Both the position numbers and the translations under genes were made by a program. The notes under the pieces were generated by a model. That model was not told the origin of the DNA. It made no database searches and saw nothing but the letters and a program-made list of their open reading frames with translations. A stretch of 64,000 nt of DNA from Melampsora larici-populina 98AG31 (Eukaryota; Basidiomycota; Pucciniomycetes; Pucciniales; Melampsoraceae): contig NW_006768798.1 of assembly GCF_000204055.1 (NCBI RefSeq), positions 423,743-487,742 of the forward strand. The letters are read 5' to 3'. Numbering within the stretch: the stretch's first letter is position 1; each line of letters starts with the position of its first letter. Of this stretch, positions 1 to 64,000 are shown one piece after another.

Positions 1-1925
1 TCTAAATAGTTTCCATAACACCAAAATTCTAACAAGCTCTTCTGAATGAGGACAAGTTGAATACCAGATTTCTCTATTAGTCTATTGAATATTGTCCACC
101 TTTGCACCATAGAGATGATGTGATTGAAATGTACTAAGTTACTGCCAAACTTATAAGCTATACAATCACGTTCTGTCACACTTGAGAACAAATCAATTGA
201 AAACAATCAATTGCCTTTCATAAGAACTTGATCAGAAATCTTGATTGAGATCCAGAAGACTAATGAAATAAGTCTTGGAAGCAAGATTGAACTGATCACG
301 TATAGAATAGGGCTTGAATATATATCAATTGAATGTATTTAATAAGGAGACTACGCCAAGAAAAGGGTATCTCCGATATATCCTTTAAATCAGAACAAAA
401 GGAATATAAATAAAGGAAGTCTCTCCAAGGGATGGAGAGCCTCACCTTATCATACTCTAACCAATTATTTCAGACCATCCTCTGTTCCAAAGTCCAGCTG
501 GATTAGTTACGCATGTCTCTAAATCTCAGTTCCACTTTACCCCTTCTTGCTTAAAGTTGAATTGTTGCTTTGTCCTTCCTAGTATCTTGAACTATAATCC
601 TTACCTTTTGCTACTCCAAGTATCTTGTTAGTCCCATCGCATGTCTACTTCCTGGCTAAACATAGTCCCATTGTATTTGTCCTTTCCGGCTAATAGCTTC
701 GATTATGAAATGTTGATTTAAATCCAGAACCTTTCTACGTACCTAAAAGCTATGTGGATCTACTTGGTCACTACTCAGTTCTTGCAACGCAAAGTTGGCA
801 AGATCCCTGTTAGTCTTTGGACGCAGGCTACTCTAGATCTTGTATCTCAGAGATTATAACCAGGCCTAAAGGTTGACCACCTCACATCTGTTAACTTACA
901 GTGGGCCAATTGTGTTTCTTTGAAACACCGTGAAGAGCTTGTGGTTTACCCACGTTTGTTATGATCATCATCCTCACTTTAGGATAAGATATATTGGATA
1001 TCCCGCGTAACCAGTGGAATCTCTTGTCAGGACTCTGAATCAAGTAATGACTAGACTACTTGACTCTCTAAAGTAGTAGCCACCCTGACAGCCATCCCAA
1101 CGAACCTTGAGTTTGACTCAAGAGTTGGTATTACTGACTTATATATCAGACTTTCTGCACCATAGACATTTGTGATTGAGAGGTTTTTTCGTCTTGTCCT
1201 ATCATATGCAAAGAGTGGGCTGTGTGAAGAAAGATGACCCCTGAAAGACTTACAAAAAAATCACCTTGTCCTGGTTATGAGTTGCTTCAGAGAAATAAAG
1301 TAGCACATTGTTGAATCCATCATGATTCATCATCATCCTTAATCTTACTGGGTTGGGCTGATGCCTTGATTTGTTTGATTTCACTATTGGAACTCTGTGC
1401 AAGAGCAGCACAGCTGATTGTATTGTTCTGCAATCAAATATAGTACCAAAGCCTCTTAGCTTAGCAGAGGTCCGCTAAGAAATTTGCACTATCTTAGCGG
1501 CCCAAAATCACTAAGCTAGCGCTGCGCTAAGCGCTAAGTTGGCTTGGCCAAACCACCATTGATAAAGACTGCAAATATAGTGTCCATTCTTGCTATATAA
1601 CATCTTAAGGGTAAAACAATACACAACAGTGAAACCCCTCTCAAAGTTCTTAACTTCAAGAAACATCCAATCTGGTCGAGCAACTGCATCAATTTTTTCA
1701 ATAGCCAAACCCAAAGTACAAAGGTTTTTACTTTTGATTTTTACCAATGATAATTTTTATTGTTTTTTTAAAGAATAGTGGGATCAGAGAAGTACATCAA
1801 CAACTACAACAACCAAAGACCATATGCCAACATTTCTTTTTCAAAGAATAAAACTCCTCAAAACCCCAACCAATCCCTTACACTTTGATATATACAAAGA
1901 TTAATGATCAACCTGAAAATTTCCA
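1..1925. other. Gene-free left flank
   Basis: No convincing coding region is seen. A TATA-like stretch (TATAAATAAAGG, near 402-413) followed by pyrimidine-rich DNA could be a decayed promoter or LTR, but no partner LTR or TG/CA ends were found. A short perfect hairpin lies at 1472-1479 and 1493-1500 (CCGCTAAG / CTTAGCGG), inside a stretch rich in GCGCTAAG-like words up to about 1545. It is probably the end of an old repeat, but no family is recognised. Confidence 0.5.
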
Positions 1926-4680
1926 TCAAGGACAATACTTTAAATTCCACTCTGATTCTTGATCGAATTCTTGTTCTAATCTAACTTTAACCCTTTCAAG
2001 TTCTTCAAGTCTACAAACCTCTTTCCGATTCTTACATTCATCAAAATCTCTCAACAAATTCTCTTGCTCTTCTTGTTCTAATTTTTCAAATCCATTCACT
2101 AAATCTCCAGATCCAGCTGCTTCAATTAAGCAAATCAAATCATCTAAAGGAAACCGATTTTGTACTTTACCTCTACTTTTAATCATAAGTAAAATTGATA
2201 AAATCCCTACTAAAAGAATTGGTGATAAAGTCACTATTGCTGATCTATGTGAAATTCGATCCCAACCTATTGTGCTGGAATGCCAAAGACCTTCAATAGG
2301 TTTTGACATACTTTCTGGAATTATATCGTTTTCAAATACATCTTTTCCAGAGAAAGATACTCTCAAATACTACAATTTGAATGAATGTAACAAAAAAAGA
2401 TATCAAAAGAAAAGTCAGTTCACTTTTTTTGAAAAGATATGTATCAATCAATGATGTTTTTTTCTTTCCTTTGGATTTAGAATCTTCAACTTACAGAACC
2501 AATAAATTCAAGTTGACCTCTAAAATAACTTTCAATAATCTCATTCAACATATTCTCATCAATCTTCCATGAATCAACCTCTACACTCTCCATAATCTTT
2601 TGATCAATCGTACCATAAATCGATTTTAATCCATCACCAAATGTATTAGTATAAATATTTTGAGATCCTCTAACTGAATTTACAATTAATCTAAGCACCA
2701 TGATTGATAAATCTCTTGAGTTTTCTGGTAATGGTAAAACTTCTATTAAACTTTCAAAATTTATATTTCGTTCATATTTCACATTTAGTTTGGTGATGAC
2801 GGGTCGGATTGAACAAACTCGTGGTTTAAGGTACTTATAACCTTCACCTGTTCCAATAAGACTTAACACTTTATATCACATCAAATTAATCTTCTATCAA
2901 CAACATTATCTCATCGTCTTTCAGAATCTGGCACTTACAATGATTTCCTGGACTTGCTATCCCATTGAAATTTTGATCTTGACATAAAGCAACCATTACT
3001 AATCCTCCACTGCCAGAGTTAGTACTAATAGCCGTCACAACATCCTCAAGATCTAAAAGATTCATCAAATCAGTTTTCGAAAGCATAAAAAAATGGATAT
3101 CAAATGAGAATTCACCTAATCTATCTCCATTTGGACAAGAAGCATTAAAAGACCATTTATTCAGTGAATAATTCAAAGCTCTAGTCGAATCCGAAACCAA
3201 AATCGGACTAGACTGAGTGGTAGCATTAATTAAAGTATGATCATGTATCATACAATCAACTAAACTTGTAAATCCTTGTTGAAGGATCGTATGATTCGAA
3301 GGTTGAATTACTTCATTTGATCTAACGTTTTGACCTTTAAGTTTATACCTTATTGGTTTATTTTCAGAAACTGGAATCCCAATCAAGTTTTGTTCGACTG
3401 AATTAGTTGTTGGACCGATTTCTGCATCAAATGCACTAACAGGTAAGATACCACCTATCTTGACCATTTAGTTAATTGTGAATCAGTGACATAATCGTTT
3501 GTTTTTGAATTTATATAGTACAGCGTACCTGTTGATGAATTGAACATTGCATGATCAAATTCAAGTAATCTTGTGAATTTAAGTCTAGCATATGCCGCTG
3601 CCATACCAGCTGAAACTAAGATTGAACTAAAGCTTGTTGGATTATTACTTCTTACTATAAAAAAGAATCATTCAATATCTTACTTCAATTAGATATGTAT
3701 CTACTTCTGACAGTCATGCTAAGGTGATCAAACTTACAAGATGAAATCATATTTTTGTATGTATCACTGTTTTCCAAGAGCTTAACAAATGATTCTGTTC
3801 CAATATCAATCTCTACACCTTCCAATGGTGTACTCACAACAATTGCAGTAGGAGTGATCAAGGTCGCAAAACTACAAAACGAAAAAAAAACCAATACAAT
3901 CAATGCCATTTTCTTATCATATCAAAATATTTGCAAAAATTCTAGTTACCTTGCTGTGAGAGTTTTTAGTAAAAGTCCAACAAGTAAGGTTAAGATTGTC
4001 CAAGTAGGATATTTTCTTCTAAAGATGAATTGTCCTTTTGATATTTCGATCCCAGTAGAAAGTTCAAACAAAGTAGTAGGTCTAGCAAGTCGATGAGCCA
4101 AGAAATTAACAACTGCATGAGAAAAAAGACTAATGTTATAATAAAAAAATAACAAAATAAATTAAATCATAGTCAATCAACCAAAGATAAGAAATGTTTT
4201 TTGATTGATGATTTTGAAAAAAAACAAAATGACTTACAAAGATGAAAGTCCCGAGAAAGTACTAGAAATCAAAGTCACAATAAAAGTAATGGAACCAGGT
4301 GATTTTCTCGCAAATTCAGAAATCCGATCAGGTAATGAGATTTGATAATAAGAAATCGTACAATAAAATCCAATGGGAAATCCAACCAATAAAATTTGAC
4401 CTAAAACTATGATCCACCACCAATAAACTCTTGGATGTAATGAAGAAAAGGTTTTAAAGTAAGATTGATCTTCTTGATTTCTAGGTATTTTATCTTGATG
4501 ATTCTGGTCAAGTTTATCAATTCTTTCAGATCCCTTGAATTGGTTTAATTCTAGGATTGGAGTAGATGAATCGAATTGAAAAGTAGATAGATAAAATGAA
4601 TCAAGAGGTCTAGATTGAACTGAGCTAGAATCGGCTCCATCGTTCAACGTGTTCTGTCTGCTATAGCTAGGTCGAAGCAT
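1926..4680 (-). CDS. Multi-pass membrane protein of unknown function
   Basis: Multi-exon gene. The start is chosen at 4680 (MLRPSYSRQ) because it begins a soluble, serine-rich N-terminal region; the stop is at 1926-1928. The first exon holds a strong membrane segment after a tryptophan run (VYWWWIIVLGQILLVG), then a second hydrophobic stretch at its end. Later exons add a segment near 3960-4020 (PTWTILTLLVGLLLKTLTA), another near 3850-3905, a long extracellular-type loop (2890-3470) and a last membrane helix near 2170-2230 before a charged, Glu-rich cytosolic tail. Two N-terminal helices, a big loop and one C-terminal helix recall fungal DUF3176-type membrane proteins, but I see no signature motif and do not assign the family. 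Introns contain several stops, consistent with real splicing. Function unknown. Confidence 0.6.
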
Positions 4681-5251
4681 GATCGTATGTCGTTGAAAAG
4701 ACAAAGTCAACTGATGAACATATTGGATGGTGAATGCTTTTTGGTAAAGATATGAGATGAGTCCACCCCAAAGTAACCTACACAGCACCTGCAATCGAAA
4801 GAAACTTTAAGAATAAAGCGGGCCAAACATTCTCGTATGCGATCATCAAGCTGATCAGTGGGGGAGATTGCTGTGATGGAAGCCATGCTGGTCATATCAT
4901 GTAAGATGCTGGACATCAACAATGAGATTCTGAATGTATCTCGTCGATCTCATCAACCTTGGCAGATTGTGCAAACATGAGAAAATTGGGATTTCGTGTC
5001 GAGGTTTATAAGACACCAAAAATCCACAGGACGAGTCTCGTAGATCCCGAGAGTAAAGCAAAAAAACTTTCCAAGACATACACAGAATCAAGAAGACATG
5101 GCAATGCCGGGCCCGTACTTCACTTCGGGATACTGATTATTTCGATCAACTTTCACTTGAATTACAACAATCTACAAATACATCAGATTCACACATTGTA
5201 GCATCATCATCATCATCTTACCATCAGTCTACAAGATACCTAAAAATTCAT
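4681..5251. other. Intergenic region between two minus-strand genes
   Basis: About 570 bp between the start of the membrane protein gene and the end of the GH35 gene. It should contain the promoter of the former and the 3' end of the latter. Short open frames here have no recognisable features and are not called. Confidence 0.5.
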
Positions 5252-8200
5252 TCAAGACTTCAATCTTTTAGAAATCTCAAACTCTGGATTTGAGCTTTTA
5301 ACTCTTCCAATCCCACCTTCCAAGACCTTATCTAATCTTAACCAAAGCTTTTCAAGCTTAGCACCTTGTCTATCCATCGCCCATAATGTCAATCCTAACT
5401 CACTATATCCCAAAAAGAAGTGTGTCAAAGATTATATACCTTGCTTTAGTTTGATATCTTCAATCTACTCATTATGTGTAAGATAGTTTATATGAGAGAA
5501 AAACCAACTTACTTTAAACCTTGAAAATTAAGAATACCCTCATGAATCGGAAACCTAAATTGAGGTCCAAGATCCGAAACATACCTACCCATATTCCATC
5601 CATTAATCCAAAACTCTACTCTATATCTACCCTTTCCCTTTCCACCTACATCACCAAACACTTTTCCAAAATTTAAACTTATCATCATATCATAACCTTT
5701 TGGTAGATCTAACTTAATTTCAGTATGATAAAATCCGATACCTGCTTGATTCATTCCATTCTTGATGGGTGATGATTTGATCCATTCTGAACTGTTTCGA
5801 AGTGGATAATTAGGAAGATGCCATCCTGATCTCTGTAAATTGTTGATCAACATCAGTCGTGTTTCTTGTTAGCTTTCTTCCCCTTAGCACAATGTACTCA
5901 CGATCCCAAAGAAACCATTTTCATTCATGATACCACGATCAGGGTCCGGTAACCTAAACCATACGTCATCCCAATTCTAAAAGTCATGAGGAGTGTATCT
6001 TTGTGCATTTCGAATCTCGATTACGTACCAATAAAATCCTCCTAGTTGACCTTGAAGTTTCCATTGAATCTCGTCAACTTGATTCTCATCTACATTTTCG
6101 AACCGATAACCCAGTATACCTCTAGGATGTTTAACCGTATCAGAAAACCCTATAAGCAAAATCAATAATAAAATTCAAATCATACATTCAAATCAAGTGA
6201 CTTATTCAAATAGAAATCCTAACCTCCTTCAGTTTGATCCATACCCATCGAATCTTGAACAATCGTAATAACATTATGTCCACATTCTTTAATCGAATTC
6301 CGCGGGAAGATATATACATCTTCGGTGACGTTTGAATCCTGTCAAAGAAAGATTAAAGTATAATAAGAAACAAGATTAACCCTCATCAATCGTGATGGTT
6401 CATTTTTGAATTTCAAGTGTTAACTAAAAACTAACCATCGCAACTGATGTGTTTATCAAAACATCATTGATCCAAACTGATGCAGCAAATGAACTACCAC
6501 CAGACATAGTCAACCTAATCCCAAACGAATCTTGATTCATCAATCTAAGTTGAGTTGGAATAGAATTGCAAACACTATTAAAGTGTCCTCGCCATACAAT
6601 CCCACCATTACAGCTATCAAAAACCAATCAAAATCCGTCAATACCATTCAAAAAGATAGCATAATGGTAACATCAAAAACATAATTCAACTTACAATCCA
6701 TAGTCACATGCGTAAAGGTAATACTATCAAAACCAAAAACATCCAAACCAATTAACCTATCAAATCTCACAAGTAGAACTCAAAAAGAAAACTCTAACTT
6801 ACCTTTCCATAAAGTTTTTTATAAGGACTAACCGTCAGCTCATGATCAGCATTTACCCAATCATCATCACTAAACCCTTCATTTAATTCAGGTAAACTAT
6901 CTCGATAGTTCCATTGAAGATTCCCAAGATCAAGATAATCATTAACTTGTTTGAAATCAGTTGTTTGACTCTTTATCATCTTTTGATGAAATTCATTGGG
7001 ATGTAAATCAAATCTTAAAAACCCTTGTCTAGATTTAATTACCTTTCGGATTAGTTTTCCATTCCAAGAAACGTTTTGGATCTTCAATCCTCCTATATAA
7101 GCTGATACCCCAGTCTTTTGGCCTTCAATCACATCTCCCCATATACATAAAGTGGATTTTCCACTAGCTAGATCAATCGAAGCATTTCGAACCAAGTATG
7201 GACCCCAAATAAGTAAACTATCTTTCACCACCCCAGTCGAAGGATTTGAATCAAGTATCGGATTCCAAACTTGTCCAGCAGTCTCTTCCGAAGTTAAAAT
7301 CACAGCACTTTTTGGGGTTTGTATAGAGACGATTTCCTCGGGTTGATCCACTGACCAATTGATATTCAAATATTCTTCATCACTTTTTTGAAGTGTCACA
7401 TTAGGATTTTCATCAGCCCATCTTGATATCGATAGACCGGAGTTGTACCCAGGAAGTTTGAGTACACTAGTCTGGTTATTTGCAGTAGACTTGGCTTGTT
7501 CTTCATTCTGATGATCGGAGAATAGGTAAAGTACTATATGTCCACCTATATGAGCTGAAAGCAAAACATTCGATGTGGTATATAGTAATTTGATTTGTAA
7601 ATCGTCATTCGAAGCTAAACTTGAAGCAGTACGTGTAGTATAATCGGTCACTAAGATCTTCGACCGTCGGGGTCGTAAGACGATTGTTGGGAGTAGAATA
7701 GGACCAACAGATGTCAAAACGCTCAAAGTACAAACTGTTAACTGGCTATGTAAGATCAAATTTTCGTATTAGACTTGACTTGGGAAAATCAGCGAGAAAA
7801 GAGTTTGAGATATCACTCACTTTGAGGTTGAATCAGTAGCTCGTAAAATATAAAAAGCAGCACCAGTTTCCCTATTCCTTAATTCGGTCACAAATCCTGA
7901 CTGGTGATGACCTATACAATAAGTTTTCTTATGTGAATTACTAATCAGATCAGTCTTGTAAAAATCTTGAGATGATCTTAAAAATAAACTCTGTCTCTTT
8001 AATTCAATATATTTTTCATTTAATGTTCTATCTTCTGAAATAGGTGCACCATAATCATCTTAGGATATTAAAATAAGAAATAAGTTAATCAGATCGTCAA
8101 TGGATATACCTACGAAGTGTAAAAGATTCGGTATCAAGACTCACAGCTTGTATAGACTCCTGGAAATGGCAAGTATCCCCAAGAAGTACCTCCATAGACC

Positions 8201-10292
8201 ATCTAATGAAGGACAAGAAATTCATCTCAGCTGAAGCAAGAAGTTTACTCATGGATCATGAAGAGAGACTGACGTAATAATTGATCATCTTGGCATTTGC
8301 AGCCAAATTATTAAGGTTAAAAACCGATTCAAAATCACTACCAGTCAACTCTTGACATTTCTCATACCCAGCCGCATGAGGTCCCCAAGGATCAAATGCA
8401 CCAGCTTGAAATCTAAAAAAAAGACATGCCCATCAGGATCCAAAACTAATAATATTTCATCTCAAGATCTAGGATGAAAGTCAACATACTCTGGTATATA
8501 AAGAGGTGAATTTAATTGGAACATCGTTTCAAGATCAGATTGATATCGGGCGTAAGAATCTATCACAGGTTTCCAATCTGATGGATTTGAACAATTAAAT
8601 GATTGAGGATAAGAATCAAATCCATCTGAAATGGGATTCAAAGAAGAAAGATCAAGAAGATGAGCAACAAGAGTGAATGAGTCATGAGTTCATCAAAGAA
8701 GTAGTCATGAAAAAAGTATCACTTACATATATCTACTGATCCAGTACCACGCACAAAGTTTTCATCCATACCTGCATCATTGAAGGTCAAAGGTACGTAC
8801 TATTGAGAGATGAGTGAGTTTGAATTGGTGAAACTTCCAAAAGAATTACAAAGAACTTACAATCCCATTCTCTTTCAAACTTTGCTCAAGATCGTTCATA
8901 TACCCATCTTTTCCATTAGGTTGTCCTTGAAAAGAATGAGCATCACTCAAATATCTAATCATCCTCTGATTTGGTCAATTCAAAAGAATGAGAAAAAGAT
9001 GAATGAAGATATGATGATCCTTACTCATTTTCAATTTGTACAGCAAGAACCGTTCCATTAGGTTTTCCAATCTGATTAGGTTCAATCAGTTCAGCTAATT
9101 CGATCCAATATTGTCGCCATGCTTCATCAAACTCAGAAGCGTTGGTACGAAGTGAACAATTAAGTTGAGTGACCCAACCCGGAATCCCACCGGCTAAATT
9201 TGGCATCAAAATCGAAACTATCTGATTAGATACGTATTTGGCTTTTGACAAACTTCAGTAATCCCTCACCTGTAGTCTCGGCTATAATGAGTCATTTGAC
9301 GACCAAACCAAGATCAGAAATCGATTGATATCCAAAAACACTCGACCAATCAACCAAAACTCACATACCATTTATATAAGGACCTGGACGTACGATCACC
9401 CAAAGACCCATCTTTTTGGCACCATCGAAAATCGGTTGGAGAGATCTAAATCCACTCCAATCGGTTCTTCCTTTGATCGGATTGACCAATCCCCTAGGTA
9501 CATTTAACATCATTGATCATCAAAACCAAAGTATTAGTAAAAATCCTTGGAAAAGAAAAAAGTTTAAAAAATGATCACGAATCACAGACCAATGAACTAC
9601 AAAAATCGAATCAATTTCAAAAGATTAGTTTGTGTCGGTACTTATAATCCAGAAACAAACTAAACAAAGAAAGTGATTGGATGTACAACTTACCATAAAT
9701 TGAAATAGTATTCAAACCAAGAGCCTTGAATTTTTGTAAAATATCATCCCAAAGTTCAACACATGGAAGTCTCCAAGTATGAAATTCACCTATAAAAATC
9801 AATTCCCAAATCCAAATCCCAAATCCACGACCAAATCCAAATCCAGGACCGAATCCAAATCCAGGAGCAAAACAAAATGTGTAAGTTATTCTGTTCTTTT
9901 CCCAAAAAGTAAGAAGATCATCTATATTACAAAAAAAATCTATTATACATACCGGATTGAATAAAAACCCTTTCTTGATCAATTAATAAAGAATATTTAT
10001 CCCAAGATATCTTTATATTCGATTTTGTTTCATTTCTTTCAATTTGATTTTGAATTCGATTTCGATCTTTAATTCGATGTTGACCTTGATTTTGCTCTTG
10101 ATTTTGATTTTCAATTCGATTTGTATTTTCAATTCGATTTTGATTTTGATAAGTTAAAGAAGCCAAAGAAGTCGAAATCAAGTAAACCAATAAACCCAAA
10201 ACCAAAACCCAATGATATTCCAACACTTCAAATTTTACTCTAACTTTTGGTTTAACATTTGGATTTAATTTTGAATCAGAATTGAACTTCAT
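5252..10292 (-). CDS. Beta-galactosidase, glycoside hydrolase family 35
   Basis: Hydrolyses terminal beta-D-galactose residues; in a plant-associated fungus the likely substrates are cell-wall galactans or arabinogalactans (inference). The gene has at least a dozen exons. The N-terminal half of the fold reads clearly: EFHTWRLPCVELWDDILQ and LNTISIY near 9690-9790, then GGIPGWVTQLNCS, then QIENEY with the acid/base glutamate (about 9020-9040). The predicted nucleophile is in PLYIPEFQAG, split by an intron near 8410-8490. TSWGYLPFPGVYTS follows, and the last exon (5252-5410) closes with ELGLTLWAMDRQG. The start at 10292 gives a hydrophobic segment at residues 28-48 (WVLVLGLLVYLISTSLASL) that looks like an uncleaved signal anchor rather than a clean signal peptide. 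An Asn/Gln/Arg-rich low-complexity spacer then precedes the catalytic domain. No frameshift was seen in the exons checked. Confidence 0.9.
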
Positions 10293-11023
10293 AATTATAA
10301 GCTTCCCCAAACCTTTTCAATCAAAACTTCTTAATTTTTCTTCTTAAAACTCAAGACTGTAAAATGTAAGATAGTAAACTGAAGAATTAACAAAAACCAA
10401 CTTCAACTTTTTTAATTCATTGTTCTTGATTCATTGCTCTTGATTTTTGATTCTTGATTCTTGATTCTTGAACATGATCGGGAGTTTCATGTAACTTCAG
10501 TCTTCAAGTGGTGTGAACCGATCAAAAGTCTAAAAAACTCGAGGAATCAGTCGGGTCGGATATCTTCGGGGTCTGTCAACATTTTTTCTATGACGTCATT
10601 TACCAATAACTGAGTCTACCATTGAGTCTCCCAAAACCATTCAGCATCAGAAACTTTAAATAACAAACTCTCAATTTTAGTCAGTAAACATCAAAGAATA
10701 AAAAACCATAAACTTCTCTGTGATCTCTACATTTTGTCCCAAGAAAAAGTTCCAGATCCTGCAATGAAAACATACATCTTGCAACTGATCAAAAGAAAAT
10801 CATCTTTTGATTGATTGGAATCAGTTTAAAATCCTACAACAACTTCAATATATTCACAAAAATCATCAATCAAATACAACAAGGATTTCATATATCAAAT
10901 TACATTTTTTCATCAACTCAACTCATCTCAAAAACCAAAAACTCAAAAACCAAAAAAACCAACTCCAAAATATCTATAAAACAACAACACCAAACCAAAA
11001 AAAAAGACAAGTCAAACCAAAAA
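10293..11023. other. Intergenic region upstream of GH35
   Basis: About 730 bp, AT-rich. It holds the promoter side of the GH35 gene and the 3' flank of the PNKP gene. A TTGATTCTTGATTCTTGA microsatellite lies near 10425-10470. Runs of CAAAAACC at 10915-10980 are simple low-complexity DNA. No gene seen. Confidence 0.5.
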
Positions 11024-13086
11024 TCAAGTCAAATACATTTCCCATTTCTTTCTACCCACATCCTTCCCCACAAACCTAAACCTAACGAGCGCAACTTCCC
11101 CAAACCCTTCCTGAACCAAAGGAGTTTCGAACCGTTTCAAGTACGACCCAAACGCCAAACCCGGCAAAAGATGTCTTCTATTACCTTCTGCATCTTTTTC
11201 TCCATAAAAAGCTCTGTAAACATTATTATGAAGTGATAAATCGATTGAAGAATCGAAATGAATGCATCTGATTGAACATCCTAGGTCTTGTGATAACTTA
11301 ATGTATTGGTGTCGAGTCGATTCACTTGGGTTCGTGTTATCTATTACACATGATTTGGAACATTGGATGGATTCTTTAACTGATTTTAAACATTTCTCAA
11401 ACGTTTTTAATTTATCTTGGTTCTATACAAACAAAAACACTTTAGAAAAATGTTACAAAACTCTGGTAAGGTTTATGACTTACTATATGTTCATATCCTT
11501 TAGGTTCGAAATGAGTTTTATAAAATTGACTTTTTCCTATCGCTGGAGGTCCCACAAACAAAACGATTTCGAGTTTTTTAGGAATCTCATTTGACTGCAA
11601 CTTTTTTACATTTTCTAAAGAACTTGAAATTGGTTCATAAGCTATAATAGATGTTTCGGGAATCCAAGCAGGTTCTAAGAAGAAAAAACAAATTGTTAAG
11701 ATGAGTAACTGATGAAAGAGAAAGTCAACTTACGATCATGATCATATTTAGTTGGATCGAATCCTTTCAACACATAATCTTGACGTTTAGATTGGTTTAA
11801 GAAAAACTCCTCGGGTGTACTTTGGTTTATTTCAAATTCAAAAACAATTAGACTTGATTCAAAGATCACCTTGAGGAAAAACTCAGTGACTTACAAGAAT
11901 GGAATGTCAAGATTTAATGCCCATTTACGATCTGTATCACTAAAATCGGCTTTGATTGAACCACGACTTGGTCTTCCAGCAGCATCACCTACATAAAAAG
12001 ATTGTTCTTTATCTATTTAAAAAAATCCAAACAAATTAGGTTTATTAGTTTCTATTAAAGGTCTTCGTTTGATTAATGGTTTCTTCATTTACCTGGTTCT
12101 AAATTCCCATTCCAATTCTTTATAAACTCTTCCCAGATACCAGTACGTGGCTAAAGTGAAAAAGAGTTATCAGTAAGTTGGTATAAATCAGTTTAATGGA
12201 GAAAAAATGAACAAGTTTACTTTTCGATAAACATCATCTTTACGTGCCGCAAAGATCCGAAAAGGAACATTCAACTTTACCCCCTCCCCCCAAAAGATTC
12301 CCATCATAAGTCATCCAAAACAAAATCAAGATCAGAAGAGATGATCAGGAATGAAACTTACAGCTTTAGCCAACTTTGGTAACTTTTGATCAAACTCAGC
12401 AGATTGTTTGGCATTGGTTTTTTGGTTACTGATCAACAGAATCGTATATCCATCTTGATTTAATTGATGTAATTTTTTTGGTATGATGGGGTTCCAGAGT
12501 TTCCAATCATCTGAATTACGTGGGAATGTGTTACCTGATTTGGTGGTGATTAGTGTAGAATCCTTTTGTGTTAGAAAAATCGAATTTATGGGAATCAGTT
12601 TGACGGTTTTTTGGGTGTTTGGTCAAGGGTTTATGTAGGTCAAAAGAAGAGAGGAGGAGAAGAAAAAGAATGGTTTACGAGATCAAAGGCTGCGATTTTT
12701 TGGGTTGGGATTGGGTTTCCGTATGTACCATGAATACAAGACTCATTTATGATTGATAACCATTGAAAGTTAAGTTGATGTTTTTGAAAAATAGGTGCAA
12801 GTGGTGTAAGTTTCCCTGAAAAAACACCAAAGAAATATGGAAAAAGAAAGAAATCGAGATTGGTGATTAGTTTGGGTTCTTTGAAGGATTAGAAGATTTA
12901 GAGATAGATAGAGCTGGACATACTGTCTTTTTGATCAGGTGGTGAAGTACGTTTACGTTTGGTGGTGGTTGAGTTTGGTGTGCTTACTGTAGATAGAATC
13001 AGAGGAGTTGATTGGTTTTGGTTAGTAGGCTAATGGATGGTGATGGTGATGGTGATGAACTTACAATGTGATTGCTGAAGTGACAT
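11024..13086 (-). CDS. Bifunctional polynucleotide kinase 3'-phosphatase
   Basis: Repairs DNA breaks by removing 3'-phosphates and adding 5'-phosphates, in base-excision and single-strand-break repair in the nucleus. The start at 13086 gives MSLQQSH, an intron, then a basic patch TTTKRKR that could be a nuclear signal. The HAD phosphatase domain follows: IAAFDL is spliced to DSTLITTKSG (motif I, DxDST), then NSDDWKLWNP and GYTILLISNQK (motif II). Further on come RKDDVYRKPRTGIWEEF and YVGDAAGRP (late HAD motifs). The kinase domain has a perfect P-loop, FVGPPAIGKS (about 11525-11560), then a spliced exon ending in FRFVGKDVGRKKWEMYLT with the stop at 11024-11026. There is no FHA domain at the N-terminus, as expected outside animals. 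Domain order phosphatase-kinase is normal. All exons checked are open. Confidence 0.92.
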
Positions 13087-13226
13087 TCTTGCAGAAGATT
13101 GCTTGAGAGGATATCTTGAAGTGAAGTTGTAGAGTGAAGACTGCATACATACGTCATCAGGGTGGTGTTTGACTGTTTACCAAGTGTTATATCTCAAACT
13201 TACTGACTGACTTAACACTTCCAATC
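13087..13226. promoter_or_regulatory. Short divergent promoter region
   Basis: Only 140 bp separate the start codons of the PNKP gene (-) and the uncharacterised gene at 13227 (+), so both must use this stretch or each other's 5' region. No specific factor site could be recognised. Confidence 0.5.
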
Positions 13227-14385
13227 ATGAATGACTCATTCGATTTGATTGAAGTCAGATTACCAAATCAAAATCAACCCAAACCAAATCTAATTCATCT
13301 TCAACATCTCATCAACTCTTGTATTCATCCATCAATCCATTCTAGAACAATCTCATTAAACTCAGACATTCAATCACCACCACCGCCATTCATACTTTGC
13401 GAAGATAGCGAATCAGATCATGAAGTCGATTCGGTTTCTTCTTCTGATTCATCCTATGATTTGGGTGAAGGAGCACTAGAACATTGTATTTCTCCAGTTC
13501 AGTTTCTTTTCAAACCATACATTCCAATCTGATTCTTGAAAGAAAAGAAATTAATGAACAGGATCGGTTGATTTGATCTTTCTGATTAGCCGTACAGAAC
13601 ACCTATCAGGAATCTCGATGATGATTATGATCATTCACCTTCAAATCTTCTAAATCATTCTCAATCAAGTATACCACCATGGCCAAAGTATCAACCATTA
13701 CCATGTACCGATCAATCCATTCCATACGATCTTAAATCTCTTTCTTCTTCTTATTCACTTTCTCGTGGGTTTTGGTTCATTCCGGTTCACAAACACGAAT
13801 CGAATTCGTTGGATTTTTATTCGATTTATCATCGTCAAATCAGTTTACCTTATTGGACTGATCATCGGATCTCTTCTTCTGATCGGACGCTCAAATCGGA
13901 TTCTAAGTCGATTGTTTGGGATCCGTATCGGTTGAAGTTGGTTTGGAAATTGATGGGTACACTTGGTGAACAACAGAAATTAGGAAACGTGGTCACTTTA
14001 GCTATGTACATTTATCATCAGTTTCATAAATCTTGATTTCTTTGATTTTCGGGTTTTTGATGGTTTTGGTATTTGGATTTATAGAGTAGCATCACATCTC
14101 AATTCACTCAAACCAAGACCATCAAATCCCCAATCCTCAACCTCAACAACTGAACCCGATCTCTTTGGTGATCATTTACGAATTTGGTGTGATGTGAAAT
14201 CATCATTACTAGTACGAAGGTTTCTTTCAGATATCAGTTTAAAGATGGCCATCCGAACCCATGTTTTGAATCCATCTGATCCATCTCATCAAGATTTCTT
14301 GGATCATCTTCAGCATGGGAAATGGTTAAAGAATTGTGTGTTTATGTGGTTTGATCAGTTTGGGATTCCTCGTGGTTATTCATGA
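13227..14385 (+). CDS. Uncharacterised protein, three exons
   Basis: Starts at 13227 (MNDSFDLIEVRLPN). Exon 1 runs to about 13497 (ends CISP, donor GTTCAG), exon 2 from 13592 (PYRTPIRNLDDDYDH) to about 14005, and exon 3 from about 14087 to the stop after FDQFGIPRGYS at 14385. The N-terminal part has a proline run (QSPPPPFIL) then an acidic/serine stretch (CEDSESDHEVDSVSSSDSS). The C-terminal part is globular, with tryptophans and a pattern such as SIVWDPYRLKLVWKLMG and WLKNCVFMWFDQFGIPRG. No membrane segment or signal peptide. I recognise no family. Codon use and AT-content match the neighbouring host genes, so it is probably a real rust-lineage gene. Exact splice sites are approximate. Confidence 0.6.
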
Positions 14386-14671
14386 GTTTGGTTGAAGAAG
14401 AATTGGAGTTTTGGAGTTTTTTGTTTATGAAGTGAGGATGTTTGATTGGATTTGAATGGATTTATTGTACAAATGTCAGATTTACATTTTTTACATTTTT
14501 CTTTATGGTCTGCTGGCTTTAGGAAACAATTGGGTTTCTCAAACCTTGAGTTTTCAAGGATGATTATTTCTTTCAAGATGATCAAACCTGGTTATCTTTC
14601 AACATTGAAGAATATTAAACTTCATGACTGATTTGTACAATTTAACTCAAAATCCATTGTCTGGGCTCTAG

Positions 14672-15114
14672 CAAGGCTGCCACTATACTAGACTATACTA
14701 TACTATACTGCACTAGACTATACTGGACATGAAATATACTTGGTATATTTGGAATGTATTGCAGTACATTCAGAAACTTGTATAGGTGTCTACTGGGTAT
14801 ATTTTTGAGTATATGTACATCCATATTCATGATTGATGAACATTTGAAAAAAAAACTTTATGAATAAACACAGTAAATTGTGAATACAGGTACAGCAAAG
14901 ATCATGAATCACCACAGTTTTGCTGTGATCAATCAAATAGATTTTTCAAAACATTTTAAAAGTTTTTTTTTTCTAGTGTTCATCAATCATGAATAGTATA
15001 TGGCTGTAGTATATGTCCAAATATACTGGCATAATTCTTGTAATTCTCAGTATAGTATGGTTGAAATATATTATACCAATAGTATGATATACCATGTATA
15101 CTGGTGGCAGCCTT
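14672..15114. mobile_element. hAT-like foldback MITE
   Basis: Terminal inverted repeats CAAGGCTGCCAC at the left and GTGGCAGCCTT(G) at the right, flanked by an 8-bp direct repeat GGCTCTAG (14664-14671 and 15115-15122). The interior is AT-rich with many TATACT words and a second, inner inverted repeat (ATTCATGATTGATGAACA near 14826-14843 against its complement near 14979-14996). It has no coding capacity. The 8-bp duplication and short TIRs fit a non-autonomous hAT element. Confidence 0.8.
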
Positions 15115-15122
15115 GGCTCTAG

Positions 15123-15435
15123 TGAAATTATCTTGATGGGTTATGAAAGAAATGTTTGATGTTTGTTCTTCTTCTTTGTAATCAGGATGAGAGATTTATG
15201 GTCTTGATTAACTAAAGTTCTTTGATAGGTATATTAAAGTAGAGATCATGATGATGAAGTCTGTAAACTAAAAATGATCAAAAGAAATAAAAATTTGAAA
15301 ATCTGGATTGGCTTGGAGGTACAGAAGAATAGAACCAATCCATTCACCAATGCTAGCCAAATGGTTCTATGGATAATTGGCCTATAGCTTTCCAGTCTTG
15401 TGGGCACCTGTCCAGTGGGTGAGATGTGGGCAGAA
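15123..15435. other. Spacer between MITE and LTR element
   Basis: About 310 bp without recognisable genes or repeats; it ends in the GTGGA target duplication of the following retrotransposon. Confidence 0.5.
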
Positions 15436-15440
15436 GTGGA

Positions 15441-16197
15441 TGTCAGCCCTGAGCCCTGTGTACAGGACCACGGACTAACAAACACACATGTAAATATATG
15501 TAATACGTATGTAATTATACAAAACTTGTCTAAAACCATAAGAATTACAACTCATGGCTCAGTTTCAAGAGTCACTTAAGTAACAAGACTTACTAGGACT
15601 TAACTAGTAATAGTAAACCTAACCCAAACCTAACCCAAACCTAACTCAAAGAAAAGCAAACCTAAGCGCCAACCACAAGTTGACGCCTAGATCTGGAATA
15701 TATAAACTCTTCTTCTTCCCACTCTAGAAGAAGAACCAACTGATTATCATTCCACAATTCTACATCACAACTTACTTGATTCTTACCAAGAATATTGAGT
15801 ATAGTGATTTTATTGTACTTGATCTTATAGTTCTACAACCTTCCTCAAGCCCTTGTGAGCTTTAAAGTGGTGGTTCTAAACTAGTGGGACTATATAGTTA
15901 TAGAACCAAGCTTTAGAATTGCATAGGATACCTCCTGAGTTGAGTGTAAAGTATCCGGTGGAACCTTTGAGCAATCAGAGTGTAAAGTTCTGCAGGCTCT
16001 ATCCCCAACAGAGCTCTTGAGTAAGCTCCTTTGAAGGATTACTCAGCCATCCCACTGGCTTTAAACCCTCTTCTTAGAGGTCAACTAACTGAAGTCTTTA
16101 CTTGTTTATACCAAGTAAAGACTTTGTTAATCCTTATTCCACCCTTACTTCACCTTTTTTAGTGAAGAGTCAGCCAAAAAGTAGCTGACCCCTCACA
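15441..16197 (+). repeat. 5' LTR of chromovirus
   Basis: Starts TGTCAGCC and ends CCCCTCACA. It contains a TATA box (TATATAAA, 15699-15706) and, just upstream, a telomere-like tract of CCTAACCCAAA repeats (about 15618-15650). Identical in length to the 3' LTR, with about six substitutions by eye. Confidence 0.95.
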
Positions 16198-16200
16198 ACT

Positions 16201-16218
16201 TGGGGGCCTCATCCGGTT
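16201..16218 (+). promoter_or_regulatory. Primer-binding site
   Basis: TGGGGGCCTCATCCGG begins three bases after the 5' LTR, the standard place for tRNA priming. It starts with TGG, the complement of a tRNA CCA end. It resembles the tRNA-Pro binding site used by several vertebrate retroviruses, with one extra base; the primer identity is inference. Confidence 0.6.
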
Positions 16219-18176
16219 TTTGTTCCTACAGACCTCTTTCTGTCCAGTCTCATTTTGTTTTACTTTACTTCTCTTTTAATACAAAAAATATCTATTTCTT
16301 TTCCTTCAAATTCTAGAATTTCCATTTTTTCTTTCCTCTTATTTTTTTAAGATCACATTTAATTGTGATCACAAGTATTTCCTCAGTTTGTAGATTCAAT
16401 ATACTAAAGTGTTGTTCAACTGTAATTGAAATATTCACAATTCTTCTTCAGAAGAGTCTACTCAATTACATTAAAAGACACCCCATTTTTTTCAATTAAG
16501 TGTGATATTTCATGTACACACTGAGAAAAGAGAATTAACAAGCTATTACATACATATATAGCATCATTTATACTACTTGTCTTTTAGTATTTGTGCTACA
16601 TATATATTATTGTCTGTGTGCAACAGTAATTCCACATTGTGTTGAATTATTTGACAAAAATAGTGGACAGAGCACGTGTGTAGTTTATTACACAGCGTGT
16701 CAAGGAAGTGTAGTGTAATTTACATATACTCAACATTTCCATTCTCATAAATTTCAACGTCAAATTCTATAAGCATATTAGCCTTATAGAACTGTCAAGA
16801 GTTGACAGATTCGATCACCTGTCACATTTTCCTCGGAGCCGGGTAATTTTCTTTAGTCCTGCTCCTTGATCATATTGATACAGGGACCTCTACAAACCTC
16901 TACCCTCGGAAATCACCCCACATCATCATAATCCAAACGATCACGACATTCGGACTGATATCTCTCAAACAACATCAACTTTCGAAGACTATTGTCAGTG
17001 TTGCTTGGTCCACGCGTTGTTGGCTTCCCGCTACGAACGCCAGGACCATTCGTCCTGCATTAAGATAATTCAATTCCAATCAAATCATCAAAATTGCGAC
17101 GTCGACCACCTTCATAAATACCTTTGCCATTATCAAACACACGAATTCAATACTGAAAACAAATTATTGCATCTTCTTTTCTCAATACTGGAAAGCTCTG
17201 ATAAAGAAAAAGTGAAGTAAGTTAAACCAACTTACTATTTTGTTCTATCTTGTTCTATTTTTTTTCTTTTCTCATTATTGAAAAGCCTTAACATTTGGTT
17301 TGAATCACGTTATTATTAGTGACTTCATTCGTTCTGGAAGCTTCCACTCAACCACACCAAACAATACGATCAGAAGTTATAAAAACCTACCGAAGTTCTC
17401 CTCTAAACGATTCCTTCCTCAGACGATTTCAGCTCTTTAATCGTATTGCAATTATCAAACTCTTGTTAGTATTTCCCCACTCGCCCTATTACCATTTTGT
17501 AGATTGTCATATTCAGTTTATTATCTCTTCATTTTTCGATCACTTTATTCTTTAGATCACAGTTCCTACAAGCCACCAAGCGAAAAGCATTAGCGTTTAC
17601 AAAGTCGGTGGTTATTATAGTTTTTTATTGTAATTTAATTCGCTCAAACTTGTTAGATCAGAGTCTGATCTCGCATTTGATTCTTTCTCTTCTCTGTTAC
17701 CTATTTTCGAACCGTCCTCTCATTTTTTTCTTCAAGTGGATCCATTAGAGTGCAACGATCAATCTTCGTTTCGAGATCTAGCGAATCGAATCCAAGACGT
17801 TGCAAGCGAAGTCGGGACCTATTCACCTTGCAGTACCCCGGCTATCAATGGTACCATCGCATCAATTGACGGGCAATCAGTTGTATCGGAAACCACACCG
17901 TTACCATCTCGATTCCAGCCAGAAGCGACCAATACACCAACACCATCAGGTAACATTCTTGATTACATTCAAGACCCAGGTGATTTCTTTTGAAGTTTTG
18001 TTATATAGCTTCTATTCACATAAACTCTTTAATAACATATCTTTCACTGTTGATTCCGAACTTATAGACCAGATCAAGGCAGTCAACCACTTGGAAAGTC
18101 AAAGTAAGCAGCCCTTGCTTTGAGAAGTTTTTTTTTAATCTATTTCTGGTTTCTAATTCAAAGATTTGTCTTTATC
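16219..18176 (+). other. Long 5' leader of the chromovirus
   Basis: Nearly 2 kb between the primer-binding site and the gag start. It is AT-rich. Short open frames at 17005-17220 and 17736-17993 are present; the latter (MDPLECNDQSSFRDLANRIQ) has a gag-like composition and ends near GT donors, so it might be an upstream exon spliced to gag. No strong signal decides this. Confidence 0.4.
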
Positions 18177-20982
18177 ATGTCTGCTCGACCTCGGACTCGT
18201 AGTGAATCAAGGAAACGAGCTAGTACAACCGACCTTGCAAGTGACCAACGAAGCGAGGCCGGTGAGTCAACCGATCGCCCAGGAGGACCAAGCCATGCCA
18301 GTGGATCAACCGGGCGGGGGAGACCGCGGACCAGAGGTAAGAAAGTCCTCCCTATTACATCAACACCTATCAGATCAGCAACTGATCCGTTGATTGCAGG
18401 TGAACCAGGCCCATCAACCAGTACCTCAGCAGATCGACCCAGAGGTGACCTACCTATGGACTTTGCTGAACGCACAATACGTGCGTTGGGAAGGGGCCAG
18501 GGAGTTAGGGAAGGATCACCCCAACGCCAAGAAGATGTGTAAGAACGCCATCTTCGAGGCTCGAAGGATCTGGAAGCAACTGATGTTTCAATTCAGGTAC
18601 CCAGACGAAACAATCCACAACCATATCACGAGATGGTTTCGACCGGGCACAACCTCATGGAGACCGTTCTGGATCGATCCGTTCGACTTCAGGGTCTTGC
18701 CAGAGGATCAAGTTTGCATGCCTCAACCTCAAACGAACCATCCCAAGCAGTTCAACAAGAGAACTACCAACGGTCGATCCAATCAATGGGACAACAACCG
18801 CAAGAAGAAGTCCTCGATTTCGACCTCCAAAGCCGTAGTGAAAGCCCAAGTAGCCATGGGTCAGTACCTCATTCGTCAAGAGACTTGGGAGCGTTTCAGA
18901 CGGGGTCATCAAGGCAACTGACTCTAGAGGATGAACGGTTAGTTCACCTTTTTCATTCTATTCTTCATCATGAATTGATTCAACCATGGACTAATCAGAT
19001 TATATCCACTTTGCACCCTGTAGTCCATAGGTCGTCTAAAGATAAAGAACAACTAGCTTATTTCAGTGAATGTGTTAAGAAGATGCATGAGAATATTAAA
19101 GTTGTTCATGGTAAACTTGGATTTGGTTTAAATAATTACAATTCAATCTTGTCAGACCTTGTCCACCATCTTGAAATACAACACAATGAATTGATCAGTG
19201 AAAACCAAAAGTGCCACAGTGGGTTGATTGAGTTATTGGATATTAAAAAGATCCCTTTAGACAAAGAATCTCTAAAAGAGATGAGTGATTTAGTGAGTAA
19301 TAGAGTACAGAAATTACTCAAAGAAAAAATTGAGTCTACTCTACAAAATAATAATACCTTGAGTGTAAAACAAGAACCTTACAATTTTGAAAAGAATTTA
19401 GACGCAAAACTTGATCAGAAATTTGATCAACTCTTTGAAAACTTGAGCAATAAATTAGAAGCAGGTATTACAAACAAAGATCTGCTTACGCAACAATTGC
19501 AAGCTGAAAGAATTTTACATTCCAGGTTGGATTCTTTAGAAAATTTCCTTAAAGATATGGATCATGAGGGACGGATTCAAAGAGAAAAGATTTTATCTGA
19601 AGTTATACAGATCAAAGAAACTATTGCGGCAAGTCCGTGTGTAGAAAAAATACAACCTGAAGTAGTAAAGCCACTGCCCCTTAGGGACTTTGGAAGAGAA
19701 AGTCTTTTAAGAAAAGACATTGAAATGACTGTTTCACCAGCACCTGGGAAGAATCCTGAGGATGTAAGACACTTACTCAGTGATCTTAAAGAACAGATTG
19801 CAGCCCTTGAGCGTGGAGGGAAAGAACAATCAGTAGTGGTTAGAGAAAACAATGACGCACTTGAGTACAAAGAAGCAGTTAGTAAAGCGTTACGCAGAGA
19901 CTGGCCTAAAGATTGGCCAACTTTTGATGGTGAGGGTGAATACAATCACCATGAATTTATTGATTGGGTTGACAGAACATCCAAAACTATGCAAATACCT
20001 GATGAACTTATAGTAGCCAAACTGGGCATTGTGTTCCAAGGTGTAGCCCGACAATGGTTCATAGATTTGGCCAAAGACGAAGATCTTCGGACTTGGACGG
20101 AATGGAAAGCAGCCATGCATGAAAGATTTGGTAACCAAGCATGGAAGAACAAAATGCAAAAATTATACATGGCTGACCACTTTATACCACGGTCAAACGT
20201 GGACTGTGTTAAGTGGGCAAATAAACAAAAGCAGAGAGTACAGGCCTTCCTGCCTACAGCAACACAAGAGGAACTTGTTGAAAAAGTTATGTGGCAGTTA
20301 CCAGGTAACATGCGAATTTTTGTCACGAGCAAACTCAAGGAGCCAGCCAGATGGACTGACTTTTTATTAGCTTTGGAGGACATTTGCAAGACACTGTCAG
20401 AAAGAAGGAATACACAAGTGGTAAACAAGGGTAGACCCTTCATTCCACGGACAGCAGAGCCTCCAACCAACAGCAGTGCAAAAGCAACTGTTGGATCAAC
20501 TGATAAGAAAAGCAGTAAAGCATGTCACACATGTGGGAGTACAGATCCTACACATGTGTGGAAAACCTGTAAAGGCAAAAACAGAGCTATAAATGAGGTT
20601 GATGCAACAGAGGAGACACATGATCAAGACATTGCGGAAGTAGGCATGGAGTTTGTTGAATATGTTAGTGATGAAGAAGATATCTTTGGGTTACTACAGG
20701 ACGGAGAAGTGGAAGTCATTGAAAGTAATTTTTGCACTGACATAGATATTTCTCAGTTACAAGCGGAAGCAGACATGCCCATAATTGGCCATACTAAAGA
20801 CGGTATACAACACATCTCAGATTCTAAGTTGCTCAAATCAAAACCATCAGCAGGCAGAGCTCACACATTAGGCTTCCATAGTCTTACAAGAGTGATTGTC
20901 GAAGGTGTAGAAGCGGAGATGCTTTTGGACAGCGGAGCATCTTGTTCTGTGGTGGGGAGCATTTATTTGGGCACCATTGTTC
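18177..20982 (+). pseudogene. gag: gag and start of protease, with one in-frame stop
   Basis: Reads from MSARPRTRSESRKRAS at 18177. A single TAA (18540-18542) interrupts the frame, which then stays open to the protease. After a disordered N-terminal region and a coiled-coil-like stretch (about 18930-19650), the retrotransposon gag domain is clear: FDGEGEYNHHEFIDWVDR, VARQWFIDL, TWTEWKAAMHERFG. A zinc knuckle variant follows (CHTCGSTDPTHVWKTC, spacing CX2CX6HX4C at about 20521-20568). The protease active site LLDSGASCS is at about 20923-20949. The frame is lost near 20983, where the downstream sequence (DWKHKLMPC) continues in another frame, consistent with one missing base. The TAA could be a CAA-to-TAA mutation. 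Confidence 0.8.
18394..18921 (+). other. Open alternative frame overlapping gag N-terminus
   Basis: This frame stays open across the gag region that holds the TAA, and its protein is rich in tryptophan and aromatic residues (TYLWTLLNAQYVRWEGAREL), unusual for a chance overlap. A possible 63-bp intron with good sites (GTAAGA at 18337, GCAG ending 18399) would join it to an open stretch upstream and remove the TGA at 18391. It may be a decayed or overlapping reading frame; function unknown. Confidence 0.35.
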
Positions 20983-21024
20983 TGATTGGAAACACAAACT
21001 TATGCCATGTAATGATAACATGAA

Positions 21025-21449
21025 NNNNNNNNNNNNNNNNNNNNNNNNNNNNNNNNNNNNNNNNNNNNNNNNNNNNNNNNNNNNNNNNNNNNNNNNNNNN
21101 NNNNNNNNNNNNNNNNNNNNNNNNNNNNNNNNNNNNNNNNNNNNNNNNNNNNNNNNNNNNNNNNNNNNNNNNNNNNNNNNNNNNNNNNNNNNNNNNNNNN
21201 NNNNNNNNNNNNNNNNNNNNNNNNNNNNNNNNNNNNNNNNNNNNNNNNNNNNNNNNNNNNNNNNNNNNNNNNNNNNNNNNNNNNNNNNNNNNNNNNNNNN
21301 NNNNNNNNNNNNNNNNNNNNNNNNNNNNNNNNNNNNNNNNNNNNNNNNNNNNNNNNNNNNNNNNNNNNNNNNNNNNNNNNNNNNNNNNNNNNNNNNNNNN
21401 NNNNNNNNNNNNNNNNNNNNNNNNNNNNNNNNNNNNNNNNNNNNNNNNN
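21025..21449. other. Assembly gap (425 N)
   Basis: Unresolved bases covering the end of protease and the linker to reverse transcriptase. Sequence just right of the gap is repeated 378 bp downstream, typical of a misjoined gap edge. Confidence 0.99.
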
Positions 21450-21957
21450 GTAAAGAATTTGGGCTAGGAGATTCCCCTTTAGGAAGCATCAAAAGCCATC
21501 CTGTCCATGTTCAACTCAATATTGAGAAGCCTTACCCGCCTATTCTGAGGAAAGCAGCTTATCCCGCTAGCCCCAGGAATCAACACCGCAAGCGCTACGC
21601 AACGCAATGGATTTCGACCTATTTCCATTGTGTTGCGCAGTCGGCGCATTATTACGCTACGCAACCACTCCGCAATGGGGTGTTTTTTTTCCAGCCTGAA
21701 ATTGAACCTGTGGGGACACAGATGTCTCAAATGCAGAAGGTTGAAGAAGGAATCAAAGAAGCAGCTTTCTCACCTAAGCTTGAGCCAGAGCAAAAAGGAA
21801 AGTTTGTAAAGCTTATTCATGAGTATTGTAAAGAATTTGGACTGGGAGATTCCCCTTTAGGAAGCATCAAAAGCCATCCCGTCCATGTTCAACTCAATAT
21901 TGAGAAGCCTTACCCGCCTATTCTGAGGAAAGCAGCTTATCCCGCTAGCCCCAGGAA
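21450..21957 (+). repeat. In-frame 378-bp tandem duplication at RT start, with inserted palindromic segment
   Basis: The stretch beginning GTAAAGAATTTGG at 21450 recurs at 21828, and each copy continues for about 130 bp to CCCCAGGAAT. The copies differ at about three sites. Between them, 21581-21690 is a GC-richer segment with inverted arms CTACGCAACGCAATGG and CCATTGTGTTGCGCAG and a third related word at about 21654-21680. The duplication length is a multiple of three, so the frame is kept. Confidence 0.85.
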
Positions 21958-24862
21958 TAGAGTAGAGATTGAAAAGCATATTGAAGAGCTGCTGCAATAT
22001 GGAGTTATCCGTAAAGTAGGAGAGGATGAAGAAGTAGATATAACTACACCAGTCATAATAGCCTGGCATAACGGTAAATCAAGGCTATGTGGTGATTTTC
22101 AAGCATTGAACACATACACAGTGCCAGATAGATACCCACTTCCTCGTATTGAGTATGCGCTCACAAACCTTGGAAAGGCTTTGTATATTACACTCATGGA
22201 TGTAATGAAAGGTTTCCATCAGAATATAGTAGCAGAAGATAGCAGAAAATTCCTGAGAATCATCTGCTATCTAGGTATTTTTGAATATCTGAGGATGCCA
22301 TTTGGAATCAAGAATGCACCAGCATTTTTCCAGAGGATGATGGACATAGAGTTTTCTCAAGAATTACGGGAAGGCTGGGTCATCATATACATTGATGATG
22401 TCATCATCTTTCATGATAACTGGGAGGATCATATCAAAGGAGTAGAAAGGATCCTACAGAAAGTACGAGAGATGGGTATGACTATTTCCCTTAAAAAGAG
22501 TCATTTTGGTTTTAACAGTGTAAAAGCTTTGGGCCATATTGTGTCCGGTTTATGGATTGCCATAGACCAGAACAGGGTAGCAGCAGTTCTGAACAAACAA
22601 TGTCCACAGAATATTAGTGAACTGCAAGCCTTTTTGGGATTTGCAAGCTACTATAGGAATTACTTGCAAGATTACGGGAAAATCTCCAGTAGTTTATACA
22701 AACTTTTAGGCAAGGGTGTTGCATTTGAAATGACCAAGGAAAGGACGGAGGTGTGGGCCACTATTAAACAGATGATTAGTAGTGCTCCACTATTATTGCA
22801 ACCAGATTTCACTAAACCTTTCAAACTCTATGTAGATGCTTCTTTTGATGGTTTAGGAGCAGCACTTCATCAATCCAGGATCATTGATGGGAAGTTGCAA
22901 GAGGGACCAATTGTGTTTATATCACGCAAACTGAAAGACAGTGAAACCAGATATGGGTCTCCACAACTTGAAGTTCTGGGATTAGTCTGGGCGCTTGAGA
23001 AACTCCACTATTATTTGGATGGAGCGTACTTTGAGGTCATCACTGACTGCACAGGAGTCAGGTCTTTGATGAATATCAAAACTCCAAATAGGCATATGCT
23101 TAGATGGATGCTTGCAATCCAGGAATACCGGCCTTATATGACCATTACACATAGACCTGGAAAAATGCACAACAATGCAGATGGATTGAGCAGAATGGCT
23201 TTACCCAATGATGAATCCAATCCAGCATGGGAGCCTGAGGAGGTAGAACTTGACATCCCAGTGATGGGATTGAGTTTGGCTGAACTTAGTGATGAATTTT
23301 TTGAAGAAATTCAGAAGAGTTATAATAACAATCCTAACACTACAAAGTTGATTAAGATTATGAGTCAAGATAAAATAGATATGTCTTTAGTCACCAGTTT
23401 GGATTCTCCATGGAAGGAACTTTACGCTGAAGGAAAATTTTCTTTGCAATCTGGATTACTCTATTACAGAGAAAAGCATACCTCCGTAATAGTACTTGTG
23501 GATAAAGCTCATAAAGAACAAGTGCTCAAAGTATACCATGATGAGATACTTGCAGGACACATGGGTGAAGATAAAACACTAGAAAAAGTTTGTACTACGG
23601 CATGGTGGATCAAGAGAAACCTGGATACCAAGATGTATGTTAACAGCTGTGAAAGATGCCAGAAGGCTAATAAAGCTACTGGAAAGAGGTATGGCCTATT
23701 ACAACACATCCAAGAGCCAACATACCCGTGGGAGATAATTAACATGGATTTTGTCACAGCACTTCCACCAGCAGGAGTAGAGAACTATAATGCTTGCCTG
23801 GTTATTGTTGATAGGTTTTCAAGACGAGCTAGATTTCTGCCGTGTTACAAGGAGTCTACCGCAATGGATATTGCCCTTTTGTTTTGGGAAAGACTGATTA
23901 GTGATGTGGGACTTCCTAAAGTCATAATCAGTGATAGAGATCCAAAGTTTACTTCAGAATTCTGGAAAGGACTTTACAGTATAATGGGGACCAAATTAGC
24001 ATTCTCTACGGCACACCATCCACAAACGGATGGGCTTGCAGAAAAAATGATTCAGACCTTATCAGAAATGGTAAGGAGGTACTGTGCGTTTGGGCTAGAA
24101 TACAAAGACAAAGACGGGATTACGCATGACTGGAAAAGTCTATTGCCTGCTTTAGAAATAGCTTACAATAGCAGTATACACAGCAGCACCAAGAAGAGCC
24201 CTTTTGAAGTAGAGAGAGGATTTTGTCCTAGGCTTCCCAGGGACAAATTTTGCAGTAGGGATGTGGATATTCACCCTACCTTGCTAAGTTTTGCCACAAT
24301 GCTGAACAGAGCAAGGGAATATGCTACTAAGTGTGTCAGAGAGTCAGTAGAGTACAACAAAGAGAGATGGGATAAGTCACATAGAGAACCTGAATTTTCT
24401 GTTGGAGAACAAGTACTGCTTTCCACTGTTAATTTCAATAATATTCAGGGACCAAAGAAATTGAGAGATCAATTTGTAGGCCCTTTTGTGATATCAAAAC
24501 TAGTTGGCACGAATGCAGTGGAACTGATATTGCACGGCGAGTTAGAAAGGAGGCATCCTGTTTTTCCAGTTTCCCTTATTAAGAAGTACACTCCCCCTGA
24601 AGCTAGTGATATTCGACAAACAAGGACGGTACCAGTAGTAGTCATACCTCCGTATGAGCCAGAAGGAGAGAAGAAATTTTTGAAGATACTCAAAGATAAA
24701 CGGGTTAAGGATAAGGATGGTAAGGATACCATCTTATACCTAGTCAGATATAAAGGTAAAGGAGCAGATGGGGATGAATGGCTCCCAGGAGATAAAGTAC
24801 CTAACTCAAAAGTGACTCTTAGAGCTTTTCGAGCAGCTAAGAGAGATGCAGCAGTTCAGTAG
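21450..24862 (+). CDS. pol: pol: reverse transcriptase, RNase H, integrase, chromodomain
   Basis: One open frame from the gap to a TAG at 24860-24862. RT begins in the second duplicate copy: VITPxx-type entry, then YPLPRIEYALTNLGKA, LMDVMKGFHQ (first catalytic Asp), MPFGIKNAPAFFQRMM and the YIDDV box (about 22387). RNase H has KLYVDASFDGLGAAL, SPQLEVLGL and VITDCTGV. Integrase has the HHCC zinc site (HDEILAGHMGE...CERCQ) and the DDE triad in NMDFVTALP, ISDRDPKFTS and HHPQTDGLAEKMIQTL. The C-terminus (about 24675-24830) is a chromodomain: YLVRYKGKGADGDEWLPG. This places the element in the chromovirus clade. Apart from the gap and duplication, no stop or frameshift is visible, so the enzyme part looks recently functional. 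Confidence 0.93.
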
Positions 24863-24878
24863 AAGGATAACCTTCTCT

Positions 24879-24890
24879 GGTGGTGGGGAA
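24879..24890 (+). promoter_or_regulatory. Polypurine tract
   Basis: GGTGGTGGGGAA lies immediately before the 3' LTR, the expected site of plus-strand priming. Confidence 0.75.
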
Positions 24891-25647
24891 TGTCAGCCCT
24901 GAGCCCTGTGTACAGGACCACGGACTAACAAACACACATGTAAATATATGTAATACATATGTAATTATACGAAACTTGTCTAAAACCATAAGAATTACAA
25001 CTCATGGCTCAGTTTCAAGAGTCACTTAAGTAACAAGACTTACTAGGACTTAACTAGTAATAGTAAACCTAACCCAAACCTAACCCAAACCTAACTCAAA
25101 GAAAAGCAAACCTAAGCGCCAACCACAAGTTGACGCCTAGATCTGGAATATATAAACTCTTCTTCTTCCCACTCTAGAAGAAGAACCAACTGATTATCAT
25201 TCCACAATTCTACATCACAACTTACTTGATTCTTACCAAGAATATTGAGTATAGTGATTTTATTGTACTTGATCTTATAGTTCTACAACCTTCCTCAAGC
25301 CCTTGTGAGCTTTAAAGTGGTGGTTCCAAACTAGTGGGACTATATAGTTATAGAACCAAGCTTTAGATTTGCATAGGATACCTCCTGAGTTGAGTGTAAA
25401 GTATCCGGCGGAACCTTTGAGCAATCAGAGTGTAAAGTTCTGCAGGCTCTATCCCCAACAGAGCTCTTGAGTAAGCTCCTTTGAAGGATTACTCAGCCAT
25501 CCCACTGGCTTTAAACCCTCGTCTTAGAGGTCAACTAACTGAAGTCTTTACTTGTTTATACCAAGTAAAGACTTTGTTAATCCTTATTCCACCCTTACTT
25601 CACCTTTTTTAGTGAAGAGTCAGCCAAAAAGTAGCTGACCCCTCACA
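24891..25647 (+). repeat. 3' LTR of chromovirus
   Basis: 757 bp, same ends as the 5' LTR (TGTCAGCC...CCCCTCACA), followed directly by the GTGGA target duplication. Confidence 0.95.
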
Positions 25648-25652
25648 GTGGA

Positions 25653-28600
25653 TGTTGTGCAGCATTGAGGGGTGATCTGTTGATCTGCGATATCTGTTAA
25701 AAACCAGGTGTTTGTGGAATAGGATGTGAATGGCTTTAGGGAGTGGTTTAAAGCTTGATTGTGTGATTTGTTCCAATTTTAGGTGGGTTTTGAGCTTATT
25801 GAAGATTAAGCTGTGTATGGTTTGCACAGAGGGCTTGATTGATGATGAACCTAGATTTGTAACCTTAAGCTGTTGGGTGTGATGGTTGAACTCTTGCAGT
25901 TTGTCAAGTTGATCAAAGGATTTGGTGCTCTTGGATATTGTAGTTTCATGTGAGTCATGATGAATAGTGGATTCTTCAATAATATCATTGAGGTGTTCCC
26001 ATTGTCAATATCAGATGTTAGCTTTGTTGCAATTGACTTCTTAGGTCCAATCAAAGAGGATCAAGGTGTTTGAATTGGAGTGAACGGTGATAAAGGAGGT
26101 CTTGAGGTGATATTGAAAGCAGAAGACTTGTCTTCATTGAATTTGTATTCAGACTCCGAGCTTAGGGATGATTTTGAGATGCTGAGATTGGGGATCAGCA
26201 AGCATGAATACAATCACTTTGGGTATTTGGGAGGTCTGCACTGTGTGAAGCAATGTCTCTGTGCCTTCCACCACCAGAATTGAAGAGGTTCTTGGATGGG
26301 AAAATGGGTCCTAGGAACCAGTCAACTCCTATAGCATGGTGGGACTGTGGGGCTCATACTTTAGGCAAGAAGACAGGTATCAGTCCCATTTTCTAAATAC
26401 CTAGAGGCATTGGATAGGCTAGGTTGTTTCTGCAGGGAAAGAAGACAATCTCCTTTTGTTGCTTGTAACCAAATCTCTAGACAGAGAAAATGCTACAAGT
26501 TTTTAGTACAGGCACAGACAGTGGTGTGAGGGTGGAGCTTTGAGAGGTAGACAAGAGGAGAAAAGAATAAATCCAAACTGAAAGTGCCAGAAAAAGGAAC
26601 AAGAAGACAGGGGCTTCTCTCCCAGGGTGTAGGGCAGGGATTTTTAAAAATAAAAAATTAACCTCAATTTAAGGTCAGTGAGCTAACTGAGAATTGAGAG
26701 AGAGACAGAGAGAGAAGAGAAGAGTATATAATTCTAATACAAAAGACAAGAGAAAAGAAGAAAAGAAAGCTGAAGAACAGGAAGAAAAATTGATCCACAT
26801 CATCAGATGTATTTCTGTTCTTCAGGGACCTCACCAGCCAACCAAAAGAAATGGCTTAGTCAGAAACCTAACACTGCTGTAGTCTGAATCAACCACCCTG
26901 CCATTGAGATATGGAATAAAGATCACCATTGCAGGCTTGGGGGCAATCTAACATATTCCCCTTCTGCTACTGTTAAACAGCTTCATGCATATTTCTCACA
27001 TAGCCATTGTGATATATGTAGTTGATTTTCTAAAATGCTTATCTCAATCTGAACAAAGTTACAGAATGTATTACATATTATTTGCTTATCTGGATGACCA
27101 GATAACTGAGGGGAACTGTATGTAGCTGATAGCTGAGGATTCACTCAGATGTTTGCACATATGTAGCATGCGCTGTATGGCTCAGATACACAGTGCAAGA
27201 TGATTTGATGACCCATGATGCTCTCAATCATGTTCCCACCAAGGAACCTATTTAATGTTGATAGTGTTCTGAGGCCTCTTTGGTGGTATAGTCAACCAAT
27301 TGAAGTCCAATTTGTTGAGAGACACCTTCTGTCTTTCATATTCTTAATTTTCAGCTGTTGTGAAAGATGATGCACAAGCCATTACACACAAGACTCTTAA
27401 GTATAATCAAAGTTTAATATTAACAGTGTAAACTTAAACCCTAGAGATCCTTTATCTAGTTCACTCCCCCACAACGCGCGTAAAACTCTTTTCCTCATCC
27501 GTTTGTATATGGGAGGAAAAGAGTAAGTCAAATCCCTCATATTATCAACATACCTCATTTCCACTATTCATACAATACATTCCTTTAGACTTTCTCATTC
27601 TTCTTCTATTTTCAACTCAGTTCAAACTTACTAATTGTCAATTTTCTCATCATTGAATTGTTTCATCTAATTATACATCAACGCTAGATCTACATACTAA
27701 AACTTGCGTGTTGATTCTTTTATTCCATTTTTATCTTTTACCTGAAACCAAATAGGTTAGTTCAGGTAGTTAGTGACGTGAGGTGAATAAAGTCTCACCT
27801 TTAGAAATTGTCACAGTTCATCAGTATCAGGTATCTCAACGGACTTTGTCACTTTTCACAATTCTGAGTTAAAGCCAAGTAAGTATGAGTTGAGTTAATG
27901 AGATGAAGGTGTTGATACAATTTGATTAGCTGTTGTGTGGTTTAATCAGACCAATCCATTTATCCATTTCTCATCTTTCTTTTAGAAAGGCACTGTCTTT
28001 ACCTTGTATTCCAGCATGGATAAGGTATAGTGCTGTGTGGGCTAAAGGTCTTCTTGAAACCTGGAGGTCACAAGTAGGGCCAGTCTTAAGGCATCCACTT
28101 TCTGTGTTATCTCCATGGAGTTCTTTTTTCTTTTCTTTCCCTCATTGTTTTGATACAGAAGCAGAGCTGCCTTAGAAAGATGTGAGCAGGAGAGCCAGAG
28201 TCTCCCTAACTAGCAAAATAAATCCCTTCTAGAAATACAGCACATTTCAGGTAGGATTGTAGGGAGGGTGGGACGGCACAAAAAATTATTATATTTCAAG
28301 GAAATTAGATAAACTTAGGATCATCAATGATGATAAGACTGAAGGTAGCAGAAACTTGAAAACTGAAGACAAGGATATGGGCAAAAGGTTAAGAATCAAG
28401 AGAGGGGCTATAGCAAGCTCTATATACTTTCTTCTTCATTCACTCCTTGGTATTGCAGTGGGTATGAAATCTGCCATGTCACTTCCCTCCTCATCTGAAT
28501 ATCTCAGCCTGATTTTCATAAGGCCACTTTGGGTCAAAATATATCTGAATCTGATGTCTGTTCTGGTTGTTTTCTACCTACTTGAGTGAGGTCTGTCATC

Positions 28601-29239
28601 ATGGACTTACCTCACATTTTGCACCTTGCATAGAGGTTAATGATGGCTCTCAAATTGCTGAAACCAATCAAAAGTCACAAGGAAATTTTGGCTTTAGTCT
28701 TGTCAAGCTTCCAGAAACCTTGTTGTTATGATCCTGATAGATAGATAGTTGAGTTGATGAGTCAATGGGTTGATGAATGTCCATAAGGCAGGTAATGAAT
28801 CAATCAAGACATATGTCACAGGCATACAGCAGTTCTTTTTGGTATTTGAAATTTGGCTTGGACCACTGAAAGCAAAAAAAAGATCTAGCACTTGTTGGGT
28901 CTTGCTGTCTTGCACTATACAAGGAAGGGGGATGGTAAACTTGTTCATAGAATAATTGTAAATAGTTTCATCATGTAAAGCTTCTGCACTCTATCTATAC
29001 ACTTATTCACCTTGAGCAATTTAGTCAGTGAAAATATTCATAAGAAATAAAAAAGAAAATTTGATTGGTTCTTGATCAAGAATAAAAAAAACGAGACAAT
29101 AATTGAAACACAGTAGATACAATGTAGGATATTCTACTATGTAACCAAATTGGGATACAATGAAAATGTAGAGGAATTGATATAAAAAGCAAGATTGAAG
29201 AAGTTTATATGTTGAAGCTTGATGGGTTCTGAATCTTAT
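25653..29239. other. Gene-poor region with relic repeats
   Basis: About 3.6 kb with no convincing gene. About 27020-27190 resembles the right half of the foldback element complete at 33360-33982 (shared words AGATAACTGAG, ACTGTATGTA, CACATATGTA). A 12-bp perfect hairpin lies at 27485-27496 and 27513-27524 (ACTCTTTTCCTC and complement). 26694-26780 is an AGAGA purine-rich simple tract. Short open frames at 27933-28175 and 28356-28589 show no family features. Confidence 0.5.
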
Positions 29240-31670
29240 TCAAGTTTTATGAAATCGAGTATTATAACTAGAAACCTCACAAGAAGGTTCAATCCTTTCT
29301 TTGAAATTTACAAATCTCAAATTATTAGTTTGATTAACTTGTTGATTATCAGTGGAAGTAATAGTAGAAGAAGAATGTTGATAAACGTTTTGAATTCTTT
29401 TGGAAAAAAATTCTAATGCAGTTGGTCTAGAAATTGTACCTTTTAATGTTTTGGGTAATGGATTTGAATTTGAATTTGTTATGATGATTGACTTTTTGAT
29501 GATTTTGTGTGGGTTTGGAATTGATTGATTTACTACTTGGATTAAAGGCCTGTAGTAGTCACACAAAGATACACTCAAGATTAGTCATTCATTGTTATTA
29601 AAATCTTTAAACGTTCTCTTTTTCGAAGAAGGGATGAGTGATCTTACCAAATAAGTTCGATAAACTGAGAATTATTCATCGGATTCTTATTTATTTGATC
29701 ATCATCAATTTCAATGATCGCTCCAATTCTTGGTTTACCTTCACCAAAGAGAAGTGCACTTTTGATTACTGGATCACTTGTCAAGATAGCTTCCAATGCC
29801 GCCCTGTATAATAAAAATTCAATTTAAATCAGAAAATAGTCTTTTTGAGGGTTCTGGATTGAGTATTTTTGTTGTATCTTACGGATTTATTTTTACTGAA
29901 TTGTTGAGAGTGATTTGATCGTTTAGACGACCTACCACTCGATATAATGGTAAACTTGAATGTTTTGATAATAAGTCTCTTGTATGATAGATTTGAGGAC
30001 TGAAATCATCATTTATGGTTAATGAACACCGATGTTGATCAGAAGACTATTAAAAAGTAACCCAACATCAAATCATTCATCAAAAATCTAATCAGTCCTG
30101 AATATTCAAAAGGTTTGTATCTTACTAGTATGTCAAGTTCAAATACATTTTCATCATGTTGTTTCATTTGAGTTTTGATTTGTGAAGATAACTCAAAATA
30201 TTCCCAATTGGATCCAAGAGGATGTTTAGAAAATAATTTAGCTATAGCTCCTACTTCAGTTCTATCAAGGGAGAATTTCATTTGATCAGAATAACAAGGT
30301 TGAATATCTATTGCGGTTATCTTTTCGAGACTAGGATTCACTTACGCTCCATACATGTTACTTAATTTAATCCCTTTTTGATTTAATTGATTTCCGATTT
30401 CTTTCGATAATGGTTTACCACCAAATGCAACTCTTTGATTACTTTTAAGATAATCAACCATTTCTGAATCCCTTGACCATTCCTATTGATAAGAGAATTT
30501 TCAGAGATTCATCAAGGAAAAAAGATAAAGGATGAAGAGAAGGAAAACACAATTGGACTGACTGTTAGCATCAGTGGACTGAAGACTGTGACTGTACATC
30601 CTACTTTTCTCATCGCTCTCATCTTGCTTTTTGAATCTAAAGTTCTAAGTCTCGAACGACCATTGGGTCCAAGTTCAGGTCTATAAAAAGCAGATACAGC
30701 GCCTTGTGAAAGTGAATAATCCAATCCGACATGTGCTCCCATGTTATGATAAGGTGGTAAGGTCATTGCTGAAATTAGTTGTTCTGACCAAGGGAAATCA
30801 GTATGAAGTCCAGAGGTGAGAAGAGCATGGAAGCCGAGTCGATTGATTGGTACAAGTTTTGGAAACCCTGTGGTACCTGATGTATGGTAATAGATAATGG
30901 GTGTGTGAACGTGACGAGGTTGATTTGATGATGAGATTTTGATCGATTGATCTGGAATTGATGGATTGGTCTCGTATGAAGTCGATTTGAACAATCTAGG
31001 GAAAAGTTGAAATGTGTCTAGACACTCAAGTAAATTAATGGAGTGATCAGGTAATAAAATCCTTATCACTTCTTCCATTTGATTTTTTGCAAGTTTTTCA
31101 ATCTCGTCTAGGTTTTGTATGGAAAGCTTCGGGTTATATTGAACAAGGACATTTTTACAACCACTATGATGAAGTAAATGAGCAATAGCTTCAGGTGAGT
31201 TGAGTGGTGAAATCACAAAAGGCTACTCTCAAGTACGTAATGAGAGAAGTCAAAATCAATGCCTACTTCTTCAATTGAGCAAAAATCAAAATATGTGCAA
31301 TTTGACTTACGATCAAACCTGATTTAATTATTCCTAAAAGTAAAGTAAAATGTGATAATGGCTCATCTGATGAGATGATACCAACAATCTCTGGTGTTGA
31401 AGTTGAAGAACGTTTGATATTTTGAGAAAGTTGTTCTACTACTTTAAGAATCCCATTTCCAATTTCATTCCAAGTGATCAAATCTTTAAAACTAGGTTCA
31501 ATTTTTTCTTCATCAGATAGAATCCCAAAAGGATAATTCGAATTATGGATCAAATGAAAATCGATAAGTTGATCTAGATTAAATTCTTCAAGACTTATTT
31601 CAGGTGATTTGAAAGTTGGATAAGTTGATCGAACTTGATCGAAGAATGAGATGGGATTCGTGGAAGACAT
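29240..31670 (-). CDS. Adenylate-forming (NRPS-like) enzyme, adenylation domain only
   Basis: ATP-dependent activation of a carboxylic or amino acid as acyl-AMP. The start at 31670 (MSSTNPISFFDQ) is preferred; an in-frame ATG at 31727 would add a hydrophobic leader. ANL-superfamily motifs are in order: YYHTSGTTGFPK (A3, about 30870-30905); NMYGA spliced to TEVGAIAKLF (A5, intron removed near 30270-30347); LYRVVGRLNDQITLNN (A7/A8, about 29900-29950); and NPLPKTLKGTISR near the end (A10 lysine region). The C-terminus HKT at 29240 follows shortly after A10. In the fungal adenylate-forming reductases it most resembles, a carrier domain and a reductase domain would follow; here there is a stop and no DxGxDS motif in the next kilobase. 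It could be a genuine single-domain ligase or a truncated reductase. Confidence 0.8.
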
Positions 31671-31739
31671 CTTAACTAAAAAGTTTATATAGTACAACCA
31701 AAAGAAAGTTTTGGGAATGAAGGCCATCTTTCCTATTTA

Positions 31740-32246
31740 TTATTGGAGCCTTAATAAACTTTTATGGGGCAGACTTATTTGGTTTATCTTGATCATAAAC
31801 GGTGGATTCCGGCACAAGGGCAGTGGTGTTCTACCGTACATACGATCATCGGCAAATGTGATCTTTTTATCGGCGGCATCGAGAGTAGAACTCTTCGGCA
31901 TATAGTTTTCGATCGGTGTTTGGGAATGCCATGTGGGATACAAAACGCAGTTTAAAGCAAGATAATTTCCATTGCCGTGTATAGCAGTCCTCATGGTGAC
32001 CGGATTTAGCTGACCCGTGTATACCGCCTTGATAAGGAAGCCAGAATAGCAAAAACGAAAGAGGGCTGTTGAAACATGCCTTGCAAGTCGAGAGTAAGTG
32101 ACTTTTTCTCTCCACAATTGTTCGGGTGCACCGCGTCCGCCGGCAATACCCCACTGCGAAACGTTTACGTAAGCGCAATCGGCATCGAAATTCTGGTTCA
32201 AAACATTCGGTATCACTATAGGCTGCGACAGCGACGCTACATACCG
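31740..32246 (-). other. Open, GC-richer frame of uncertain status
   Basis: A 168-codon frame without an ATG at its 5' end (it follows a TGA at 32247-32249). The predicted product has a sensible composition (QNFDADCAYVNVSQWGIAG) and four cysteines. A second overlapping frame (31867-32250) is also open and cysteine-rich. Base composition is more GC-rich than the flanks, which suggests an exon or a decayed transposon gene. No family recognised. Confidence 0.25.
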
Positions 32247-32745
32247 TCAAAATCGATCACTTCCCTCACCTCCCTAGATGTTGAGCGATCGAATGACGAC
32301 ACCGCCATAGGTCACTAAAACTTTCAGCTTACGGATCACTGGCTATCATCAAGTATCCCTCAAATAGGCGATGCGGAATATCTTAGTGGTCTAACATTGC
32401 CCAATCCCGCTGCATGATCGTAATACAACTGTCATCCTAAGCGGTGTGGTGGTAGTGCCCAGTCTGAGTCAGTGCCATCGGCTGATACCACACCTATACC
32501 ACATCCATCCCGTGCCTTTATCAGATATTGAATCTGAAACCCACAATTTAGAACAAATTGAAAACCAAACGGAACCCCGATAAAACATCGGGGAAGAAGC
32601 CAGATTCTTCAAAGGTCTTCAGCTCAAATTTTCGATTTTGATGGGTGGGTGTGAAATGAGTGACATCAAGCTCAGTAACAGACCCATGTACGGGTGACGT
32701 CAGCAAATGGGGTTATCTGGGATGGTGATATCAAGATAACCGCCA

Positions 32746-33065
32746 GTGTACAATCACGCAGACCAAAAATCTGCGCACGCTCTATCAGATATGTGATCAA
32801 AAGAGTCCAAAGGGCGCGCAGCATTGCAACAAATGAGGTAGTACAAGTTAAAATTACAACCTAATCAAGGTTTCTGAAATTGATACCTGCAGCAACAAAA
32901 CCAATGAACAAAAAATGAAACAGAAATGCTGATATAAAAATAACGCGAGTGTATCACACAGACCAAAAGCCTGTGCGCAATCTATCAGATGCGTGATCAA
33001 AGGAGTCCAAAGGGCGTGAAAACACAATCAAATACCTGCAGCAATGAAACCAATGAAACAGAACA
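32746..33065. repeat. Imperfect direct repeat, two units
   Basis: Unit one starts at 32746 and unit two at 32949. Both contain GTGTA, then a CAGACCAAAA motif, CTATCAGAT, GTGATCAAA, AGTCCAAAGGGCG, and later ATACCTGCAGCAA followed by ACCAATGAA. The first unit carries an extra internal segment. No coding capacity is seen in 32250-33359. Confidence 0.7.
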
Positions 33066-33359
33066 GGTAGGTTCTCTTGTAATATAAATAAGTAAAGAAC
33101 TCTCTTTAATCACATCAATTTGCACATCATAAGTCTCAAATTTACTCGCACACATCCTAATCATTCATCCTTGAAAACAGAATGTGAATCCTCAAGCTTC
33201 CATGGCAATGTTGCCATTCAGTCATGTTGATCATCTGGATTTCCTGCTTTTTCAACACGAGACACATCACTTCACTTGTCATCACATCCAACAACTTAAG
33301 AACATTTGGGCCTCGCATGACTGAGTCCTACCAGCATGGAAGACTGTAAAGCACTCTGA

Positions 33360-33982
33360 CACTGTAAACATTATGCATTATCCCCAAGTGGGAATGGTAA
33401 AATGATTAAGATTATAGTTTTTTGTAAAAATATCAATCACTGCACACCTGACCCATAAAACCCACACTACATATGTGCAGCAGGCTAAGTAAATAGGTGG
33501 TTATTGTGTACATACAGGTCTGGTTAGTTATCTGCTCATCTAGATAATTGAATCATATGTAATAGATGCCGTAACTTTCTTGAGCTTGACAAAAGCATAC
33601 TGAAAATTGACTACATACACTGACTCAAAGTTTTGGTGTAATTTCATCAACTAAACTTCATGTAACACTCTTTCTGTTACTGACAAATGGCATCAAGAGT
33701 ATTTCCTGAGTAGATATGGAGGCATAAGTAGTCAATGTTTGGGACAATTTTGTCAAAGTGAAAAAATTTACATGATGTATCACATGTGATTTACTTATTT
33801 AGATGAGTAAACAACTCAGCATACCTGTATGTACATGATAGCCACCTATTTACTCAGCCTGACGTACATATGTAGTATGGGTGTTATGGCTCAGGTGTGT
33901 GGTGACAGATCTTTTTATGACAAACCACAATCTTAATCATTTTCCCATTCCAACTTGAGAATAATATATGATGTTTACAGTG
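33360..33982. mobile_element. 623-bp foldback MITE
   Basis: Long imperfect inverted repeats. The left arm begins CACTGTAAACATTATG and the right arm is its complement, ending ACAGTG. Arm similarity extends about 140 bp (left TGCACACCTGACCCATAAA, right the complement of TGTCACCACACACCTGAGCC). The interior also folds (TGAGTAGATATGG region). A related copy is at 63392-63917 and a fragment near 27020-27190. No clear target duplication and no gene. Confidence 0.75.
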
Positions 33983-34061
33983 TTATATCTGAAAATGACT
34001 AGAACCAGAGCTGACAATTCAATGATTTGATACCAACTCTTGGTTAACAGTGTGTCAATCA

Positions 34062-34735
34062 GAGCATCCACTATGGGTGCCTTAACAACGTGATTTAGCG
34101 TTACCGTAACGCTAAAATCCAGACAGGCCCACTATGGACCTGTTTTAGACATGCGGTCCGTACGACCGCGTCAAGTCTTGCAGTCCGCTTGTTCAAATCT
34201 ACAAAAGCCTACGACTTGATTTATTGTAAACTTTTGGCGCATCCAAACGGTCAACAGCCATCCAATGATCTATCTCCCATCCAGCTCTGCACTCACCACC
34301 TTCACTCAAAACCTTCCCTCTTCCCTCGAACTCTCAGCTTGTTGATAGTAGCTGTTTACTCCGGATTTGCAAAAAAAAGCATCTTTTTTCAAAAAAAGTC
34401 ATCTCGCGCGATCGATGTCACCAAGATCAAACAAGAGGTGAGAAAGCTCTTTGCTGATTGTCAAAACCTGAAGGCATCAATTTGGTTCTTTCTGGTCACC
34501 AAGGTAGTCATCAGCATAGGCTGGGTGAGGTGTGGTAAGATACTTCAATTTGAGTCTTGACTTTGCCATAGCGTGTATAGTGTTCTAAGAACAGATTATC
34601 GTAGTTAAATCCTACGTTACATCATCCCATAGTGGATTTCATGCGGTTAACAACTTAGCTACAACACGCATGATTAAATTTTGTGATCAGGACCGCAAAA
34701 TTTACGATAAAACACCCTCAACATAGTGGATGCTC
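34062..34735. mobile_element. PIF/Harbinger-like non-autonomous element
   Basis: 14-bp perfect TIRs GAGCATCCACTATG at 34062 and its complement ending 34735, flanked by TCA on both sides (34059-34061, 34736-34738). A 3-bp TNA-type duplication fits PIF/Harbinger. It contains a 123-codon open frame (34189-34560) with VTKIKQEVRKLFADCQNLK that has no transposase motif. A related copy hosts the large KDZ element (50929-50955 plus 62944-63053). Confidence 0.75.
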
Positions 34736-34738
34736 TCA

Positions 34739-35446
34739 GTGGGCCGCTTAGGTCAGATAGGTATTTCTATGATGGAGAGCAGAGTCTACAATGTTTATGC
34801 CAGTTTGGGCTCCGTGGAATTTTCCTTTACTGATCTCTTGTCGTTTTTCTCACCTCCAACAGTACTTCAGATAATCATATGAGTAACATTGTGGAACAAG
34901 ATGAACACCAAAATGAATTTTATAACTAGCTTAAAGAGTTTTTCCTACAAGGAAGTTGAGGGATGTATGGTACTCACTCACATATCTGACAGATCTGGTC
35001 CTACCATTCCCTCACAGAACACATGCACATCATTGTACACCAATACAGAAGGATGTGATGCATGTCAAGAGAGACTTCTAAGATCACTTCTTGGTGTGGT
35101 TTCAACAGACGTGTGAATATAATCCTCAACTTATTTCTCTATATTCCATGAGACAGTGACTTATATGAACTTACCATTCACAATGGGGTGTTCAGAAAAA
35201 GACCTCTACCACAAAGTTGGGTTGAAGACTATAGCTTGATATGTCCGTCAATTGGAGACATTCACATATCAATTCTGTCATACATCAGGCATTGGTCTGA
35301 GGCACTGATCAAAACTGTTCAAGACATCTTTCTCGTACTAATACAGAATCTTGTTGTCTGACCTTGTTTGAGTGATAATGATGGAAGATGACTTCATCAG
35401 CTGTTATTTGCCTGATGATCATAATCATTGCCTCAGGTTTAATGGA
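34739..35446. other. Intergenic, nothing recognised
   Basis: About 700 bp of AT-rich DNA between two mobile elements, without a convincing gene; the 75-codon open frame at 34889 has no features. Confidence 0.5.
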
Positions 35447-35451
35447 TTTAC

Positions 35452-35627
35452 TGTAAGGACTAGGGATGGGCAGAGAGGTGCAAGGAAGACTAGCGTAAAG
35501 GTCCTCTAGCTGAGGTAATATATTGCTATGTGAGGATTAGAGGAGTCTAATCCTCTAGGCTACTAACTAGAGAACAACCCAGTACAAGCATGTCTAAGTA
35601 TAAGCATATGACAAAGCGCTCATAACA
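35452..35627 (-). repeat. 3' LTR of RT-less element
   Basis: In element orientation it starts TGTTATGAGCGC and ends CCTTACA. It contains 21 bp absent from the other LTR (in the + strand word TATTGCTATGTGAGGATTAG). Confidence 0.9.
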
Positions 35628-35720
35628 TCACTCCCCCTTTAATGTCTCAACCTCCTCTTGCAGGTTAGCATCTTTCCACGGGTGGCATTAAAAACCCAGT
35701 GGGAAAAAAGCCATACCCTC

Positions 35721-37590
35721 TTACTTCCTCCGTGTCCTCTTGTATCTGTCTTCTGCCTTTGGATAATTATTGTTGAATTCATTTACTGCTTCTTTTGCGT
35801 TGCTGAGTGAATTTTCTGGCTCCCACGTATCATAACTTGAATCATACCCTTTCCAACTAATAAGATACTCTACTTTGCTTCCCTTCTTTCTCTTGTCCAG
35901 AACTTCATTCACTTCATATTCCAGGTCTTCATTTATCATTATTGGTGGTGGTGGTTGTTGTTCTTGGCCTTCAACACTACTAGGGCGGAATTCTCGTAGC
36001 AGGTTAACGTGAAATACCGGGTGTATTCTCGACATGGACCTAGGTAATACCAGCTTGTAAGCATTTTGAGAAACTTGGCTAGAAATGACAAACGGTCCCA
36101 TCCATCGATGAGAGAACTTAGCTGTGGGTCTGGTGGTGGATAGGTTTTTGTTACTTAGCCATACTCTCGTGCCTTTCTTCCATACAGGTGACGTGTTAAC
36201 TTTCTTGTCGTGTTGAATTTTCATTTCATCTTGCGCTAATCTCATCAAATCCTTTAACTCGTTTTGCACTTCCTTTATCTGTTTCATTCGGTCTTCCACT
36301 ATTGGTAAACATTGGTCGCTTGACGGTATGTCTGTAAAGCTAGGATCATATCCATAATTTGCTTTAAATGGGGATACACCGATCGCCATGTGCTGGTTGT
36401 TATTATACGAAAATTCAGCAAACGGCAAGAGATTGTACCAATTATCTTGCTTATAAGAAACGAAATGCCTTAGGTATAACTCTACTGCCTTGTTCGTGAT
36501 TTCCGATTGGCCATCCGTTTGTGGGTGATACGCCGTCGACGACTGAGTCGTGATTCCCAACCTTTTGTGGAAGTCTTTCGTGATTTTCGAAATGAATATG
36601 TTTCCACGGTCAGACGTGATGGTCTGTGGAGTACCATGTAGTCGCCATACTTCTCTTATCATAAGACTTGCTAGCTCCTCCGATTTCATTTCCTTTCTGC
36701 ATGGCAGGAAGTGCGCCATTTTGGTTAACCGGTCAACGACCGTTAAGATGCTATCGTGACCGTTCGACACAGGCAGGTCAGTTATCATATCGTAACATAT
36801 GTCTATCCACGGGCCTTTTGGAACCTGCAATGGTTGGAGACTTCCAAATGGTTTCTCTGTTTGAGACTTTACTCTTTGGCAAGATTGGCAACCTTCTACA
36901 TATCGATTGATGTACGCCTTCATCAATGGCCAGTGATAAGCTCTTTTCACCAGTGCTAATGTTTGCATTCGCCCTGGGTGACCCGCCAATTTGCTGTCAT
37001 GTCTGGATCTCAGGATTTGGAGTTTCAGGTTAGCATCATCAGGAACTACGATTCGATTTTTGAAATACAATACTCCTTGCACGACTTTGTAGTTGATCAT
37101 TAATTTTGATTGCGGCATGTCTTGACACATTCTCATGAGCTCAATTAACTTGCTGTCATTTTCATATCCTGACTTGACTTCATTGATGATTTGAATGTCC
37201 GTCCATATCGGTTCTTCAAGATGTTTGTCTTCACTTAACTCGTCCTCAGTGACCAGTGGTTCTTCATTTGTGCTTTCATCAACAAACCACATGTCGGCAA
37301 TTTCCAGGTCATCAATGAATGCATCGTGCGGTAGGTTCTCCGGTTTGAGTATTTGACCAAACGAGAGTTTCGTTCCATCAGGTGGCATGTAGTCTGGTCG
37401 TCGGGAAAGCGCGTCTGGCTTGGTTGAATGCTTCCCAGGTCGGAATCGTATTTCAAAGTCGAAGTTTCCAAGGGTTTCTGCCCAACGCGCCTGCCTCCTT
37501 GTCAGTTCTTTGGTTGTCATAAGGGATTCCAGATTCTTGTGATCAGTGTAAACAGTGACATTTAATCGGTTATGATGAAAGTTGTAGGAG
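35721..37590 (-). pseudogene. pol: pol remnant: RNase H end, integrase, chromodomain
   Basis: The open frame begins at the deletion junction with VTVYTDHKNLESLMTTKEL, the last third of Ty3-type RNase H, followed by RFRPGKHSTKPDALSRRPDY. Integrase has its zinc site (HDSKLAGHPG...CQSCQ), catalytic Asp residues in CYDMITDLPVSNG and TITSDRGNIFIS, and the Glu in AYHPQTDGQSEITN. The GPFVISSQVSQNAYKL region and a canonical chromodomain (YEVNEVLDKRKKGS, YLISWKGYDSSYDTWEPE) complete it, with the stop at 35721. The frame differs from that of the protease, so the deletion is also out of frame. Integrase and chromodomain themselves show no damage. Confidence 0.9.
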
Positions 37591-37900
37591 TTGAATTGGT
37601 CGAGTTGACATGAAAGTCACTTGTGTGAGTAATCTGGGATTCGTGTCCGCTGAATCCCATTACACTTCGAGTTTGGGGTAGGGGCTCTGTTTGAAGGTGG
37701 TTTCTGAGTACAAACTTCTCACTCATTGCCTCGTGGGTTGCTCCACTGTCTACGAGGGCTTTTGCATTCAAGGTTGTGGCTGATTTAACGTCAACAATTG
37801 TAACATAGTCAATGATTCGTGTATCTTTCATTTCTAAAGCATTGATGTCACTACAGTCTACAGTTAAATTTGAATCGCTCGGGGGAGGCACAACTAGCAC
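37562..37900 (-). pseudogene. Protease domain, truncated at the RT deletion
   Basis: Aspartic protease with active site AKALVDSGATHEAMSEKF. The frame overlaps the end of gag by a few bases in a different register, consistent with ribosomal frameshifting between gag and pol in this family. It runs into a stop right at the deletion junction (TTFIITD), where normally the protease-RT linker would continue. Confidence 0.8.
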
Positions 37901-39006
37901 TCCCGAGCTCCTCCATTTTTTGACGCTTCAGCTCTTCCCTCTTCCTTTTCATTTTCTTTCACTACATCTACTTCAGCAACTCTTGCTCTAAATCTACTCC
38001 CCCCTCTTCCTCTCCAATTACCCCTTCCGCTTCTCTTCTTTTTCTCCGGGCAATCTCCTATGTAATGACTTGTACTACCACATCCATAACATGCTCCAGT
38101 CTCTCCTCGCCTGCGGTACTCGTCTTGAGATATTTTGAGACTAAACGCTGAACAGTCCATTGCGTCTGGGTCTACCTGAGACACTTGAGGGGCGTTCGTG
38201 TTGAATGAGTTCGCCGTTGATGCAATCACATCTTGAGTTCGTTTATTGACTTTATTATCGATCTTGATTGCTAACTTAGCCATGTCTTCAACCTTCTCAA
38301 ATTCATCCCGTACCATAAATACCGTGATTTCATTTTTTAAACCTTGTTCAAACTGAGTCACTAGAACTGATTCAGGCCATTTAACTACAAGTGCAAGTTC
38401 TGAAAATCTAATCCAGTAATCTGCTACCGTCTTCGTCTGCTTCAACGCTCTGATGTCTTTCTCGGCTTTAGCAACTCGTTCCGAATCGAAAAACGTGGCC
38501 TTGAATGAGTCTAGGAACCTCTTCCAAGTCACCGATGCAGCACGGTCTGGGTCTAAGATTTCATCTATGATCGATTGGCCCCATATGCTCGCTTTTCCCG
38601 TGAGATACGAAAGCGCAAATGCCACCTGACCTTGTTCGTTGACAAACGATGCCGAATTCATTTGCATGTACAATCCGATTTGGTTCACAAAGATTTCAGC
38701 CTTTTGGCCTTTGGTGCCATCGAACTTATCAGGTGTTGCTATTTTTGGTGGTTTCACATGATGTACAGCTGTTGCAGTAGGGACGGGATTCGATTGTGGT
38801 TGAGTCGGTGGTTGATTAGTCTGCATGAATGGGATCTGACTGCCTGAACCTTGATGTATTCGAGATTGATCAAAGGTTTGTTTCAATTCATTCCATCCAC
38901 GCTCCGCTTCCTTTCTCAATCTTGTTTCTTCTTCTAACTTAGCATGCAGCTCATCCATCCTCCTCATCAGCTCCTCCATCCCATTGCTCGTCATTGGATT
39001 ATCCAT
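37894..39006 (-). CDS. gag: Gag with CCHC zinc knuckle
   Basis: 370 codons, intact. A coiled coil at residues 8-55 (MEELMRRMDELHAKLEEE) is followed by a Gln/Pro linker and the retrotransposon gag domain (PDKFDGTKGQKAEIFVNQI, LTGKASIWGQS, TWKRFLDSFKATFF). Next come a classic zinc knuckle CYGCGSTSHYIGDC (CX2CX4HX4C) and a Gly/Arg-rich nucleic-acid-binding tail (GRGNWRGRGGSRFR). An intact gag in an RT-less element is typical of parasitic derivatives that still package. Confidence 0.9.
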   Translation of the reverse strand: MDNPMTSNGMEELMRRMDELHAKLEEETRLRKEAERGWNELKQTFDQSRIHQGSGSQIPFMQTNQPPTQPQSNPVPTATAVHHVKPPKIATPDKFDGTKGQKAEIFVNQIGLYMQMNSASFVNEQGQVAFALSYLTGKASIWGQSIIDEILDPDRAASVTWKRFLDSFKATFFDSERVAKAEKDIRALKQTKTVADYWIRFSELALVVKWPESVLVTQFEQGLKNEITVFMVRDEFEKVEDMAKLAIKIDNKVNKRTQDVIASTANSFNTNAPQVSQVDPDAMDCSAFSLKISQDEYRRRGETGACYGCGSTSHYIGDCPEKKKRSGRGNWRGRGGSRFRARVAEVDVVKENEKEEGRAEASKNGGAREC

Positions 39007-39356
39007 ATTAGCTGGTGGGATTTCACTTTCCTCTAGAGGACTATCGGGTAAAGTGAAGTCCGGCGTTTTGGCTGATGTAATCGAGGTGATTGGCTGTAGA
39101 TCCTTTGATTTAAAGTTCGGAAGATTGCGGGGTTTACACTCGTACTCGTTTCCACTTTTAACTTCTGATAGTTTTCTGAATAAGATTCTGAATTAAATGA
39201 TTGGATCTGATTCTTTTAACTGTAACCTTCTTTGCTTGCTTTCTTCTTCTTTAACTTTCTTCTTCTTTAACTTTCTTCTTCTAATTTGTTTTTTCTTTCT
39301 TATACTTGATTCCTTGGACCCCTAGAGATAGACGTAGCAATATGTACGTAGCAATA

Positions 39357-39511
39357 TGTAAGGACTAGGGATGGGCAGAGAGGTGCAAGGAAGACTAGCG
39401 TAAAGGTCCTCTAGCTGAGGTAATAGGAGTCTAATCCTCCAGGCTACTAACTAGAGAACAACCCAGTACAAGCATGTCTAAGTATAAGCATATGACAAAG
39501 CGCTCATAACA
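39357..39511 (-). repeat. 5' LTR of RT-less element
   Basis: 155 bp, same ends as the other LTR. The DNA just inside carries a 14-bp tandem word (ACGTAGCAATATGT, about 39331-39360), and 39230-39290 is a CTTTCTTCTT simple repeat in the leader. Confidence 0.9.
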
Positions 39512-39530
39512 TTTACCAGGTAGGTTAATC

Positions 39531-39869
39531 AGGCCCCTGGATAGCTCCTACCAAAGGTACCAACCAAAAAGGTATCTTTTTGGTCTGGAAATTTCTTGAT
39601 GTTAGGGACAAAAAAGGTATTTTTTGACCCCGTTGGAATTGATCATAGCGACCTCAGAGGAATTAATCCAAGATTTCATAGCTTTTCCTAGGCTAGTTTT
39701 GCAGGTTGGGGACTTGCAAGGAATTTTTTGGCATTTTTTCATGATTTTTTCAAAAATGTTACCGACAAAAGAGGTATTCTTGGGCCCCCAAACCTTTAAA
39801 TTCAGGTATGAATAACTGAATTTTTGAGGTTTTTTGTTGGTATGCTCCATAGGAGCTATCCGGGGGCCC
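39531..39869. mobile_element. 339-bp hAT-like MITE
   Basis: Imperfect TIRs (left AGGCCCCTGGATAGCTCCTA, right complement GGGCCCCCGGATAGCTCCTA) and a perfect 8-bp duplication GGTTAATC (39523-39530, 39870-39877). No gene. It lies only 20 bp from the right end of the RT-less retrotransposon. Confidence 0.82.
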
Positions 39870-39877
39870 GGTTAATC

Positions 39878-41213
39878 TCTGTCAAACCAAAAACTCATGT
39901 TTCTGACCAACTTCATGCTTTGGGTATCATTTCAAGTGGGATTTCTTACAATCAGTCATCAATTTTTTTTACAGATTATGTGAAGTTGTCCATGAATGAA
40001 GTGTAATTCAAGATTAACTGATATTTACATGTGAAATCAGATAGACAAACAATGTCTGAATACTTTCAAATATGTAGAAATAATTTGAGATTTGGTAAAG
40101 CAATGTGAGTGGTGCGGTTTCCTTTGTATCTTGTTCAGGGTAGCTAAGACACATGGCTTGGATTGGACACTGTTCTGGGATAAAGGTCAAGGGATGAGTT
40201 CATCAACTCTTACCTTCCAGATATTGATGGCCTTTGAGTGGCATTCTTGCAACATCTCAAGTAAGTAAAAAAGTCCTTGAGGTGATATCTCAGCCATGTT
40301 GATTGTTTGATCCTCTTTATATAGTCAAATTACAGGACTGTCAAAAACAAGAGATTTTGTGCCTAATCAAAGATTGATGTCTGCCTATTTGCAATGGGTT
40401 ACAGAGTATGATGTGTGAGTTTTAATTCTTTACCTTCATGTATGATGCAAGAAGTTGTACTCTGAATGCAACTCACAAAAACTGATAACACTCACAACTA
40501 GGCAAGCCTTTGGAGTTCCGTTTGTTAATCTGTTCTTGCCAGGTGATTGAAAGCTTCAGATAGTTAGGGGTCCTTCCAAAGGTAAAGAAGCTTACCAGGA
40601 TTATTATCACCGGTTCCAACATCAAGCTATGTCTACTCTCTTTCTATGATTGTCAAAAGACCATTTTCCTCTTTCGATTATTCCAGACTACTCAGAGTAT
40701 TGATAAATCTTCTGCTTTTCTTTTACCCATTATTATTCCATCAGTCAAAGGACTTTTTCAGTTAAGTTTGTATTTATATCCCACCCGGTTAGGCAAAATT
40801 GTCTTGTTTGGCTGGTTCTTATTCAACAGGGACTTAGAAAGATTGTTTGATTCTGGACTTGGTGACCCAAAGCTAAAGGAAGATTTCATAAAGCATATCA
40901 ATAAGGAAGCTGAAAGATTAGGATCAAAACCAGAAATACTTTATCTTCCTGGTAACATTCATTGGAAATATAAAAAACCTCTTCACAACCGAGCAAACTA
41001 GTGGTACCAAGAGATCAATGAAAAAATATCAACACTGGAAATATGATATGAATGAAAGTTGGAAAAGATTTACTAAAAGAATAGCTAATAGGTATAAACA
41101 ATGGAAGTATGATATAAGTAATGGTTGAAGAATATCTAAATCTAATTGGAAAAATGTACATCAAAGTGATGAATCTTCCAGGTTTTCAATGTCTCTTGGG
41201 TTATTTTTTGTCT
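39878..41213. other. Intergenic with a possible small gene
   Basis: Mostly AT-rich DNA. A 77-codon frame at 40768-41001 (LERLFDSGLGDPKLKEDFIK, PEILYLPGNIHWKYKK) has a plausible protein composition, and the next 130 bp hold another open frame with repeated WKYD words. Together they might be exons of an uncharacterised gene, but start and splice sites are not decided. Confidence 0.3.
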
Positions 41214-41467
41214 TAATTAAAATTATGGTCATCAAACCAGTGCAAAAATTTGTGCAAATTCTGTGCAAGATATGAATAGAACTGGCATGGATCTTGCATT
41301 GGTCTTGTATGTCGCTCTTGCATGGTTTTTGTACCACCAGTTGGAACACAATAGCTGGGGTTGTCTAAATATTCAATGTGCAAGATTGGTGCATGAAATC
41401 TTGCACAGATCTTGCATATTGGTCTTGCACAGTTTTTGCACGGTTTGAGGACCACAAATTTTATTTA
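41214..41467. mobile_element. 254-bp foldback MITE
   Basis: Inverted ends TAATTAAAATTATGGTC at the left and the complement of TAAATAAAATTTGTGGTC at the right. Matching continues inward through TCAAACC and GTGCAAAAA words, and GTGCAAGAT words recur several times inside. No coding capacity. Target duplication unclear. Confidence 0.6.
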
Positions 41468-41820
41468 CTTTATCCATTCATTTACGCTGAACAAAAGGAT
41501 TACATCAGTCTTGAGACCATAAGCATACATATACAAACCATAAATTGAAGTACATACATCGCATGTGTAGGGAGGAGCCATCAGGTGGGAATTTCATAGA
41601 TAAAAGTAAAGTTTTATGAGAATAGAGAGCATGTGAAGTGTTGGAGGAGGGGAAGGATGATTGATCGATTATGAAGGTCTAATAATTGAATAAAAGCATA
41701 TTTGTGTAGCTCAACATGTAACATATGCTTATAGCGAACCCCCGATCACCACTGAAAGTCACTCTTGAGTCTAAAAAAAGAAAAATCACAAAAACGAGAA
41801 AGCAAAAAACAAGACTCAAG

Positions 41821-43104
41821 ATGTTCTTTAAATCAATCATCAAACCAACTCAAACAATCACCACTAACCCAAACCGACTTTTCATCAAATTAAATTCCAC
41901 CACCACAACTAATTCAAAACCGATTCCAAATTTATTTTTCGTAATTCACTTTTTCTTTTCTTGTTTGATTTGAAAATCCAACACTAATCGAAATTGGGTT
42001 AATTTTTTTTGGGATGTAGAAAGTAAAAGCAGATGGAAAAAGTTTAGGAGAAATCCAATTTAAAGTAAGTCATAACCCGATCGAATTTCATCTCCTCTCA
42101 AATACCCCTTCGAATCCAACCAGAACCACAATCAAACCGACGAATTTCATTGAATTTAAATTAATGTCCAATTTTCTTTTCTTTTCATAAATGATTTCAG
42201 TTATATGAAAAAGAAGTACCAAGAACAAGTCAAAACTTTTATGAATTATGTAAAGGTTCTAAAGGTTATGGATACAAAGGTTCAAAGTTTCATAGGATCA
42301 TACCTAACTTTATGTTACAAGTTAAGGGACTTTTCACTTTGATTGAAAACAAAAAACCCACAAACAATTAATATTTTGTCTTTTTTTTGCTTCTTACCGG
42401 TTTGTTTTTCGTTTGGTTCGTTTAGGGTGGCGATTTTACAAACCATAATGGAACAGGTGGAAAATCAATTTATGGACCAAAGTCAGTAAACATCAAACAA
42501 ATAATATCCAAACAAAAAAAATCTGATTGATTTCTTCATTTTTACAAAACACACACTCTCACACACGAAACAATCAATTTAAATCAATCCAAAAACTTCA
42601 TCAATTTTATTATCGTTTTCTGTTCGGTTTGGTTTGGTTTTCAATTTATTTTTTGCTAGATTTGAAGACGAAAACTTTCATTTTAAACATTCCAAAGTAG
42701 GTTTATTATCAATGGCAAACGCAGGTCCGAATACCAATGGATCTCAAGTAAGCCACTTCCAAACCCGATCCCTCACTCATTCAACCACCTAAACCAAACT
42801 AAAAATTAATAAACCCATCCAAAAAACTTTTTTTAACGTTTAGTTCTTTATCACTACTACAATTACAAGTTGGGTAAGTCAAGACCTAAAACCTAAAGAC
42901 TCAATCTCTTACTTCCAAGTCATACTGACATTCTATAATTTTTCATCTATTTCTTAAAACACAAAGCTCGATGGTAAACATGTCGTTTTTGGTGAAGTGA
43001 TCAAAGGTTTTGAAGTAGTTAAAGCTATTGAAGCATTAGGTTCACAGTCAGGTAAACCATCCCAAGAAGTGATCATTGAAGAATGTGGTGAAGTTTCATC
43101 TTGA
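41821..43104 (+). CDS. Cyclophilin-type peptidyl-prolyl isomerase, probably mitochondrial
   Basis: Seven exons: 41821-41940, 42020-42064, 42201-42320, 42426-42481, 42660-42747, 42844-42873, 42967-43104; all phases close. It catalyses cis-trans isomerisation of X-Pro bonds. The N-terminal 35 residues ([20 protein letters not shown]...) are basic, Ser/Thr-rich and acid-free, like a mitochondrial presequence. The catalytic core is complete: [16 protein letters not shown] (active-site Arg and Gln), [18 protein letters not shown] and [12 protein letters not shown] with the cyclosporin-binding Trp. The C-terminus is EEGEV-like ([10 protein letters not shown]). Introns are very T-rich and short. The downstream Elp5 gene is convergent, with only 123 bp between stops. 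Confidence 0.92.
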
Positions 43105-43227
43105 AAACCCAAAACCCTACTGAAAACCAAAAGCCCTTTGACCATGAAAAGAATTATGTATCTATGATAAGGTTATCAATTTTTTAATTGTACATGAGAG
43201 TTGATGTGAAGGCTTTTGCTTTCCTTT

Positions 43228-45008
43228 TTATAATTCATCATCGGGTTCTTCGTTATCCATATCATCTGCTGAATCAGGTTCATAAACAATTAAACCATTT
43301 GATTTAGATTGAGGTTGGAATGAACCATCATAAATTTCACCAGGTGCTTGAATCACTTAAACAAAGAAAGATCCCAATGAGATTCAAGAAAATTATCAGT
43401 TTTCTAAAACCAACAAGAAAGAGTTAATAAAGAACTCTAACCTATTCCATCTTGATTTCTTTTGGGTAAAAATGGTAATTGAACTTGATCTCGATCAGTT
43501 CTTTGTTGTTCAGTAAGTGATAAATTAAATGTAACTTGATCTTGCAATTCATTCATTGGATCGTTTTGCTAAACCCCCCCAAAAAAAATTCATCAATCAA
43601 AAATCAGTGTCAAAAATCATTGGAAAACCATAAGTTGAAGAAAAAGTAACCCCCATCAAACAAAGGCCATCAAACAACTCAACTTGAGATGGTTTAAAGA
43701 TCCGTCGAATCGGTTTAATTGTAATTTCTTCAATTGAGACAGGTATTAATTTTGGAAACTCTAAATCAGTAGAATCTAATTTCAAAGCTTCAATTCCATG
43801 TAAAACAGATGCCGTTTTTTTCTGATGAGTAAGTAAATTTAGGTTTAAAGAAGTGGATTCAAAGAATACAGAAGTTGGCAAGTTTTTAGACGTCCAACTA
43901 ACTAAACAAGAACCAGTATGAGAAGAAGAAGAAGAAGAAGAGGGGGGTATGAGTAATGCTTGAGGGATTAAGATCGAGTTTGATGTATATGGGTTCATGC
44001 TTAAGTTTAGTTCTTCTAGTAATGAAAACAGTCTAGGATCATATGATGTTCCGTTGATTTGTTTTTGGTTTATAACCGGTTGGATTCGTTTAGGTGAAGG
44101 GATTTGGAATTCGTGGATCAGATGATGGTAAAGGTTTGTAGGATATAACTTTAGATGAATTGAACAAGATTGGGCGATGAAACTTGATGATGAGGAAGTG
44201 AATGTGATGGATGGGTTGGGTTGGGTTGGGTCTTGTGGATATAGATGTGGTGAATCGATGATGATTAATTTAGATTGATCTAAAGGGTTTCCAAAAAAGG
44301 TTTTATAATATTATTTTATAAGTGGATTAGGGTTTGGGAAATGGTTGAGTGGGTTTGTGGGTCGGAAAAGTTACGTACGTTTGGTTAGTAGTTGGTTGAA
44401 GAGCCTTAGGGTTTCTTTGATTGACCATTTCTTGATACATTCCCCTAAAGAATCAATAATGATCGTAATAGAAGACTAAAGTTTAACCAAAACAAATCAG
44501 TTTATATTTTTCTTTTAAGACCGATTCGGGATGACTTACATCAGGTTGGATTGGGTTTAACTTGGTATGAACTAATTCTAATAAATCATTAACTTTGATT
44601 TCTTCTTGATCAACTGAACATAAATTAATAAATTCAAATTGGGTTTCATTTGACTGTGTTCTAAACATCAAAGGATTATATTTTAATCCGATCATCAATA
44701 CTTTCGAACCACATCTAATCGAAAGAAAAAAGATTAGTATCAAGAAGAAGAAAATGAAGAAAGATGCCTTGTGGAGGTTTTAGAATGACTTACGAGTTGG
44801 ATTTGGGGGTTGAAGATGATGAAGATTTAATGATTTGATGAATGATAGGTAAAGCAGATTGAGAAATTGAATCTTGAATTGTAATATAAATCGATTTAGG
44901 TAATTCATTTGATTGGTTTTTTGATGATTGTGATTGGTTGGGTTCTAAGATTTTAGATAGTAGTAAGTTAGGTTTTTGGTTTTGAAAGCTTGAGTTGATT
45001 GATTTCAT
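43228..45008 (-). CDS. ELP5: Elongator complex subunit Elp5
   Basis: Elp5 belongs to the Elp456 hexameric RecA-like ring of Elongator, needed for tRNA wobble-uridine modification. The start at 45008 gives MKSINSSFQNQKPNLLLSKI, then DSISQSALPIIHQIIKS, an intron, and CGSKVLMIGLKYNP, the RecA-fold strands without a Walker motif, as in Elp5. A spliced VVIDSL-type strand and a Ser/Thr-rich middle follow. The diagnostic C-terminus is FNLSLTEQQRTDRDQVQLPF, an intron, then GLIVYEPDSADDMDNEEPDD, the acidic tail ending in DEL at 43228. Family Elp5 proteins are poorly conserved, so the call rests mainly on this tail and the overall layout. Confidence 0.72.
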
Positions 45009-46161
45009 TTTTTGTTTGAAGAGTGACTTGATTTGAAGTGAGTTTCTTGTTAGTTAAATGTGAGTTGGATTGGTTCCATGTTCGATTTGGATCAATCTCC
45101 GATGCTGGATTGGATGCTGGATGAAACGTTGAGTAGCGGATCCTTGGCATTTCATGGCTTAGGTTTATCTATCGTATGGCTTTAAGCAGGCTGCAAGAAG
45201 CTCAACTTTTCTCTGGAATCTCATCACCAAGCTTGTATGTAGTCAAACTACTGCTCTACTGACTATCTTCTGGAAACTATCAAGGCACACAGTCACAGTG
45301 CATTCAAAGTGAAGGATCTATACTTCTTCTTTTTTTCTTCAAAGGATCCTCTCCAATAACCTGAAATAGAGTAAACCCTGGATGAAAAGCTTCTTGTGTC
45401 TCGTGAGTTGATAAATTTGAGTCTTTCAGTATCTTAAAAGTAAATGCATCGTATATATATAGATGGTACAGCCCTTTGCATGATTGATGACTTTGAAGAA
45501 GAAAAAACCTTGAGTTTTCAACAAAAAAACCTTGAGTTTTTTTTAAAAAGTGACTGAGTTTTTTCAAAAAACTACCGAGTTTTTGAAAAAGTCAATGAGT
45601 TTTTCTTGAAATTTTCAAATGTCAATGAGTTTTTGAAAAACTCAGTAGGTTTTCAAAAAAACTCGGTCACTTTTTGAAAAAACTCGAGGTTTTTTTTGTT
45701 GAAAATTCAAGGTTTTTTTTTCTCCAAAGTTATCAATCATGCAAAGGGCTGTAGCAAGACATGGAGTTGATAGAGTTGATCAGTTGATAGAAATGGCTCA
45801 TGAGGTTGGGAACTTGAAGTTTTAAAGATTCATCGGCGTGCACCTCATACCCTTGGATCTTGGAAGTGCGCGCCGGACAGAGCTTTACTTAAGAGAGGGT
45901 GAAAAGTACTTAGTTAAACTTTAAGTAGTTTTGTCTTCTGATGATCGATCGAAACCATTCAATTTCTCTCGTCATCACCATTCGAGCAGATTACCACCAA
46001 GCAGCCTCCCACCAACAACAAGATTCCTAGAAAGTATCAATACAAATTGGTAAGTTACCATCAACCTGATCACAGTAATCGATCCTAACTATTAACAATC
46101 TCTCGCATTCAAAATATCAGTTAAACCAAATATCAAAACCCACACTACCACCACTCTCATC
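45009..46161. other. Divergent intergenic region between ELP5 and SEC26
   Basis: About 1.15 kb holding both promoters and a mariner-type MITE at 45469-45751. The stretch 45830-46160 just before SEC26 is C/T-rich leader-like DNA. No other gene seen. Confidence 0.55.
45469..45751. mobile_element. Mariner-type (TA-flanked) MITE
   Basis: Perfect 20-bp TIRs CAGCCCTTTGCATGATTGAT flanked by TA on both sides, the Tc1/mariner signature. Nearly the whole 283 bp folds on itself, and the arms contain repeated GAGTTTTT words with A/T runs. No gene. Confidence 0.88.
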
Positions 46162-49100
46162 ATGAGTCCACCAACTCAAGCATGTTATACACTCGTACAC
46201 GATGATGCTCAAGATCAATATGCAACACAAGATTTAAGAGCAGCATTAGAAAAAGGAACAGACGAACTCAAATTAGAAACGCTACGTAGAATCATTGTTT
46301 CGACCTTGAATGGAAACCCACAACCTACACTCTTGATGCCTATCATTCAATTCGTTTTGCCTTCTCGTAATAAACAAATTAAAAAAATGTTACATTTCTA
46401 TTGGGAAGTTTGTCCAAAGTTTGATGAAGCTGGTAAATTAAAACAAGAGATGATTTTGGTTTGGTGAGTGGTTTGATCTTGATTACATCTATGGTTTTAG
46501 CTTTCATTTTTTTTTGGCAAGTATACTGACATTTCTTTTTTGGGGGTGGGTTCAATGAAGTAATGCTATTCGTAATGACCTACAACATCCTAATGAATAC
46601 ATTAGAGGGGCTACCTTACGATTTGTTCAAAAGTTACGAGAACCTGAACTTCTCGAACCACTTGTACCAACAGTCCGAACTTGTCTAGTAAGTCTTTGAT
46701 TACTTCACTCATCCTGTCTCTCACCATCTCTACTGTAACCTAACATGTAACCTTTCCTTTGACCATTGACAAATCATCCTATCTAGGAACATCGACACTC
46801 CTTCGTACGAAAAAATGCAGTCTTTGCAGTCTATTCGATCTATCAAGCTTTCGATTATCTCATTCCAGATGCACCAGAATTGGTTCAAACCTTTTTAGCA
46901 GCTGAATCAGATTTAACTTGTAAACGAAATGCATTCATCATGCTCGTTAATACCAGTCCGGTTAGAGCTATCGAATATCTTTTACAAATCTATGATCAAA
47001 TTTCATCATTGGATGAATTGATGCAACAGGCGGTGATTGAATTGATTAGGAAAGATAGAGAGGGAAAAGGTGAAGGTGGAAAAGAGGATTTGAAAGTTAC
47101 CGTCGGTGGGATGAAGGTCAGTAAGGCAGTGGGCATGCTTGTTGGTAAACAAATGGCTAATCTTTGACCAAGTTTTGTTGTTCTTTCATTCTTTGAATCT
47201 AACACCAACAGGCTCGTTATATCAGAATCATTTCGGAATTATTAGAGTCCCCCTCTCATTCTGTCAAGTACGAAGCTGCAATGACGCTCACCACCCTAAC
47301 TCAAAACCCTGCAGCTGTCAAAGCTGCAGCTGCATGTTTCATTGATTTGATCGTCAAAGAAACGGATAATAATGTGAAGATGATCGTTTTGGATCGAGTT
47401 GAGGCTCTTAGAAGTAAACATGATCATGTACTAGATGACATGGTGATGGAAATCTTACGTGTCTTGTCCTCGTATGCTCTCATCTCTTTGCATATCATCT
47501 GTCTTCAATTCTCTCTAATGTTTGATGTACTTTCAGTCCGGATATGGATGTGAGGAAAAAAGCTACCAGTTTGGCTTTGGATATGGTCAGTAGTCGAAAT
47601 GTCGAGGATGTGGTTTTATTCCTCAAGAAAGAATTGGTAAAGACCTTGAGTGAAACGTTCGAAAAGGTGCGTGATTGATTCTTTAACTAAGATCCCAACC
47701 TCGTGAATAAAGACCAATCAAATTACTGATATATATGTCGAATTCTTAGAACGCCGAATACCGACAACTGTTAATCCAATCGATTCATACATGTGCCATC
47801 AAATTCTCAGAAGTAGCTTCAAACGTAGTACACGTCTTGATGGAATTCTTAGGAGATTCTAATAATTCAGCTGCAGTAGATGTGATTTCATTTGTAAGAG
47901 AAGTGGTTGAAAAATTTCCAGATTTAAGATCTTCTATTATTGAAAAACTTTTACAAACTTTTCCAGAGATTAAAAGTGGTAAAGTTTTTAGAGGTGCACT
48001 TTGGATTGTGGGAGAATATTGTACTACTCCATCAGGTGAGAGATTTTTTTTTGGGTTGTTTTTTGTAATTTTTGAAAGAAAAGATTTGTTGATTGATTGA
48101 TCTGGATTGGGTTTTTTCTTACACAGATATGCTTGAAACCTTTTCACAGATTAGAAAGGTGATTGGTGAAATTCCTATATTGGCTTCTGAACAACGTTTA
48201 CTGGACGCTGCTGAAGCTGAGGCAGAAGCAGAAGCATCAGCTTCTGAAAACGTCAACAACACTAAACCGTCTGGTCCTACCACCACTACGAAAGTCCTTG
48301 CGGATGGAACGTATGCAACTGAGACTACCTTCTCTGTTACTGCGACTGCAAGTTTGAACAAAGTCAAGGCTCAAAGCAAACCTCCACTTCGTGCTATGAT
48401 CTTAGGTGGTGATTTTTACACTGGAGCAGCTTTGGCATCGACTTTAACCAAACTAGTCTTACGATTTTCGGAGCATTCGAAAGATTCAAGGGAAATTAAC
48501 GGTTTAAAAGCTGAAGCGATGTTAATGATGACCTCTGTGATTAGAGTTGGACAATCGCATTTTTCTTCTGTACCGATCGATGAAGATTCAGTTGAACGGA
48601 TCACGACTTGTTTACAAGCCTTGGCCGAAGTACCTGAAGGAAAACCGATCAAGGAGATCTTCTTACATGATACCCAAGCCGCTTATACACAAATGGTAGC
48701 ACATGATGAAAAGAAGAAAGCGGAAAAGAAATCGAAAGATTCGAAATTGATTGAAGTTCAGGTAGATGATTTGATTAGTTTTAAACAATTTAATAAACGA
48801 AATGGGATTGAAGGAGATGAGTATGAAACTGATTTGACTAAAGCGACGGGTACGATGGAAGCTAAAGAAGATTTCTTATCGAAATTAAGTCGAGTGATTC
48901 AATTAACCGGATTCTCTGATCCGGTTTATGCAGAAGCATATGTGAATGTGAATCAATTTGATATCTTATTAGACGTTTTGATTGTGAATCAAACTTCGGA
49001 AACTTTACAAAACTTAACGGTAGAGTTTGCAACGTTGGGAGATTTGAAATTAGTGGAAAGACCAGTGTCTCATACGTTGGGACCGATGAGTTTTCAATCT

Positions 49101-49923
49101 ATTAAAGCTACCATCAAGGTTTCATCGACGGAGACTGGGGTGATCTTTGGGAATATCTTTTATGATGGAGTGGCTTCTTCGGATGGACATTGTGTGGTTT
49201 TGAATGATATTCATATTGATATTTTGGATTATATCAAACCTGCGTTTTGTAATGAAGCTCAGTTTAGGAGTATGTGGACTGAGTTTGAATGGGAAAATAA
49301 GGTGAATGTTAGTACTAAGATTGATGATCTTAGAGTATGTAAGTTTAATCTTTTACTTCTTTGGTCTTTCTCTTTTTTTTGTCTGTGTCTGTGTGTGTGT
49401 GTTAGTTTGATTGACTTGAATGCTTCTTTGGTTAAATGGAATGGAAAAAAATAGATTTGGATCATATTATGGCAGCTACCAATATGTCTTGTTTAACACC
49501 TGATGCAGCTTTATCAGGAGAATGTGGATTCTTATCAGCAAATATGTATGCACGTAGTTTATTTGGTAAGTAGTTTTTCCTTTTTCTCGGTTTCGTTTTC
49601 TATTGGATTTAAGGAAAAGTTAATCATGATTTTTTTTCGGTGGACGGTTGGGTTGTTGTTGTTGGTTTTCTAGGTGAAGATGCATTAGCTAATTTAAGTA
49701 TTGAAAAAGCTGATGGAGTTTTACAAGGTCATGTTAGGATTCGAAGTAAGACACAAGGAATTGCACTTTCACTTGGTGATAAGATTACTCTTTTACAAAG
49801 GTTTGTGGTTTTGGGTTTTGGTTATTTGAAATTCGTTTCAAGAGAAATGTGGAAAAGTTGATTGGTTTTTTGATTTTTTTGGTTTTGTTGGAATTGGGGT
49901 TGAATTTGTTTAGAAAACCTTGA
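46162..49923 (+). CDS. SEC26: Coatomer subunit beta (beta-COP)
   Basis: Large subunit of the COPI F-subcomplex, coating Golgi-derived vesicles for retrograde transport. Exon 1 (46162-46463) ends in EMILV and joins [17 protein letters not shown] at 46561. HEAT-repeat adaptin-like N-terminal domain: [56 protein letters not shown]. Then [20 protein letters not shown] and [10 protein letters not shown] charged Glu/Ala linker ([12 protein letters not shown]) leads to the C-terminal appendage: [61 protein letters not shown]. The end is [11 protein letters not shown]; a small last exon at 49914-49923 after a GTTTGT donor gives RKP, close to the usual KK-type terminus, while read-through would end at 49861. 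Length near 950 residues, normal for the family. Confidence 0.95.
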
Positions 49924-50397
49924 TGAAAACTTGAAACGTTTTTTGGTTTCTTTGAAGATTTTTTTTGGATCAGAAACTTTGAGGGAGGAAGAGATGGTAG
50001 AAGAAGAAGAAGATTCATTGGTTTTAGATTAGATTAGGTTTATTTTTTATTTTTGGTTTTGGTTTTGTCTTTTTGTTTTGTGTTAAGAGTGATGAAAAGA
50101 ATGAAAAAAGATGAAAGTTTGAATGGGGTTCAAGTTTGGTTAAATTGAATGAGATCAGAACGCAATTGATCATCAAGTTGATTGTGTTTGATTTACTTAG
50201 AGATTTGATCTTGGTTTACTTTGATTATTTTTTTATAAAATTAAAGGAAATTTAAGATGAATAGAGTGGATTTTTTGTTTGACAACTAAACTGGAAAACT
50301 GGTTTTATTTGAGTACATACAACATCATGCTGGTCAAGAGGTTTGAATATTTTCTTGAATTGGTTTGGATGATGATAATGATGATGATGAGTGCTTA
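49924..50397. other. Intergenic
   Basis: AT-rich 3' flank of SEC26, nothing recognised. Confidence 0.5.
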
Positions 50398-50542
50398 GGG
50401 CGCGTTCACTTAAGCAATTTCTGGGAAGAAATCACATTCTGCAAAATTTCAAGTGTCTATTTGGTGGAGCATGTTTCTTTTTTGGATTAAAAAATTCACA
50501 GAATGTGATTTCTGGTCAGAATTTCCTTAAGTGAATGTGCCC
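50398..50542. mobile_element. 145-bp PIF/Harbinger-type MITE
   Basis: TIRs GGGCGCGTTCACTTAAG and complement of GGGCACATTCACTTAAG, with TTA on both sides (50395-50397, 50543-50545). Inverted similarity continues inward for about 45 bp through AGAAATCACATTCT. TTA duplications are characteristic of PIF/Harbinger. Confidence 0.85.
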
Positions 50543-50545
50543 TTA

Positions 50546-50925
50546 CATGTGCAGGGCAAAGAAAAGATTAAAAGAAAAGAAATAACATGGATCAAAATTG
50601 AATACAAGAAGAGAGTTTGGTTGAAGGTTTGTTTTTGAGAAAAGGTTAGTAAAATTAATATGTAAATCAAATGTTACCAGAAAAAAAAAACAGTAAAAAA
50701 AAAGTTTTACAATAGGGGGCTTCAAGTTTGATTAGATTTTATGTATTTTTCAAGAATTCAGAGAAGTTGTTTATAAAGATAATTTTTGTAAAACAGACAT
50801 ATTTTTAGTTTGAGACACCTAAAAAGATGTCTGACTTTAAAAAGATTGTGCATATTTTACAATGACAAGCAAGTTGTTGTAGCATCAAAATACATAAAAA
50901 AAAGTTAACTTGAAACTCCCTAATG
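50546..50925. other. Intergenic
   Basis: About 380 bp of AT-rich DNA without genes or clear repeats. Confidence 0.5.
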
Positions 50926-50928
50926 TAA

Positions 50929-50955
50929 GAGCATCCACTATGGTTGCCTTGATGA
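50929..50955. mobile_element. Left fragment of the host MITE (PIF-like)
   Basis: GAGCATCCACTATGG followed by TTGCCTTGATGA, matching the terminus of the element at 34062 and preceded by TAA. The rest of this MITE resumes at 62944 after the KDZ insertion. Its right part (62944-63053) matches 34087-34192 (CAGACAGG, CTATGGACCTGTTTTAGAC, GTCTTGCAGTCCGCT). Confidence 0.8.
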
Positions 50956-51030
50956 GGGAGCACCGAAGAACCGGGGGAAAGTTGCTGAGAATGTGAGAAT
51001 GAGAATTTTATGAGAATATGAGAATACCGA
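50956..51030 (+). repeat. Left terminal and subterminal repeats of KDZ element
   Basis: The terminus contains ACCGAAGAA followed by CGGGGG; then TGAGAATG, TGAGAATG, AGAAT, TGAGAATA and TGAGAATA words in direct orientation within about 60 bp. Confidence 0.75.
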
Positions 51031-51530
51031 ATTTCAAGTTAAGCATACTTACATGTCGTACGCATATGCTGAAAACGGGGGGGTGTAAGTCCAAAACCTT
51101 AACGTACAGCCTGCCCTCCGAGACCTTTCACAGCCTCACCAATTCCTCAGCGCCCCTTGTTTCATGCAAATTTTTTCCTCCAAAATTTTTTTTCGCATAC
51201 TACTCGATATCTAATGCGCCAACCCCAATATGAATATGCCCACGCTGTTATCATCCTCCAGCTCATTCAGGCCATCCAACCCTCAAAGTCAAAAACTTGG
51301 AATCGCAATAGGATGGTTCCAACCCTCATAACCGCCTCTTACGTGATGGTCGACCCTCACCCTCACGCTCAGCTACCAGTACCTTGACTCGATGGTCTCG
51401 TCGGTCTAAGGTGCCCCGTGTGCTTCACCCCGTTGGTTTACAAGCGTGCCAATAAGGATTCGTGGCTGATCGGAGTGAGTGACGTCGATGTATCTCTCAG
51501 ATAGTTCTCACATTCCGCCTGGACACTGAT

Positions 51531-53406
51531 ATGCTCTTCCTCAACGACCAGTGCCCAACGCCGTCAAACTCGCACAACTGGAAAACTTGGAGATGTGACC
51601 AACTGAACCACGAGATCGCCTTGATCAACCTTGGCGCGCCTAGGCCTATCATCTCGAACATGACCGAATGGGGTCCCCGGGTGTCACCGTATGGTCAGAT
51701 TCTAGAGGACACACCGGCCGCGTCATCAGCTGCGTATAATCCCTATCCCAGCTCTCAATTGGCCCATTCATCCCCTACCCCGATGCCACGCTCTAAACCG
51801 ATCTTGCAGTGCAAAAGGATGTTGGAAGGCGCCAAGTCTCAAAATCACAAAAATGCCGCCAACAAAGATTGTTTCTCACAATTCTGTCGGGGTGTAAGAC
51901 AATTTCCTTTCTATATATGTAACAAATGTCCATACTCTTAGCCTGACATCGGTTGTTTCTATACTTCAAAGTGCTGTGTCGATTTTGGTTCACCACTTTG
52001 CCGCGTGCACCCACGGGCTTTGCCGAGGACACTTGCCAATAATCAACCCCACATCGAGCTGAACCAACCACACCACCTCCTAACGCACGCCAGCAGCACC
52101 CAGGCCCCCAATGCGATCTTGTCCAAGGGCCCTGCTTCCCAAGCGCGTCCACATCAGTGGGCGCAATCATCAAATTCCCTTGGTCGTCGGCTTGACGTGA
52201 ATACTCATGCGATGCTCCAGCAAAATTGCGCCCAGCGGGACCAAGCTGCGACTCGGCATTCCATCAATCTCATCGATGAGAGAAAGATGGTAACTCTCTA
52301 CTTATGGGTCGATGTAAGATTTTTTTCCATATATAATCTGCGATCAGAATGTTCCTCTGATCGCTTTGTACTGTTCCAGGAAACCGAAGCGCGCCCAATC
52401 ACTGCACTGTTCCCTCAGTGGCCCACAGCTTGCCTGGACCAAAGTCCACTTTTGGTCCAGGCCGTAGTGAAAGTAGTTGGCCCCCAGTGGAATCAAGCGC
52501 TCACCGTTTGGGACACAGAGCTATATGCTTGGGTGAGTCCAGTTTATGCGATCCCGCCTCATGTTACAATCCAAGCTGATTCTGTTCACCGCGCAGCGGG
52601 AAACCCTTGTAACATATCCTCATCGTTACCAGAGCCATCTTCGCAGCTTGGTGGTGCGTCTGGCAAACGTGACAGTACCTCTCTCAGCAATACCCGAGGC
52701 CTTGCGCCCCCCTCCCCATGGCACAACTACCACACCACTGCCGCCTGATGCTTTCCGATCAACCACCGAACTGCCTCCAATTTGCGATATGCCTTCTTCC
52801 CCATTCAGCGCTAACCAAGCTGAAACTAATGGTTCTTTGCCTTCGGAAGATCACTTACTTCCAAACTCCTCACCCAATATGAAAATCCAAAGTCAGACCG
52901 GCAGTGAGCTGCAAGCACCCGATGATAAGAGCGACCGTTCGAGCGAATCCTCACCAAAAAGGCCAACTGCAATGACTGTAATTGATATTTCACAGTCACC
53001 GGACCTTCCTTCAAATAAAGACAGTGATGTTGAAGACTCAGCCACCCCCAGTGTGTAAGTATTTTCTTCAAGTTGAACCGGCTTACAAGCTCTATTTCTG
53101 ACTGATTTTTCCAGCTCCCTGAAAAAACGTTGGCCAGGATCCAAGCTCCCGGTGTCCATCCTGCTTGCGTGGTACAAGGAGACCGCCCCAGGTAATGTCC
53201 AGCAAAAATGGTCAGAACGATTTGGTCGGCAATGGCGGTTGTGCCTTTCAACCGTTTACCAATATCATCTTTGGATCGCGGAGGTGGACCACGAAGTTAT
53301 GGAGACACAGTTCCGATCTCAACCAAAAGCAACTGTAGGAGACGCTCGTAACCTTTACCAACAAGAATTCAAAAGAGTTGCAAGGCTCAGCAAGCAAGCG
53401 TCATAA
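51531..53406 (+). CDS. KDZ-element cargo protein with N-terminal cysteine cluster
   Basis: Five exons, 51531-51893, 51972-52313, 52380-52532, 52597-53054, 53115-53406, with canonical sites; phases close to give 535 codons without a stop. The start at 51531 is the first ATG in frame, but an additional upstream exon is possible. A cysteine/histidine cluster is assembled across intron 1: CFSQFCRG joins CCVDFGSPLCRVH (pattern CX4CX2CCX7CX2H), likely zinc-binding. The middle domain has KMVTLYLWVDE, FPQWPTACLDQ and WNQALTVWDTELYAW. A long Ser/Pro-rich disordered region follows (about residues 230-420). The C-terminal domain LKKRWPGSKLPVSILLAWYK, WSERFGRQW, STVYQYHLWI looks like a small helical, perhaps DNA-binding unit. 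I have seen similar three-part proteins in rust genomes but know no function. Lying just inside the left TIR, it is probably a transposon accessory gene. Confidence 0.75.
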
Positions 53407-54051
53407 TGTCCTCTGGTATGCATGTCTTGATTCATTTTTGTTTGGGTGAGCTTGCTATTCGATACTGAAACCCTCTGTATCTATTGGTAATTAAGGGTTT
53501 TACTTTCAGGGTTTCACTTCTACATACCCTCATCGAATCATGTTTATTTTGTTTTAAAACACGCATGTGTCCAATGTTCAGGTCCAGGGGGAACTGATCT
53601 AATCTTTACTTACTGACCTGTACGGCCATGAGTCCCATCTCTGATTAAATTCATTTTGTAGTTGAAGGGCTTTGAAATGCATGGCCACTCACGCCTTGGC
53701 GCCTTGCAAAAATTGATTGCTTCATGTTTTGACGCACACCGCGGTAAGCCAAGCCGAGTACCTTACATGGTGTGCCACGCTGAAAATTTTGACTCAAAAG
53801 GGGCTCAGGTCAGGTGAAAGCGATCATTGTTCCTTTGATTCTTTCCCACCTTTTTTACTTTTTCTACACTTCCCTTTCAATTTTCTTGGTGATTATCATT
53901 CACCTCTTTCTGCTCTTCCTGTCATGCTCTTTAACATACCGAACAACCGCCCGATGGCGGTGACTACCATGACTCGGTTGGACTATGGCCATGCACCTTA
54001 TCTCACCCAAAGTCTCTCCGACCGCAGCAAAAGGGCCGTTAAACGTCAGTC

Positions 54052-55179
54052 ATGGCCTATTTATCCTGCCCTTATACCACGTCCTATCTAACTTCCCGCG
54101 ATTCCAGGTCACTTCTTGACGACCCACTCAACCGGGAATACTGGCTGCCACGGCGTATTCGGCGGTGCGTCATCATTGCCATGACTTGTTGGCCACCAAA
54201 CACTGACCCCCGATTTCCCAACTCAGTGCCAGTTCTTCCACCCATAGTTGCGAACAACGATATACGTGGTGCGCTTGGTGCCCAAGCTCTCAACCTGCCA
54301 TTGATTCCCAAAAAAAGCAATGCCATGGTAACTCTCCGCCAGGACGTACATACCCAGCACTTTCATTACGATTCCAACCATGTCAAGGTCATCATGGGGC
54401 CCACCATAGTCAATTCTTGGGACTACTCAACGTACTCTGCCCAAATGGATTGCCCCGGTGGACACCTCGACATTGAATTACGCGAAATGACTGCTGACCC
54501 CGATGTTACCCCCGCTGAATCTGCTGGCCAATACCAGCGGCTCGTTCAGCAGGATTATTACGCCGCTACCCTGTTGGAACTGTTCAAGAACAAGATGAAG
54601 AGGCACGCGCCTCACCTTACCGTTCCGGAGGCCAACCTTGTGGCAATGACTCGGGTACGTCTCCAAAGTGGTTCTTTCTGAAAGCGCCCACATTGGCTGA
54701 TATGGTTTATTGCTTCAGTTTGTCGAAAGCCATGTCCTATGCCGCCGTGACGCAAACACTCGTAATGATAAGACTTACCTGTTGCAAGCCCCAATCAATG
54801 TTCTCCACCTGCGCACCGCCACTTCAACAACCAGCTTTGAACCTCCAGAGCATGAAGGCAACAGTCCCATGGAAGATTTCTTGTATGCCTTTACACACTT
54901 TACGTATGAACACCACAATCGCCGCGCTCTACTGTATGGATTCCAAGCCACTGAAAACACCATATATTCGTCAGTCCTGCTGGATAGAGAGTATGTGTCC
55001 GTTCTTACTATATAAATAAGATCTTTCATTTCGTTCATGAGTCTAAACTACACCCTTTGGTTAGTTTCAAATGGCATGCAGAACGATCCTCGACCCCCCT
55101 AAAGTATTTTGCAGAAGAGCATGAATGTCATAGCCTTTGCAAGCGACTGGGGCTTAAAGCGCCTGTGTTACCTTGGTAA
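54052..55179 (+). CDS. Alpha-kinase-like protein (atypical protein kinase, MHCK/EF2K type)
   Basis: Exons 54052-54654, 54719-54990 and 55065-55179 close in phase to 329 codons. An upstream exon (53924 to about 54044; LDYGHAPYLTQSLSDRSKRA) with a good branch point and acceptor before 54108 (CTAAC...CAG) probably belongs too, but no donor gives the right phase, so the 5' end is uncertain or damaged. Features of the alpha-kinase fold: LLQAPI (hinge-like), a helix before YAFTHFTYEHHNRRALLYGFQ (compare the family SHFSYE...L.V.DIQG), the TDP-like YSSVLLDRDFKW assembled over intron 3, and the C-terminal zinc motif FAEEHECHSLCKRLGL, which matches the conserved H/C module ending this kinase family. 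The N-lobe lysine is not obvious, so catalysis is unproven. Alpha-kinases phosphorylate Ser/Thr in helical substrates. Large alpha-kinase families are, as I recall, reported in rust genomes. Confidence 0.65.
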
Positions 55180-55888
55180 GCAGTGTCACCTGCAAGCGCT
55201 TTTGGTACGCTGCTATACATCAAACACCGTATGATACATTTTGCGTTTAAGGTGCTCATGTCGATGAGCTTTGTTTGATTGATAGCGTTTCAATTCAATG
55301 TGTCCTGATTCTGCGTATTCTGTCTCTTGAGCATCAATGGCTTGCACATACAGTAGTGTTACTGATCATTACCCCCGCGACCTTTTTTTTTCTCAAGGAG
55401 TTTGATGTGTGCTTTGTGTATCTTTGTTGTTTTTCTGTCTCTTCCAACTTGGTTCGTAGCAAATTACATCTGCCACCCCTGGCATACCTTACACTCATTT
55501 AACAAATCAAATTGGTGCCCATTTCTAACTTGCCACTTGCCTACCTACCTTCAAGTATGAATAGCAAGATGATATAAAACTAAACAAATTTTATAAGTTT
55601 TTGATTACTTTAAATGTAATCAAGAAGTTATCAAGATCCAGATCTATAAAATTTTATTCAAGTCAAAATTGCATTAAATTGCATTGCCATTCAAGTTAAG
55701 TTAGGTCTGTCAAACTGCCACTCTCAAACACCATTCCTAGGTAATGAGACAAGGTGATGTAGTAAAAAAACCAAAAGTGGAGCATACTTCAAGTTATGCA
55801 GATGCTATCCATAACACTCTGGAGACATTGAACTGATGTGGTCTGAGGCAAGCCAACAGTGGCTCCAGTTTTCCTTTCAGTGCAAATA
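55180..55888. other. KDZ interior, no gene
   Basis: About 700 bp downstream of the kinase gene; AT-rich with no recognisable gene. Confidence 0.5.
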
Positions 55889-55953
55889 CTCCAAGCATGG
55901 GATTTGAACCCATGCACACTTTGATTGATTGGCTGAAGAGTCCATACCACTAG

Positions 55954-57744
55954 CACTGCGGGAAATTCGCTGGCGTGAGCCTGGCTCGCGCCACCGTGAC
56001 GTGAGCCACGGGTTGGCCCCGGTCTGAAGCCAACCAAAATTCACACCAACGTCTGACGTAAGCCATTGGTTCGTTGAAGACATCCAGCTGGTTGACGTAC
56101 GCCATCGACTACAGATTCATCCAATCCTCCGCTCGTCCAATCAAGCTGATCATCCCACCCCCATAGCCCTTGATCTGGATTGTTCTCTGTTGGATACCAA
56201 AACATGGTTTTGGAGTCTCTGCACTGGTATCTCTTTGTTTTCAAAATCCATAGTAACTCACAGAAACCTAAACATCATTGAAAGAGAAATCCATTACATA
56301 ATTTGAAAGAAAGCTTGAAACAATCACATCCTACATTTACAAAAAACGAGATACTATAGAGAATTGGTTGTTTGCTATATCCAAAATAGAACGGAGCAAA
56401 AATAGTCAATCAATCGATTCATGCATCTCAAATCGCTGATTTGTCTCTTGCTGTACCTCTTAATTTAACACAATCCTTTTAGAACCAATCTGAACATGAA
56501 AGCAGCCCAAATATCTCAGAATCGATTCAAAACATGCCTGGATATGAAGAACAAAGTCATCGGTTTCTATTTCAAACAATCTCAATCATTTGAATGAAAT
56601 GATCCTACTTGAATTTCACCATTGATGCGCGCTAGAATGATGAAGTCAATCAAAAAGGCAACACGAGGATGCCTACTGCCAGATTACTGACAGTAGCTTC
56701 AGTTTGAATATATGTAATCTCAAATATCGTTTATAGATGTATGCTATAAACTCAAACAAATTAATCTTGCAAGTGAGAGAAAAAGATAATACATCCGTAC
56801 AAATGAGCTCATTGATAAAAATTGATGAAGTCAAAAAAGAGCCTCAAGCAGTGAACATTCGATCAAACAAATACATAAATTACAGAATGTATATTACTTT
56901 GCATTCATTCTCATTCAATCGTTCATCCAGTTTTCTGGAAGATTTTGTTAAAATTTCTAGATAGAAGTGATCATTGACACTATCTTCATCATTAAGAAAT
57001 CCATTGATTTCTTCTTCTTGATCTTTTTCAACTTGAGCAGATTTACCAAGTGTTGATTTAAGCCTAGGGTGAAAGAAATCTTCTAAGCTTGAGTCAGAGA
57101 ATTTAGGTAATGGTAATGGTGCTGATGGTAAGTTTTGGATAAGTTGATGAGAATCAGATGGTTGTGAGACATTTAAACCATCTGAAATCAATCCCATGCT
57201 CCGGTCAGTGAATTTGATTGCAGGCATTGTATGTCGAAAAAATGGATGTGGTTGAGTAGGTTGCGGAATTGCCTGAGGATTTGATTCGCAATTCCGAGGT
57301 AGTTTTCTAGGCATTGAATCAAGTTGAGATGAATGTGGTTCAGGACAAGAGCTTGTGACATTTCTTGAGGATGACCCATGACTCGGATTCAGATTTTTAG
57401 ATTTAGGCATTGAGTTTTGAAAAATCAATGTGGTTGAGGAGCTTGTGAGATCTCTTGAGAATTTAATTCACGGTTCGGATTGGTGAAACTGAGTGGTTTT
57501 GATTGTTGGAAAAATACAATGAGGTCCAGGAGCCAAGTTTGCTGGGTGGCATAGGAAGTGATGAAGATAAAGATCAAAAAGTGGATGCGAACGAATGAGT
57601 GGCAGTCGTCAAGGCTGTCCTCAACCGACCAATGGCTGACGTCAGGCGTCGGTATAAATTCTGGTTGGCTTCAGACCGGGGCCAACCCGTGGCTCACGTC
57701 ACGGTGGCGCGAGCCGGGCTCACGCCAGCGAATTTCCCGCAGTG
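55954..57744. mobile_element. CACTG-ended DNA transposon, 1.8 kb, nested in the KDZ element
   Basis: Long TIRs of about 128 bp with roughly ten mismatches, starting CACTGCGGGAAATTCGCTGG at both ends, flanked by TAG on each side (55951-55953, 57745-57747). Each TIR contains direct repeats of GACGTNNGCCA. CACTG ends and a 3-bp duplication suggest the CMC/EnSpm (CACTA) superfamily, but no transposase is present. An open frame of 182 codons lies inside. Confidence 0.85.
56880..57428 (-). CDS. Uncharacterised open frame inside the CACTG element
   Basis: Up to 182 codons, Ser/Pro/Asn-rich (PKSKNLNPSHGSSSRNVTSS), with a more structured acidic C-terminal part (LEDFFHPRLKS, EKDQEEEINGFLNDEDSVND). No catalytic motif, signal peptide or membrane helix. 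It could be a captured host gene fragment or chance; nothing supports a transposase. Confidence 0.3.
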   Translation of the reverse strand: MIFQNSMPKSKNLNPSHGSSSRNVTSSCPEPHSSQLDSMPRKLPRNCESNPQAIPQPTQPHPFFRHTMPAIKFTDRSMGLISDGLNVSQPSDSHQLIQNLPSAPLPLPKFSDSSLEDFFHPRLKSTLGKSAQVEKDQEEEINGFLNDEDSVNDHFYLEILTKSSRKLDERLNENECKVIYIL

Positions 57745-57876
57745 TAGACTATGGCCACTTGGAATCCCCAGGGCTCCCGGGGTTATGGCGGATGACGGAA
57801 ACATGGCTAGACCAAGTTTGCAAATAACCAAATGATCCACCAATGGATCATTGGGTGCTTGTGTCCCCTCTTTTTG

Positions 57877-57929
57877 GTCCCCTCACACAGAGGGGACAAC
57901 ACATGGTTGTCTCCTCTGTGTGAGGGGAC
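57877..57929. repeat. Near-perfect 24-bp hairpin
   Basis: Arms 57877-57900 and 57906-57929 (GTCCCCTCACACAGAGG and complement as core) with one mismatch and a 5-base loop ACATG. It is not followed by a T-run typical of a terminator; probably the end of a small foldback repeat. Confidence 0.8.
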
Positions 57930-58040
57930 AATTAACATAAGGCTTCCATCACAAATATACAAACATCAATGCCAATGAGAAGCTTTGAAATAAATTGACA
58001 AAGCATCAGGCATTGATGTTTGACAAAATGATGTCCAAGA

Positions 58041-58118
58041 TCAATCATTTGTCACCAAAGCCAAAGGAGTGGCATCCATCAATCATTTGTCACCAAAGCC
58101 AAAGGAGTGGCATCCACC
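58041..58118. repeat. 39-bp tandem duplication
   Basis: ATCATTTGTCACCAAAGCC... through GGAGTGGCATCCA occurs twice in a row without visible differences. Confidence 0.85.
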
Positions 58119-58985
58119 AGGCCAACCTGACTGAAGCTGCAATCAATCATCAAAATGACAAATTGTCTGGGGAGACCATTTTGCTGGCCGAGTCTTGTGT
58201 TTGCTCTTGAACACTGTTTATGTGTTTAAGAGAAAACACCAGACTCCTTCTTGGAATCTTGTGAAACCTTGATAAACAAGTTCCAACCAAGAGCCTCTCA
58301 GACTGAAATAATGTATCAAGAATGGAAGTCTGACTGATGATTGCCATTACCATAGGTGACCCATATCCCTTCACATTTGGTTTGGCTCCCGTTTGTCCAC
58401 ACACCCAGTTGAATTCCTTTCACCCACCATGATGCTGGTTGGGATTGATGATGTATGTGGACCCAATCATCCCTGCCCAAATGAGGTAGAGAGCACACCT
58501 CCTTTGATGAAGACTTACTTGTGTGTAATTTTTTATGTCTGAACGTGAAAGGAATGGGTTTGTAACTGGCTTTGATGAGAGTCATCGCATCACAGTGCGC
58601 TCTCATCCAACCACAACATCACTGTGATGATTCTCAGATAAGGATAAGGAGACAGTAAACATTGGAGTCACATTTTGCATGCCATTGTGTGTTCACGTGG
58701 TTATGATGAGACATAATTTACATCCAAGCATATTTGGAAACTACATTTGGTAGTTTCAGTGGTCCCCAGCGATTTGTAGCAAACATGGTAGGTATTTGGT
58801 TGTGGAGACCCAAATACCCAAACCCCAGGGAAATATTGAGAGATCACTCATTTTCAGTTCCTTGGTTTGGTGGGCAGATTGTTTAGTTAGGTAGGTGGTG
58901 TGCATCTCTATCAATTCTCTGATATTCACAAGAATTCAGTCAAGATATTAAAAGGTAATGAGTCAAACATAACAAATATGCAAGC
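58119..58985. other. KDZ interior, no gene
   Basis: About 870 bp; an open frame at 58316-58606 (minus) contains many aromatic residues (DDWVHIHHQSQPASWWVKGI) and may be a scrap of another transposase, but no motif is complete. Confidence 0.35.
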
Positions 58986-59510
58986 AGGTGATATTCACAT
59001 GAACTCACCAAAGTTCAATCAAGTGAACTTTGTGTTCATCTTTTAGGTAGTGGTCTTCATATGAACTCACCAAAGTTCATGGAAGTAAACTCTTTGTTCA
59101 TCTTTTAGAAGGTGGTATGGTATTGGTATTCACATGAACTCACCAAAGTTTGAAGTAAACTCTTTGTTCATCTTTAGTGGTATTCACATGAACTCACCAA
59201 ACAAAGTTCATGGAAGTGAACTCTTTGTTCATGTTGTGGGTAGTGGTTTTGTACATGAACTCACCAAAGTACAAAAAACCAAGTGAACTCTTTGCTCATC
59301 GTTTTTTGAACTTTGGTGGGTGGTATTCAACTCACCAAATTGCATGGAAGTATGGTGAGTTCATCTTTTAGGTAGTGGTATTCACATGAACTCACCAACC
59401 AAAGTTCATGGAAAGCAAGTGAACTCTTTGTTCATCTTTTGGGTAGTGGGATTTTCACATGAACTGACCAAAGTACAAACAACCAAGTGAACTCTTTGTT
59501 CAACTTTGAG
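58986..59510. repeat. Minisatellite, about eight units of 55-76 bp
   Basis: Each unit carries CACATGAACTCACCAAAG, often GTTCATGGAAGTGAAC, then CTCTTTGTTCATCTTTTAGG and GTAGTGGT. Units vary by substitutions and short indels. The AAGTTCA / TGAACTT words can pair within a unit. Confidence 0.85.
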
Positions 59511-59624
59511 GTTGCAGCCTTTAAAGCATGCCATTTTCATACATATGCGGCTAATGATGAAAAAGAATGACAGTTACTCTCATATGTATATACATGGCAA
59601 CTCATCTTAACAATTGCAGTCAGG

Positions 59625-59972
59625 TTTGGCATACCATTGTGTGTCCTATTTTCTCTTGATGACATTCTTTTACTTGAATAATGTACATCAAGAATAGAAA
59701 GAACCAAGCTTTTCAGCATGCCACACTTCATGTTTTTCAAACACTATCTTGTCAATACAGTGTTTGACATTTTCATATGTGGCAGAGCATGAATCTCTTT
59801 TGGCATACCATTGTGTGTCCTATTTTCTCTTGATGACATTCTTTTACTTGAATAATGTACATCAAGAATAGAAAGAACCAAGCTTTTCAGCATGCCACAC
59901 TTCATGTTTTTCAAACACTATCTTGTCAATACAGTGTTTGACATTTTCATATGTGGCAGAGCATGAATCTCT
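59625..59972. repeat. 174-bp tandem duplication, essentially identical copies
   Basis: Copy one 59625-59798, copy two from 59799. No difference is seen over about 168 bp, ending GCAGAGCATGAATCTCT. Very recent event or an assembly duplicate. Confidence 0.9.
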
Positions 59973-60177
59973 CATGTATTTGGAATTCATATTTCAGGAT
60001 GAAGAACAACAAGATGGTGGGGCTTCCACGGAAAGTTGAGTTGCAGTCCAAAACAATAGGCCAAGAGCAAAGAGCAAAGAGGATGACATGTATTCATTAA
60101 TTATTGGCCAGACAATTTCCTATTTTGTCAAACATTGGACGTTGATGTCCTCCTGTTGGATAACTCGCAAAAGAAAA

Positions 60178-62449
60178 CTACAAGACACCCTCCCCAAGAT
60201 ACTCCATTCCAGATCTTTTGTCCAGTTTTTTTGTCAGCCAAGCATTCCTCAGATACACCATCTCTTCCAAAAAGAAGTTATAGACTAGTGAATGCATGTT
60301 CCGACACATGGAGGCAAACCCACCATACCATATGTTTGTCAATTTGGCAGCTGAAGCGTTGAAGATCCATCGTCCCTCTTCTTGGATATCTGGAAACAGC
60401 TTGGGGTCAGTGAATAGCTTGCAAAACTCGTCGGACTCGGCGTGCGAGCGGTGGTGGAAGGGATCCACAGGGATCACCGTTCCCGCCCACCGGGATGCGT
60501 CCGACTGGCCTGCGTAGATGTGTTCGGTCAACCTGCATGCGTTGTCATAAAAGACAACCTCTGGCATACGTTGAGGAAAAGATTCTTCCACAAAGTCCTG
60601 TGGTTGGTTAGAGATAGAAGACATGGTGAGCACATGAGCACATGTTAGGGAAGAAGTGATCGATCAGTGAACTACCTACCTTTACTGCACTCACGGATTC
60701 CGCATTGTAGAAGGTCTTTCTGGCTAATATAATTCCGCATGGTGCAACAATCAGCTGATCGTTGTGCGTTCGGCTTCTTGATAATAAGTATTTCCCTGCC
60801 GCCTGTGACTCGCCCCCATCGCGCGCCGCTTCGTGTGCTCGTTGCGACTCATCTGCGTGCTGTAAAACCTCTAGGTTCAGAATCTGCGCAGTGTCGGCAT
60901 CAAGATGGACAGTCGGGTCGGTAGGAAGGTGTGAGCCTGGTCGATTGAGAATCGACGTGAGAGAAAAGTTCCCTTTGATTTTTTCGTTGAACGCTGCCCA
61001 GGCCTTGATGTGATCAACATCTTCACATGTCTCTGAACCAGTAATTGCGGCCTTTGAACACGGCTGAGCTTGACATCGATTGCCCAGTATCACGAAATGA
61101 TCTCGGCAGAAACGGTCATTGATGTTATCAAGTTTGTTGGTACAAGGTCCTTCGGGCATTGGGTGGCCTAGTTTAAGAGCAATCTCTCGCAGTTGGTCAG
61201 AAGAGGCGCTACAGCGCCAGTGTCCGATCGTCAGGCCATCCGTGACCACGGCCCGTATAGCTGAGATGGCAATCATAACATGTCAGACAAAAAGGTGTTG
61301 TTAGGAAAAGATCGAAATGGAACTTACATTTAATATACTCTTGGCCAGTTTCACTATCTACACCATCTGATTTCACACGGACACAACTAGAACAAAAGTG
61401 GTCTCTATACTTTGTTCCTTCTATCAACAAGAGGTCAAGGTGAGATTCTATTGCCTACTCGAAACGTATGTTGTCCACACCGCTTGAGCTGACCACCAGC
61501 TGAGTACCGCGACGGTCCGCGTGCTTCATCAGAGAATGAAGGGTCAGACCATGCCGACACGCTTCCTCGGACATCGACGGAGTAAACAGTTGGCCAGCGG
61601 TGAAAGTCGGAGCAGGTGTATCTTCTACAAACATCATGTTGTACCAGTTGACCAGGTTGAAATGCGACACACTGTCCATACCACGTAATAGCAGTTAGTT
61701 TGGAACTGTGACAGCAACATAAGTGGAAGAACTTACTGTGCCAACATTTGGAGGACACGGAACATGTAGGCTAATCGACGAGACATGTAATAGTGACATA
61801 GTACATGAAGGTAATCGTCTTCTCGGCCCATGGCCTTCGTGTAATAAAGTCTTTCGCCGTCTCGGTTGTAATAGCTGGGTCTATATACTGTCCCACATTT
61901 GGGATCTGATGCATCGCGAAATAGTCAGTAATTGAATCGACTGTTGCGGCAAAATAAGCAAACTTAACTGGAGCAATTCAGAATGACAGTCTGAACCGTG
62001 TGCACGCCATCGATATCGTGCAGGTAGCCGTTTATGCGAGAGTGGACGTGTAACACATATGACTGGTCTGGTGTGCAGACAATACATTTTGAAAGTGGTG
62101 AGCGTAGGAATCGTTCATGCATGTTCGTGTTTGTGGTGCCGGGTGAGGACAGTTGGATGCCGAGTTTGCGGATGGAAGCTCCTGGGTCGATTCGGCACGC
62201 GCGCAGAAATGGGAATGATAGGTGCCATAGATCGGCCAAAAGATGATTCGCGGTTGGTTGCATTGATAAAGCAGATTGAAGAAAGGGTAAGACAGGGTTT
62301 CGATCGGGTGATAGACGTAAGGATTTCCCGGCGCGGTGGTGGACTTCGCCTGCCAGGGTTGCAAATCGGACGAAATCGGTGACGGTAAGTGAGGTCGAGA
62401 GGGAAGGAGACTGGTTGTCGAGTAGGGTGGTGAAGTCACGAAGGAGCAT
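60178..62449 (-). pseudogene. KDZ transposase with CxC-type zinc clusters, one in-frame stop
   Basis: Five exons: 61969-62449, 61737-61905, 61328-61671, 60680-61260, 60178-60597, all with good GT-AG sites; phases close exactly to 664 codons. Exon 1 has a helical N-terminus (MLLRDFTTLLDNQS) and a first cysteine pair KCIVC. Across intron 1, LNCS joins NPKCGTVYRPSYY (second pair). Next come YYMSRRLAYMFRVLQML, HFNLVNWYNMMF, DHFCSSCVRV, then the RNase H-fold core: AVVTDGLTIGHWRCS (first Asp), the cysteine cluster GNRCQAQPC, NFSLTSILNRPGS, SRSRTHNDQLIVAPCG, VVFYDNACRL (second Asp), VDPFHHRSH, FNASAAKLTNIWYGGF and YNFFLEEMVYLRN. The domain set matches the KDZ transposases with CxC5/CxC6 clusters known from Puccinia. 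Damage: a TAG at 61455-61457 (probably CAG to TAG), and lysine where relatives, as I recall them, have Glu in AAEQxNxW. Likely inactive. Confidence 0.85.
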
Positions 62450-62869
62450 GGTAGTGAGCAATTGGGTGAACGCCTATTTTGAAAGAGTTCGAATGATCAT
62501 TAGTGAGTAGTAAGAATGCAGAATGGAGGGGAAGAAGGCGAATATATGTGACTCATTAAGCTGAGTCGTTACACAGATCAATTCTTACCGGGTGGGTAGG
62601 GATGTGGATGTGTGGATGTATGTTTAACTGGATCGAACGGTGGAGGTCATCATCGTTGATGTAGTTGAGGTGGAGAGTGTAAGGAGTAAGGTTCCCGAAT
62701 CGGGGTGAATGGAGATGTCACCTGTTGGAAACCACTCGACCCACCATCCGGCCCCCGGCTATCTGAGTTCCGATTTAATGGACAAAAGGTTTCGTCCGTC
62801 TAACATTAAGTCAGTATGTGCAGCATGTGGTTGGCAATTTACATACGAGTTTCCCAGTATAAACCCATA

Positions 62870-62943
62870 TATCATGGGAATGTGGGGGATTCTCAGAGTT
62901 CTCAGAGCGTTCTCAGGGGTCCCCCCGCTTCTTCGGTTTACCG
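62870..62943 (-). repeat. Right terminal and subterminal repeats of KDZ element
   Basis: Read inward on the minus strand: CGGTAAACCGAAGAAGCGGG, then CTGAGAAC, CTGAGAAC and CTGAGAAT words. Matches the left end in ACCGAAGAA, the G run and the repeats. Confidence 0.75.
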
Positions 62944-63053
62944 CTTGATGACATGATTTAGCATCAGTTTAATTCTGAAAGACAGACAGGTCCCCTATGG
63001 ACCTGTTTTAGACCTGTGGTTGGTACAACCACGTAAAGTCTTGCAGTCCGCTA

Positions 63054-63391
63054 CTATTACAATCAACAAGTCATCCCAGCCTAATACCTCCCATGGCAAC
63101 TCTGACACCACCCCATCCCAACCAATTTGTCATAAACAACCTTCTTAAAATTATAGGCATAGACCTATAATTTTAGAGCTGGCAAGTGGCTCTAGAGCTA
63201 CTGGTGAGCTTTAAAACATGAGTTATAAATTGAGGCTTCCAAGCAATGCCTAAAACACACTTTGGGTTTGATTTCATTTGACTCCCCGCTATTTAATATT
63301 GCCCAAACCAATACTGAGTATTGCAGTTACTATACTGTTACTTTACTGCAAATAGTAAAGTAACTGTGGCTGTGTTGCTGTTATCATGCTA
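63054..63391. other. Intergenic with small hairpins
   Basis: Two perfect 11-bp hairpins: AAAATTATAGG and complement (63147-63157, 63164-63174), and GTTACTTTACT and complement (about 63340-63367). No gene. Confidence 0.6.
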
Positions 63392-63917
63392 CACTGTGAA
63401 CATCATTCAACTTCCCCAGTTGGAAGAGGAAAATGATTAATAGTACAGTTTGTCATGAAAGGATCCAATACTGCACACCTGAGCCATACCACCCACACTA
63501 CATATGTGCAGCAAGCTAAGTGAATAGTTGTCTATCATGTACATACAGCTCTGCTCAGTTTTTTGCCCACCAGAATAAATAGATCACATGTTATACCACA
63601 TGTAACTTTTTTGACTTTGAAACAATTGCTCCAAAAATTCACTACATATGATTCTGTAGCTTCTCAGGCAATACTCTTGAAGCTATTTCTTAGTAACAGA
63701 AAGGGTGTTACATGCAGTTGAGTTGATGTGATTATACCAAAATGTTGAGTCCATGTATGTAGTCCATCTTTTGAATGCTTTTGTCAATCTGAAAAAAGTT
63801 TCACCATGTATTACGTATGAATAACCTATCCTGATGAGCAGATAACTGAGCAGAACTGTATGTACATGGTAACTGCCTATTCACTGAGCCTGCTACACAT
63901 ATGTATGGTTGCTACTG
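63392..63917. mobile_element. Second copy of the 33360 foldback MITE, right end lost
   Basis: Starts CACTGTGAACATCATTC and shares ACTGCACACCTGAGCCATA, CCACACTACATATGTGCAGC and AAGCTAAGTGAATAG-type words with the element at 33360, then runs through its centre to CACATATGTATGG. The terminal complement of CACTGTGAACA is not present before the window end. Confidence 0.7.
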
Positions 63918-64000
63918 CCAAAGGCTTATGAATTTCAGCCCAAACCTTCAAATTGGATGTTCTTGCTCAAAACTCAGCCCTCCAAGCTTGTAAGACCATG

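What the first reader, a model, noticed from the sequence alone, without database searches (positions are those of the whole stretch)
50948..62951. Complete 12-kb KDZ transposon with provable ends and an 8-bp target duplication
The sequence shows a perfect CTTGATGA repeat at both ends of an 11,988-bp block. The flanks outside the block join into one MITE sequence collinear with another MITE copy at 34062 (…GCCTT[GATGA]C[A]TGATTTAGC against …GCCTTAACAACGTGATTTAGC). That is an internal empty-site comparison and fixes the boundaries to the base. Established knowledge: KDZ superfamily transposons exist in fungi, and Zisupton makes 8-bp duplications. Complete KDZ elements with cargo and defined TIRs in rusts are, to my knowledge, little described.
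Basis: partly seen in the sequence, partly recalled or inferred. Interest (0 to 1): 0.88.

Follow-up and report, generated by a model that had tools for sequence, protein, structure and literature searches.

The report
Three-gene rust transposon with exact ends
A 12-kb jumping DNA element in a poplar rust fungus has exact ends and an 8-base target duplication, carries its own jumping enzyme, a zinc-finger-like protein gene and a kinase-like gene, and belongs to a group of similar elements in the same genome whose relation to known families is unsettled.

Summary
Block 50956-62943 (11,988 bp) is flanked by CTTGATGA, and its joined flanks match 39 uninterrupted MITE copies. End motifs pair at 14 places: 12 have perfect, different 8-bp duplications, one is degraded, and C18, the closest copy, has none. 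The genome is Melampsora larici-populina 98AG31, inferred from four contig lengths.

It is a DNA transposon, but KDZ membership is unsettled: the transposase has CxC5 and CxC6 and no detected KDZ domain.

The cargo is specific. A Cys/His-rich protein gene is convergent to CxC6 at 64 of 82 loci. An alpha-kinase-like gene accompanies it; its 23 matches all lie within 15 kb of CxC6 or gene 2. Subterminal repeats are TGAGAA here and TGATAA in C42, each 5 left and 3 right.

This copy's transposase is broken. It differs from C18 mainly by CpG, often TCG, transitions.

Dileera elements with 8-bp duplication and IS3EU alpha-kinases are already published for rusts (PMC12730594). I rate this a new variant of a known kind.

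The parts
50948..50955 (.). left copy of 8-bp target duplication CTTGATGA
50956..62943 (.). complete transposon copy, 11,988 bp
   Evidence: same end bases in the C18 copy
50956..50977 (+). left terminus GGGAGCACCGAAGAACCGGGGG
   Evidence: genome-wide pattern 21 hits with up to 2 mismatches, reversed-pattern control 0
50986..51024 (+). five TGAGAA subterminal repeats
   Evidence: positions read by eye from its output
51313..53406 (+). gene 2: multi-exon Cys/His-cluster protein, approximate limits set by eye
54043..55176 (+). gene 3: alpha-kinase-like protein, several exons, approximate limits; PF02816 in 54701-55012
55954..57744 (.). 132-bp inverted repeats (55954-56085 / 57613-57744, 92%) around an open frame of unknown nature
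58992..59972 (.). minisatellite (58992-59232) and 174-bp perfect tandem duplication (59625-59972, single in C18)
60181..62449 (-). transposase gene, several exons, broken in this copy; start set by eye
60995..61246 (-). CxC6 domain, containing the TDG motif
61970..62119 (-). CxC5 domain, first part
62890..62915 (-). three TGAGAA subterminal repeats
   Evidence: positions read by eye from its output
62922..62943 (-). right terminus, reverse complement CGGTAAACCGAAGAAGCGGGGG
   Evidence: genome-wide pattern 18 hits with up to 2 mismatches, reversed-pattern control 1
62944..62951 (.). right copy of 8-bp target duplication CTTGATGA

Best explanation
The block is a complete copy of a DNA transposon of the CxC5/CxC6 class, inserted in a MITE, with three genes: a Cys/His-rich protein and an alpha-kinase-like protein read from the left, and a transposase read from the right. 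Shown: exact ends, 8-bp duplications in 12 of 14 end-paired elements, a recurrent gene arrangement, short inverted termini with 5 + 3 subterminal repeats, and a deletion derivative that keeps the ends. Inferred: the transposase is a DDE-type enzyme (TDG ... FYDNAC ... N-A/S-SA-x-E) that binds the subterminal repeats, perhaps with gene 2 protein as a partner, and moves the element by cut-and-paste with 8-bp staggered cuts. The kinase-like protein may act on host silencing or on the transposition complex; that is the weakest step. This copy's transposase is broken, so it could move now only with enzyme from another copy.
For: Ends and duplications: (14 pairs formed by eye; 12 perfect). Empty site. 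Recent movement: C42 and C53 are 99.76% identical over the 4,997 bp compared, with different perfect duplications. Deletion derivative: the 1,255-bp C4 copy matches the two ends of the 4,758-bp C16 copy at 98%, both with perfect duplications. Gene 2 is convergent to CxC6 at 64 of 82 merged loci (about 3.3 expected near CxC6 in any orientation). Alpha-kinase: 47 of 144 loci lie within 15 kb of CxC6 (5.8 expected), against 6 near KDZ domains (6.4 expected); the 23 matches to this element's kinase exon all lie within 15 kb of CxC6 or gene 2. The subterminal motif differs between families but agrees at both ends in the window, C18 and C42 copies.
Against: The closest copy (C18) has no target duplication, unexplained. 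No excision footprint was sought. The predicted transposase structure is too poor to show an RNase H fold (mean pLDDT 45). The kinase match is weak and partial (E 2.7e-5); 83 of 132 CxC6 loci have no listed alpha-kinase within 15 kb, although that listing is incomplete and misses the window's own kinase. Of the 47 kinase loci near CxC6, 31 are convergent, 14 tandem and 2 divergent, and 5 of 20 kinase-exon matches near gene 2 are on the opposite strand, so the arrangement is not fixed. Of 82 gene-2 loci, 17 have no CxC6 within 15 kb and one has it in another orientation. The 7 left and 4 right end motifs without a partner were not examined.
Confidence: 0.85

Rival explanations
1. It is an ordinary KDZ element, most likely of the Dileera lineage already described in rusts, whose transposase the Pfam KDZ model does not catch.
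For: Zisupton-1_PGr, a rust Dileera element, makes 8-bp duplications, and Dileera families occur in M. larici-populina (PMC12730594). Pfam's own names tie CxC5/CxC6 to KDZ. By eye, both transposases share the order YDxxC, FHxxxH, CQ, [DN]P, then E.
Against: PF18758 was not listed for three full-length relatives at a limit of E 10. hhalign probability is 1.8% or less, over 13-16 columns in local mode. A custom profile alignment scored no better than shuffles (106 of 200 reached it). The precomputed Pfam column of 54 homologues never lists KDZ. These tests used shallow alignments, and no Dileera reference was available.
Confidence: 0.45
2. Gene 2 and the alpha-kinase are chance passengers or nested insertions, not part of the transposon's own gene set.
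For: The middle of the element holds repeats and inverted-repeat pieces, many CxC6 loci lack a listed copy of one or both genes, and orientation varies.
Against: 64 of 82 gene-2 loci are convergent to CxC6. 23 of 23 kinase-exon matches are near CxC6 or gene 2; 15 of the 20 near gene 2 are on its strand. Gene 2 is conserved at protein level between the window and C42 elements.
Confidence: 0.06
3. CxC5/CxC6 inserts are moved by Copia retrotransposons, as suggested for the Pleurotus MSH4 insert.
For: Proposed in PMC7641404 from co-localisation (passages).
Against: Exact 8-bp duplications and shared inverted termini on 12 elements are those of a DNA transposon.
Confidence: 0.02

Closest known systems
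Dileera (KDZ) elements of rusts, e.g. Zisupton-1_PGr (Kojima 2025, PMC12730594; abstract, sections and passages read)
   Same: 8-bp target duplication (stated for Zisupton-1_PGr), DNA transposon with an extra gene, rust fungi including M. larici-populina
   Different: Those described carry a TET/JBP dioxygenase; the Tet_JBP model gave no match over cut-off in this assembly and none in the element, though that model may miss the rust type. The transposase relation could not be tested.
CxC5/CxC6 insert in the Pleurotus ostreatus MSH4 gene (PMC7641404, passages read)
   Same: One protein with CxC5 and CxC6, many copies, not joined to a KDZ domain
   Different: There 6,792 bp; a word search of that main text found neither 'inverted repeat' nor 'target site'. 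Here the ends, duplications and partner genes are defined.
IS3EU elements of rusts (PMC12730594)
   Same: TET+ families carry an alpha-kinase gene in opposite orientation to the transposase
   Different: 6-bp duplications and TAYGG...CCRTA ends, against 8 bp and GGGAGCACC...GGTTTACCG
Cryptococcus KDZ1 (PMC12810828, passages read)
   Same: About 11 kb, 8-bp duplications
   Different: 241-bp TIRs, CxC1 and KDZ domains

Membership tests
[quoted passage not shown]
   12 of 14 end-paired elements have perfect 8-bp duplications; C2 degraded, C18 none
KDZ superfamily | KDZ transposase domain (PF18758) | tested here: inconclusive
   Not listed at a limit of E 10 for P0004, P0011, P0024; hhalign 1.8% or less; profile alignment no better than shuffles; shared motif order by eye only
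KDZ superfamily | CxC cysteine-cluster domain named by Pfam as KDZ-associated | tested here: met
   CxC5 E 9.5e-8, CxC6 E 1.4e-19
KDZ superfamily (Zisupton; Dileera Zisupton-1_PGr) | 8-bp target duplication | tested here: met
Dileera | Grouping with Dileera transposases in a tree | not testable with these tools
   No Dileera reference sequence was at hand
Dileera TET+ elements | TET/JBP dioxygenase gene | tested here: inconclusive
   PF12851 gives 2 sub-cut-off matches elsewhere and none in the element; the rust type may escape this model
IS3EU | 6-bp duplication and TAYGG...CCRTA ends | tested here: not met
   8-bp duplication, GGGAGCACC...GGTTTACCG
Alpha-kinase family | PF02816 domain over curated cut-off | tested here: met
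   24.8 bits against 21.3 in exon 54701-55012, profile 73-149 of 185; the two neighbouring exons gave no family; catalytic competence not tested

The most novel reading that the evidence does not exclude
CxC5/CxC6 proteins are the transposases of a DNA transposon superfamily of their own, wrongly filed under KDZ, with a recurrent three-gene plan in Melampsora (Cys/His partner, alpha-kinase-like protein, transposase) and transposase-specific subterminal repeats that changed together at both ends. Such transposons would be one source of the alpha-kinase expansion in rusts.
Probability: 0.35. Interest if true: 0.7.

Novelty: new variant of a known kind. Interest (0 to 1): 0.55.

Why it matters
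CxC6 is abundant here (132 matches), and CxC5/CxC6 proteins have been read as add-ons of KDZ or of Copia elements. Exact ends, duplications and partner genes make them testable as transposons in their own right. About a third of the alpha-kinase loci listed in this genome (47 of 144) lie within 15 kb of CxC6, which bears on why rusts have so many alpha-kinases. The paired change of repeats at both ends gives a natural test of end recognition.

Tried and rejected
KDZ relation: Pfam with a limit of E 10, hhalign and a custom profile alignment gave no significant match; only the motif order agrees by eye.

TET/JBP cargo: PF12851 gave only two matches, both under the cut-off and not in the element.

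PDB sequence searches with one transposase piece and two kinase exons gave nothing. A protein search with a gene 2 piece from the window found nothing; a longer piece from C2 found 16 proteins, all from Melampsora.

C18 as a segmental duplication: its flanks differ from the window's at the exact element ends, so its lack of a duplication stays unexplained. No tRNA gene was found in the window.

Rows dropped: of 207 KDZ matches, 150 were listed and 145 went into the control; the five left out are four second pieces of listed genes and one missed by oversight, and none has a listed alpha-kinase within 15 kb.

Full report
Observation. The block 50956-62943 is 11,988 bp and is flanked by CTTGATGA on both sides. 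The direct repeat is exact at 8 bp and at no other length from 4 to 12; random 8-mer pairs in the window agree at 7.5e-5. The joined flanks match 39 uninterrupted MITE copies through the junction, among 40 scored of 162 candidates; the 40th is the window's own flank.

Where it is. The window is C34:423743-487742 of a 98.3-Mb, 243-contig assembly. Four contig lengths (C38, C16, C15, C81) equal those given for MELLADRAFT proteins, so I take the genome to be Melampsora larici-populina 98AG31, poplar leaf rust.

Other copies. The left end pattern occurs 21 times and the right end pattern 18 times, with up to 2 mismatches; reversed-pattern controls gave 0 and 1. I paired them by eye into 14 elements of about 1.0 to 18 kb. 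Seven left and four right ends had no partner and were not followed. Twelve of the 14 have perfect, different 8-bp duplications: C34, C38, C4, C16 (two), C42, C53, C23, C49 (two), C15 and C81. C2 has a degraded one (aagtttgt / aagttgtg), and C18 has none (gagttttc / taaactca). C18 is the closest relative of the window copy: 99.44% identical over 11,675 aligned bases with five gaps, and with the same end bases. C42 and C53 agree at 99.76% over the 4,997 bp compared, which implies recent movement. C4 (1,255 bp) is the two ends of C16 (4,758 bp) at 98%, a deletion derivative that still has its own perfect duplication.

Ends. The left terminus GGGAGCACCGAAGAACCGGGGG and the right one CGGTAAACCGAAGAAGCGGGGG agree at 17 of 22 positions (counted by eye on the output). 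Inside them lie TGAGAA repeats, five on the left and three on the right, all pointing the same way relative to their end, against 9 in the 11.7-kb interior on both strands. In C42 the motif is TGATAA, again five and three. C16 and C4 have four TGAGAA left and three right; C38 has three left and one right; each of these three also has one TGATAA on the left. That the motif agrees at both ends of the window, C18 and C42 copies suggests, by inference, that it is what the transposase recognises.

Transposase. On the minus strand near the right end lie CxC5 (E 9.5e-8) and CxC6 (E 1.4e-19). One search with the matching C42 piece found 54 proteins, from Melampsora, Puccinia and unnamed sources; their precomputed Pfam domains are CxC5 and/or CxC6, or none, and never KDZ. 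The alignment of ten of them shows ordered motifs TDG, FYDNAC and N-A/S-SA-A/G-E; the last two lie in a part covered by six of the ten rows. I read these as a DDE triad, by inference. In the window copy a stop codon interrupts the part between CxC5 and CxC6, and the acidic residue of the last motif is basic; C18 reads open and acidic there. This copy is therefore probably not autonomous.

KDZ question. Pfam KDZ (PF18758) has 207 matches in the genome with 150 of 555 candidates scored, but was not listed for the transposase pieces or for three full-length relatives with the limit at E 10, where filters drop most matches above about 0.1. Profile comparisons with KDZ domains of the same genome were not significant. 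By eye the motif order YDxxC, FHxxxH, CQ, [DN]P, E is shared. A study of Pleurotus found intact KDZ transposons preceded by CxC2 and never by CxC5/CxC6 (PMC7641404, passages read). Kojima 2025 (PMC12730594; abstract, sections 10, 26 and 34, and passages read) places TET+ rust elements, with an 8-bp duplication for Zisupton-1_PGr, in Dileera; I had no Dileera sequence to compare. Membership stays open.

Gene 2. A multi-exon gene on the plus strand (about 51313-53406) encodes a protein with two Cys/His clusters and a conserved C-terminal part. It has 114 matches in the genome (140 of 140 candidates scored), merging into 82 loci. Of these, 64 lie convergent to a CxC6 match at a median of 4.4 kb, one lies near CxC6 in another orientation and 17 have none within 15 kb; about 3.3 would be expected near CxC6 by chance. 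Of the 132 CxC6 matches, 64 have such a partner. Sixteen homologous proteins were found, all from Melampsora.

Gene 3. The next plus-strand gene (about 54043-55176) has an exon with a PF02816 alpha-kinase match over the cut-off, covering part of the domain (E 2.7e-5); the exons on either side gave no family. Its C7 relative matches too (E 7e-5); the C2 relative falls just under the cut-off. In the genome 147 alpha-kinase matches were listed (150 of 243 candidates scored), merging into 144 loci; the window's own exon is not among them, so the list is incomplete. Of the 144, 47 lie within 15 kb of CxC6 (5.8 expected; 31 convergent, 14 tandem, 2 divergent), against 6 near the 145 KDZ matches used of 150 listed (6.4 expected). 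A search with the window's own exon gave 23 matches (41 of 41 candidates scored): 19 lie near CxC6, 20 near gene 2, and all 23 near one or the other; 15 of the 20 are on the strand of gene 2. Against this, 83 of 132 CxC6 loci, the window's own included, have no listed alpha-kinase within 15 kb, so how general the gene is stays open. Alpha-kinases are reported as highly expanded in rusts (PMC4469406, passage read) and as part of TET+ IS3EU transposons (PMC12730594). Whether this one is active is untested.

Mutation pattern. Between the window and C18 copies 55 of 65 substitutions are transitions; 43 of the 55 keep a CpG partner G in both copies. Reading the context from the window copy, 45 of 55 are in CpG, against 811 of 5,235 unchanged C sites, and 30 of the 45 are in TCG, against 218 of 811. 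Kojima cites TCG hypermutation in repeats of Pucciniomycotina. The copies thus look targeted by cytosine-based silencing; this is inference.

Verdict. The KDZ name is unsettled, the 'little described' claim is outdated for Dileera, and the cargo is a recurrent partner gene plus an alpha-kinase-like gene. My literature searches covered open-licence papers only; in their listings and in the passages I read I saw no description of complete CxC5/CxC6 transposons with this three-gene plan. A rust transposon survey (PMC12210899, passages) has neither 'KDZ' nor 'Zisupton' in its main text and mentions an unknown TIR family kept in Melampsoraceae. Iyer et al. 2014 was not held.

Noticed in passing
G000:C18:1255446-1267121: The copy 99.4% identical to the window's has the same end bases but no matching 8-bp flanks. 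Rearrangement after insertion or exchange between copies are possible; not resolved.
   Followed up: partly
window 55954-57744: 132-bp inverted repeats, 92% alike and 1.5 kb apart, inside the element, possibly a nested insertion; an open frame of 195 aa (56880-57467, minus) lies between.
   Followed up: partly
window 59625-59972: A perfect 174-bp tandem duplication present in the window copy and single in the C18 copy.
   Followed up: no
window 50924-50955 with 62952-63051, and 34061-34188: The target MITE is a high-copy repeat: 162 first-look candidates genome-wide, 40 scored.
   Followed up: no
G000, alpha-kinase loci not near CxC6: 97 of 144 listed alpha-kinase loci lie away from CxC6, among them 66 of the 68 highest-scoring matches; they might belong to IS3EU or other elements.
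   Followed up: no
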